From Cheilinus undulatus (taxonomy: Eukaryota; Chordata; Actinopteri; Labriformes; Labridae): DNA of 64,000 nucleotides. The notes beneath the pieces were generated by a model. It ran no database searches. It saw nothing but the letters and a program-made list of their open reading frames with translations, and was not told the DNA's origin. Of this stretch, positions 1-64,000 are shown piece after piece. Made by a program: the position numbers and the translations under genes. Position 1 is the first letter of the stretch. Each line of letters begins with the position of its first letter. The stretch covers positions 54,943,776 through 55,007,775 of the forward strand of contig NC_054867.1 in assembly GCF_018320785.1 (NCBI RefSeq), in the 5' to 3' direction.

Positions 1-217
1 ATCTTCTTCAAAAGCAAGGATGGAGTGTTCATGCCACTAGGGGTGCATGGTCAGCGCCATCAACTTTTCTAAAAGTTTTGTGGAAGAAACACTTTTTTGG
101 ATGGAAAAATGTCCCCAGCTTTATTCAAATCATCATAAATCATCATAACTTCCATCCTTGCCTTTTGAAATGGTCTCATCAAATCTTAGAATGTAGCATC
201 CTTGCCTTTGAAGGTCT
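1..217. repeat. Degenerate copies of the CATTCCATCCTTGCC minisatellite family
   Basis: Scattered matches to the core seen in the large arrays (CAAGGATGGA-TGTT at the left edge, then ATCCTTGCCTTTGAAGG near 200). The copies are diverged and not in clean register. They abut the Tc1 relic at 218-469, the same association seen near 3000-3350. Confidence 0.5.
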
Positions 218-469
218 TCAGATGTTGTTCTGGGTTCTTTTGGGACCTCCTGGATCTCGTTGATTTGCTCTTGGAGTCATCTTAGTAGGCCAGCCTGTAC
301 TGGGAAGACTCACCACTCTTCGAAGTTTTCTCCATTTGTGGACAATGGCTCTCAGTGTGGTTGGCTGGAATACCAAAGCCTTAAACATATCTCTGTAACC
401 CTTTCCAGACTGATGGATGTCAGTGACTTTGTTTCTCATCTGTTCTTGAATTTCTGTAGATGGCTCCAT
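218..469 (-). pseudogene. Tc1-like transposase N-terminal relic
   Basis: An 83-codon open stretch on the minus strand reads as the paired-like helix-turn-helix part of a Tc1/mariner transposase: a Met-start region with QEQMRNKV, then SGKGYRDMFKAL, then a VHKWRKL recognition-helix-like segment and a basic GWPTKM stretch. The second HTH and the whole DDE catalytic domain are absent, so it is a dead fragment of the roughly 340-aa family protein. A second relic with the same HKWRKL and KRTQNN words sits at about 2956-3150 in the other orientation. Confidence 0.7.
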
Positions 470-1479
470 GATGTGTTGGAGATCTTTTAGACTCCGTCAC
501 TTTGTCAGACAGATTTCCGGGTTCAGCAGCTCCGGCAGTAATCAGAAGTCAGCAGATACCATCATCACCATGGCAGCATAGTTCAGGTCAGTAGACTGAC
601 ATAGAGCCACCATGAAAGACTGAATTCAGTGGTATTTAGTTTATAAAACTGACTGATTTCAGAGAAGAATCTGTTTAAAAACCTAACTGATAAAATGAAT
701 AGATAAATAAAAAGGTTTAATCAGAGCAGACTGGAACAAAGAAGGACTCAGGTGGTGAGATGTGAGGTCAGTCCTCTTCAGAGACCCTCTCTAATCCGTT
801 TATTAGATTAATCCCAGAAAACATCAGAGACAATAGACTTGTTATTGAAAGGATAAGGACAGGTTTAATGACCGGGAAGATTAATAAAATATTAAACATT
901 TTAGGATTTAAAGGTAAGGATGTTAGCATAAAAAATATTACTGGTTTTGATCTGTTTCCATTTAAAATCCAGATTCTGAGCTCTGATCCTCTCCCGTACC
1001 TGCATGCAGGTGTGAACAGAAGTAAACCGCTCTGGTGAAAGTGTTAGATTGATTTTAGTTTCATCTGTTTCTGTGGATTATTGAAATCTAAAGATTGTGA
1101 CCCAGCCTGGTCACCTGACAGGCCAGACTGTTTGTTTCACATCTCCATGGCATCATGGGATATATTTCACACCCATCTGGGCAACACCCCATAGACGGTG
1201 TTTGGGAAGGATAGAAGCTTTTATAATAAATCAGTAACTTAGTAAATAAATAGAATGATAAATGAAATCAAAGGATGGCTGAATGAAGTTCAGTCTTTCC
1301 CATTCATTACAGACCCGTCAGAGCAACAGAACAGTGGACGTAGTAAACGAGTGAACTAACCTGACCTCAGCAGGCAGCCATGTGGATAAACTAAACTCCA
1401 ATGATGAATGCTCCATCAGTCCCACCCACTTTTCCAAAGATTGCCAGCTATGACTGAATATTTGGCTCCCAACATCCCC
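470..1479. other. Intergenic, no gene recognised
   Basis: AT-rich sequence with no ORF resembling a protein and no clear repeat, apart from a short GGGCAACACCCC-TAGACGGT word near 1180 that recurs at about 10330 and 11590. Confidence 0.5.
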
Positions 1480-2095
1480 AGCTTCACTAGCGTTCCATCC
1501 TCCGCCTTTGATGATGTCACCCATTCAAGCTTAAAGAACATTCCATCATCTTTGAAGTAAGTGTATACACATTCCCTCCATGCCTTGGAAGATGATGTCA
1601 TCAAAGCTTATAAAACATTCCCGTCTTGCCCTTAAAAGAGGATATCTTCCATGAAAGTAAATGAAAAAGTCCCATCCTCTGCCTTTGAAAGAAATCAATC
1701 TTTAAAGCTTGTAAAACATTCCATCATCTGCCTTTGAAAGATCATGCCATCCATTAAAGCTTATAAAACATTCCACCCTTGCCTTTGACAGTTATCAATT
1801 TAAGTAAAAATATTCTGTCCTCTGCCTTAGTTAAGCCATTCTTTAAAGTGTTAAAAACATTGCCTCCTTGTGTTTGAAAGATGGCATCATAAAAGGTTCT
1901 AAGAATATCTTCCCTAAGTGTCTACAAAATGTACTATCCTTGCCTATGAGGATATCCATAAATGTCTTTCAAATGTTCCATCCTTGCCTTTGAAGAATGT
2001 CATCGTTAAGTGTCTATAAAACATTCCCCCTTGCCTTAAATGATCATGCCATCCATTAAAGCTTATAAAACATTCCCCCCTTGCCTTGATAAAGT
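1480..2095. repeat. Diverged minisatellite array, 46-50 bp family
   Basis: Repeated AAAACATTCCATCCTTGCCTT words followed by GATGATGTCATC and AAAGCTTATAAAA, at irregular spacing. This is the same family and orientation as 3355-4510, but older and less homogeneous. Confidence 0.75.
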
Positions 2096-2955
2096 CAGAC
2101 ATCACTGCTGCTTCATACTATACACCCCTGCCCCCCACGTGGTCTGGTTCAGGTTTTTGGACACTTTAAAGTGAAATGTTTGTGACAGAGGAGCAGTGAG
2201 AAAATGTTCTGATGTGAAAGAAGTGGCTGAAGTCCTTGAGTGCTCTCCTCTTCTTCATCCTGGACTCTCTTTTATGAACCATGATGCTCTCTGGTAATAA
2301 TCACTCTCTTTTAAACCTGTCACAGTGATGACGCAGAGCTCTTTAGGTGACTCTTCTTTCATCTACAAACCTCGTGGTGTGTTTTTAACCCTCGTCGTCA
2401 TGTCTGTGAGGATCTTTATTAAACTTTGATATTCTCCCTGAAAGCTTTTACACCCCCACGCTCAACCTTGTTCATTTTTCATCCTTAAAGCAGATCTTTA
2501 TAGTCTATTGATTTATCTCCTCAGATATAAAGTCACATAAACCAAGCTCCTCTTACTCAGGATTCATAAAACACTGATGCTTAATCTAAGAGTGTGTGAT
2601 GAAGAGGAGGGGGTGGTCGCTGTGCTGACCCCTCCAGACTAGAAATTATTAATGTTTAAAAGCCCCCTCCAATAAGCAGGTAAAATCCATTAGTAACCTG
2701 ATCCAGGAAAGACGCCTCTGAGGACCAGCCCAGGGTGATTACATCTTCATCGTATTAAACACTCAGCTTCATCAGGACAGGAATGAACATTCATCTTTGG
2801 GTGTTTAAGTGAAATATTCATCCCTGCCCTGTGGTTGCTGTTACTATGTTAGACAAAACCTCTGTCTCCAGACTCCTTCCCATTAAAACACCTAAAAAAA
2901 ACTCAGATTTGAATTTAAGTGGTAGAGTCAAGACAAAGATACAAATAGAAATGCA
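2096..2955. other. Intergenic, no gene recognised
   Basis: No coding or repeat structure was recognised in this roughly 860-bp stretch. Confidence 0.4.
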
Positions 2956-3150
2956 GCGATCATTCTGGAAAGGGGACCCCAGCAAACCAGTTTGAGAGCC
3001 ATTATCCACAAATGGAGAAAACTGTAACAGTGGTGAACCTTCTGAGGAGTGGCCGGACGAACAAATGACTCCAAGAGAACATGGACCACTCATCCAGGAG
3101 TTCCCACAAGAACCCAGAACAACATCTAAACATCTTAAAAGGCAAGGGTG
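2956..3150 (+). pseudogene. Tc1-like transposase N-terminal relic
   Basis: Plus-strand translation gives AIIHKWRK and, after frame breaks, TRTQNN, matching the relic at 218-469. Stops and frameshifts interrupt it. It is bounded on the right by CAAGGATGGAATGTTT minisatellite words. Confidence 0.6.
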
Positions 3151-3154
3151 CAAC

Positions 3155-4510
3155 TTTTCTAAGACTGGTTGAGACCTTCTTAAAGGCAAGGATGGAATGT
3201 TTGAAAGCTTTGGTTACATCAACATGACAATCAAAATCTGGGTGGAACTGTTTTTTTCCCTCCATTTTTGCCAAAAAGTAGGGCATCGCTGTCAACTTTT
3301 GGAAATGTGGATGGAATTTGCACCGCAGCTCTAGCGCCATCTTTTCTTTAGAAGATGATGTCATCCTTAAGTGTCTATAAACATTCCATCCTTGCTTTTG
3401 AAGATGAAATCATCCTTAAATGTCTATGGAATGTACCATTCTTGCCTTTGAAGATGATGTTGTCATTTAGTTTCTATAAAACATTCCATCCTTGCTGTTT
3501 AAGGTTATGTTATCCTTAAGTGTATAGTGTTTGATCCTTGCCTCTGAAGTTTATGTAATCCTTAAGTGTCTATAAAATATTCTGTCCTTTGAAGATGACA
3601 TCATCCTTTAGTGTCTACACAGCGTTCCATTCCTGCTTTTGAAAATGATGTTATTTAGTTTCTATAAAACATTCCATCCTTGCCGATTATGATGATGCTA
3701 TCCTTAATTATCTTTACAGTGTTCCATCCTTGCCTTTAACCAATATGTCAACCTTGAGTGTCCAAAACATATTCCATCCTTGCCTTTGAAGATATCCATA
3801 AATGTCTTTCAGAAGCTCCTTCCTTGGCTTTGAAGAATGTCATCCTTAAGCATCTATAAAACTTTCCATCCTTGCCTATGAAGAATGTCATCCTTAAGCA
3901 TCTATAAAACATTCCATCCTTGCCTATGAAGAATGTCATCCTTAAATGTCTATAATCCATTCCATCCTTGCCTTTGAAGAACAGCATCCTTAAGCATCTA
4001 TAAAACATTCCATCCTTGCCTTTGAAGAACAGCATCCTTAAGCATCTATAAAACTTTCCATCCTTGCCTATGAAGAATGTCATCCTTAAGTGTCTATAAA
4101 ACATTCCATCCTTGCCTTTGAAGAATGTCATCCTTAAGCATCTATAAAACATTCCATCCTTGCCTATGAAGAATGTCATCCTTAAGTGTCTATAAAACAT
4201 TCCATCCTTGCCTATGAAGAATGTCATCCTTAAGCATCTATAAAACATTCCATCCTTGCCTATGAAGAATGTCATCCTTAAGTGTCTATAAAACATTCCA
4301 TCCTTGCCTTTGAAGAATGTCATCCTTGAGCATCTATAAAACATTCCATCCATGCCTATGAAGAATGTCATCCTTAAGCATCTATAAAACATTCCATCCT
4401 TGCCTATGAAGAATGTCATCCTTAAGCATCTATAAAACATTCCATCCTTGCCTATGAAGAATTTCATCCTTAAGTGTCTATAAAATGTTCCATCCCTGCC
4501 TTTGAAGATT
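3155..4510. repeat. Minisatellite array, 48-bp unit (3355-4510 most regular)
   Basis: Unit is CATTCCATCCTTGCCT.TGAA followed by GAATGTCATCCTTAAG(CA/TG)TCTATAAAA. From about 3800 to 4500 the period is exactly 48 bp, about 15 units, with alternating CATC/TGTC variants suggesting higher-order units. Because 48 is a multiple of three, the minus strand stays open for 239 codons as a 16-residue repeat; I treat that as a by-product. The part before 3800 is more diverged. Confidence 0.9.
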
Positions 4511-5400
4511 GTTCACTATAGTGTGAACGGGGTGATTTCAGACACGGTCTTGGTTTGTGAACATGAGTTCAGCGTTGTTACGACCCGGCTCATGGGGAAA
4601 AAGGGAAGTAACAAAACCAGATGGAATTGGTTAAACCAAAAGTTAATTAATTACAAAAGAGGTCAAATTGTTTTACAAAATGTGGAAAACAAGAGGTTAC
4701 TGAAAGGACCGGTGGATGCTGATCCTACCTGTAAAAGAATATAAAGAGGGACTAAAACTAAGGTTTAGCAGCTAGCTGACTAGTTTGTGAAAATCAGTAA
4801 AAATAAACCTAACTGCCTACTCTATAACATCAAAAAGGAACAGCACCCCTAATTCCTAGTGAGATTAAACAATAAAAGCAACCTAATGTGTGTGTGTGTG
4901 AATTAAATTAAACTAAAATTCTGGCCCAATCTTAAGTGAACGAGTGCCTCATAAACAATAACAAGTTCATATCAAGAACAATTTACAAAGACAACCAGTT
5001 GCTGTCAACAAAACAAACACTAAGTTCTAGTTAGAACAATTCAAAGTTAACCTCAAGGGCTCTCTGAATGAGAGGCACAGGGGCAAGCTGATTATGAACC
5101 AAGCTGCCACGGACTGGTGTTTCAGGGAGCTTTGGTAGGTGCAGGTCCCCTCTGATTGGCTGATTGCTTCAGCTCAGCTGCACCCCAATCAAGCTTCACA
5201 GCTGGCAGCACAGGTGGATGACATTACCTGAAGATCACAGCACACTCACACAAACACACACACACACAGAACACAGAGGTTAATCTCACACATAGGAGAG
5301 GGGAACAAGCGTGTCCTTTACAAGCATGTTTACGACCAAATGACGGAGATAAGCTGTTAAAGAGGTACCACTAGCCTCTTAGCTCAGTCTTCTTCCAGAC
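4511..5400. other. Intergenic, no gene recognised
   Basis: Contains short (TG)n near 4887 and (CA)n near 5248. An 80-codon open frame at 4502-4744 has no recognisable domain and a low-complexity start in the minisatellite, so it is not called. Confidence 0.4.
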
Positions 5401-6279
5401 CAGTGGTTCTAAACCTTGGGGTCAGGACCCCCTTGAGGGGCGTGAGACACTGAGAGGGGGTCTCCAGATGCCCTAAAAAAACCTAATAATTTTTACTAGA
5501 TTACACTGTTGCCACTTTAAGCCAATTCTGTCAAAAGTTTTACTCCTTTTCATCCTTTTTTCCAACCAATATTAACAATTTTTTAACATTTAACACCTAT
5601 TTTTGTCTGTTTTAAACTCTTTCCACTTATTTTCTGCCTGTTCTGTTCTGTTAGGCTTAATGTTGCCTCTGTTGGCCCATTATTGCTACTATTAACCCCT
5701 TTTAACCACTTTTTACACCCAGTTTTCCCATTTTAACCACATTTCCCCATTTGATATGCCCATTTTTGCTGCTTTAACCTATTCCTGCAAGTATCTGCCC
5801 ATTTATATTTCCCAGTTAACCCATTTCTGCCAATTTTGGACAATTTTTGGCTTTTTGACCATTTTTATCTAATTTTTGCCACTTCTAAACCATTTCTACT
5901 ACTTTTAAAATCCAACTTCATCACCTTTTCCACCATTTTTTGCTATTATTAACCCATTGTAGCATTTTTTAAATCATTTTAATTCTTTTTTTAACAAAGG
6001 GGATTTACATTTTTTAGAAAGCTAATTACTACACGAATGATTAAAGAAGATTGTTTCTTTAATAGAGTGGTTATTTTTTCAGGTTAAATATAAAAAATGG
6101 ATTTCACAGCTTAACTTTACAGTGGACGATGGTTTTGCTGTCCTCCATGGGCCCCTCCTGTTTATTCCCCCTTATGGGGAACATGCATGGCTGTTCAACC
6201 ACCTTCAGGTAAAGTGGGGTCCCCGGTCTCTGGCACCTTTATTTCCGGGGTGGCGGGCTGAAATGGATGAGAACCTCTG
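5401..6279 (+). mobile_element. Non-autonomous hAT-like element (CAGTGGTTCT family)
   Basis: Starts CAGTGGTTCTAAACCTTGGGG and ends with the approximate inverse GATGAGAACCTCTG. Flanks TTCCAGAC and CTCTAGAC fit a diverged 8-bp target duplication, typical of hAT elements. The interior is a degenerate T-rich array (TTTTGCCACTTTTAACC words) with no transposase. A longer copy lies at 19401-20734. Confidence 0.8.
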
Positions 6280-7135
6280 CTCTAGACTCTTGTCTGCTTT
6301 CAGTTCCTTACTCTGATATGTCGACAGTCTCTCCCTCGTGTTGATTGGCCTAATATTCAGCAAAAATGGAGGGAAAGACACACTCTGTCCTCTGCCCTTA
6401 AAGAGGATGATGAAGGTGTGGTTTTAGCATTGTTGCTCTTTTTAAAGTTTATCCTGTTATGGTGACAACTGTGACAGAGAGAGAGAGGGGAGCCTGGAGG
6501 GAGGATGGAGGGGAGATGGGTGAGTCGAAGCTTTCAGACTTGACATTGTAGAGCAGAAGGGTGTGGTGGGGGGGGGGGGTGATGGCACAGTCCAATATAT
6601 CAGTTTCCTCCTCCCCTTACATTCAGACTTCATTAAGAATTAAAGCTGCTGCCAAAGAGCATAAAAATACATCCTGCTCATTCTGTTCTGAATAAAGAGG
6701 GAGGAAAAGCAGGGGAGACATAAGAACAAAACTTTGATACAAAAAAAACCCTAACTTTGTTTTTTTAGGATTATTTGTTGAGCTTCTTTGTCTTTACTCA
6801 TATTTTACAGTATTTTAGCAGTAAAGACGTGGTTTTGGTGAGATTTAAATTCTAAAATTCCAAGTATTTATGGAAGGGGATGAGGGACACTTCTTTTGGT
6901 CATGTTTGAGATCCAAGGACATTTTTCCAGTTCTGAGGAGAAAAGTCGGAACTCCAAGATTAATTCAGAATTCCAACTTGTTTTCAGGACTGGGGAAAAA
7001 CGTTGGATCTCAAATAACAAAACAAAATAACAAAAACCAGTGGCGCTTAACCTCTGAAATTAAGTTTATGATAAGGGTTAAAGAATTGTTTTATGTTTTG
7101 TTCATCAAAACTGTTCTTTCCTTTCATCTAAAGTA
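6280..7135. other. Intergenic, no gene recognised
   Basis: Contains a run of G near 6567-6578. The open frame at 6870-7136 has no recognisable family features. Confidence 0.4.
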
Positions 7136-8035
7136 AGAAGATCAAAGTCAGAATAATACGAATAAAGTCAGAATTATGAGATCAAAGTCAGAATAATGAG
7201 ATCAAAGTCAGAATTCTGAGATCAAAGTCAGAGTTCTGAGATCAAAGTCATTCTAAGTTTAAAGTCAGAATTCTGTGGTTAAAGTCATTTTAGAATCAAA
7301 GTCAGAATTATACGATCAAAGTCAGAATTATACAGTCAAAGTCAGAATTATACAGTCAAAGTCAGAATTATACAATCAAAGTCAGAATTATACAGTCAAA
7401 GTCAGAATTATACAATCAAAGTCAGAATTATAAGGTCAAAGTCAGAATTATAAGGTCGAAGTCAGAACTGTAAGATCAATGTCAGAATTTTGAGATCAAT
7501 GTCAGAATAACATGATCAAAGTCAGAATTCTGAGATTGTGGTCATTCTAAGTTTAAAGTCAGAATTCTGTAGTTAAGGTCATTTTACAATCAAAGTCAGA
7601 ATTATACGATCAAAGTCAGAATTATATGATCAAAGTCAGAATTTTAAGTTTAAAGAAAGAATTAAAAGATCATCGTCAGACTTCAAGTTAAAAGAATTTT
7701 AAGCTCAGAATCAGAATTGTATGATCTAAGTCTGATTTCTGAGCTCAAAGTTATTCTAAGTTTAAAGGCAGAATTCTGAGATCAGAGTCATTTTAGAATC
7801 AAAGTCAGAATTATGAGATCAAAGTCAAAATTCTCAGAAAACGTCCATTTAAGATCAATCAAAATTCTGAGATTAGAGTCAGGATTGAATAATCAAAGTC
7901 AGAATTATCAGACCAAAGTCAGAATATTGAGCTCAAAGTCAGAATTATAATATCAAAGTCAGAATTATAAGATCAAAGTCAGAATTATGAGATTGAAGTC
8001 AGAATTATAAGATCAAAATTATAAGTTCAGTCAGT
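7136..8035. repeat. Short tandem array, ~20-21 bp GATCAAAGTCAGAATTAT unit
   Basis: About 40 degenerate copies of (A)GATCAAAGTCAGAATT(A/C)T(G/A)A. The reverse complement of the same unit forms the array at 33120-33980 inside rbl1. Confidence 0.9.
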
Positions 8036-9058
8036 GAAAAAATCAGTGACCAAAATTGTCTTCTGTAATCAAATGCTCCATTAAAGTTAAAAGTATGACT
8101 AAAGATTTGTGGAGTTTTTTTTAAATCGATATCTCAGCATCAGTAAACAATCACTTTAATCAGATAATGTTCATTTCTCCTCTGCTTGGATCCAAAGGCT
8201 CTGACTCACCATCCTGCAGGCTTGGATATTACTGCCACCCAGTGGACAAAGGTTGTTATTACAACATAATCTTTAGACACTTGATGACTTTTTTCATCAG
8301 ATACTTTATTAAACAGTCTAAACCCATTATCAGTAAAAGACAACATGATATTACCCATTTTCTTCCACAGTACTCTCTCATCTGGCCATTTATCTGAAGC
8401 AATGATCTTTTTTTAGAGATCCAGATCATCTAGTACTAGTCTTTAAATGTGGATTAGATAAGGACAAAGAATGGAGGAGAGGAAGCTGGCAGTCAAACAG
8501 GAGCTAGCTACAGTGGCTCACATTAAAGAGCCGTTTAGCAGAACAGACTCGTTCATCATTACTCCGTCTGTCACCCTGCAAGGTTTATTTTGACAGTACA
8601 TCACAGTTTACATTACAGCATGTTTGAGACTAAATGAGGAATTTTATACGTTAGTGTAGAGATTGTACTCTCGAATGTGGAAGTGTTCTGAAGATCTCAT
8701 TATTCTGGATTACAAAGATAGTTTTCTAAACAGATTATAGATTAGACGCCCCCTTTTAGAGGGTAAAGACGACCTTCTTCTCCTGTGTGTGCAGGTAACC
8801 CATTTATATTTCCTGTAAAACCAAACCTCTCGATACCTGACACCGCAGTTCCTGCCTCTCCTCCTCTCCAGACATCACCTGGGTGGGGGGCAGGGAGCTT
8901 AAAAGACAGAGGGACACCTGAGACTCCTCACTGTGCTCCGTCACCTCAAACTTCACTGTCCTCTAATCGACTCTGCCGTCTGTTCTCTGCCTCATCCACC
9001 TCCTCGTCTCCACCTGTCCACCTCTTCGTCTTCATCCGTCCACCTCCTCGTCTTCACC
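8036..9058. other. Keratin gene upstream flank and 5' UTR
   Basis: No gene before the keratin start. A TTAAAA motif near 8899 followed by a short GC-richer leader could be a TATA-like box about 160 bp ahead of the ATG. The leader is CTCC/TCCACC-rich and has no in-frame ATG in the keratin frame close to the start except a distant one at 8933. Confidence 0.35.
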
Positions 9059-12000
9059 ATGAGTCTGAGCCGTTCAAAGAGAATCAGCTCCAGTAACTCG
9101 GTCCGGAGCAGCGGCGGATCCAGGAGGCTGAGTGGCTTTGGTCCGGTTCAGGGGGGTTTCAGCGGGATCTCTCTGAGCAGCAGCTCTCTGTATGCAGGTA
9201 CTAACGGCCATCACCATGGGCTGGCCGCCCCGCTGGCGTCCCTGTCCGTCAACAAGAGCCTGCTGGCCCCCCTCAACCTGGAGATAGACCCCAACCTGTC
9301 CATGAGCCGGGCCCACGAGAAGGAGCAGATCAAGAGCCTCAACAACCGCTTCGCCAGCTTCATCGACAAGGTAAACCACCTTCAGGTGATCTCAAAGATT
9401 AACACGAAACTACTCTGATAAATGTCTGAGTGTACAGTTAACGCTTTACTTTGGCATCCAGTGAGTCGGCCATTAATGTGTCATTAATGTTTGTTGATCT
9501 GATGAATATATTCGTCCACTATTCTCTCCTGTTTTAGCTCCGTGTTTGGTCTCCTCCACCTCCTGTCTCACTAGCTCCTAAATGCTCCACCTTATTCTAA
9601 AAAGCAGCATCTAAAGCTGCTGTAGAGAAGAGCTTAGCCTCCTGTTGCTCACACTCATATAACCGGGAAAATATTTGTGCGTTTGTTTAACACAGCTGAG
9701 TATCTAAGCACAAACTCCATCATGGTGCTGGTAGCTGCAGAATCTGAATGAACGCCCTGTCAGCTCTTTAAAATGATTCTTTTTCTTTTAATGCTTTTTA
9801 ATGCTGAGGTAACTATTATGATGCAGATTTTAAAAAAGAGCTTTAATCAGGGTTTTCTGTTTCACAGCAGGCACATATCTTTAATAGTTCTATTTCCAGT
9901 ACTAGATCAATAAGGTCAAAGGTCAAAGGTTTGTAGGATAAGCCATCACATAGACTCATCTTCTTAGTGATTAAACTTGCATTTTCAAATCCGCCTCACC
10001 TCCAGTCTATTTGCAGATTGCATTAGTTTAGCAAGCTACCATGTTGTAAGCAAGATTCATGGGCGTGGGGGGGGGGGCTGATTAGTAGGGAGGGGCCCTT
10101 GAGAAGCTTGCAATTTAAAAAAAAATGTTTTTTTCTTAGTAGTTAGTGTCATTAAGGAATATAAATAAAATGAAATAAAAACAATAAAATTCTTTAATTA
10201 AAAGAAATCAAAAACAAGTTTCAAATTTTTTTACAACTCAACTTTATTTGTATAGCACATTTCATACAGGTGTGAACTCAATGTGCTTTACAGAGATTAC
10301 AAACAGAAAAGCTATCAACTATTCAAGCAAATTGGGCAACACCCCGTAGACGGTACGTGGTGTGGTATGTTTTGTGTTGGTCTGGACATCCTACATACAG
10401 TCCTCAACAAATGTATCAGACCACCTGTCATATCTGTCTCAGAGACCATCCAGCATCATGAAGTGCTTTAATGCAGACTCTTTCATTTTCAGTCAGCTCT
10501 CCACGTTTTACCATTTTGAACAGGAATGAGGGATTTCAAACTGAATTCACCCAAATGTGAGCCGGCTCACTGGGCTTCTCTGAGATGTCAGAAATGAATC
10601 AAGCATAACATTCAACCACTAAAACTCATTTTTCTGTTCAGGAATGACAGTAAATAACTATAATTTGACATATTAATCAAGAAATAATAACCTGCTTTAC
10701 TATTTTTTACGTTTTTTTGTAAATCAGTAAATTTAAAAATTCATGGATAACAATAATAATTCTATTTTAGCATTAAGAATATCATTTGGGTTAAAGAGCT
10801 TCTACATATTGGTGTATTAACCATTGCAGAAACATAAAAATGATTTTGGTAATTACCAATGCTGTTAATTTAGGGCAGCTGTGGCATAAAGCTTACTTTG
10901 GTGGTGGTCTAATAAATTTAAGCACTGTACCACACATCATATATTGCCGGAAAACACAGATTCTCAGCTCTCTGTCCGTGCCCCCACGGTTTCCGGTGGT
11001 ACTGCTCCGTTTGGCTCGTATCCGTAAGCTTTATGGAAACGTGCAGAAATACGGACGAAATGAATGCAGAGCACAGACAGAAGGCTCCGTCCGTATCTGG
11101 ATTCGTATTTAACGTTGAGCTTAAATGGGCCTTTATGGTAATAATACTCCGGACATATAAAACACAGCGCCGGGTCAGTGGGTAAAGGGTTAATTAATCT
11201 TGTTAGTTTTCTTAGACATTGAATCAGAAATAATCAGACCAAGCTCCCATTCAAAAAAAACCTTCAAGGTCTTCATAGTAGAGATGGATTAGAGCTGCAC
11301 CTCTGGGCTCTGGTTCCTCAGACTGCATGAATTAAAGGTTCAGTGGATGGTCTGCTCTGTCCATACTTCCACATATTCTCATTCTGCAAAGTTGTTTTAG
11401 CTCAACTTCCTTTGAAAGGATGCTGAAGTAACTTTTATATAGGGGGCATTGAGTGAACCAGAGGGCCGAATGTGGCCCCCGGGCCGCCAGTTGCCCACCC
11501 GATGGTCAGGTCTCTGTTTTTATCAAATGTTTAGGCAAACTCACACCAGATCAACTGTTCCACCTACACATAACACGGGAATCAACCTGGTCAACACCCC
11601 GTAGATGGTATGTGGTGTGGTATGTTTTGTGTTTGTCTGGACATCCTACATATATGTACTAACTTTTATGCGTCTAGCTCAAACTCTGTTGTTGTAGACA
11701 TGAAGGATGTTTGTGACAGACATGCACAAGAATACATGCTTTTACAGCTGGATCCAAGTATCTGCGAATTTTGTTGAGTTTTCAGGCTTGTTGATTCCTC
11801 TAAATTAGTGAGTAATTTGTCAGAACAATGATAAAAGAAGAGGAATTCCTTCAGTTTTACTCTGGTCCTCTCTCCTAGGTCTGAGCTCAGGCCCTCACCA
11901 TGGACAAACCCTTAAAGGGTAGTGAAGTATTAGAGAAGTACATGTTTACATGTGGAAGTGAATCTGATTGGTAGCGTGTTGATATTCCGGTTCTCTCATT

Positions 12001-15000
12001 TCCCACAGGAACAGAGAACAGCTCTGTGATAATGTCCGACATCGATACGGTACTTAGGGAACATCTCTGCTTTCTCACGGCGTCCGTAACACGCCATCAC
12101 AAAAGAAGCTTTGTTTCCAGAGTCACTTCAGGGAACAGAGACACATTCAGGTCTGGACGTCCAAATGTTCAGGAACACACCAAAGAACACCAGCTAGGAG
12201 AGAAGATCATGGGGAACCTTCTAGAAAATTCAGATCCTCAGTTCCTCTGGCTGCAGACTGGTGATTGGTTATCTTTCTTATTTCAGAGACACAGTGCTGG
12301 GCCACATTCTGAAAGGGTCACAAAAGCATGGTTTCACAGTGAAAGAAGGCGGAGCTAGACTGGCCTGAATGTCAAAGGAAAGGATGGGACGTTTGATAGG
12401 CTTTAAGGATTAGCATCATCTTCATAGGCAAGGGTGGAATGTTTTATAGGCTTTAAATGATGATCATCATCGTCAACAGCAAGGATAGAATGTTTTATAT
12501 GCTTTAAAGGTTGGCATCATCTTCATAGGCAAGGGTGGAATATTTTATATGCTTTAAATGATGATCATCATCGTCAACAGCAAGGATAGAATGTTTTATA
12601 TGCTTTAAAGGTTGGCATCATCTTCATAGGCAAGGGTGGAATGTTTTATAGGCTTTAAATGATGATCATCATCATCAACAGCAAGGATGGAATGTTTTAT
12701 AGGCTTTAAAAGTTGGCATCATCTGCATAGGCAAGGGTGGAATGTTTTATAGGCTTTAAATGACGATAATCATCGTCAACAGCAAGGATAGAATGTTTTA
12801 TAGGCTTTAAAGTTTGGGATCATCTTCAAAGGCAATGATGGAATGTTTTATAGGCTTTAAAGGTTGGGATCATCTTTATAGGCAAGGGTGGAATGTTTTA
12901 TAGGCTTTAAAGGTTGGCATCATCTTCATAGGCAAGATTGGAATGTTTTATAGGCTTTAAATGATGATGATCATCGTCAACAGCAAGGATAGAATGTTTT
13001 ATAGGCTTTAAAAGATGATCATCATCTTCATAGGCAAGGGTGGAATGTTTTATAGGCTTTTAATGATGATCATCATCGTCAACAGCAAGGATAAAATGTT
13101 TTATAGGCTTTAAAGGTTGGCATCATCTGCATAGGAAAGGGTGGAATGTTTAATAGGCTTTAAATGATCATCATCATCGTCAACAGCAAGGATAGAATGT
13201 TTTATAGGCTTTAAAGGTTGGGATCATCTTCAAAGGCAATGATGGAATGTTTCATCTGATTAATATAATGAGTTCATCTTCAAAGGCAATGATGGAATGT
13301 TTCATCTGATTAATATAATGAGTTCATCTTCAAAGGCAATGATGGAATGTTTTATCTGATTAATATAATGAGTTCATCTTCAAAGGCAATGATGGAATGT
13401 TTTATCTGATTAATATAATGAGTTCATCTTCAAAGGCAAGGATGGACTCTTTATAGGCTTTGAAGATTGGTATCATCTTTAAAGGCAAGGGTGGGATGTT
13501 TTAAAAGCTTTAGTCCAAGGATGGACTGTTTATAAGCTTTGAATTATACATTTGATTATATGATGATATCATCTTCAAAGGCAAGAGTGGAGTGTATTAT
13601 AAGCTTTATATAATGGCATTATTTTCATGGGGGAGGGTGGAATGTTTATGGGCTTTAAAGATTGACACCATCTTCAAAGGCAAGGATTGACTGTTCATAG
13701 TCTTTAAATATTGCCATCATCTGTAAAGGGCAAGGATAGAATGTTTTATATGCTTTAAAGGTTGGGATCATCTTCATAGGCAAGGGTGGGATGTTTTAAA
13801 AGCTTTAGTCCAAGGGTGGAATGTTTATAGGCTTTAAAGACTAGCATCATCTAAGGCAGAGGATGGAATGTTGACTTGATCTTCATGCTAGCATGCTGAG
13901 ATTCTTAATTAGCCTCTTTAGTAGCGTACATGGTAGTGTTGTGTTCACTGGTGTCCTATCATCCATGCAAGCCTAACTTGTGGACGTGCATCCCATCCTG
14001 CCGTCTCTCCCCTCCTACAGCCCACTAGGACGCTCTAATAATGGCTTCCATTGTCATTGTGAAAGCTAGAGGGGAAATATTGAACCCTGCCATAACACCT
14101 TCCTCTGGTCTTTGCCAGCCTGTTGTGAGATTTGTGCACGACGACACATCCTAACACCTCTGAAGTCTGTTTTTACTAAATGTACCACTACCTCTGCACG
14201 TTAAAGAAATCAAACACACTCCAGATAAGACCATGGATCCAGATGCGTTTGCCAGATCTAAAAGTAGGACATGTAAATCCCTATTCTCTACCTTCAGCTG
14301 ATTGAATCTGATGTCAAATCATGCTTGTGTGTTTTATGCAACCTTTAAAACCTGGGATCCCTGCTTTTCATACTGTTATGTCTATTGATCTATTCATTTC
14401 TAAATAATTGGATAACCTCTTCCCCTCCACACTCAGGAGTGGGATAGTATGAAACTGGCTCAGATCAGAGGACTCCTTCTCCTTAGGAATCGGGATTCCC
14501 ACTGCTCTACACAGGCTTTTGGAATAGACTGTTTCTCCTAAACTACTCTTAATGACAAACCTTTACTAATACTTGTTTGGAGCATTTTAGCACTGAGGCC
14601 TCCTCATTTCATCCATGGGTGAGCAAACAGGAAAACTGCTCAGAGATAGAGCTCTCTGATGAATGACTGGACCCCTCACTACTCCATGAAACCTGACCAC
14701 AAAGCTCTGAAACTTTAAAGAGCATCTCCCCTCATGCAGAGAAGTAATCAGCCAGATGCATCCAGGACACAGCGTTAGGTCTGTTTTAGAATGATGACCC
14801 AGTTCCATCTATACCAGGGGTCAATATCACCAGATTACAGAGAAACCAGATCCTGTTTGTTGGTGCTTTTTCTGCAGGAATAATCCCTGAAGAGTTCACT
14901 AAAGGACGGAGATGTAAAACCTTAAAAAGAGACAAAAAGTCAACAAATCATCTGGGATTTAAACCCCCATTTAAACCTGCATTCTTTTCTTTTGGAGTCG

Positions 15001-18000
15001 GATATTTTAGCTCTTTGTCCCACTTTGCTCCGCTGAGTTTGGTTGTAACCTGATAAGGCGGGTCAGACACAGCGTGGTCCAGTCTCTCAGGTAGATTATT
15101 CTGTTTGAACAGAAGACAGGCTTTGTGTTCAGAGGTGGAGGGATGAAAGGTAGAGGATAGATTCACCCGCTGCAGGCCGGTAACACGAGAGGAGTACATC
15201 TAGCCCAGAGTAGACTTTCACATCCAGCTGATTATCTGCAGGAATGACAAGGTTACAGTAACCTCCTATCATCCATGCACGGACATCCTTATACGTCCAT
15301 GCATGAATATTTTTATACGTCCATGCATGGACATTTTTATATGTCCATGCATGGACATTTTTATACATCCATACACTGGCCTCCATATACAGTCATGGAC
15401 TTAAGTATTGGCACCCCTGGAATTTTTCCAGAAAATACACCATTTCTCCCAGAAATTGTTGCAATCACAAATGCTTTTGGTATACTCATGTTTATATCCT
15501 TTATGTGCATTGGAACAACACAAAAAACCTGAAAAAAGCCAAAATTGACATAATTTTACACAAAACTCAAAAAATTATTGGCACCCTCAACTTAATATCT
15601 GGTTTCACACCCTCAGAAAAAAATAACTGAAACCAATCTCTGCCTATAACCATCAACAAGCTTCTTACTCCTCTCAGCTGGAATTTTGGACCACTCTTCT
15701 TTTGCAAACTGCTCCAGGTCTCTCAGATTTGAAGGGTGCTTCTTCAACAGCAGTTTTGAGATCTCTCCATAGGTGTTCAATGGGATTTAGATCTGGACTC
15801 ATTGCTGGCCACTTCAGAACTCTCCAGCTTTGTCTCCAACCATTTCTTGGTGCTTTTTGAGGTATGTTTGGGGTCATTGTCCTGCTGGAACATCCATGAC
15901 CTCTGACCCAGACCCAGCTTTCTGACACTAGGCCCTACATTGTGGCCCAAAACTCCAGACTCCAGTCTGGCTTTTTTATGTCTCTTTGTCAGCAGTGGGG
16001 TTCTCCTCAGTCTCCTGCCATAGCGCTTCATCTCATTCAGATGACCACGTATGGTCCCAGCTGACACTTTTGCACCTTGAGTCTGCAGGACAGCCTGAAT
16101 TTGTGTGGAAGTTGACTGAGGATGTTTATCCACCATTCCAACTATCCTGTGTTGCATTCTTTTGTCAGTTTTTCTCTTCTGTCCACGTCCAGGGAGATTA
16201 GCCACAGCTCCATGGTTATAAACTTCTTGATTATATTACACACAGTGGACAAAGGATTTCAGGATCTCTGGAGATGGTCTTTAACCTTGAGATTGTTCAT
16301 ATTTTCCACAATTTTGCTTCTTAAGTCCTCAGACAATTCTGGGCTCTTCTTTCTCTCCTCCATGCTTGGTGTGACACACACAGACACACAACACAAATGC
16401 TGAGTCAACTTTTAGACATTCTAACTGGCTTCAGGTGTGATTTCTAGATTGCCAGCACCTGTTACTGCCACAGGTGAGTTTAAATGAGCATCACAGGCTG
16501 GAAATAAAATGATTTACCCACAGTTTTAAAAGGGGGACAAAAATTTTGTCCGGCCTATTTTTTGAGTTTTGTGTAAAATTATGTCAGTTTTGTCTTTTTT
16601 CTTCCGATTTTTTGTGTTGTTCCAGTGCACATAAAGGAAATAAACACATGTATACCAAAAACATTTGTAATTGCAACAATTTCTGGGAGAAATGGTGTAT
16701 TTTCTGGAAAAAATCAAGGGGTGCCAATACTTTCGTCCATGACTGTACATAAAATAAAGCAAAATCAAATAAAGAGACTTGCACGCACTTGTGCAACCGC
16801 AAACATTTGATCATGCACCAGACCTGACACCATCAAGAATCTGCCTTCATTCATCATTTATTGAAGCTGATGCTTAATGGTTTACTGTGGTACACAATGA
16901 TGCAGGCAAGGCTGGATTTCATAACCTCGACCATCCCTCTGTCCTTCTCCATGACCGACCACTGAACCTGTCACTGTCCAGCCAGTAGGTCTAACTTTGT
17001 AAATATCTCTCTGTATGCCATTTTTTTTTACATCTTCTTCTTCTTCATCCTGTTTTTTCTGCAGGTGCGTTATCTTGAGCAGCAGAATAAGATGCTTGAG
17101 ACCAAGTACGAGCTGCTGCAGGGTCAGGGCGTGGGCCGCTCCAACGTGGAGCCACTGTTTGAAGCCTACATGGCAGGCCTGCGGCGTCAGATGGACCTGG
17201 TCAACAACGACAAGATTAAACTGGACGGAGAGCTGAGGAACATGCAGGGGCTGGTGGAGGACTACAAACACAAGTGAGTACATGACTCACCATGATTTAT
17301 AGAAAGAATGACGGGAACAATGGTAGCTGGAACCATCGTGATAGGAGGACGATGAATTTTGATTTGAATTTCTTCAGAATTTAATATCCATGCATGTAGA
17401 TCACAATGGCAACAGAAATAGAAGCTGCAAACAACAGTGGTCAATTTTTTATTACCAAAAATAACAAAATGGAAGAAAAAAGTTGTGCTGTTCAAGATCA
17501 GCAACATTTCCTTATGCATGCTGTCTTACTTCCTCAAAAACTTTGGATATGTTTCCTCCTAAACGTCAACTAAAATGCACACATACACTATATTGCCAAA
17601 AGTATTGACTCACCCATCCAAATAATGTAAATCAGGTGTTCCAATCACTTCCATGTCCACAGGTGTATAAAATCATCACCTAGGCATGCAGACTGTTTCT
17701 ACAAACATTAGTGAAAGAATGGCTCGCTCTCAGGAGCTCAGTGAATTCCAGCGTGGTACTGTGATAGGATTCAGTCCAGTGGTGAAATTTCCTGGCTCCT
17801 TGTCATTCCTGCAGATAATCAGCTGGATGTGACAGTCAACTGTCAGTGGTATTATAACAAAGTGGAAGCCATTGGGAACGACAGCAACCCAGCCACCAAG
17901 TGGTAGGCCACGTAAAATGACGGAGTGGGGTCAGCAGATGCTGAGGTCATAGTGCGAAGAGACCGCCAACTTCCTGCAGAGTCAATGGCTACAGACCTCC

Positions 18001-21000
18001 AAACTTCATGTGGCCTTCAGATTAGCTCAAGAACAGTGGTAGAGAGCTTCATGGAATGGGTTTCCATGGTAACAGCTGCATCCAAGCCATACATCACCAA
18101 GTGCAATGCAAAGCATCGTCACTGGACTCTAGAGCAGTGGAGACGCCTTCTCTGGAGTGACCAATCGCGCTTCTCCATCTGGCAATCTGATGGACCAGTC
18201 TGGGTTTGGTGGTTACCAGGAGAACGGTTCTTGTCTGACTGCATTGTGCCAAGTGTAAAGTTTTGTGGAGGGGGGATTATGGTGTGGGCTTGTTCTTCAG
18301 GGGCTGGGCTTGGCCCCTTAGTTCCAGTCAAAGGAACTCTGAATGCTTCAGCATACCAAGAGATTTTGGACAATTCCATGCTCCCAACTTTGTGGGAACA
18401 GTTTGGGGATGGCCCCTTCCTGTTCCAACATGACTGTGCACCAGAGCACAAAGCAAGGTCCATAAAGACATGGAGGAGAGAGTTTGGTGTGGATCAACTT
18501 GACTGGCCTGCACAGAGTCCTGACCTCAACCCCATAGAACACCTTTGGGATGAATTAGAGCAGAGACTGAGAGCCAGGCCTTCTGGTCCAACATCAGTGT
18601 GTGACCTCACAAATGTGCTTCTGGAAGAATGGTCAAAAATTCCCATAAACACACTCCTAAACCTTGTGGAAAGCCTTCCCAGAAGAGTTGAAGCTGTTAT
18701 AGCTGCAAAAGGTGGACCCACGTCATATTAAACCCTATGGATTAAGAATGGGATGTCACTGAAGTTCATATGCTAGTCAAGGCGGGTGAGTGAATACTTT
18801 TGGCAATATGGTGTATATTGGCAACAGTTCCATGTGGAATTGGAAATTAAACCCTGAATTCTGTCTATACCGCACACAAATATTGGCAACACTTCTACCC
18901 AGAATTCACAAAAAACTTTACATGCTTTCTATGTTTTTTTAAATTCACAGGTAAAACTCCAGCTCCCTGAGTTTATTACACACAAGCACTGGAAACATTT
19001 CCTCATGAACTCTTTCTTAGTTGCACTCAGATATTATCAACAGTTCTTCATGGAAATGTTGCCTGTTTTCTGATGGTTTAGGTCAGTTTGATCAGGTTTC
19101 TGGTGGTTCATTCCTCTCTCGCCTGTTTGCTGACACAGACGTGCTTTATTAAATGTTTTCGTACTTTTTCAGGCTATTGACCATTAAAATAATGGACTGA
19201 AGTGTTTTAAAACCCAAGTTATCTAAAACTGCCACAGAATTATAGAACAGAGGGGGGATTTGATCACTGAACAAACTTTCCCACTTAAAAATAGACATCT
19301 CATAAATCATTTTGTAGTTTTGATTTATAACAGGAAGTCATGAAAAAATGAACAGAAATTCAGCTTTTTGAATTGTCGCATCATCTCTGATGCCTTATAG
19401 CAGTGGTTCTCCACCTTGGAGTCGGGATCCCCTTCAGGGGCACGAGACACTTAGAGGGGGTCTCCAGATGCCCTAAAAAGCTAATAATATTCTTTTTAAT
19501 TGCACTGTTGCCACTTGACACCAGTTTTGTCAAATTTTAACCCCTTTTCATTTTTTCCCCACCAATTTAAACACATTTTTTGCCATTTAACAACAATTTT
19601 TGTCAGTTTTGAACTCAGCCCACCACTTTTCTGCCTGTTCTTGCCACTTAAGCTTAAACCCCTTAACGCCTGTTGTCGCATATTTGATACATACTTTTAA
19701 ACTGCCTCTATCTCATCAGTATGCTCAATTAATTACTCAAAAAAACTTTTGAATACAATCTGAAAAATGATAAAAATGCTCTCAAGTGGATTATCATTTA
19801 CCAAAAACACCTAATGAATGAGATGAGATTCTAAAAATAAATTTGTGAAATTTTATGTAAATCTGGATTTTTTCAAAAATTTCAGTAGAAAGTTAGATGA
19901 ACATTTCAGTTCCAAAAAATGAGAATTTTCTGGCCATTATTTGTGTTTTCAGGCTTTAAGGGGTTAATGTTGCCTCTGTTGACCCATTATTGCCACTTTT
20001 AACCTCTTTTTACCACTTTTTATGTCGTTTTTTAACCCCATTTCATTTGCCCATTTCTGCTAGTTTAACTAATTTCTTCCAATATAAGCCTATTTTTAAT
20101 TTTTTTCAGTTAACCCTTTTTGCCAGGTTTCTAGCTATTTTTCATCTCATTTCACCAAATTTCCACCCAATTTGCCAATTTAAAGCCATTTCAGCATTTT
20201 AACTCCCTTTTACCTCTATCTATGCCCATTTCTGTATCTTTAACCCATTTTTGCCATCTTTTTATGCTATTTTTGTCTCATTTTTGGCACTTCTAACCCA
20301 TTTCAGCTACTTTTAAAATCCTTTTCCACCATTTTTGGCCATAATTAACCCACTGTAGCCATTTTAAAACCAATTTAAATTCTTTGTTTTTTAACAAAGG
20401 GGTTTACATTTTTAAGAAGGCTATTTAATACACGAATGACTAAAAAAAGATATTTGTTTCTTTGATAAGAGTGGTTATTATTTAGGTTAGATATAAAATA
20501 TAGATATCACAGCTTAACTTTACACTAGACCATGGTTTTGTTGACTTCCATGAGCCCCCAGTTTGGCCAGCCCCAGAAAGCTCTCCCCTTTATCCCCCTA
20601 ATGAGCGGCCTTGTCTCCACATGACTGTTCCTGAATGTTCATGGCTGTTCAGCCACCTTCAGGTTCAGTGGGGGTCCCCGGTCTCTGCCACCTTTATTCT
20701 GGGGGTCACGGGCTGAAAAGGTTGAAAACCCCCGCTTTATAAGACATAAAAAATGTTTTTTCTCATGTAGGTACGAGGACGAGATCAACAAGAGGAACAA
20801 CCTGGAGAACGACTTTGTCATCCTGAAGAAGGTCAGTGCTCTCACATTCATACCCACGGGTGTGGCGAGTAAAACGAACCGCGGTATTATCTCCTTCCTT
20901 TGTCCTCGTTGTCTCCATGCTCTAGATTCCCACATTATCCAAACACCATGAATGCATCGGCCGCTTCACTTTGAAATGTTTTCAAAAAATAGACAACGTA

Positions 21001-24000
21001 CCGAACAAGATCACAAAAATAAAACCAAGAAAATAATCACCTCTCAGCATCCTAATATGTTTGAAGAGAGTTCAGATTTCCTGCGGTATTCCTGGAGTTG
21101 AATCCTTAGAGATCAGGGATCATCAAGTACATGCATGAGGGCCAGATTTAGTCTTGATAGAGACTGTGGTGGCCGGACTTTCAAATAAACAAAAACTGTA
21201 TGAATGTTTTGGCCTAGAAAGCACATGATTGGACAAGTATTTTCTTTAACAGTGAGATCTGTCCCCATCACTGGACCCCTGAAAACCCCAGAGAACGGGC
21301 ACTCCCCAGTCATGATTCAGCATCAATATGAACCCATTTTTAACACTTTTTAACTCTTTTTCAGTATTTGATTTGGCCATTTCTTCAACATTTTTGCCAC
21401 TCGTAACCCATTTTTGATCACTTTTGCCACTTTTAAATCAATTTTGCCACTAATGGCCCAAATGCCATTTAGCACCACTCTTTAACCCCATTTCACTCCT
21501 TTACCAGGCCATGTCTGCAATATTTTTGCTACTCGGAACCATTTTAAATACTTTCTGCCACTTCTACCCATTTTTGCCACTCTCACCTCTTCTCACCACT
21601 CTATCCTGCCATTTTAGCATCGGTCTTAATCTATTTTTTATATTTTTTGTGCCACTTTAAACCCTTTTTGATACTTTTTGCCCACCTTTTGCCACTTTTT
21701 AACCTCTATTCACCACTTTTCCTGCCATTTTTGTCCCTTTCTGCCACTCTACAACCAATTTTGACACTTATCACCCATTTTTGCCTCTCTAACCCCTTTT
21801 TTCACCACTTAATCTGACTATTTTTGCAACATTTCTGCCAGTCTTTATATTTTTATATTTTTATTTACTAATAATGACTGGCGAGTGGATTTCTGTAAAA
21901 ACAGATCAAATCTTAAGTCATTCTAGTTAAAAATGTTTTAATATCCGTCATTTTGGGGGATGGACTTACATCTGCAGATATTTAAAGTCCAAAGATAAAG
22001 CCACAACATTCTTTTCCTCCTCACATTTTCTGAATTTAAGGACCTTCTGGGGGCCGGATAGGAAGCTTTGGGGGGCCTGATATGGCCAGTTAATGATCAA
22101 TGTTATAGATCATGTTAGAAATTTGCAACTCTGAGTTTGATTGTTTCTAATGTAAATCTTTAGCAGGCTAACATCCTGTTTAGTGCGTAACAAGGTGAGA
22201 ATTTTCACTGTGAACATGTCACTAATAATCCACGCCGGACATTTTCAAGTTAAATGTTAACTGTTTCTAATAGAAAACACTGGCGGGCTAACATCCTGTT
22301 TAGTGGCGTAGCATGGTGAGAATCGTCACATCGTAGCTTTTTTCAGCCTCACTGAGCCTGTGTGTATGTTCTTGTTCCTCTGATTTAAGGATGTAGACTC
22401 TGCCTACCTGGTGAAGGCCGACCTGGAGGATAAAGTCGGAGCCCTGACGGATGAGATCAACTTCCTGCGGAACATTTATGAAGAGGTATTGACCCTTTCA
22501 TCACTGCAGAGTAAAAATAATGCCAAAAGTATGGATTTGTAGATTTGTGTCTGAATGATTAATTGTGTCAAATATTTATTCTCTAGGATATTCACCTGCA
22601 TCATTCTCAGTAACCTGATCCTCTCTGGCCTTTGCTCACTTTTTAATTTACTGCTATTGATCAGACCGTCTGGCGTTGACTTTGAAGACCTCGCTTCTGT
22701 CTGTTGTATTCCAAGTTTTAACTTTCCAACTAAACAGACTAAATTAAGTCAAACGTGTGCTGCAGGAGCTGCGTGAGCTGCAGGCGAGCATCAAAGACAC
22801 GTCGGTGGTGGTTCAGATGGACAACAGCCGTAGCCTGAACATGGAGCAGATCGTGGTCGAGGTCAAAGCTCAGTACGAAGAGATCGCCGCCCGCAGCCGA
22901 GAGGAGGCCGAAGCCTGGTACAAGTGCAAAGTAAGGCCGGAGAAACAGGGCTTTAGGATGTCGTATATGAAGGGCTTACCTGCAGATATCATTGTCTTTT
23001 ATATCAGCCTAAAGCAGCGTTACTCAACCAAAGAGCCAAATTGTTGAAAAATACCTTTGCAAGAGCCACAGTCTAAGAGCTGAAAAGTGGCAAAAATTGA
23101 GTTAAGCTCTTTAGGAGGTATTAATGACACTAACACGACCGTTTCTACTCCATCTGCAGTTCGACCAGATGTCGGATCAGGCCACTCGCTTTGGAGACGA
23201 GCTCCGCCTCGTGAAGGGCGAGGTGGCCGAGGTCAACAGGCTGATCAGCCGTCTGCAGAGTGAGATCGAGGCCGTCAAAGCTCAGCGCAGCGGCCTGGAG
23301 AACCAGCTGGCCGAGGCCGAGGAACGAGGAGAGCTCGCCGTGAAAGAGGCCAAAGCTCGGACCAGAGACCTGGAGGACGCCCTGCAGAGAGCCAAACAGG
23401 ACATGGCCCGCCAGCTCCGAGAGTACCAGGTGAGTAACACTACTACACAAAACTAGAGCGGTGAATTAAATACTCCACATGTGACTGTCTTCTTCTCCTC
23501 CAGGACCTGATGAACCTCAAACTGGCTCTGGACATCGAGATCGCCACGTACAGGAAGTTGCTGGAAGGGGAGGAGGACAGGTGAGGGGAAGAGGAAGAGG
23601 TGGAGGGGTCCTGGTGTTTCAGAAAACTAACTGACATGTTTTCATCTCTGCAGACTCGGTCAACAGTCCATCCTTAACATCCAGGCCGTCTCCAACTACA
23701 GTGAGTAAAATAAGGAATGTTTGGAATACACGACTCCGTACAATCCTGCCGTCCAACAGTTAGAGACTTCAGGGAGGACGTGGTCTTAGTTCATCCTTAG
23801 CCTTGTTGTCTTTCCCACCCTGACCATAAAACTTCAGCACTTTAAACCCACAGAACATGAAAACTAACGCACCCTCCTCTCTCGGTCTGCAGGTCCAAAG
23901 AGTACTAACGGGTTTCACAGTAGCAGCAGCAGCTCTCCGGCTCCTAAACTGCTGATAAAGACGACTGAGACCAGAGACAGCAGCAGATACAGCACTCACT

Positions 24001-24002
24001 GA
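9059..24002 (+). CDS. Type II keratin (keratin 8-like intermediate filament), 9 exons
   Basis: Exons 9059-9370, 17065-17273, 20771-20831, 22390-22485, 22766-22930, 23160-23429, 23504-23580, 23654-23700 and 23893-24002 join in phase to 1347 nt, 448 aa. The product is a cytoplasmic filament subunit expected to pair with a type I keratin. Residues 1-85 are a Ser/Gly-rich head ending [12 protein letters not shown]; the coiled-coil rod opens with [27 protein letters not shown] and closes at about 383-397 with [14 protein letters not shown]; the 51-residue tail has a Ser run and KTTETRD. Exons 2-5 (209, 61, 96, 165 nt) have the sizes usual for type II keratins. Exons 6 and 7 do not (270+77 instead of 126+221), meaning one intron lost and one at a new site. 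The start was chosen at CACCATGAG, giving a normal head. Introns 1 and 2 contain Tc1 elements. Which teleost keratin paralogue it is cannot be told by eye. Confidence 0.93.
9371..12374. other. Keratin intron 1, left part
   Basis: No coding content. Contains a fragment of the common fish repeat TTTATTTGTATAGCACATTT near 10244, a ~70-bp duplicated block (about 10330-10400 and 11585-11655, CACCCCGTAGA-GGTA core), and near 11465-11505 an hAT-like end GTGGCCCCCGGGCCGCCAGT-TGCCCACCC, related in reverse to about 46910. Confidence 0.5.
12375..13870. repeat. Minisatellite array in keratin intron 1, ~50-bp and ~101-bp dimer units
   Basis: Inverted orientation of the 3155-4510 family: CAAGG.TGGAATGTTTTATA-GGCTTTAAA followed by a GATCATCATC spacer. 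From 12400 to 13200 two variants alternate (CATAGGCAAGGGTGG and CAACAGCAAGGATAG), giving a higher-order unit of about 101 bp. At 13230-13440 a 50-bp variant with CTGATTAATATAATGAGTT is repeated four times almost perfectly. Confidence 0.9.
13871..15287. other. Keratin intron 1, no gene recognised
   Basis: Apparently low-repeat intron sequence. 15218-15252 is a perfect 35-bp reverse-complement match to 17798-17832 inside the Tc1 element of intron 2. Confidence 0.5.
15288..15375. repeat. 24-bp tandem repeat with GTCCATGCATGGAC palindrome
   Basis: About four units of TCCATGCATGGACATTTTTATA. It ends about 15 bp before the Tc1 element at 15390, whose terminus CAGTCATGGAC resembles the unit. Confidence 0.75.
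15390..16745 (-). mobile_element. Tc1-like transposon, internally deleted, in keratin intron 1
   Basis: Terminal inverted repeats of about 200 bp begin CAGTCATGGAC and are flanked by TA on both sides. A minus-strand transposase relic (15674-16205) starts [15 protein letters not shown] with an HTH region and retains QQDN and [15 protein letters not shown] of the DDE domain. Compared with the copy at 61047-62674 it lacks about 272 bp, including the first catalytic Asp; the junction near 15953 lies at a CTCCAG microhomology. Two frameshifts in the catalytic part are shared with that copy. Confidence 0.93.
17586..18813 (+). mobile_element. Tc1-like transposon (second family) in keratin intron 2
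   Basis: Ends CACTATATTGCCAAAAGTAT and its inverse near 18790-18813, flanked by TA. The transposase starts near 17719 ([18 protein letters not shown]) but its N-terminal part is broken, including a 35-bp foreign block at 17798-17832. The rest is open to 18731. Confidence 0.93.
17925..18731 (+). pseudogene. Tc1 transposase catalytic region, 268 aa open
   Basis: DDE-superfamily transposase that would cut and paste the element at its terminal repeats. Visible catalytic residues: Asp in LLWSDQSRF, Asp in FQHDCAPEH and Glu in [13 protein letters not shown], with 34 residues between the last two, the DD34E spacing of Tc1. Part of the N-terminal DNA-binding region lies upstream in broken frames, so it is an N-terminally disrupted copy whose catalytic triad is intact. 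Confidence 0.85.
19401..20734 (+). mobile_element. Non-autonomous hAT-like element (CAGTGGTTCT family), keratin intron 2
   Basis: Starts CAGTGGTTCTCCACCTTGG and ends GGTTGAAAACCCCCG, flanked by CCTTATAG and CTTTATAA (diverged 8-bp duplication). Interior T-rich TTTTGCCA array as in 5401-6279. It ends about 36 bp before keratin exon 3 and carries a nested insertion at 19654-19967. Confidence 0.8.
19654..19967. mobile_element. Nested short TIR element with TTAA ends (piggyBac-like MITE)
   Basis: Left end TTAAACCCCTTAACGCCTG and right end CAGGCTTTAAGGGGTTAA are inverted repeats bordered by TTAA. The sister element at 5401-6279 has the uninterrupted site GGCTTAATGTTGCCTCTG near 5653, so TTAA is the duplicated target, as for piggyBac elements. 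About 310 bp with no ORF. Confidence 0.82.
21114..22102. mobile_element. Non-autonomous hAT-like element, keratin intron 3
   Basis: Ends CAGGGATCATCAAG and the inverse TTAATGATCAATG, flanked by TTAGAGAT and TTATAGAT (8-bp duplication with one mismatch). The interior carries GGGCCAGATTT/GGGGGCCGGAT and a TTTTGCCACT array, with no transposase. Confidence 0.75.
23010..23100. repeat. Fragment of GAGCCAAA hAT-like element in keratin intron 5
   Basis: GTTACTCAACCAAAGAGCCAAA-TTGTTGAAAAATAC matches the left end of the element at 26692-27404. The rest is missing. Confidence 0.65.
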
Positions 24003-24427
24003 GAGCCTCAGACATGCACCATACTCACCATTCTTTCACTACATCGCTGCCTGACTTATTATAATCTGATGATGTGAAATATGAGACTAAAATACCGCGG
24101 GGGAACTTTTCTGGGGCCCTGCAGGGACATGGACTGAAAATCATGGGTTTGACGTTGGAAACAGAAACTAACCCTCAGGTCTCAGGTGTGCATCAGAAGG
24201 ATAAATATCAGTTGTTTTTCGGTCCATGTCCTCTCAGGGCCTCCGTACTTTTTTTTTGGTTCATTTTCTTCACTTGATTTTCCAGCTCATTATTTAGCTA
24301 ATGATATAAAACATACTTAAAGCATCACTCTGTCTGGGTTAGGAGTGTTTTATAGCATGGTTTTAGAACTATTACTCATGTAAAGGATTTTAATGCTGAC
24401 ATGCTAAATCATACCTCTGTTATAAAC

Positions 24428-24433
24428 AATAAA
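24428..24433 (+). terminator. Candidate keratin poly(A) signal AATAAA
   Basis: First canonical AATAAA after the stop at 24002, giving a 3' UTR of about 450 nt. A further AATAAA at 24537-24542 is an alternative. Confidence 0.5.
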
Positions 24434-24572
24434 TCTTCACATAAAAATAAAAATCACTTAGATTTGTAGTACTAAAAGTGTCCTTAAATCTGTAAGGGTG
24501 CAGGTGGATCATTTTAACATTTACTAACAGTGGGATAATAAAATAAGAATCATGTAAATTTAACATTTAGAC

Positions 24573-25424
24573 CAGAGGTGTCAAACTCAGTCACAGCAGG
24601 GGCCGGATTCTGAACCTGGGTCTAACCTGAGGGCCTACCAGGGTCAATATTTAACCATAAAACACCAACCTTATTTTCACCAGAAATACATTATGGGGGT
24701 AGAAAACACCTAAAAGGTGAACATGATAAGTTAAAAATTCAAAAGCTGAGACAAAAACTCAAACTTATAAATTTAAAAGGTAAAAACATGATATTTAAAT
24801 TTAAAATAATGTTTTTAAAAGGCAAAAATATGAGATAGAACTCTGAAACCATGAATTTTAAAAGTAAAATTCTGAGATAAAAATTAAAAATCATGATTTT
24901 TAACAGTGAAATATGAGGTAAACATCGAAATCATGAGTTTTAAATGTCAAAATATGAAATAGAATTAATCATGAGTTTTTAAGGTTAAACAATGACATAA
25001 AAATGAAAGTTAGGAGTTGAAAAAGGTCAAAATGTGAGATAAAAGTCAAAATCATGACTTTAAAAGGTCAAAAAGGATTTCAGATTTCCAATTATGAATC
25101 CAAAAGGTAAGAATGTGAGATAAAAGGTCAAAGTTCTGAGATGTAAAGGTTAAAATATGAAATAAAAAGTCAAAACCACTTTTGGTCATAACTGTGAGAT
25201 GCAAAATTGTAAATATGGAGAAAAAACTTGCTTTTTCTATTTTTGTTACTCAACAAGGATGTTATAAATCATCAGTGTTAAGTTTTTATTTTTGTACTGG
25301 AGGAAATCTGCAGACCTCATACTGGTGGACCAGTTATAATAAAAATGTCATGTGATCTGGTGGGCCGGGTATAACTGGACCACGGGCCGGATTTGGCCCC
25401 CGGGCCTTGAGTTTGACACCCCTG
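24573..25424 (+). mobile_element. Non-autonomous hAT-like element (GTGTCAAACTCA family), copy 1
   Basis: Terminal inverted repeats CAGAGGTGTCAAACTCA and TGAGTTTGACACCCCTG, flanked by ATTTAGAC and ATATAGAG. The interior is an array of AAAGGTCAAAATATGAGATAA words. Three relatives lie at 47564, 49160 and 50421. Confidence 0.85.
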
Positions 25425-26691
25425 ATATAGAGGAACTAATGCCGGGTTTCACTTCCTATTATATCTGCTTTAGATTCAGATTTGGGTGTTTTTGGAGTCT
25501 TTAACCTCGATTCTTTCTAACCAAAAACCTTTTAGGTATTTTCTTTATTTGTTTACTCCACTGGTAGAAAATTAAAGTATAAAAATATTAAACTCTCAGA
25601 AATGATTCTTGGTATTTTCAGGTCGAGGTGTCCTCATCTGTTTTTATCCAACACTAGGTTTTCTTCGTTTACTTCTGACTCCTCTATTTTTTTATTGTTA
25701 TGGGTTTTTTGAATGAATTGCATGATATAATCACACACTGGTCATATTTACCTACATGTGCTTCACTGGTTTGAGTCTGTGCTGTTGCTTTCACTAGTAA
25801 ATTAAAGAGGAACAAAAAAAAGGCTCCACGGTGTGTTTTTCTAATCTTCTGCTTTTTAAACTCTTCTCAAAAGATGTTATTAAATACACAACATGATAGA
25901 ATAAGCTTTGAATTCATACGGCTACGTTAAAACATAAAGACCGTTTGACCTGGTGAGCCGCAGTAGCCCATGGCCTTGACCTTTTTAACACACCTGCATG
26001 TGTTCTGGTGTTGTTCTAAGGAGTCATGGCTGAACACTGCCCTCTGGTGGTCATTCCATCGAAGCACATTTCACAGAGAGGAAAGGAAACGGTGGTTAAA
26101 AACTTCACAGACTATTAAAATTCTTCTAGACAGAAAAAAAGTGAAGGCAGCTGAAAAAATAGTAAAAAAAAAAAAAAAAAAAAGCAGAATTCTGAGATTT
26201 ATTTTCTGTACTTCTGTTACAATGAATTCTCTTTGAAAATTTCAAGGTAGAAATTATATGAAAACATATATTTCCCGGTGATTATGCCTGTTTTAATATC
26301 TTTATTTTGTTTTAAAATTTTTACTTCAATAGTTTTACAATCATGCAATATTTGAGTATTGTAGGTTAATTCATAGGCAAAAAATAAACAATTTCAATGT
26401 TTGTATTTTTTAATGCAATAATTCAGTGGTTTGAATTGGCATAAAACTAAATTGACTGTCTCAAGCAAACATTTTCAGTGCTTTAAATTAAATAGCATCT
26501 AATTGTTAAATACTGAGATTAAACTCAGAATTCTGACTTTTTCTCACAAGTAAAAAAAAAAAATTGCGTCTCAAAATTTTTTTGTCAGTGGCCCTCATCT
26601 TCTTCCGTAGTTGTGAATTTAAACAGAGATTAAGATAAAAATGAAAAAGTGTATCTTTAAAAAAGTCTTTAGTATAGCTACCAGTCTACAG
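25425..26691. other. Intergenic between keratin and rbl1
   Basis: AT-rich, with a run of about 20 A at 26162-26182. No gene recognised. Confidence 0.45.
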
Positions 26692-27404
26692 CAGTGTTAC
26701 TCAACCCTGCTCAACCAAAGAGCCAAAATGTTGAAAAATACGTTCGTTAGAGCCACAATCTGAGTGGTGAGAAGTGGCAATAAAAATAAGATAAAGGTGG
26801 CAAAAATGATCCAAAAGTGACACAAAAGGAAGAAAGGGATTAAAACGGGCAAATACTGTCACAAGTGGCTAAATAGGGCAAAGAAATAGGAAACAAGTGG
26901 TGTTCAATGACAAAAGGCAGCGTAAAGGAAAAACTGGGGAAAAATGGTGAAAAGGGGCAAAAATAGTCCAAAAGTGGGAAAACATGGCAAAAAAAGAGAG
27001 AAAAAAAGACTAAAATGGGGAAAAATCAGTCAAGAGTGGCAAAATAGGGCAAAAAAAGGAAAAAAGTGGTATTTAATGCCAAAGGTAGCTTAAATGGGCA
27101 AAATGTTTTGAAAAAGGGCAAAAATGGGATAAAAGTGGCTAAAAGAAGTTGCATAAAAGGACGAAAAAAAGTGGAAACAAGTGGTATTTAATGGCAAAAG
27201 GTAGCTTAAATGGGCAAAAGTGGTGAAGAAATGGTGAAAAGGGGCGAAAAAATGGGTTAAAAGGGACAATTTAGTTTGGCACTTAAAGCCTTCTGTATAA
27301 TTCTGGGAAATACTGATTAATATGAATAATTTCCTTTTTTAAGGTTTCCTGGGAGATAATATTTCTCATGAAGACATAAAAGAGCCACATGTTGAGTATG
27401 ACCG
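26692..27404. mobile_element. Non-autonomous hAT-like element (GTTACTCAAC family) upstream of rbl1
   Basis: Starts CAGTGTTACTCAAC, ends GTTGAGTATGACCG, and is flanked by a perfect 8-bp duplication GTCTACAG at 26684-26691 and 27405-27412. The interior is an AAAAATGGGCAAAA/GTGGCAAA array. It ends 17 bp before the CRE of the rbl1 promoter. Confidence 0.9.
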
Positions 27405-27705
27405 GTCTACAGCACCGACAGTGACGTCAGGGACCAAAAGGCTGGCAGCACGAGCGCTGAAGGGGGTTGGGCGGACACTGGGCGGACAGCGCTCGAGAAC
27501 GACTCCCCCCTCTCCTCTGATTGGTCGCTGACCTGCAGTTTTCCCGCCAACGCGCTGCATTGTGGGGCTCGTGAGCGGAAGTGCTCCGGTCGTGGGGAGG
27601 CTGTTGTTGTTGTTCGGATGCGGTCGCGGGGGGCGTCGAGTTCTATTTTCCAGAAATTTCACCGGTAGAGGGGTCGTTACCGGGCGTTACCGGGAGAGTT
27701 TACCG
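27405..27705 (+). promoter_or_regulatory. rbl1: rbl1 promoter and 5' UTR, CpG-rich, with CRE, CCAAT and E2F motifs
   Basis: A GC-rich stretch without a TATA box. Visible motifs are a palindromic CRE TGACGTCA at 27422-27429, an inverted CCAAT (ATTGG) at 27520-27524 and a consensus E2F site TTTCCCGCC at 27540-27548. Mammalian RBL1 is known to be an E2F target, so the motif set suggests cell-cycle feedback by E2F/pocket complexes. The transcription start is not determined and probably lies in about 27550-27600. Confidence 0.75.
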
Positions 27706-30700
27706 ATGAGGGGTGAGGAGTCTTCGGATTCAGAGTCCGGGAGGATGGAGGAGAGCTCGGTCCGGAGGAGTTTGGAGAGTCTGTGTCAGGAGCTGAACAT
27801 GGACGGAGAGACGGCGGAGGAAGCCATGGACAACTTTAGCACGATCTGTAACACCTATACTTTAGAGGTATTTATCAATATAATCAATATTATTAACTAG
27901 TATTAGTTATAGGCGGTGGACACAACTTTAGAAAGATTTAAAACACCTATACTTTAGAGGTATTTATCAATATAATCAATATTATTAACTAGTATTAGTT
28001 ATAGACAGTGGACACAACTTTAGAAAGATTTAAAACACCTATACTTTAGAGGTATTTATCAATATAATCAATATTATTAACTAGTATTAGTTATAGACAG
28101 TGGACACAACTTTAGAAAGATTTAAAACACCTATACTTTAGTGGTATTTATCAATATTTGTAACTATTATTTTGTTTTTGAGTCATAAGCAAATATCTAT
28201 TTCTTTTTTAGAAATAACACAATAAATTAAAAGAGAATACATTGGTTTAAATTACATTGTGTTTTTATCTCTGAAAATTTGTGAACTATGATTTTTTTTT
28301 TTATCTTTGAATGTTTTATGTATACTGATGGACCTAGGGGTCTGAACAAAAAATCTAAAGAAAGTAAAGCAATAGAACACTAGTATGAAACATCCCACCT
28401 TCTATGGGCTAGGACCAGATGTTGTCTGACAGTTTTTGCTGCATGCTTGTTCTCTGATTCATCAAGATTTATTCACTCTGATTACAGATTTATTCTGTAG
28501 CAGCTCTTAGTTATCTGACATGTCAGGACATGATAAAAGATCCTCCTTTCAGCCCGGAAACAGACCTGACAGCCCTGCATGATTACATTATCGTCATCCT
28601 TTTATAGTGATCGTCATGATCAGGATCCCCATCATGATTATCTTCGTCTTAAGTATGGATCAGAGGACGTTTAAAGCCTTCATCATCATGACTTCCTCAG
28701 TAAAGGACATGTATGGTTGTGGCAGCAGGGATATTCTGTTTAAATGGTCCTTAAGGCTGTTTAGGTCTTAGATTTTCCATCAGCTGTTGTTGACTTGAGT
28801 CTGGTTTATCCATCTTCACTGAATCCAGGTCATAGCCAGGTTGTAGTATCCTACGCCGTCACTGAGCACTGCATTCTTGTGTGTCCACGTTGTTCTGCTG
28901 CGCCCAAACCCAACACAACAGTGTGGTCTTTGTACCAGTTCTGGTTCCTTCACCATATTTTCTTCTTATTTGTGTCCAGAAACCCAATGTGACCAGAACC
29001 AAGGGTATTGTGTTGGAGTTTTAGCTGATTCCTATTATAAGCTGTAGGAATGCATATATATTCTAGGCATGACATCAATAAGCACAGATAAAAGATTAAA
29101 GTTGAATATCAGTATATGATATGAAGATTTTGCACCATATCTTAGTCTTGAATATTGGTGGTTTGTGTATTAAGATGATCTTTAATGTTTATCTTGTGTT
29201 TTTGTGTCTGTACAGGGAGAGGTTGTGCATTGGCTGGCCTGCTCTCTTTATGCAGCCTGCAGAAAAGGATCCACTCCCACTGTGGGTAAAGGCTTCATGG
29301 AAGGAAACTGCGTCTCCCTCACTAGGATCCTCCGCACCTCCAAACTGAGGTCAGTCACCATCAACTCTGCAGCACTCAATGTTGTCTAGACCTTAAAAAA
29401 CAAAACTATAGGAAGAAAGATGTCCGTTAAGATGTTATATTTATATTTAAATTCATGTCTCCTCGTCCTTCAGTCTGATCCAGTTCTTCTCGAAGATGAG
29501 GAAATGGGCCGACATGTCCAACCTCTCTCAGGACTTCAGGCTGCGGATGGAGCGGCTTGAGCGGAACTTTGAGGTCTCCACCGTCATTTTCCGAAAGTTT
29601 GAGCCCATCTTCATGGACATGTTTCAGAACCCGCAGGGGGGCGAGCCGCCACGTCAACCACGCAGCAGGAAACACAGGTACGACACGCCATTTGCCATTT
29701 CCTTTAAGAGCTGTTTGTTCAGTCAGACACCAGGAAGTAATGCCACTTTAGTCCAACCAGTGACAACCCAAAATCAGAACACACTGTTCCTCCTCTGATT
29801 CTAACAACAACCCATACATCGTTTCGGTGGCCCTCTTACCGTAGCTTGCTGATAGGAATGAATGTGGGCCAATAAGCCACCAGCTAAGCGGCTAGCGGTG
29901 GCTCTTTAACAGTTTTTCTCCCTGAACACGAAAGGACATGCAAATATACTGTTTAGTAAATAAACTTTGTGGGGTACTGGTTAGACTGGTCTGCATGCAA
30001 AGGGCACGGACAGAATGTTTTATAAGCTGTGTTGGCATCATCTTCAAAGGCAAGGATGGAATGTTTTATAAGCTGTGTTGGCATCATCTTCAAAGGCAAG
30101 GATGGAATGTTTTATAAGCTGTGTTGGCATCATCTTCAAAGGCAAGGACAGAATGTTTTTTAAGCTGTGTTGGCATCATCTTCAAAGGCAAGGATGGAAT
30201 GTTTTATAAGCTGTGTTGGCATCATCTTCAAAGGCAAGGATGGAATGTTTTATAAGCTGTGTTGGCATCATCTTCAAAGGCAAGGATGGAATGTTTTATA
30301 AGCTGTGTTGGCATCATCTTCAAAGGCAAGGATGGAATGTTTTCAAGGTTTTGACATCATTGTTCTATTAAAGGCTTTAAAGGATGACATCCTCAAAGGC
30401 AGGAGACAGAATGCTGGTGAAGTTTGGGGTTTTTTCCCTCCTTTTTTGCCAAATAGTAAAAGTAAATGTATGATTGAACCCAGGAAGAACAACAGATGCT
30501 TTTGCTATTGCTATTGGGGATCCTAATTAAGAAAGAAGGAAAGATGAAGAGTTTGGAGGAAGTCCTGACTTGTCATTAATTGATGAGACTGTTCTAAGAG
30601 GTGGCTCCGTTTTATGAATGACTGGACCCAGCTCTTGTTGGAGACGCTGTTTGCTTTTTTTCATTTTTGTTGTTGTTTTGAAGAAATAAAAAAAGCCAAA

Positions 30701-33700
30701 CTGGTATCACACGAAGAGCCATTGGAGGGTAGAAAGAACAGCTCCTCTTACTGAGCTGAGACAAATAATCCAGGTCTTTTAAAAGAGCCACAACTCCCAT
30801 CACCCTTGGTAAGGCTGAATGGACATAAATTAAGCCAAAGTGTTTTGTTTACTGGCAGAATACAGCAGATCGTGTTGGTCATTGCCATCTTTAATGTGTT
30901 TGCGAGTCCAGTCCAGATGAAGACATCCCAGACCTCCTCTGTATCTGAGCTATCAGATATCAAACAGTTTTCAGTACACTTTAAGCTGTGTTCACACACA
31001 GCATTGAGGATTACCGCTTGGTATCTGGATGCCCAAAGCAATGTTAATGTAAGTTATAAACAGTCTTATTAACGGGTCTGACCATGTCTGTATCCTCTCC
31101 TTGGTTCTGCAGGCGTCTGCCGTGTCACATCAGTGATGTGTTCAAGTTCTGCTGGACTCTGTTTGTCTACACCAAAGGTAAAACAACCACCATCATCACA
31201 CTGAGGCCAAATAACAGCTGTATTACACATACTAAGGTGTCTGCTGCTGATTTCTAACTTTTTAAGCCATTTTATAAAGCCAGAAGTTTGTTCAAGGAGT
31301 TAGATTTGTCTGATTTACAACTAATGACCTTATTTAGAGTAATGTTTTAAAAAATATTAGTTACTATTGCATATACAGTAGATTGGCAGATATTTAACAA
31401 TCAAGCAGAATGAAATTTAAATATGATAGTGCGTCTTTTATTAAAATGAGCAAAACCATCATCAGGCAGAGTTGACGGAATATCTGACGGAGTTGACAAA
31501 TGTCTGACGGAGTTGACAAATGTCTGACGGAGTTGACAAACGTCTGACGGAGTTGACAGACATCTGACGGAGTTGACAGACATCTGACGGAGTTGACAGA
31601 CATCTGACGGAGTTGACAAACGTCTGACGGAGTTGACAAACGTCTGACGGAGTTGACAAACGTCTGACGGAGTTGACAAACGTCTGACTGAGCTGACAAA
31701 CGTCTGACGGAGTTGACAAATGTCTGACGGAGTTGACAAATGTCTGACGGAGTTGACAAATGTCTGACGGAGTTGACAAATGTCTGACGGAGTTGACAAA
31801 CGTCTGACGGAGTTGACAAACGTCTGACGGAGTTGACAAATGTCTGACGGAGTTGACAAATGTCTGACTGAGCTGACAAACGTCTGACGGAGTTGACAAA
31901 CTTCTAACTAAACGGGGCTGTGATTTCAATTCCAAATGTCTCCTGTCTCTTTAACCACGTATCTGTGCAGCCTGGGCCCATTTTATCCTCTGAGCCGTTG
32001 TTAGATGCAAGGAGGTAGCAGGAAGAGGGAAGTTTTTGGCGCTTCCAAAATTAGAAAAAAAATAAACATGTATTGTCATCAATTTACTGTTGAAACTGTT
32101 GGGATGCAGATTACCTGAGTGACATCAGCAGTTTTTATTTATTTAATCTTTATTTTACCGGGTCCCCATTGAGAACAATGATCTCTTTTTCAAGAGAGAC
32201 CGATAAACTGTCTGTTGAAGTGTTTTTTTTTTGTTTGTTTGTTTTTCAGGAAACTTCCGTATGATTGGAGATGACCTGGTGAACTCGTACCACCTGCTGC
32301 TCTGCTGTCTGGACCTGGTGTTTGGGAACGCTCTGCTGTGTTCCAACAGAAAGGAGCTCATCAACCCCACCTTCAGAGGTCTGTGCATGCCTGGTATATC
32401 GTTTTAAAAGAAGTACTCAATTAACTATTTCCTCACTCCTCATGTTTGAGTGAATTTTCTCTTTGGGACTGTTAACTAGTGTTTAATCAGACCGTACAGT
32501 GGATCTCTAACAGCACCTGATTGTTAAATTTATGATAAAAGGAGAGCAAATACTTACCCTGTACCACAAGACTGTTGTGTAAATTTGCTGCTTGAACACA
32601 ATCTACAAACATTCAGAGGTCTTGACATACATCATAGTCATATAAAGATGCACTGATTTGAGTTCTATCATCAACTCTAATTCCAGATTTTTCCTGGTTT
32701 GTCCTGCCAACACTGGTTGTCTTTCTTTAAAAAGAATAATTGATGACAGACAACATAGTTATAATATATGATTACTGAATATGTTTGTTTGCAGGTCTCC
32801 CTCCTTTGTACCGTGCTGACGGCCATGTTTCAGCAGACAAGCCTCCTCCGTGTGTGTTGGAGCGTCTGTGTGAGCTTCATGATGGACTGGTGGTTGAAGC
32901 CAAGGGCATCAAGCAGCACTACTTCAAACCGTACATCCAGAAACTCTTTCACAGACAGGTAAGCATGCCTAAAAACACATAAAGAGCTGTATTTATTCAC
33001 TCAGGGACATGTCGTGTATTTCTATTAACTTGACTCTCTTTTTTTTAATTTCTTCATTACACTGACCTTATTTAACTAAGAAGAGGATTTTTTTCTCTGT
33101 GTCCAATTATTTTTTTGTCCAAATTCTGTCTTTGATCTCAAAATACTGACTTTGATCTGAAAATTCTGTATTTGATGTAGAACTTTTACATTGATCTCAG
33201 TTTTCTGATTTAATCTTAAAATTCTAACTTTGATCTCAAAATTCTGAATTCGATCTCAAAATTCTGTCTTTGATCTTAAAATTCTGACTCTGATCTCAGA
33301 GTTCTTTGATCTCTGAACACTGACTGATCTCAGAATTCTGACTTTGATCTCAGAATTCTGACTTTGATCTCAGAATTCTTCCCTCAGAATTCTGACTGCG
33401 ATCTAGAATTACTGACTTTAATCTCAAAGTTTAGACTTTGATCTGAAAATTCTGTATTTGATGTAGAATTTTCACATTGATCTCAAAGTTCTTTAATCTC
33501 AGAATACTGACTGATTTCAGAATTCTAACTTTGATCTCAAAATTCTGACTTTTTTTTTTTTTTTTTTTTTTTAAGATTTATTTTTGGCCTTTTTGCCTTT
33601 ATTGGATAGGACAGTGGATAGAGTCGGAAACAGGGAAGAGAGCGGGGAGAGACATGCAGGAAATAGTTCCACGGGCTGGATTCAGACCTGGGTCGCCTGC

Positions 33701-36700
33701 GTATATGGCGCGCGCTTTAACCACTTGACTACCGGTTCACCAAAATTCTGACTTGACTCAAAATTCTGACTCTGATCTCAAAGTTCTTTGATCTCAGAAC
33801 ACTGATGGAACTCAGAATTCTAACTTTGATCTCAGAATTCTTAGAATTCTTAGAATTCTTACCTTGATCTAGAATTATGACTTTGATCTCAGAAATCTGA
33901 CTTTGATTTTAAAATTCTGATTTTGGTCTCAGAATAAATACTTTATTCCAGAATTTGAAGAGAAAATCCTCTAAAAATAATCTGGCATTTCACAGGTTCT
34001 AATCCTCTTTCTTAGTCTAGAGACACAAACATTTACTTCTCTTTATACCTTCATGCTGGCTATCAGACCTGGAGGCATAATGTTGTTAGATTGTCTATCT
34101 GGGTGTACATCCATACAAACATCAGAATGTTTATCGTATTTTGCCACGCAGAATCCGTTCTCGCTTTCTCTTTTCCTTCAGTGCCTTTTTGTTTTAGGAG
34201 CAAAAACAAAATCCCCAATTTTATACAGAAATAGTCTCAAACAGAAAAGTTAATCATATGCCTTCTACATAAGGAATCTTCCTACCTCTTTTTAGGGCAA
34301 ATATCATACCTTAAGTTTTTGACCTTTGTAAATTCAGGTTTGTCCTTTTTTTCCCTTCAATCAGATCCTGAAAGGCAATGAAGACAATCTGACAGAACTG
34401 CTGGATCCTCAGAACTTCATCGACAACAAGTAAGCCAATCAGAGTCAAGAACCCTGTCATCTTTTTGTGCACAGTTGTCAGTTTTTTTCCTTTGCCTTCT
34501 TCATGTGTTTTAAGTACATCTTACGAAGTTGAAATGCCCGGCATTAGTGGTACCTGTATAGAAACAGCGTTCCATCCGGGACATTATGGACACCAAGAGA
34601 TCCCTGGTTCTCCCCCTCACTTTGATTTGCTCGCCTTTAATTGCCCCACATGAATGATGAATTTTTCCAACTCAAGCAAATGTCATGCTTCTATTACATT
34701 TTTTCTATATATAAATAGTTAACAAAGGTGGACCTAAAACTGAACCTGGCTGTACACCAAAGGAAATACAAGAGATGGAAGATGAGTTACCCATGGTGAC
34801 TGCAAAGGTTCTGTCTAAAAACCAAATAGGTGCAGTGATCCTGACACCAATCCAGGCCTGGTGATGTTCTATGAAAATGGCATGATCCACTGTGTCACAT
34901 GAGCTAAATACCCCTGTCAGCAGACAAAAAGGGCTTGTTTGTTTCTTTGAGAAGGGTGGCTTGTATCTATTCTTGTCTTTGTTATATCTGAGGGGGTCAT
35001 TTCTGAGCACTCTACAAATGTACCGCTGTGTTAAAGTTATGTTTTTGGTGCATATGTTTGCAGTAAAGCCATAAACCGAGAGTACGAGGAGTATGTGCTG
35101 ACAGTGGGAGATTTTGACGAGCGGGTGTTTCTGGGAGCCGATGCTGATGAGGAAATCGGGACTCCGAGGAAGATCGTTCAAGAGCCGTCGGCAAGCCTGA
35201 CGAACACGCATAACTCTCTGCAACAGCATGTGGAGAAGGTACGCAGCCACGGATCCACCTAGAACAGCTTTGACATGAGATAAAGTTATGTTTATGGTTC
35301 AAGGAGTATTAATCTCCTCTCTCTCCTCCAGTCGGGCTCTCTTGCCCCCTCCACCCCTCTAACAGGTCGAGTCTACCTCAAAGAGAAGGACCTCCTCGTC
35401 ACACCGGTCTCTTCGGCGACACAGAGCGTCAGTCGTCTGCAGAGCATGGTGGCCGGGCTGAGGACGGCACCCAGCGAAAACCTGATGCAGATCTTCAAGT
35501 CAGTGCCTCTGCTTATGTCTGACTCAGTAGATTTTATTTTATTTTAGCTCAAAGATTAATTTTCTGAGAGTTATAATGTTGATACTGGTGAATATATCAT
35601 CAACACTTTCAGCCAGGGTTTTAATTCTGTTGTTTGTTAAAGGTCGTGCTCCAGAGATCCCACCGACTCCATCCTGAGCAGGGTGAAGACTCTTGGACAA
35701 ACATTTAAAGAACATTACACCAACGACTCTGAGGACATGCCTGGCTCCCATATAGGTACTAAACTTTTTATACAACACATTAACATCTGATTGGATATTC
35801 AGATACCAAGTAGCAATCTTTAAAGCTGTATGTACTGGAAGAAGTCCACATACAAAGGGGTTCTGGGATGTCCTTATCCAGACTGGATTGGTTGTATAGC
35901 TGCAACAAGTTCTGGTAAACATTAAAGATGGCCCCGACTGATATGATCTGTGGTGTTTTGTAAACAAAAGAATGGCTTTATGGTCATCCAACCTTGCTCA
36001 GAGTGAAGGGATTGTGGCTCTTTTCAGAGATCTTTCAACTCCCAAACAGCTCTTCTTTAAGTTCCAGTTTGGCTTTTTATCTCCTTAAAAGAACAAAAAT
36101 GGAAACAAAGGAAACTGTCCTTCAAATAGGAGCTGGCTCCCATCAATCAGAAAACAGAGCCAGCTCTTAGAACAGTGGCATATCATAATTCTCTCCTAAC
36201 TGCTCATCTTAATTGAGCAGTCATATGTCTTTAAAACAACAACAAAAAGTAACTAAAGGAAGCCGCCTCTAGAATGGAAGCTGGCGCCAATCGTTCAAAA
36301 GAAGGAGCCAGCTCTTAAAACTGAATGACTCAGCATAGCTCAGTCTCATTCACATATATACCAACAAGCTTTCCCTTAATTGATTGATTGTCCTATGTGT
36401 CCAACTTTGGCCTATTTAACAACAATAGAGAGAAAAGGCCCCCAACATCCCCAGCTTCACCAACATTCCATCCTCTGCATTTGATGATGGCATCTGTTGT
36501 AGTCTTAAATGGCTTGAGAAAGATGATGTCATTCTCTGAAGTTTATACAACATTGCCTTTAAAGGTGATGTCATTAAAGCGTATAAATCATTTCATCCTT
36601 GCCTTTGAAGATGATGTCATCATTTGAAGCTTATAAAACATTGTGTCCTCTGCTTTTATGTCATCCTTAAAAGCCTTTAACAGGTTTTAGAAAGATGATG

Positions 36701-39700
36701 TCATTCTCTGAAGTTTATACAACATTGCCTTTAAAGGTGATGTCATCCTTTAAAGCATCTAAAACATTCCATCCTTGCCTTTAGGGTGAAGTCCAGTCAC
36801 TGAAGATGAATTGTCAATGCAGAGTTTGAATGTATGGACTAAAGCGAAGTCACTTGGTATCTGAATGACCAAAGCGGATGTCTCACCGGGATAGTGTGTT
36901 GTCTTAACGGCACTATCGAGTTAAAACACAAGTTCTAGTCACTGACTCCTCCAGCTACTACATAGTTACTACATCCATTTTCCCATCTTTTCAGACTTCA
37001 TGTATATTGCACGTGCGATAGTTTGTACTATAACATGTATTTTTAAAAATGTTCTTGCTCTTTGTGTCTCAGACTTTGCAGAGAACCGTCTGAAGCTGGC
37101 AGAGATACTGTACTATAAGATCCTGGAGAATGTGATGGTTCAGGAGACCAAACGGCTGCAGGGAAAAGACATGAGTGTAAGATTAGCTACAGCCTATTTA
37201 AGGTCTTCATCTGTCTGAACAGGATTTTGTTCTTGAATTTCAGACAGATAAACAGACTACTGATGTCTTCTTACACCTGTCTCAGACTGGGAGCATGTTT
37301 TGCTGCTTGCGTGTGCCACGTGTGTCAGCTCCGGCTCCTGCCGGTGCGGCTTTCACACAGGGCGCAAGTTTGCTGCATCAGCCGCATTTTCCTGCTCTCA
37401 AAGCCCCGTCCTTCTTCACGAGTTTTACCTGAATAAACCCCCCAACAAGCTTATTTATTTATTGTTTAGAGGAAGTATGTCGGGAACTATTCAAAATAAA
37501 AGCATTCTGTACAAGTAAAAGGAGTTTCTCCACAGAAATACAAAACCGGGCTTTTAATTTGAAAAGCACAAACCAGAAAAACATTCATACGGTGTTTATC
37601 TTTCCTGTGACATATTCTACAAGTTTGGAGACACAAAGCTTCGCTAATAGTTGATCTTTAGAGAACAACTTTTTAAAACAGGTGCATTTAAGCTTGTGGC
37701 CTTTCTCAGGGTTATCAAGAAACACATTGTAAACATATTCTATGTGCATATTTGCCACAACGATGTAAAAAATTGCTCTCCATTTATCATTTTCCTGTAT
37801 AATATGGTCCATAGCCACACGCGGTGCGCAGAAAAAATAGGCGAGACTTCGAATCTCTGAACCCTGCGCCAGAACCAGGCGTATCAGCCGCGCGAGACGC
37901 GGCGCTCATGTAGGCAGTCTGAAAGCCCTGACTTGTTAACATGCAATCAAACCGAAAATCCACGCGTGTCGCGGTCGAGACGCGCGCGTCACGCTCCCAG
38001 TCTGAAATGGGCTTTAGACATAACCTTTGTCAATATGTTTAAGACTTCAGCACCAATATGAGAACTCAATAGCACCATCGCAGTTGGTAAAACTATATGA
38101 AATCTGTTTTATGGTAATCAGATGATCCTCAGCCCTCTTAACAATCTACTTTAGCTTCAGGATGATAATGGTATCAGTCATGTTGTTATCAGGACTGAGG
38201 CTCAGTATTAGCACTGATAATCAATACTAGTATCAGTGTGAGAATATCCCAGATCGGAGAATCTAACTCTGTGTGTTTTGTGTGTTGTAGGTGTTGTTGG
38301 AGCAGGATATCTTCCATTGTTCTCTGATGGCGTGCTGTCTGGAAGTCATTTTGTTCTCCTACAGCTCACAGAGAACCTTCCCCTGGATCATCAGGATCTT
38401 CAAACTCACACCGTTCTACTTCTTCAAGGTAACTCATGTCCACGTTTTCTATGGAATTTGGGGAAATTTGTTAATAATTTTGGGGAATTTTCCTAAAATT
38501 TTGGGGATCCTTTTTTTCTTGGTAGGTTGGTTGGGTGATTATTATGCTTTGAAATTTCAAAAATTTTTTGGTACTTACATGCTCATGCCGAAATTTGTTG
38601 GATGTTTCAAAAGTTTTGGGAACTTGATTGGAAATTTGGGTGGGGAATTCTCTTTGAAGCTTGCATTGAATTTTTGGGATGTTTGAGCACATTTGTTTGG
38701 AAATTTCACATAATTTTCTATGGAATTTGAATTGATTTATACCTTTTTTTTGGAATATGCTGAGAAATTTTGGTTGGAATTTGCTAAGAATATTTTTAAT
38801 CATTTGCCTGAAATTTTCTTGAAAAAAAAAAAGTTATTTTCCCGAAGTTTAAAAAAAATAGTAATTAAAAAAATGTAAAATGCTTTGGTATTTCATTGGG
38901 GGATTTGTTCCTTAAGTTATGAGGATTTGATCGGAAATTTGGGTGGGGAATTTTCTTTAAACCTTCATGGAATTTTTTTAGAGAATTTGGTTGAATGTTT
39001 GGGGGAATTTGTTTGGCAGTTTTCCCTAATTTTCCATGAAATTCTGGGGGAATTTGACAGAAAATATTCAGGATTTTTTCATGGAATTTTTGGTGACTTT
39101 TTTTGTAATTCTTTTGGCATTTTAAGAAAAGTTTCTGAAATATTTCGGGAATAAATGAGATCATTTTAAAGGGATTACTGGAATTTGAAATATATTTTTG
39201 GTAATGTCCCGTAAATTTGGGGGTTTTTATGTTTTGGAAAACTTTGATAATTTTCAAGAGAATTTTCCAAGAATTTTTAAGTTTTTTGATTTAGTTTTTA
39301 CCTGACCTTACTGACTTAAATACACTCAAAAAAATCTTTTTTTTTTTTTTGTTGAAAACTACTTCCTGTTCAAAGTCAGGGTTTAAGTTTTGAAATGATC
39401 AGGTCAAAGTTATCCTAAATAAGACAGAGGAAGTTAAAATGCCTCCCAAACAAAAAGCTGAGGTCTGATAACAGCCAGTGGTAGTGAGAGGAGGCAGAAA
39501 TATATGATGTGTGTAGATTATAAAATCCAAACTGCTGTCTTATGCATTCCTGTGTGGTTCGGCATGTTCTGGTGTTAAATAGTTCACAGAGGTGTCTGCA
39601 TCAGTCTTCAGTTAAACCTGTGTTTGTGCTCAGGTGATCGAGGTGTTCATCCGCTCAGAGGAGGGTCTGTCCAGAGACATGGTCAAACACCTGAACTCCA

Positions 39701-42700
39701 TCGAGGAGCAGGTCCTGGAGAGCCTAGCGTGGAGCGCTGACTCTGCCCTGTGGAGCGCTTTACAGGCTGCAGGGAACAAAGTCCCCACAGTGGAGGAGGT
39801 CAGCATGAACCCTAAAATGTTTGGTCCAAATAATGATTATGATTATTACTGATTTTCAAATAAGTGCAGGAGTCCTATGTCTTATTTCTCTCCTTCTCCC
39901 TCTTCAGGTGAATTTCTCTTCTAGTCTAGACTCTGGTTCTGGTTCCAGTTCTGTATCAGGGTCTTCCAGTGGGGGCCAGCCTCACCTGCCTCTGGTGGCC
40001 CTGTCCCCCATCATCCACCCTCGAATCAGAGAGTTCAGATCAGGCCTGGGCAGCGCTCGTAAAGGTGGGTGTGGTCTGTGTGTTTGGTTAATTCTGGTTC
40101 GAAACGGCCTCCTCTGACCCCAGCCTCCTCTCTCCAGATGTTCCTCCCTCTCCGCTCTCGGTCCACGACAGATACAGCTCTCCAGCAGCCGGCAGTGCTA
40201 AACGCCGTCTGTTCGGTGACGACCCCCCTGCCCCGTCATCTGGAGGGACCCCCGCAGCGAGCCTGATGCCATCGCCTGCCAAAAGGTTAACGTTCGGCTC
40301 GAGCAGCACGCTGAGGATCGGAACTCAAAGTGGGCCAGCCACCGTCCTCAGCATCCCTCTGCAAGGTAGAAACATCGCACATAAACACACAGAAAACAAC
40401 ATTTAAAATATCGGATTAATTTTCTGAAGTTCCTTTTTGTCTACTATGGTTGTCAAGTTTCAAAACTGTTGATATCATGTGATTTAAAAACACGAAATAT
40501 TTGGCGGTGGTAAAAGGTACAAAAGCTTTAAAAAAGAAAGGTCATATTTTTATCAACCAGGCCAAAAACACAAATATGTTGTAACCTTCTCTGCTAAAAC
40601 ATTTCCAACAAATCTGTGCAATTTGGACAATGTACAGATGTTTTCTAACAATTTTGATGGTTGAAAAGATGAATTTTCCCAAATAAGGTGTCTAGAACTG
40701 CTGTTGTTATGGTATCTTCATTTCCATGGAAAAAACAGACACTAATATTGACTGTTTTACTCTAGATTTACATCTGAATATTAGAGCAACTGCTACTGGT
40801 GACGTTAACCGTCATTGAAACGTGGGCGTTAACTGTTGAGCTGTGTGATCAGGACAGATGGCGCCACATCTATGACAGAGCAGCAGATCAGCCTGGAGAA
40901 TCAAATGATTCAGTTGCAGTAGACGGTTCAAACCTGTAGAGGGCAGTCACTTCCCACAACTTAACACAGAATGAAGGATTCAAATACTTTGTTGTAAAAT
41001 GTGAAGATATGGCCCAAATACACAGATACATAGGTTTATATCTGAATGAGGGGCTCTGAGTGACTCTTTAATTCTGGTATCATAACGTTTGTGTCTCTCT
41101 GCAGGTGTGAGTAATGATCGCACCATCACCCTGATCCCCGTTCAGCCATGTGACTCCTCTGGTCCAGTCACAGCTCAGTTCCTGCTCACCGCCTCACCGA
41201 CACGCCTCGTCTCCCCAAGTCGGGTTGCGACTGCACCCGTGGCCCCTGACGCCCAAACTGGAAGTGGACGACCGCGACGCACCGGATCGCTGGCTCTGTT
41301 CTTCAGGAAGGTGAGAGGAAGAGGAGAGTCTGCTGACGTGAATAATTTTACAGTCAAACTTAATCCGTCTCTGTTCAAACACCCTAAAAATTCTTGAACT
41401 CTATCTTGTTGTCGCGTGCTCAGGTGTATCACCTGGCGAGCGTTCGTCTCAGGGATCTCTGTGTGAAGCTGGATATCTCCTCAGAGCTTCGAAGGAAGAT
41501 CTGGACGTGTTTCGAACACGCTCTGGTTCACTGCAGCGACCTGATGAGGGACAGACACCTGGACCAGCTGCTGCTGTGCAGTGTCTACATCATCTCTAAG
41601 GTGAGGAGATCCACCTGTGCTGCAGATGATTCACCAAGGTTCATATTTTAATGAGTCTTATGAGGTTTGATGAGGTGGTTCAAACATTTGATGAGGATTC
41701 CTCCTGGTCGCCTCCCTGTGGAGGGCTCCTGGGCACATCCAACTGGGAGGAGCGGTATATAGGAGGGGTTATATATCTCATCTGGCCTGGGAACGCCTCC
41801 AAATCTCTCAGGACGAGCTAGAAAATGTCGCCAGGGAGAGAGATGTCTGGGCCGACCGGGACAAAAAGGGATGGAGGCCTTGATAACAAAAAGTCTCTTA
41901 TGCACTGTTCAGTGACAAAAATGTCCACACAGAAAAACTGCCATAAAATTCATATAAATTAGTATTTTTTCTGCTTTTAAAGATGCTGATCATTTCATCA
42001 GCTTTACTCCCGTTCCAAAAAAAATATTTATAATCATTTTATTTTTTTTATTCCACCTGTATGTCATACTTTTAAATATTGCTCCCCCAGAAAACCTTAA
42101 AAAATTGAAACATTTTTGACATTTAAGCGATCTTTTGCCATTAAAACATCACTTTTTCCTATTTTTTGGCCATTTTGCAACTTTTTTGCCACTTTTTCCC
42201 ACTTTTATTCCATTCTTGCCCTTTTTAACCATTTTTTGCCACTTTTTGCCCATTAAACCTACCTCTTGCCATTAAATACCTCTTTTTTTCCTATTTTCCA
42301 CCCATTTTTGCAACTTCTTTTTGCCACTTTTTGCCCATTCTTTGCCTTTTTTGTCCAAATAAGCTACCTTGTGCTATTAAATACCACTTATTTCTTTTTT
42401 TTTTTTCTAAATTTTTGCCTCTTCATTTTGGAACTTTTTTTCCCCCATTTTTGCTCCTTTTCAAAATTATGGTAACAAAAAGTCTCTTATGCACTGTTCA
42501 GTGACAAAAATGTCCACACAGTAAAACTGCCATAAAATTCATATGAATTTTTTTTTCTGCTTTAAAAGATTCTGATCTTTTCATCAGCTTTACTCCTGTT
42601 CATAAAAATGTATTTTTAATTTATATATTTTTTTTATTCCACCTTTAAATGCCAGTTTGCAGGCAAAATCCAACAGATTTTATTTTTAAAAACCAAGCTC

Positions 42701-45700
42701 ACCCATACTTTATGCTAGATGACATTTAATTTTATTGATGGACACAGTATTACATTATACATTGTTTTCTGTTTTTTGGCCATTTTCCCACATTTTTCCC
42801 ATTTTAGTCAATGTTACACTCATTTTTGCTGTTTTTTTTTACCATTTTCCCACGTTTTTGTCCAGTTTAGTCACTTTAACACTCATTTTTTTTTTGCTAT
42901 GTTTTTTTCTGTTTTTGTCCATTTTCCCACATTTTTCTACATTTTAGTCACTTTTACACTCATTTTTGCAGTTTTTGACCATTTTCCCACATTTTTGCCC
43001 ATGATAGTCACTTTTACACCTATTTTTGCTGGGGTTTTTTTCTGTTTTTGACCATTTACACTCAATTTTTGCCATGTTTTTCTCTGGGTTTTGACCATTT
43101 TCCCACATTTTTGCCTATTGTAGTCACTTTTACACTCATTTTCGCAGTTTTAGGACATGTTTTGCCACCTTTAACTCATTTTTTGGTCACCTCTCACCCA
43201 GTTTTGCTACTTACTGCACTATTCTGGCACTTTTTCTCCCTGTTTTTCCACTTTTCCCTCGCTTTTTGCCATTTTAGGCCTACTTTGCCCCTTTTCGCTG
43301 CTGTTTGACCATGTTTTTCCACCTTGTACTTGTTTTTATAGCCACTTTAATCATATTTTGCCACTTTTCACCATTTACATTGTGGCTCTTGCAAAGGCAT
43401 TTTTCAACAATTTGGCTCTTTGGGGGATCAGGATTGAGTAACATTGATTTAGAAACTGCATTTTGTATTTACCTGGGTTGTCTTTATGAAGTTTATAAAT
43501 TGGCCTGATGATCCAAAACATTTAAGTGGGATAAATATGCAAAAGAAAACAGGAATCGGAAAGGGGCAAATACTTTTTCACAGCACTGTACATGATCCAG
43601 GTCTAGGTACTCACAAGTCCAAAGTTATTCAAGTTTAACTGGATTGATTTCAAATCAAAATCCATGTATCACCACCAGCCCATCAGAGATAAGAATCCAA
43701 ACTTGTCTGCTTTACTATTTTAATCATATTAATGTTGTTTTCATTTGTAGATCACCAAAGAGACGCACACCTTCCATGACATCATGAAGTGTTACCGCAG
43801 CCAACCACAGGCCCACAGCCATGTAAGAGACCTCATTATTGTGAATGTGATTATACGATGTACGGGGTTTAGACTCAGCTTTTCTTTTATTTAAATGTTT
43901 AAACCAGTGTAGGAACGGGTCCTCTGGTTATAACACCTTACAGCTGTACTTTGTGAGACTGTAAACCAGTGATACTCAACATGTGGCTCTGGAGCCACAT
44001 GTGGCTCTTTTGTGATTATTTGTGGCTCTTTATGTCTTACTTTTAAATATTATTCCCCCAGAAAACCTTAAAAAAATATAAACTTTTTTACAATTTTAAA
44101 CACATTTGCCGCTTGTCACCCTAATAAGCTATTTTTTGCCATTAAACACCCCTTTTTCCTTTTTTTTGGCCATTTTGCAACTTCCTTTTTACTCTTTGAT
44201 CCCATTTTTTCCACTTTGATCCCATTTTTGCCCTTTTTCACAATTTTTTGCCACTTTTTGCCCATTTAAGCAACCTTTTCCCATTAATTACCCATTTTTC
44301 CTATTTTTGCACCTCCTTTTTGCCACTTTTTGGCCTTTTTTTGTCTAAATAAGCTACCTTGTGCCATTAAATACCACTTGTTTCCTTTTTTCCCCAAATT
44401 TTAGCCTCTTCATTTTTTTTCAGATTTTTGCCTCTTTTCACTACTTTTTCCCACTTTTTGACCATTTTTTCCACTTTTCACCATTTTTTGCCATTTTTTT
44501 TTTCATTTAAGCTACCTTTTGCCATTAAATATCCCCTTTTACCTATTTTTTGCCCATTTTTGCAACTTCTTTTAGCCACTTTTTGCCCATTCTTTGCCAT
44601 TTTTGTCGAAATAGGCTATTTTGTGCCATTAAATGTTACTTGTTTCCATTTTTCCTAAATTTTTGTCTCCACTTTTTTTTCCCAATTTTTGCCCTTTTTC
44701 ACTATTTTTCCCCACTTTAAGCTACCTTTTTCCATTACATACCACTTTTTTTCTATTTTGCCACTCTTGACTGCTTTTTGCCCTTTTTAATCTCTTTTCA
44801 CTCATTTTTTTTTAATGATTTTGCCACTTTTTGACCATTTTTTCCACCTGTAACTCATTCTTTTTGTCACCTCTTACCCGTTTTTACTACTTTTTGACTA
44901 TTTTTCCACTTTTCTCCCCATTTTCGCCTCTCTTCATCCATTTTTGCTGCTGTTTGACCATTTTTGCCACCTTTAACTTATTTGTATTGCTACTTCAAGC
45001 CATTTGCCACCTTTCACCACTTAGATTGTGGCTCTTGCAAAGGTACTTTTCAACAGTTTGGCTCTTTGGTTAAGCAGGGTTGAGTGACACTGCTGTAAAC
45101 ACTTCACTAACAATGTTAATGTCTGCAAAATTCTGTTTCTGAAATGAAAATATCCTGATTAACACTGAGTCTCATGTTTGATTATTTTGGCGAGATTTTT
45201 TAACTGTGAGGTTCTGAAGTTTGACAAACGCTGCTTAACAGAAATATTTCAGTAGTTAGTTTGGTCTTTTTGTGTGATTGTGTGTGATTTTTGTTCAGGT
45301 TTACCGCAGCGTGCTGCTGCGTCGAACTCCCAAAGAGACGGTGACGGATGAGAACATGGAGGTGGATCCTGTGTCAGGAGGAGAGTGTAAGAAAGCACAG
45401 CTGACGCATACAAACACAACCTGGTATCAGAACTCTCTGTCCCTCCTCTGATTCTAACAGCAGCCTGTCCATCATGTCTGTGGCTCTCTGGGATGAACAT
45501 TTATTCCAGCTACGGTCAGGGGAGCAGAGAACTCCTCTTGGGGGGCAAGTAGTGATTTCTGCATAGAGGAACTCGATCAAAAGGCCACGATTGAGCTGTT
45601 TATGACCCTGTCAAGCATATAAAGGGTGGGAATGTTAAAAATCTTCTTTCTAAAGCTGCTGTTATGTCCGGGAAGTATTCAAGAAATGACCAAAAAGTAA

Positions 45701-46803
45701 AAAAAACACAGCAACAGCAGCAGAAAGGAATTAAAAACCCTTAATCTAAATCCTGGATGGTTTGGTTCAGTCCAGTTCTGTCAGTATTTAGCTCATAAGC
45801 TCTGATCTTACCCATGTTTGCTCAGCTGACAGGAAACCCGTCTCTTTTTAGAGCTCTGGATCATGTGGCTGTAGAGCTGGTTGCTCTTCATTTGGCTTTT
45901 TAAATTCGAGGATGTTGTTGTTTGTGCCACTTGCTCCGTTTCAGAGTCAGGGTCAGCGAGTAACACAACAGGAAATATTCAACAAAACTGATTGCATGTT
46001 TGTTGCCTCAGCTGCAGAGAAAACCAATCAGCCTCCAGGAGCGGAGAGCTCTGACCAATCAGGAGAGGAGGAGCGTGGCGACCTCATCCAGTTCTACAAT
46101 AGCATCTTTGTGCTGAAGATCAAGGGCTTCGCGCTGAGATACGCCTCCCACGATAACAGGGTACAGTTACATCGACGTGTGACGGGCATGAGACGTGTTC
46201 AAGCCTTTAATAACCTGTGATCTATCTCATGCATGTGTTTGATTTCTCCTTCAGGCCGACGCCCCTCCTCTCTCGCCGTTCCCTTCAGTGCGAGCTCAGC
46301 CTCTCTCTCCGCGGCGAGTTTCTCAGAGACACTCGCTCTACGTCTCCCCTCATAAAAACGCTGCAGGCTGCCTCACGCCCAACTCCACCTACACCTACAG
46401 GATCAACAGCAGCCCCTCCAAGGTACGCTCACTAAAGACATGCATGATTATTCCAAGACAGGACAGAATGTTGGTGAAGCCAGGGACGTTTGGGGCTTTT
46501 TTCCTTTAAATGCACGTGTTCTAATAAAAGTAGAGAGAGGGATAGAAATTCAAGAACAACTGTTTATGAAAATAAAAAAACTACTGGGTAAATTTTCCCG
46601 TCTCCGTTCAGGAATTATCGGACATAAACCGGATGATCCGTCAGGGCGCTGTCAGCAGGAAGAGAGCCTTCACCATGGAGGGCGACGTCATGATGTCATC
46701 ATGTGACTCTCCTAGCAAGAGGGCGTGTCCAGAGAACGGCAGCAGCCCCGACGTGCTCCTGAAGCGTCTGCAGGACGTGGTGTCAGAGCGGCAGAGTCAC
46801 TGA
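27706..46803 (+). CDS. rbl1: Retinoblastoma-like protein 1 (p107), 22 coding exons
   Basis: Exons 27706-27867, 29216-29349, 29474-29677, 31113-31177, 32250-32378, 32795-32958, 34365-34429, 35064-35238, 35332-35498, 35643-35755, 37073-37176, 38291-38428, 39634-39798, 39908-40064, 40138-40365, 41105-41310, 41424-41600, 43751-43822, 45299-45386, 46012-46160, 46255-46422 and 46612-46803 join in phase to 3222 nt, 1073 aa (human p107 is 1068). Nuclear pocket protein that binds E2F4/5 and cyclin-CDK and represses cell-cycle genes. Landmarks: N-terminal cyclin-fold-like region ([12 protein letters not shown]), pocket A about 375-595, spacer with cyclin-binding KRRLF at 669-673, pocket B from about 780 ([24 protein letters not shown]), and C-terminal SPSKRAC plus [12 protein letters not shown]. 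No stop or frameshift seen. A second ATG at 27745 is an alternative start. Introns are filled with minisatellites, SINE, LINE and DNA-transposon debris. p130 (rbl2) is the other possibility, but the C-terminus and length favour p107. Confidence 0.96.
27851..28145 (+). repeat. 92-bp tandem repeat spanning the rbl1 exon 1 splice donor
   Basis: Units start at 27851, 27943, 28035 and (partial) 28127 with ACACCTATACTTTAGAGGT. The first unit contains the last 17 nt of exon 1 and the real donor (TTTAGAG|GTATTT). The next two carry identical donor copies; the fourth has TTTAGTG|GTATTT. The units differ by only one or two bases. Confidence 0.95.
30000..30405. repeat. 46-bp minisatellite array in rbl1 intron 3
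   Basis: About seven near-identical units of CAAGGATGGAATGTTTTATA-AGCTGTGTTGGCATCATCTTCAAAGG. Same family and orientation as 12375-13870. Confidence 0.92.
30830..31075 (+). repeat. Dispersed repeat, inverted partner at 35770-35990
   Basis: Shares GTCCAGTC..GA-GACATCCCAGA, ACTTTAAGCTGT and TTGGTATCTGGAT-CC.AA words with the reverse complement of 35770-35990. A third partial copy is near 36850. Both main copies lie in rbl1 introns. The element class is unknown. Confidence 0.65.
31466..31907. repeat. 20-bp VNTR in rbl1 intron 4, ~22 copies
   Basis: Perfectly phased TGTCTGACGGAGTTGACAAA with a few variants (CATC, CGTC, ACTGAGC). Because 20 is not a multiple of 3 and no frame contains a stop, all three minus-strand frames stay open for more than 150 codons. 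There is no sign of a gene. Confidence 0.95.
33120..33980. repeat. ~20-bp array CTCAGAATTCTGACTTTGAT in rbl1 intron 6
   Basis: Reverse complement of the 7136-8035 unit, degenerate, interrupted by the SINE at 33549-33741. Confidence 0.9.
33549..33741 (-). mobile_element. tRNA-derived SINE
   Basis: On the minus strand a tRNA-like head (GTGGTTAAAGCGCG near 33710-33725, then a diverged B box near 33675-33685), a body ending AAATAAATCTT, then a poly(A) tail seen as the T run at 33549-33572. About 170 bp plus tail. Close relative at 50745-50912. Confidence 0.85.
34705..34935 (-). pseudogene. LINE reverse-transcriptase relic (L2/Rex-like)
   Basis: Minus-strand translation contains [24 protein letters not shown] and [17 protein letters not shown], which match the DTVDH and GVPQGSILGPLLF blocks of non-LTR reverse transcriptases, with substitutions in the core motif. 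It is a short fragment in rbl1 intron 7, just upstream of exon 8. Confidence 0.75.
35770..35990 (-). repeat. Dispersed repeat, inverted partner of 30830-31075
   Basis: See 30830-31075. It lies in rbl1 intron 10 just after exon 10. The 150-codon minus-strand open frame here resembles no protein. Confidence 0.6.
36440..36790. repeat. Diverged minisatellite copies in rbl1 intron 10
   Basis: CATTCCATCC(T/TC)TGCCTTTGAAGATGATGTCATC words. Same family as 3155-4510, with an internal near-duplicate (GAAAGATGATGTCATTCTCTG at about 36520 and 36690). Confidence 0.75.
37274..38013. mobile_element. CpG-rich TIR element with TTA flanks (PIF/Harbinger-like)
   Basis: Left end CC-TGTCTCAGACTGGGAGC-TG and right end CACGCTCCCAGTCTGAAATGGG are inverted repeats, flanked on both sides by TTA, the usual Harbinger target duplication. 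CG-rich arms contrast with the AT-rich intron. A 77-codon minus-strand frame (37585-37818, starting [11 protein letters not shown]) may be remnant coding sequence but matches no family I recognise. Confidence 0.65.
38440..39290. repeat. Degenerate GGGGAATTTT/GGAATTTG repeat in rbl1 intron 12
   Basis: Irregular recurring words TTGGGGAATTT, CATGGAATTTTT, TTGGAAATTTG. A longer duplicate (TTGATTGGAAATTTGGGTGG at about 38623 and a near match at 38927) shows segmental repetition. Confidence 0.7.
41690..41885 (+). pseudogene. LINE C-terminal relic (Rex/RTE-like)
   Basis: One frame reads [20 protein letters not shown] followed by ARERDVW, the conserved C-terminal segment of a common fish non-LTR retrotransposon ORF2. 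5'-truncated, in rbl1 intron 17. Confidence 0.7.
41886..42075 (+). repeat. Direct repeat, left copy (partner 42473-42650)
   Basis: AACAAAAAGTCTCTTATGCA followed by CTGTTCAGTGACAAAAATGTCC recurs at 42473 with about 90% identity over about 180 bp. The right copy sits inside the T-rich array. Confidence 0.85.
42055..43447. mobile_element. Truncated hAT-like element (GTTACTCAAC family), T-rich
   Basis: Starts at ATGTCATACTTTTAAATATT, equivalent to 44032 in the complete copy next door, and ends GGCTCTTTGGGGGATCAGGA-TTGAGTAACATTG. The left terminus is missing. The interior is TTTTGCCACTTTT satellite and a direct-repeat insertion. Confidence 0.75.
43967..45092. mobile_element. Non-autonomous hAT-like element (GTTACTCAAC family), complete
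   Basis: Starts CAGTGATACTCAAC, ends GTTGAGTGACACTG, and is flanked by a perfect 8-bp duplication CTGTAAAC at 43959-43966 and 45093-45100. T-rich TTTTTGCCACTT interior, no transposase. In rbl1 intron 18. Confidence 0.9.
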
Positions 46804-47563
46804 TGGTCGGACAACAACTGGATCATAAAACGACTGTTTTTATCTTTGTTTTATATTTAGGTCATCAGAGTGTTTGACAGCCTGTTTGTTATTTCAATTA
46901 TCAGAGCAGGGTGGGCAACTGGAGGCTCAGGGGCCACATGTGGCCCTCCTACTCACTCAGTGTAGCCCACAAGTCAATTTAAAAATCAAGAGACTGTAAA
47001 GGTGAAGAAAATCTGATCAAATCTGTCATGAAAACAGTAAAAATTAGCTGTTGTAACCTCGGTCAGGCTAAGAGTGGAGGTGTGGCCTGCCAACCAGCGA
47101 CTTTATTTATAAGGACCTCATTCAATAAACGCTGCCTCCTCCATAGAATGCTTTTACTCAGCAGTAAACCACCTTTTGATCGTAGATGAGGGAGAAAAAC
47201 TGTGAAAAAGTGGCAACGCCTGTCTGTTTTACACTTGAAGCTACTCCCAAAGCATTCTGGGAACATAAGCAGCTGGAAGCAGGAAGGTAGTGCCACGCTC
47301 AGTGGGAGCAGGTGTTACGTAATGTAGAAGTACGTAATAGCCCTTTAATCCAAACTTAAATCTTCTATTAGGTCAGAAAAATGATGAAAAAAAGGCTTCC
47401 AACAGTTTCAGATTTAGACATTCTTTAAGATTTTTTCATCTTTTAGGTGTTTGAATGTTTCTGTGATCCCAGTGGAGACGCCATGTTGAATTCAAACAGA
47501 CTTTTATAAATACATTTTAACGTCACAAAGGTCAGAAAACAAACCAAAGTTGAAGGTTTAAAC
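46804..47563 (+). other. rbl1 3' UTR and flank
   Basis: Follows the rbl1 stop. A candidate poly(A) signal AATAAA is at 47124-47129. At about 46915 begins an hAT-like end (GGGTGGGCAACTGGAGGC), so part of the UTR may be transposon-derived. Confidence 0.4.
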
Positions 47564-48366
47564 CAAGGGTGTCAAACTCAGTCTTAGCAGGGGCCGGATT
47601 CTGAATTCTGGTCTAATTTGAGAGCCTGACAGGGTCAGCATTTAACCACAAACTGTCAACCTTACTTTCACCAGCGGTGAATTATGTGGGGGAATTAGCA
47701 CTGATGATAAATAATTTTGAGATTAAAAGAAGTCAAAATGATAAGTTTAAAGACTCAAAATCAGAGATGAATAGTCAAACTTATTAGTTCAAAAGGTCAA
47801 AACATAAAATTGTCAATATAATGTTTTAAAAAAGGAAAATATCAAAAAAAGAGAATTATGTTTTAAAGGTCAAAATATTAGATGAAATTTTAAATTGTGA
47901 GGCTTAAAGGTCAAAATATGGAATTAAAAGTCCAAGTGAGGAGTTGAAAAGGTCAAAACATGACAGAAAATTAAAAAAATAACAAGTAAAAAAACTTTAA
48001 ATGACTTAAAGTTTAAAATTGTGACCTAAAAGGTAAAAAAAATTACTTAAGTCAAATCTATGAATTTGAAAAGGCAAAATATGAGAACTCAAATGAAAAT
48101 ACTAAGTTTAAGTTAATATTGTGAGTTGTAAAATTGAAAAAAAAAGAAATGAATAGACAATTTCTTTACCACATCCTGACTTTATACAGAATTCTTTTTA
48201 GCCTTTGTTTTTTCGTTTTATTTATGACTTGAGGATTTTTTTAAAATCATTATGGTTAATTTTACATTTTTGTACTGGAAAATTGCAGACCTTAGTGGGC
48301 CACGTATAATAAAATATTATCTTGCGGGCCGTATTTGTGCCCCAGGCCTAGAGTTTTACACCCCTG
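47564..48366 (+). mobile_element. Non-autonomous hAT-like element (GTGTCAAACTCA family), copy 2
   Basis: CAAGGGTGTCAAACTCA and GAGTTTTACACCCCTG ends, flanked by GTTTAAAC and GTCTAAAC (8 bp, one mismatch). Interior AAAGGTCAAAATATG array. Confidence 0.85.
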
Positions 48367-48879
48367 GTCTAAACCGTGGTTGGTTGAAGATAAAAGCCTG
48401 GAGGATTTCCCTCCTCATTCTCCTCTTTCAGTTTCAGATTAAATCTAAATCAGGATTACTGAACTCTGAGACGGTTGGCTTCAAGTTTCCTTCACATAAA
48501 TTTCACTCTGATTATTAAAAACATCTGCTGGCATCTGTACTGTGTGTAAAAATTGTATTGTCCATTTTTCCTTTTTTATTTGTAAACTATTAAATGTTGT
48601 AAACTTGTGTGATAAATAAGAGGGTTTAATGAGGCGGCTTGTGTGTAGTATCTACACTTCAACTTTTATTCAGTTTTATATTTTAGGATCAATCTTTAAC
48701 GTTTATTAACGTTGAAATAAAAACACACCAGCAAAAGAGACGTTCAATCAAACCCAGCAATCTTTGTAAAAATCAATTTAAATGTGTTTGAGCTTTTGGA
48801 ATCAATCTGTATTTTCTACATGCAGCAATTTTGTAAAATAAAATGGACTTAAAGCAAACTGTGTTTTTATTCTTTCAGA

Positions 48880-50370
48880 CCTACAGCTCATTTAGGAAGT
48901 ATTCAGACCTCCTTCACCATTTACAGTCAACTAAAATCATTTTATTCTCATTAATCTACACCCAGAACCCATCATGACAAAGAAGAAACAGAATGTTACA
49001 ATGTTTTTGTGTATTTATCAAAAATAACACTAAAATATCACACTGACATCAGTATTGCCGCTGTCTTACCCTTCCTATCAAACCTGTGGGGGTCTAGGAA
49101 AAAAGCACCTAAAAAGATCATTTACAACCCGTCAATGAAACAATACTTAGAAGTGCTAAATCAGGGGTGTCCAACTCAGTCTCAGCAGGGGCCGGATTCT
49201 GAGTTTAATCTGAGTTAAAATCTGAGATAAAAAGTCAAACTTACTGGTTCAAATCGTCGAAATATGAAATTAAAAATCAACATCATGTTTTTAAAAAACA
49301 AAATAATGAGGAAAAACTTTGAAATTGTTTTTAATTATGAGTTTAAAGGTAAAAATATAAGATAAAATTTGAAATCATAAATTTAAAATGTTAAAATGAT
49401 GTGATTATATTCGAAATCATGAGTTTTAAAGGTCAAATTATGAGATAAAATTGAAATCCATGACTTACAAGGTCAAAATTATACAACATTATAATTTAAT
49501 GGGCTTAAAAGTTCAAAATATGAAATAAAATTTAGACGTTTAAAGGTCAAAACACGAGATAAAATTTGAAATAATGAGTTAAAAATGTCAAGACATGAGT
49601 TAAAATTTAAAACTGAATATAAAAGGTCAAAATATGACATAAAAAGTCAAAATCATAACTTAAAGTTGTAACTTTGCAAAATTGGAAATATTAAATGAAA
49701 AAAAAAATTGGTCCATCAGATGGCAGAATTTGTTTTGCCATCCTCTGGGACCTGATTACCAGGACCTCAGCTTTAGAGGGGTTCAACTGCACTCTTTTAT
49801 CATCAGTCATTAAAGCACAACTCTCCAGGCTCAGCGGCAGGTACAGTAGAGTGTCGTCAGCATACAGATGAAATAAAACACAGTGTCTGTGTTATGAAAG
49901 CAGGGTGCATCGTACCTAACGGGCACTAAGGCCATTCTCCGCGCTTGCTCAGTTTGACCCGACAACCATCTCTAGAAGAGTCCTGGTCGGTCCAAACTTC
50001 ATGTGAGAATTCTGGAGGTCACTGTTCTCTCAGGAACCTTCAGAGCAGCAGAAATGTTTTTGTAGTCTTCCCCAGATCTGTGACTGTCAACAATCCTCTC
50101 TCTGAGCTCTGCAGCTCCTTTGACCTTTGACCCCTAGTTTCTGCTCTGATATCACTGTCAGCTGTGAGGCCTTCTGTAGAGAGGTGTGAGCCTTTAGCAT
50201 CATGTCCAATCAGGTTAATTTAGCACAGGTGGACTCCAGTCAAGGTGTAGGAACATCTCAGCACAGATCAGAGAAATGGGAGGAGCCTGAGCTACATTTA
50301 CAAAGCTGATGCACGGCTCTGAATCCTGATGTCAGTGTGATATTTCAGTTTTTATTTTATTTTCATTTCA
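48880..50370 (-). pseudogene. Tc1-like transposon relic, deleted and interrupted
   Basis: Left part has AAGTATTCAGACCTCCTTCA-CC and an ACCCATCATGACAAAG arm. Right part (about 50145 back to 49920) reads on the minus strand ELRERIVDSHRSGEDYKNIS then ALKVPERTVTSRIL, the transposase HTH. The catalytic domain is missing and the centre is replaced by an hAT-like fragment (49160-49700) and an unassigned block (49710-49925). Confidence 0.8.
49160..49700 (+). mobile_element. Partial hAT-like element (GTGTCAAACTCA family), copy 3
   Basis: Left end CAGGGGTGTCCAACTCAGTC and GGGGCCGGATTCTGA, then the AAAGGTCAAAATATGA array. No right terminus found. Nested in the Tc1 relic. Confidence 0.7.
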
Positions 50371-50420
50371 GATTGTATAATAACATTTCTATACCGTTAC
50401 AGCTCTCTGGGGCTTTAAAG

Positions 50421-51456
50421 TGGGGTGTCAAACTCAAGGCCCGGGGGCCAAATCCGGCCCGTGGTGCTGTTATACCCGGCCCGGATATTTTTATTAGAAC
50501 TGGTCCAGCAGTATGAGGTCTGCAGATTTCCTCCAGTATAAAAATGAAAACTTAACTATGATGGTTTAGAACATCCTTGTTGAGTCATAAAAATTAGAAA
50601 AAGTAAACAGTAAACGTAAGGAATGTGGGAAAATTCATTTTTTCTCTATATTTTCAATTTTGCATCTCACAGTTAAGACCAAAAGTTATGGTTCTGACTT
50701 TTTATTTCATATTTCAACCTTTACATCTCATAACTTTTACTTCTTTTTTTTAAAGATTTATTTTTGGCCTTTATTTGTCAGGACAGTGGACAGAGTCGGA
50801 AACAGGGAAGAGAGCGGGTAGAGACATGCAGGAAGTAGTGCCACGGGCCGGATTCGAACCCGGGTTGCCTGCGCATGGTGTGCGCCTTAACCACTCGACC
50901 ACCGGCGCGCTGATAACTTTTACTTTTTAAATCCTATTTTGACCTTTTAAAGTCATGATTTTGACTTATATCTCACATTTTGACCTTTTTCAACTCCTAA
51001 CTTTCACTTTTATGTCATTTTTTGACCTTAAAAACTCATGATTATTAATTTTATTTCATATTTTGACACTTGAAATTCATTATTTCGATGTTTGCCTCAT
51101 ATTTTGACTGTAAAAAAAAATAATTTTGAATATTTTCTCAGTTTTTGCCTTTTCAGCTTCATGGTGTCAGTGTTCTGTCTCATATTTTGCTTTTTAAAAA
51201 CATTTTTTGACTTTAAATGCCATGTTTTTAACTTTTAAACATATAAGTTTGGCTTTTTATCTCAGATTTTGAGTTTTTAACTTATTATTTTCACCTTCTA
51301 ATTGCTAAATTATTTATCATCAGTTTTTTACCCCATAATTCATTTCTGGTGAAAATAAGGTTGGCATTTTATGGTTAAATCTTGACCCTGTTAGGCTCTC
51401 AGGTTAGACCCAAGTTCAGAATCTGGCCCCTGCTGGGACTGAGTTTGACACCCCTG
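50421..51456 (-). mobile_element. Non-autonomous hAT-like element (GTGTCAAACTCA family), copy 4, inverted
   Basis: TGGGGTGTCAAACTCAAGGC at the left and GGACTGAGTTTGACACCCCTG-like right end, flanked by CTTTAAAG and TTTTAAAT. Interior in reverse orientation to copies 1-3, with a SINE at 50745-50912. Confidence 0.83.
50745..50912 (-). mobile_element. tRNA-derived SINE with intact A and B box-like motifs
   Basis: Minus strand carries an A box-like TGGTCGAGTGG (50891-50901) and a B box GGTTCGAATCC (50850-50860), then a non-tRNA body and an AAATAAATCTTT tail. Pol III promoter motifs look usable. It is not a tRNA gene: no complete cloverleaf and it has the SINE body. Confidence 0.88.
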
Positions 51457-51558
51457 TTTTAAATCAACTCAAGGAAAATGGACCAAGATTTGACAAACCT
51501 TTCTGTCACTGCAGAAGTTTCATTTCCTGCTGATGTGTGTCTGTGTGCGTGCGTGCTG

Positions 51559-51602
51559 ATTTTGTACAGTGTGTGTGTGCATGTGTGTGTGTGTGTGTGT
51601 GA
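51559..51602. repeat. (TG)n microsatellite
   Basis: Imperfect GTGTGTGT tract about 45 bp long upstream of c1qa. Confidence 0.85.
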
Positions 51603-51659
51603 AGGAAAAAATCGGAGGATAACAAGAAGTCTTAATTTGTTCACCAAAAGAGGAAACCC

Positions 51660-51710
51660 CGTCCTCTGCTGTGCAGCTCCAAATCTCTGCTGGTGAGACT
51701 GAGAGGACTG
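51660..51710 (+). other. c1qa: Possible non-coding exon 1 of c1qa
   Basis: A good donor GAGGACTG|GTGAGTAAAA at 51710/51711 precedes the acceptor TTAAATATCAG ending at 52574, 17 nt upstream of the coding ATG. The second C1q gene has the same arrangement. The exon's 5' limit is unknown. Confidence 0.4.
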
Positions 51711-52591
51711 GTGAGTAAAACATTTAGTCTCATATTAACCTGGAACAACATTACCGTATGTTCAGGGAGAAACTTTTGGATATATGTGAATGAATTTTGT
51801 GTATTGTGTTTGATTGAGCTGTGCAAAAATACCAAAACAGCATACTCTAGATTTCCTCTTATGAACACAAATAATTCAGGTCTGAACTCGTCACACTCTG
51901 CCTTGGTATTCCTCCTGCAGAACGACGCTTACTTCTGTTTGTTTCTGTTTATTTCTGTTTATTTCAAACGTGTGGAGCATTGAATCATTCTGCTACATGA
52001 CTTTAACTTTAGCTGCTAACATCAGCTATCTTATTTATTTGCATTTAATTTTTTTTTTGACTGGTGTTTTTCTGTAACATGCACTTAAAAATAAAGCTTC
52101 CTTTAAAAAGCCAGCATAAACTTTTCATGTCCACATTTTAGAATAATTTCTGAGTCTGTATTTTAGTTTTTATCAATATAAAGGCATTATGTCCTGCAGC
52201 TATCAGACCTCTCAGGGGGATAAAGGGGGAAGCTTTCAGGGGCCCATGGAGGTCAGAGAATCATGGTCCCCTGAAAGTTAAGCTGTGAAAACTGTATATA
52301 CTGTATGATTTTATCTGAATAACACTCAAAACTCCAAATATATTTTTATGTCTTTATGCTTAAGTATATAGCTTTCTTAATAGTGTAAAAGACTTCTTTA
52401 AACAGAATTAAATGGGTTCAAAGTGGAAATAAAGGGATTAACAGAGGAAAGAAATAAGCCTTAAAACTAAGGTCTCAGTGGGAATTTAAAACCTCTTTAA
52501 GGTGTTATTTTAATATTTCTAATAATTTTCTGTCTTATCGTCATGACGACCTTCTTTCTCTCCTTAAATATCAGTGACAGTGTTTCAGACC

Positions 52592-55500
52592 ATGGGAGTT
52601 TATTATGGGATGTTGGTTCTGGTGGGCGTGGCCTCACTTCTGACCTCTGTCCAATGTGACGTGAGCTGCAGAGGAACTGACGGACACGTAGGAGTTAACG
52701 GAGCCCCAGGCAGAAATGGATTACCTGGAGCGAAGGGAGAGAAAGGAGAGCCAGGTAAGCACTTTCTAAACACACAGACATGAATGTTGTTCGCCCCCTA
52801 GTGGACAAAAATATTACTCACCAGATATTTTCCTCCCAGCTGCGATGGTGGAAGGATTAGATCCGGACAACCTCCTTAGGTTGAAGGGGGAGGCTGGGAG
52901 TCAAGGTCCGCAAGGTCCTACAGGTCCTAAAGGTTACCGTGGAGTTCTGGGAGAAGCTGGTCGCCCAGGAAACCCTGGTCGTCCCGGGCCAAACGGAAGA
53001 AACATTGGCCAAGGTAAAGAGTCAACTTTTCAGACTACATACAGTATATCATGCGTAACTCGCTTATAAAATAAATATTTATTATTTATTTGACCACAGG
53101 AAAAGGAACTTGTTATTGGTTGAAAAGGAAATAAGGGAAACTCCTGACTGAATCTATTAATGCCATCAGCTATTTAGTTTATACCTACATGACTGAAACC
53201 AAGACAGAAACCCTCGTTCCAGACGCCTCCCTGATCAGACGTCTGTTCTGATGAATGACTCATTATTTAGTATGTAAAGTAAATAAACAGCATAGTTTCT
53301 GTCTGTTCTCTTTTAGGGGGACGACGCCTCCAGCAGCAGACGCATTCAGCTTTCTCAGTGAAGAGGACAGAAAGAACATATCCTCCCTACAACCAGGTTC
53401 AGTTTAACTCTCTCTGAATCCTGACATACACCATTTATCCATCCAAACATCCTTCCATCCATCCAAACATCCATCCATCCATCCAAACATTTATCCATCC
53501 ATTCATCCATCCATCCAAACATCCATCCATCCATCCAAACATTTATCCATCCATTCATCCATCCAAACATCCATCCATCCATCCATCCAAACATCCATCC
53601 ATCCATTCATCCATCCATCCATCTATTATCCATCCATCATACATCCATCCATTATACATCCTTCCATCTATTATCTATCCATTCATCCATTCATGTATTC
53701 ATCCATCCATCAATCCATCATCCATCCATCCATCCATCTGAACATCCATATAAGCATCCATCACCCATAATCCATCCAAACATCCATCCATCCATCATCC
53801 ATCCATCCATCAGAAGGTATAAAAGTGCACAGTAAAGTGAGACTTTATGACTGAGTAAAACTGCAGGTTACCTTTGTTTAAAAATCTACTAATCTAATCG
53901 TGGTTTACGTTGATGTTTTAGATTGTCAACCAGTGGACCACCGTGGTCAATAATCCCGGGGACTTTGACACAACCACGGGTCAGTTCACATGCAGAATAC
54001 CTGGAGTTTACTACTTCAACTTCCACTCTACTGCAAAGGTAACACAGCTCTTTTTTCACTCTATTATATGATCATCAAACCTGTTTTTTTTTTTTTTAGA
54101 AATGAATACACTGTATAAGTTTAGATTTTGGAATGTGTTGTATGTCTGAGTTACTTTAAGGTTTCAGTTTCATCAGATAAATGTCCATTTATTGGTGGTC
54201 TGGCACAAGATAAAACAAAATTTATAATTTTGCTGATGAATCATCACATACATGAGTTTACATCATAACTGTAACTTCATTATTGTCCTTTATGTGTCTT
54301 TTAGGCCAGCATCTGTCTGAATATTGTCAGTCAGGCTCTGCCAAACAAGCTGGGATTCTGTGATTACAACAAGAACCAGGATCAGGTCAGTGCTGAGGGT
54401 TAAAGAGTCTGAAGATTCATTCACATTCTCTCTGGTTACCTCCAGAAACAAGACAAATCAACAAGAAGAGGATGCATCCACTGAGATTTATACAGCTATT
54501 GTTCTGCCAGATAAACTTCTGCTCGTCATCATCTTGTTTGTTTTAGTTCAGATATATTTTATGGCTTTCTGCCGTTATTTCATGTACAGTGACAGGAATA
54601 GATTCAGAACATGTGGAGAGAGAGTGGGAATGACATGCAGGAAAGGAGTCACAGGTCAGATTTGACCCGGCTTTAAGGTCAAAAGATCCTGTAGGTAACC
54701 AGTAAAGCACAGTTGTTCAGGTTTTTTTCCTGATAACTTTATTCCCGGTGAGGCCGGCTGCAGTTGGTAGAGAGAACAGCTGTTTGGTCCCTCTCAGCTT
54801 CCTCAGACCTGGAAATTTTTTTTCCTGAGACCTGACACCTCTTTTTCCTGATGCCAGTTATTCATGAGATCTGACACCTTTTTTCCTGAGACCTGACACC
54901 TTTTTTCCTGACACCCCTTTCTGAGACCTTTTTTCCTGACACCTACTATTCCTAAGACCTGTCACCTTTTTTCCTGACGCCAATTATTCCTGAGATCTGA
55001 CACTTTTTTTCCTGAGACCTGACACCTTTTTTCCTGACACCCTTTCCTGAGACCTGACACCTCTTTTTCCTGATGCCTTTTTTCCTGACACCTACTATTC
55101 CTAAGACCTGTCACCTTTTTTTCCTGACGCCAATTATTCCTGAGACCTGACACCTTTTTTCTTGATGCCTATTATTCCTGAGATCTGACAGCTTTTTTCT
55201 CACGACCTGACGGCTTTTTCATGTGACACCTTACTCCTTACTCTTTACCTGCGGGTGTTCTAAAATGTACACTGTACACAGGTCAGATTTGAACCTGGGA
55301 CACTCTGGGTCATGGGGTGCATCATAACTGCTTGGTCATGTGTTTGTGTAAAGTTAGGAGAAAATCCTCCAGAGTAACGGCTCTAGCTATCACCAACTTA
55401 ATCAGCTGCCATAGTAGCAGTTCTGTTTGAGAGAGCAGAAACAGAAGTTTAGCGCCATCTTTTATTGGGTGTGTAGAAAAAGAGAGAGGCCTTGGCTGCT

Positions 55501-56010
55501 GGTTAAACACCACTGCTCCTGTCGTTTTTTTCACTTGCCCTGAGCGGGCTTTCAGCACACCTGGCCCAGCATTGGATAAGGGGAGTTTTACCATCGACAT
55601 CCTGCTGTCAGTGTGTAGAAGGGATGGAAACAAGGACACGTCATATGATAGAACAGTTCAGCCTGGTGTGTTTTTGGCTTGACTCCTCAGAAGGAGTTTT
55701 CTTTTTTCTTCTGTTGTTGTTTTTATATTTATTTATTGTTCAGAGGGAGAACCGCTATAGCATCAGCAAACATCAGCATTTAGAAGCTGTGCAGGTTTCT
55801 CCTTAGATTTGTAGACTGTTTCTTCCTCATTGTCTGGGATTTTCTGTCATGTTTCAGACTCTGTCGGGCGGCGTGGTGTTGGAGCTGGCGGTGGATCAGC
55901 AGGTTTGGCTCGAGTCGTTCAGGGACCAGCAGACGGCCGCTGATGCAGCAGACAATAGAGATAAAATGATCATCTTTAACGGCTTCCTGCTCTTCTACAA
56001 CACAGAATAA
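52592..56010 (+). CDS. c1qa: Complement C1q subcomponent, A chain
   Basis: Exons 52592-52754, 52840-53013, 53317-53396, 53922-54038, 54305-54385 and 55858-56010 join in phase to 768 nt, 255 aa (human C1qA 245). Secreted chain of the C1q recognition molecule of the classical complement pathway. Residues 1-22 form a signal peptide ([16 protein letters not shown]...), then an N-terminal Cys (DVSC) for interchain disulfide, a Gly-X-Y collagen region to about 112 with a non-collagenous break ([16 protein letters not shown]) where human C1qA has its kink, and a gC1q globular domain with [22 protein letters not shown] and [14 protein letters not shown] and the C-terminal pattern favour the A chain. 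The start was placed at ACCATGGGA; an upstream in-frame GTG at 52574 is not a start. The gC1q domain is split by two introns, unlike the single-exon domain I recall for mammals. Confidence 0.92.
53425..53815. repeat. (CATC)n tetranucleotide array in c1qa intron 4
   Basis: Imperfect CATCCATCCATCCAAACATC array of nearly 400 bp. The minus-strand MDGWMDGW frame is a by-product. Confidence 0.95.
54545..54665 (-). mobile_element. Diverged SINE copy in c1qa intron 6
   Basis: Matches the body of the SINEs at 33549 and 50745 (GTGGGAATGACATGCAGGAA, then CAGGTCAGATTTGACCCGG as a decayed B box). Confidence 0.6.
54815..55400 (+). repeat. Direct duplication, left copy: CCTGAGACCTGACACC array plus 140-bp block
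   Basis: A ~22-bp array CCTGAGACCTGACACCTTTT (54815-55215) followed by a ~140-bp block from GTTCTAAAATGTACACTGTA to CTCTAGCTATCACCA. The same order recurs at 57580-58205. The two copies flank the last c1qa exon. The 140-bp block also looks SINE-derived (GGTCAGATTTGAACCTGGG). Confidence 0.9.
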
Positions 56011-56824
56011 AGTTCTGTCATCCTGCAGATGTTTCAGAGCAGGATCTTCATCATAACTCAGTGTTACTGTTTGACACCTTCTTTTTGAAATGTGGCTCAC
56101 ATATCCACTTTTTAAACTCATGAAATGCTCCTTTAATGTTGTCTGAATGCTTGACCACCTAAACTTTGTAGACATGCTTTGGTGTTGTTTATAAGCTCTG
56201 ATATTAAAACTCCTTTTTAATGTCATCTTCATTCATTAAACTTTAATCAAATAAATGAAGATAAAACTTGTCGTCCATTTCTATCATGAAGTCGTGTTTA
56301 ATGCACAGTTATTCAAAGATCGACTAAAACTGTTCTACTGCAGAAATAAACAACTATGGGAGATACATAAATAAAATTTATAACAGTTTAACATCTGCAA
56401 GATGATTTCAGTTCCACTTTAATAGATTTACATTTTCCACAGTCAGCAGAGTTAAAAATGCCTCATAGGCATTCTGCTGTTTGTCTTTTTATGTTGACAT
56501 TCATCCAGACTGGTGGTTCCATTCCTTTCCTCCTTTGAGTCCCCCTGGACTTGTATCATAGCAGAGCTGGGGCCCCCAGCACCCACACAGACAATGGTTT
56601 ACACATACAGTACATGTGAGAAATTATCATGAGTAATCGTTGTCATTGTTCATTATAAACAAAATTACCCAGAGACCTTTGCATGAGCTCGAGCTAGAAC
56701 TAGTGTATTTATTACCAACAGAGTTGGAGTAAAAACACGGATGAAATTCTGTGGGAGTAAAACTTTGAACACACCCACTTAAGTTTTAATTTAGCTGCCA
56801 TCACTCATGGACGGTAACCGCTGC
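56011..56824 (+). other. c1qa 3' UTR and flank
   Basis: Carries the poly(A) signal at 56250-56255. No other gene recognised. Confidence 0.5.
56250..56255 (+). terminator. Candidate c1qa poly(A) signal AATAAA
   Basis: First AATAAA after the stop at 56010, giving a 3' UTR of about 260 nt. Confidence 0.6.
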
Positions 56825-57578
56825 AGCTCGTTAGCTGTCCTTGCTGCAGCTTGTTAGATGTCCTAGCTGTAACTCATTAGCTGTCCTAGCTGTAGCTCGT
56901 TAGCTGTCCTAGCTGCAGCTTGTTAGATGTCCTAGCTGTAACTCATTAGCTGTCCTAGCTGTAGCTCGTTAGCTGTCCTAGCTGCAGCTTGTTAGATGTA
57001 CTAGCTGTAGCTCGTTAGCTGTCCTAGCTGCAGCTTGTTAGATGTCCTAGCTGTAGCTTGTTAGCTGTCCAAGCTGTTGCTTGTTAGCTGTCCTAGCTGT
57101 AGCTCATTAGCTGTCCTAGCTGTAGCTTGTTAGCTGTCCTAGCTGTAGCTCATTAGCTGTCCTAGCTGTAGCTCGTTAGCTGTCCTAGCTGCAGCTTGTT
57201 AGCTGTCCTAGCTGTAGCTCATTAGCTGTCCTAGCTGTAGCTTGTTAGCTGTCCTAGCTGTAACTCGTTAGCTGTCCTAGCTGTAGCTTGTTAGCTGTCC
57301 TAGCTGTAGCTCATTAGCTGTCCTAGCTGAAGCTTGTTAGCTTTCCAAGTTGTTGCTTGTTAGCTGTCCTAGCTGTAGCTCATTAGCTGTCCTAGCTGTA
57401 GCTTGTTAGCTGTCCTAGCTGTAGCTTGTTAGCTGTCCTAGCTGTAACTCGTTAGCTGTCCTAGCTGTAGCTTGTTAGCTGTCCTAGCTGTAGCTCATTA
57501 GCTGTCCTAGCTGTAGCTTGTTAGATGTCCTAGCTGTAGCTTGTTAGCTGTCCTAGCTGTAGATCGTTAGCTGTCCCA
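56825..57578. repeat. 23-bp minisatellite TAGCTGTCCTAGCTGTAGCT
   Basis: About 33 units of TAGCTGTCCTAGCTGTAGCTCGT with CAT/TGT variants and several exact multi-unit blocks (higher-order repetition). Directly abuts the right copy of the CCTGAGACC array. Confidence 0.95.
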
Positions 57579-57579
57579 G

Positions 57580-58205
57580 CACCTTTTTTCCTGAGACCTG
57601 ACACCTTTTTCCTGAAGCCTTTTTTCCTCAGAACTGACACCTTTTTTCCCTACACTTTTTTCCTGACGCCTATTGTTCCTGAGATCTGACATCTTTTTCC
57701 AGAAACCTGACACCTCTTTTTCCTTTCGCCTTTTTTCCTCAGACTTGACACCTTTTTTCCTGAAACCTGACATATTTTTTCCTAAGACCTGACACCATTT
57801 TCCTGGCGCCTTTTTCCTGAAACCTGACACCTCTTTTTCCTGACGCCTTTTTTCCTCAGACCTGACACTTGTTTTCCCCAACACTTATTTCCTGACGCCT
57901 ATTATTCCTGAGACCTGACACCTTTTTTTCTTGAAACCTGACACCTTTTCTCCTGATGCCTTTTTCCTGAGACCTGACACCTCTTTTCTTGAAACCTGTA
58001 ACCTTTTTCCCTGAGACCTGATGCTTTTTCATATGTCCCCTGACTCCTCACTCCGAGACCTGCGAATGTTCTAAAATATACACCGTACACAGGCCAGATT
58101 TGACCCTGGGACACCACGGGTCATGGGGTGCATCATAACTGCTTGGTCATGTGTTTGTGTAAAGTTAGGAGAAAATCCTCCAGAGTAACGGCTCTAGCTA
58201 TCACC
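57580..58205 (+). repeat. Direct duplication, right copy
   Basis: CCTGAGACCTGACACCTTTT array (57580-58030), then the block from 58069 (GTTCTAAAATATACACCGTA) to about 58205, over 90% identical by eye to 55256-55395. The last 80 bp are virtually identical. Confidence 0.9.
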
Positions 58206-59059
58206 AGCTTTGAGAATAAACAGTACTCAGAAAGTCTGCAGCAGTGCTGAGATAATTTAGGACGTTAAAGGTGTGTCCATGTTTCTCTGGCCCTCTCAGA
58301 GGGTAATCAATATGGAAGTGAAACATTTGTGTTTTTATGAACTTCTTCTTTCTTGCCAACTTCTGTCACTTTCTTCACATCCTCAGCTGAACTCTTCCTT
58401 TAGTTTTTCTGTTTTTATATGTTTGATTGGGAAATCTTTCTCTAGAAAAATGCTAGTCAAAGGTTGAAGGGGTCAGAGCAGAGGTTTCATTCTCTCCCCC
58501 CAGCCCTCGACCCGACCCCGCAGTCAGGTCACTGAGCTCCCTCCGCAAAAGACGCCCAGCTTTTACCCAACATTTTTTAAGTGTGGTCTTTTTTCTTCTC
58601 AGTAATGTCTGACAGTGCAGGCTGTTACTCCTTTGTATAAAAACAGAGGAAAATCACAAACATCACAGGTTAAGGGTCTTACTCCATTCACTAACTCGAT
58701 CAAAAAGTCAGAAAAAATGCAAATTTATAAGATCAGCAGCATCCTTAGTGTCAGAGTGTTTATACCAGGGTGGGACGTCAGCATATCTGGGTCTTTTCAA
58801 CCTACCGGCCACTGGTAAAGAAGAAACAGAACAAATGTCCAAATAGTGCAGTCCAGCGCTCAAAATAATGCAAGTAAACTCAGTTTAACCATAGTAAAAA
58901 TATTGTTCATACATGGGGATATTATGGATCAAAAACACATTAAAATGCATGGATATTTGTAAAAAGTGATGCAACATTTGTTACTTTGCTAGTTGGTTAA
59001 AGGGGGGCCCCTGGTAATATTCTTTCTGAAGGCCCCTAAAGCCCTAGCTACACCCCTGC
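58206..59059. other. Intergenic, no gene recognised
   Basis: No convincing coding or repeat structure. Confidence 0.4.
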
Positions 59060-59245
59060 ATACCCAGGGATCAAACTTTATTTCAATCAGTGTCTTAAAA
59101 TATGTAATCTATGTAGATGATACACATTTATTTTACTCCAGTAAGAATTTAAAGGAACTTTAGTCTAATGTAGAAAGAGAGCTGGGAAATCGCAAAACTT
59201 GGTTCGATGGCATAATTTATTTCTAAATATTAAGAAAAATAAATT
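59060..59245 (+). pseudogene. LINE reverse-transcriptase relic with YVDD box
   Basis: Plus-strand translation gives YVDDTHLFYSS then, after stops, ERELGNRKTWFD, resembling the YADDT catalytic block and following segment of L2/Rex reverse transcriptases. Confidence 0.6.
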
Positions 59246-59360
59246 TATGGGTTTTTAGGAATGAAAAGGAAACTGCTGGTGATTTTGAATTAAAAACTAG
59301 TTAGGCTGGCACTGGAAGAGATTTTGAGACCAAATTCCTATATATGTATTTAAGTATATA

Positions 59361-61030
59361 TATATAAACTCAGCACATAAAGTAAGGAAATGCGTTTGGT
59401 ACATTATTTCTTTGTTGTAACAATGGTTCTTGGTAATAAATCTTATACCGTTGGAAAGCCTGTTTATTACCCTTTTAAATGATGACACATTTGTAAGGAT
59501 CATGCATTTGTGGGATGAGCAGCAGAGCTTAGTATGTGGATTTCAGTCCATGAAAAATTTGCCAAATGTTCTCGGCCAAATGCCAAACAGCTGATTCTGC
59601 CATTGACTCTTGTTGACTCTTGAAGTTTGAAGAAACAAGACATATTGGCGTTTAACAGTTAATTCATTTAACAAACAGGAGCCTCAGTAGTGTGTGGAAG
59701 CACCATACACAGCCACAACAGCCTGGCTCCTCCTCCTCATGCTGGTCACCAGCCTGGTCACACACTGCTGTGGAATTGCATCCCATTCTTCCACCAGCAT
59801 TAATCTCCAGTAAGCCAATGTGGTTGTGTTGGTCACTCTGGCACGAACAGCACGCCCAAGCTGATCCCACAAGAGTTCAATGGGGTTGAGGTCAGGACTG
59901 CTGGCAAGACATTCCATCCTCTCCATTCCCAAATTCTGGAGGTAGTCTCTGATAAACCCCGCTCTGTGGAGGCGAGTGTTGTCATCTTGGAGGATAGAGT
60001 TCAGTCCCAGACTGTGGAGATATGGGATTGCCACTGGTTGCAGAATCTCATCTTGATATCTCTCTGCATTGAGATTTCCTCCAGTGATGATAAGCCTTGT
60101 TTTTACAGTGAGGAAGATGCCACCCCACACCGTCACACTGCCTCCACCTAAAGATGTTACTCTATCGGTGCAGCAATCAGCGTAGCGTTCCAACTGCTGT
60201 AGGCAGAATCTTGACTCATCGCTGAACAGAACGTTCCCCCACATGTTCAGGTTCCAGTGCACGTGTTGCCGACACCAGCGCAAACGGGCCTGATGGCAAA
60301 GGGCAGTCACGGTAGGCCTCCTGGCAGCCCTATGAGACCGGAGATTGGCTGAGTGTGGTCTGTTCCGGATTGTCTTGGCAGAGAGCTGTCGGCCACATCG
60401 TCCTGCGAACCTTGACTGCAAATCTGTAGAAGACAGCCTATGGTACCCAAGTGCTGACAGAGTGAGGAAACAGTCTTCTTGGGGTGTTGTCTTCTTGGGA
60501 CACCCACTTCCCGGCCTGTCTCTGACATTCCCCGTTATATGGAACTTGGCCTTCAGTTTGGAGATGGTACCAGGGTTCACTCCAAACAATGTCTCAACTT
60601 GGTTTTGTGGAACACCAGCTTGAAGTTGCCCTACCGACGGGCCCTATCCAGATCAGTCAAACATGCCATTTCATGGATGCAGACATCTACTGACCACTGT
60701 AGCAGGTCCCATGCTCACAGGTGCGGCCAATCGGGCACCTGATTGGCCGCACCTGGGGGTACCAGAAGCTCAAAACAAGAGTCAATAGCAACAGCAAATT
60801 AAGCTGTTTGGCACTGGCAGAGAAGATTTGGCACATTTTTCATGGACGCAACCCACATGCTAAGCTCAGCTGCTCATCCCACAAATGCATGTTCCTTACA
60901 AATGTGGCATCAATTAAAAGGGTAATAAACAGGCTTTCCAACAGTGTAAGATTTATTACCAAGAAGCATTGTTACGACAAAGAAATAATGTACCAACACA
61001 AATTTTCTTAGATTTTGTGCTGAGTTTATA
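59361..61030 (-). mobile_element. Tc1-like transposon with ~230-bp inverted repeats
   Basis: Left arm from ATATAAACTCAGCAC and right arm ending GTGCTGAGTTTATATG match in inverted orientation over about 230 bp (TGGTACATTATTTCTTTGT and GGAAAGCCTGTTTATTACCC words). It encloses a nearly complete transposase and is directly followed by another Tc1 element at 61047. Confidence 0.9.
59684..60680 (-). pseudogene. Tc1 transposase, near-intact, one N-terminal frameshift
   Basis: The minus-strand frame from 60589 to 59684 is open for 301 aa: HTH region (VNPGTISKLKAKF), catalytic Asp in VLFSDESRF, Asp in ILQDDN and Glu in [14 protein letters not shown] with 34 residues between the last two (DD34E), ending YGASTHY. 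The upstream start near 60667 (MACLTDLDRARR) is separated by a single small indel at about 60630, after which the frame reads GQLQAGVPQNQVETLFGV. Otherwise the length matches a full Tc1 transposase, so this is the least damaged transposase in the window. Confidence 0.85.
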
Positions 61031-61046
61031 TGTATATATGTATATA

Positions 61047-62674
<1,628 letters not shown>

Positions 62675-62749
62675 TATATATATTTATTATTTTTAACCCC
62701 CGCCTTTCACATCGAGCTCCTAAAATGCAGAAGTTGTCTCATCAAGCTG

Positions 62750-62880
62750 TAGAAAAAAACCTCCTTTGTAGAAGCTGCTCCATCTCTGGTTTGTGTCGGC
62801 TTCCTCTTTCTGTCACTGCCTGACTCGGAGCTTTTCTTCAGTTTTTTGTGACAGTCATATCCCTCTCTGCTCCTCTACGG
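62750..62880 (+). other. Possible non-coding exon 1 of the second C1q gene
   Basis: Donor CTCTACG|GTGAGTTTAAA at 62880/62881 pairs with the acceptor TTTCCCGTCAG ending at 63319, 10 nt before the ATG. The 5' limit is unknown. Confidence 0.45.
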
Positions 62881-63329
62881 TGAGTTTAAACATTTTCATA
62901 TTTATTCTTCACGTCTGTTACAGCTCATTATTTAAAGCCAGTGATAATTACTTGTAGAATCTGATTTTGTCAACATGAACTTTTCCTCTGGTCTCAGAGC
63001 TTTTTCTTCTTCTTGAAGGACTTTTGTATTTATCAGAGTGATCCGCTCTCTTATTCCTGGAGAACTGCAGACGATGATGCATGGAGTCAGAATATATTCA
63101 TGAAGATTTGCAGTAATGTTCTGTTTGCATGAAGAATTTTTGTTGTAGAAATATTTCTACAGCTCCAAAGCTGTGTAGGATTTCAACCAAACTGTCTGCA
63201 TTGTTTTCTCTTCCTTTATTCTTCCTTTCTGTAATTTCTACATTTGTCTTCTCTGTCTTTACTTAGTTTGCGCTCTTATCCACCTCTTTCTCCTCTAATC
63301 TCTCCTTGTTTCCCGTCAGATCATCCATC

Positions 63330-63582
63330 ATGCACCATCAAGGTGTTCTCCTAATCGCCGCCCTGCTCCTGCTGGCCACACCCCTTATGGTTTCCTCGCA
63401 GAGCTGCCCAGCAATGCCAGGAATGCCAGGTAAGTGTAATGCATGATATATACATGTGCAGTTTGTGTGAATACGTGTGCCGTTGTTTTCTTGTTTACAT
63501 GTCTCCAAACCTTCTTCAGGTATTCCAGGGATGCCGGGCAGAGACGGTCGAGATGGAGAGAAGGGAGAGAAAGGACAGTCAG
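63330..63582 (+). CDS. C1q subcomponent, C- or B-chain-like, 5' part (runs off window)
   Basis: Coding exons 63330-63429 and 63520-63582 read a signal peptide (MHHQGVLLIAALLLLATPL...), a Cys (QSCPAMPGMPG), and the start of a collagen region (GIPGMPGRDGRDGEKGEKGQ), ending at a phase-1 donor AG|GTATCTC. Together they are 163 nt, the same as the first coding exon of c1qa, and the same strand. The gC1q domain lies beyond 64000. The vertebrate gene order A-C-B would make this c1qc, but c1qb cannot be excluded from this short piece. Confidence 0.85.
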
Positions 63583-63739
63583 GTATCTCACACTGACACT
63601 GAGCAGGACAGAGCTGGAGAGATCTAAAAGATGGGACAGAAGAAAATCTCAGCTCTGCATGCACACTTTACTAAAACGCTCCACACCCAAAACTAAATCT
63701 CTGATTTTTAACCATCATATCTCACTCAGCCAGGCATTC

Positions 63740-64000
63740 TCTGGGTTTTTCAGGGTCCAGTCTCTGGGTTTATCAGGGCCCAGTCTCTGGGTTTATCAGG
63801 GTCCATTCTCTAGGTTTATCAGGGTCCAGTCTCTCGGTTTATCAGGGTCCATTCTCTAGGTTTAACAGGGTCCAGTCTCTGGGTTTATCAGGGTCCATTC
63901 TCTGGGTTTATCAGGGTCCATTCTCTGGGTTTATCAGGGTCCATTCTCTGGGTTTATCAGGGTCCATTCTCTGGGTTTTTCAGGGTCCAGTCTCTGGGTT
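63740..64000. repeat. 23-bp minisatellite GGGTCCATTCTCTGGGTTTA, runs off window
   Basis: About 11 units of GGGTCCA(G/T)TCTCTGGGTTTATCA in the intron of the second C1q gene, continuing past the right edge. Confidence 0.95.

Follow-up and report, generated by a model that had tools for sequence, protein, structure and literature searches.

A 92-bp tandem array repeats the exon 1 splice donor of a retinoblastoma-family gene, presumably rbl1, within intron 1 in Cheilinus undulatus

Introduction

Tandem duplication of AGGT-bearing segments is accepted as one way in which introns are gained, and is reported for ATP2A1 and other cases (PMC3443670, PMC4974935). Fission yeast has arrays built from a 24-bp unit that contains AGGT, and an intron runs across four or two of the copies (PMC4974935). 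The same paper describes an 83-bp tandem duplication within intron 1 of the potato RdRp gene that left the exon-intron structure unchanged (PMC4974935). Break repair is able to make small tandem duplications (PMC8355091).

In this study, we describe a 92-bp tandem array that crosses the boundary between exon 1 and intron 1 in a gene of the retinoblastoma family of Cheilinus undulatus. As in the reported cases of intron gain by tandem duplication (ATP2A1 and others), an AG|GT site has been copied, with AGAGGT present in copies 1–3 and donor- and acceptor-like signals standing one unit apart. Unlike those cases as there described, the duplication took in an exon-intron boundary that was already there and left the additional copies within that boundary's own intron. 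The array resembles the fission-yeast arrays in holding several AGGT-bearing copies, whereas the yeast copies are presented as exonic and as having made a new intron, and the unit studied here spans an old boundary. With the potato RdRp duplication, as summarised in its source, it shares a similar length and a position in intron 1, but it includes exon sequence and the donor and amounts to 3.6 copies. Break repair could plausibly have given rise to a small duplication, although a 92-bp array needs later expansion too.

The locus also consists of head-to-tail copies of a single unit in the 10–100 bp range that defines minisatellites (period 92, 3.6 copies). For comparison, hTERT VNTR2-2nd reportedly lies in an intron. 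It is described as a minisatellite (PMC2915984), and like such intronic minisatellites the present array is a short tandem array within a gene, possibly variable in length; unlike hTERT VNTR2-2nd, it reaches into a coding exon and includes the donor of that exon. Among the literature titles and abstract openings searched, none mentioned a tandem array in which an rbl1 donor is copied, which is no proof of absence.

Like these cases, the array represents a commonplace type of event, though its position is awkward. Our main reading, to which we assign a probability of about 0.72, is that an accidental tandem duplication spanning the boundary was later multiplied, that the downstream donors act as decoys, and that functional mRNA is made through the donor at 27867. 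With three donors identical over their 9-nt core and spaced 92 nt apart in intron 1 of a cell-cycle gene, the locus constitutes a natural competing-donor construct, and junction counts at the array would reveal how position decides between identical donors.

Gene Context

The window, by which we mean the whole 64,000-nucleotide stretch analysed, contains a retinoblastoma-family gene with an N-terminal domain and the RB_A and RB_B pocket domains. Three stretches were submitted to domain searches. Exons 1–3 joined encode 167 residues, and the Pfam domain DUF3452 matched residues 82–166, i.e., exons 2–3 (E 3.6e-27); exon 1 was covered only by a TFIIB-repeat match under the cut-off (residues 18–81, E 0.0023). 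The two later stretches matched RB_A (E 3.6e-18) and RB_B (E 1.6e-26). Comparison of exons 1–3 with the PDB returned no p107 relative, the one hit being a chance-level match to a collar protein (E 0.68). The preliminary description labelled the gene rbl1, which suits human p107; we adopt this label, presuming p107 rather than p130, and assume a likeness of exon 1 to human p107.

Exon, donor, stop-codon and repeat-copy coordinates refer to the + strand. The coding part of exon 1 occupies 27706–27867; its translation starts at the first ATG, spans 54 codons and closes with ...NTYTLE. Exon 2 (29216–29349) follows the intron 1 acceptor (TGTACAG), and intron 1 was taken as 27868–29215. The boundaries of the exons were set by eye.

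An E2F-like site, TTTCCCGC, is located upstream of exon 1 at 27540–27547; E2F is known to target promoters of the retinoblastoma family.

Geometry of the Array

The tandem repeat at 27830–28157 was confirmed as real and far beyond chance. Tandem Repeats Finder reported a 92-bp period with 3.6 copies, 96% matches and a score of 600, and a repeat finder returned three 144-nt copies that are in register and spaced 92 apart. The preliminary description had recognised the array but had set its edges at 27851 and 28145 and its start 17 nt inside exon 1; the actual start is 38 nt inside.

Copy 1 (27830–27921, 92 bp) joins 38 nt from the end of exon 1 to 54 nt from the beginning of intron 1. Copy 2 (27922–28013, 92 bp) is intronic and carries a decoy donor after 27959, and copy 3 (28014–28105), also intronic, is identical to copy 2 over 92 bp and carries a decoy donor after 28051. 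The partial copy 4 (28106–28157, 52 bp) has one mismatch and a changed decoy donor, GTG|GTATTT, after 28143, and clear similarity ends with it. The sequence TTTAGAGGTATTT starts at 27861, 27953 and 28045, and TTTAGTGGTATTT starts at 28137, in agreement with the earlier claim of two identical and one near-identical copies downstream of the real donor.

Local similarity of 28158–28300 to the unit was no better than that of randomised sequence (P 0.72), leaving a fading complete fourth copy past 28157 unsupported; the repeat finder listed a 22-nt stretch at 28150–28171 with 86% identity, 9 nt out of register. At the unit junctions, likeness to the exon sequence left of 27830 was weak (P 0.05 at the first junction and 0.38 at each of the other two) and was therefore not relied upon.

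Reading Frames and Products of the Downstream Donors

The authentic donor of intron 1, GAG|GTATTT with its intronic bases at 27868–27873, is the only one of the four copies that joins the acceptor at 29215 in frame. Exact repeats of this donor follow at 27959 and 28051, and a changed version, GTG|GTATTT, is found at 28143. Splicing at these three sites adds 92, 184 and 276 nt, respectively. Since the stop sits in the first unit, the divisibility of 276 by three is of no help: if splicing at 27867 is missed, translation meets a first in-frame TAG at 27898–27900 in every case, giving a 64-residue product. The prediction that downstream donors would add multiples of 92 nt and reach an in-frame TAG was accordingly borne out, with one TAG common to all three, although the codon had been placed near 27896 and its exact position is 27898–27900.

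Early stops upstream of exon junctions generally mark RNA for nonsense-mediated decay. By this general rule, RNAs spliced at the downstream donors should mainly be decay targets. The expected outcome had been called a truncated p107; the early stop is there, but the result is better read as a 64-residue product whose RNA is a probable target of nonsense-mediated decay. With decoy-spliced RNA mostly decayed, any decoy use would lower p107 output.

Donor Strength and Choice

The splice-site matrices and the list of enhancer words used here are approximate. With the vertebrate donor matrix, the sites at 27867, 27959 and 28051 each scored 5.15 and the site at 28143 scored 3.05; the equal scores follow from the 9-nt sequence that the donors at 27959 and 28051 share with the real one. 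The authentic donor was the fourth lowest of the 15 assigned in the gene by this matrix, the median of the other 14 being 7.82, in an exon set that is incomplete and whose low-scoring donors at 35502 and 46160 may be misassigned. By computed pairing with U1 (−5.9 kcal/mol), five of the 15 were weaker. When 94 GT sites of 27700–29199, exon ends included, were ranked by score, the identical donors took places 3–5 and that of copy 4 place 12.

The best donor-like score in 27700–29199 belongs to GGG|GTGAGG at 27712, which lies within exon 1 shortly past the first ATG (7.94 vs. 5.15 for the authentic donor).

The probability that the 9-nt site is open was calculated in three windows. For donors 1–4, it was 0.050, 0.062, 0.051 and 0.0056 with an 80-nt window, 0.0077, 0.0077, 0.0022 and 0.0047 with a 150-nt window, and 0.0060, 0.0057, 0.0015 and 0.0035 with a 240-nt window. 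By folding, donors 1 and 2 are thus indistinguishable and donor 3 is equal or somewhat lower. Concealment of decoys 2 and 3 by RNA structure was unsupported, their open probabilities in the 80-nt window being like that of donor 1. The array as a whole folded no better than shuffled sequence (z-score 0.01; 48 of 100 shuffles folded at least as well), with no indication of a built device.

Sequence context differed among the copies. Five purine-rich enhancer-like words occur in the 80 nt preceding donor 1 and none before each of the other three, which favours donor 1. Downstream T content is 0.50 for copy 4 vs. 0.40 for the other three donors, and this T-rich sequence could help the donor of copy 4. 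When identical donors compete in classical in vitro experiments, the downstream one is often favoured, so donor 1 is not certain to dominate. Passages of PMC8724738 held nothing on the winner among several identical donors, and a term search of PMC3629103 gave 0 occurrences. Sequence alone leaves the choice of donor unsettled, and we infer the dominance of donor 1 mainly from the need for p107.

The same measurements bear on whether the downstream donors might serve as a physiological switch to decay that tunes the level of p107, i.e., regulated unproductive splicing. Donors 2 and 3 that score as highly as the real one, a single early stop common to all outcomes, and a real donor that is weakish both by score and by U1 pairing would suit such a switch. 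However, copies 2 and 3 appear to have been recently multiplied rather than individually selected, and the RNA structure does not rise above that of shuffles; we consider regulation of this kind unlikely. Under the reading of an accidental duplication, the downstream donors would be mere decoys and the array is most likely non-adaptive.

Copy Differences and Origin

Between the exon copy and copies 2 and 3, 7 of 92 sites are different, five of them in columns 11–20 and the others in columns 84 and 86; throughout columns 21–83 the exon copy equals copies 2 and 3. The five clustered differences fall in a 10-bp block (27840–27849 in the exon), which reads CACGATCTGT in the exon and AAAGATTTAA in the intronic copies. 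The intronic version yields a TAA in the exon frame (AGA AAG ATT TAA), and the exon copy is open. Under random placement, such clustering has a probability of 0.0037 (five of seven within 10 bp) or 0.0078 (five of five within 38 columns), both values having been calculated post hoc for a cluster already noticed.

These differences also bear on the reliability of the assembly. The identity of copies 2 and 3 is what a wrong copy number or a false duplication might produce, whereas copies 1 and 4 differ both from copies 2–3 and from each other, so that no fewer than three distinct units are present. The assembly is moreover long-range (46 contigs for 1.17 Gb), and we regard an artefact as quite improbable.

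The near-identity of the units noted earlier is not uniform: copies 2 and 3 are identical over their 92 bp, and the exon copy differs from them at the 7 sites given above. The same division applies to the proposed recent expansion: identity supports it for copies 2 and 3 only, and the exon copy carries the cluster of differences, so the original duplication may be older.

When the 92-bp unit was searched against its own 1.17-Gb assembly, all four matches lay inside the array, at this locus only, with a tool that limits scoring to the best candidates and passes over very common words. A dispersed repeat or transposon was thereby left unsupported, and in this respect the array is unlike a dispersed satellite. 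The same tool found at least 150 matches on 13 contigs, some overlapping, for a 46-bp array of 7.5 copies in intron 3 (29998–30343; a longer query of 346 bases); 40 of 610 candidates were scored, and 150 is a lower bound. The tool is therefore able to find dispersed arrays. The intron 3 family is dispersed through the genome, with several matches within ~1 Mb of the start or end of a contig.

Local tandem duplication is the natural reading of the 92-bp array, and it is how we read it. A short duplication across the exon 1/intron 1 boundary would have placed a second splice donor in the intron, and the unit would then have been multiplied to 3.6 copies by slippage or unequal exchange. The first, exonic donor at 27867 would serve for functional mRNA as the sole frame-keeping donor of the four, and decoy use would lead, by way of the 64-residue product, mostly to nonsense-mediated decay. 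The pattern of differences suggests that an older duplication was followed by homogenisation of its right part, including the donor, and then by a recent duplication giving copies 2 and 3; we read the array as having probably been both expanded and in part homogenised since the first duplication. The array ends mid-unit at 28157, which fits poorly with a single clean 92-bp duplication and calls for inserted filler or an extra step.

Unit Removal and Exchange Within the Array

Each unit opens with a donor GT and closes with an AG before the next GT, and removal of a whole unit would regenerate GAG|GT. A 92-nt unit might accordingly be a removable intron, a second splicing step restoring the normal exon 1 after use of a downstream donor. 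The acceptor TTTAG|AGGT, at 4.84, does score above the weakest of the 12 assigned acceptors of the gene (3.96), but this TTTAG lies two bases upstream (rank 13–14), so that its use adds 2 nt and shifts the frame. The exact AG|GT acceptor reaches only 3.40, rank 26–27 of 85 intron AGs by the approximate matrix, and several AGs intervene after the branch-like TATTAAC. On these figures such self-correction is highly improbable. A recursive splice site, in which a strong acceptor meets a donor directly around a zero-length exon, finds no counterpart here, the AG|GT being as weak as just given.

For the loss of a single unit by exchange between copies 1 and 2, we enumerated 93 exchange points, weighted equally; gains and conversions fall outside this count. 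At 73 of the 93, exon 1 and its donor are left unchanged, and the remaining 20 give the TAA. Shrinkage of the array is therefore predicted to be harmless for the most part. Next to exon 1, however, lies a near-copy of its end that carries a stop, and exchange with it could make null alleles, the intronic copies acting as their local source. Combining the two ideas, the repeat could be self-tolerating, with retained units removed in a second splice and losses mostly harmless, and would then act both as a splicing buffer and as an in-cis source of recurrent null alleles; we give this combination very little credence.

Least probable is that the copied donors recruit U1 as decoys shielding the transcript from premature polyadenylation at 28221–28231, where AATAAA (28221) and ATTAAA (28226) overlap ~80 nt beyond the last donor copy, because AT-rich introns are expected to contain hexamers of this kind (there is a third at 29095) and the authentic donor is already less than 400 nt away.

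Other Features of the Window

Shortly past the array, TTTCTTTTTTAG at 28211 has an acceptor score of 10.53, above the 8.40 of the real intron 1 acceptor at 29215 (approximate matrix). A 20-bp array of 21 copies with 95% matches is present at 31483–31905 in the same gene as the 92-bp array.

Elsewhere in the window, a 271-aa open frame at 17916–18728 matched the DDE_3 transposase domain (E 7.2e-11), and frames resembling this one by eye were seen near 15674–16235, 59684–60643 and 61228–62162. The upstream neighbour gene gave keratin type II head and filament matches at 9062–9391, both under the curated cut-off. The downstream neighbour gene encodes a collagen-repeat protein (52592–52783).
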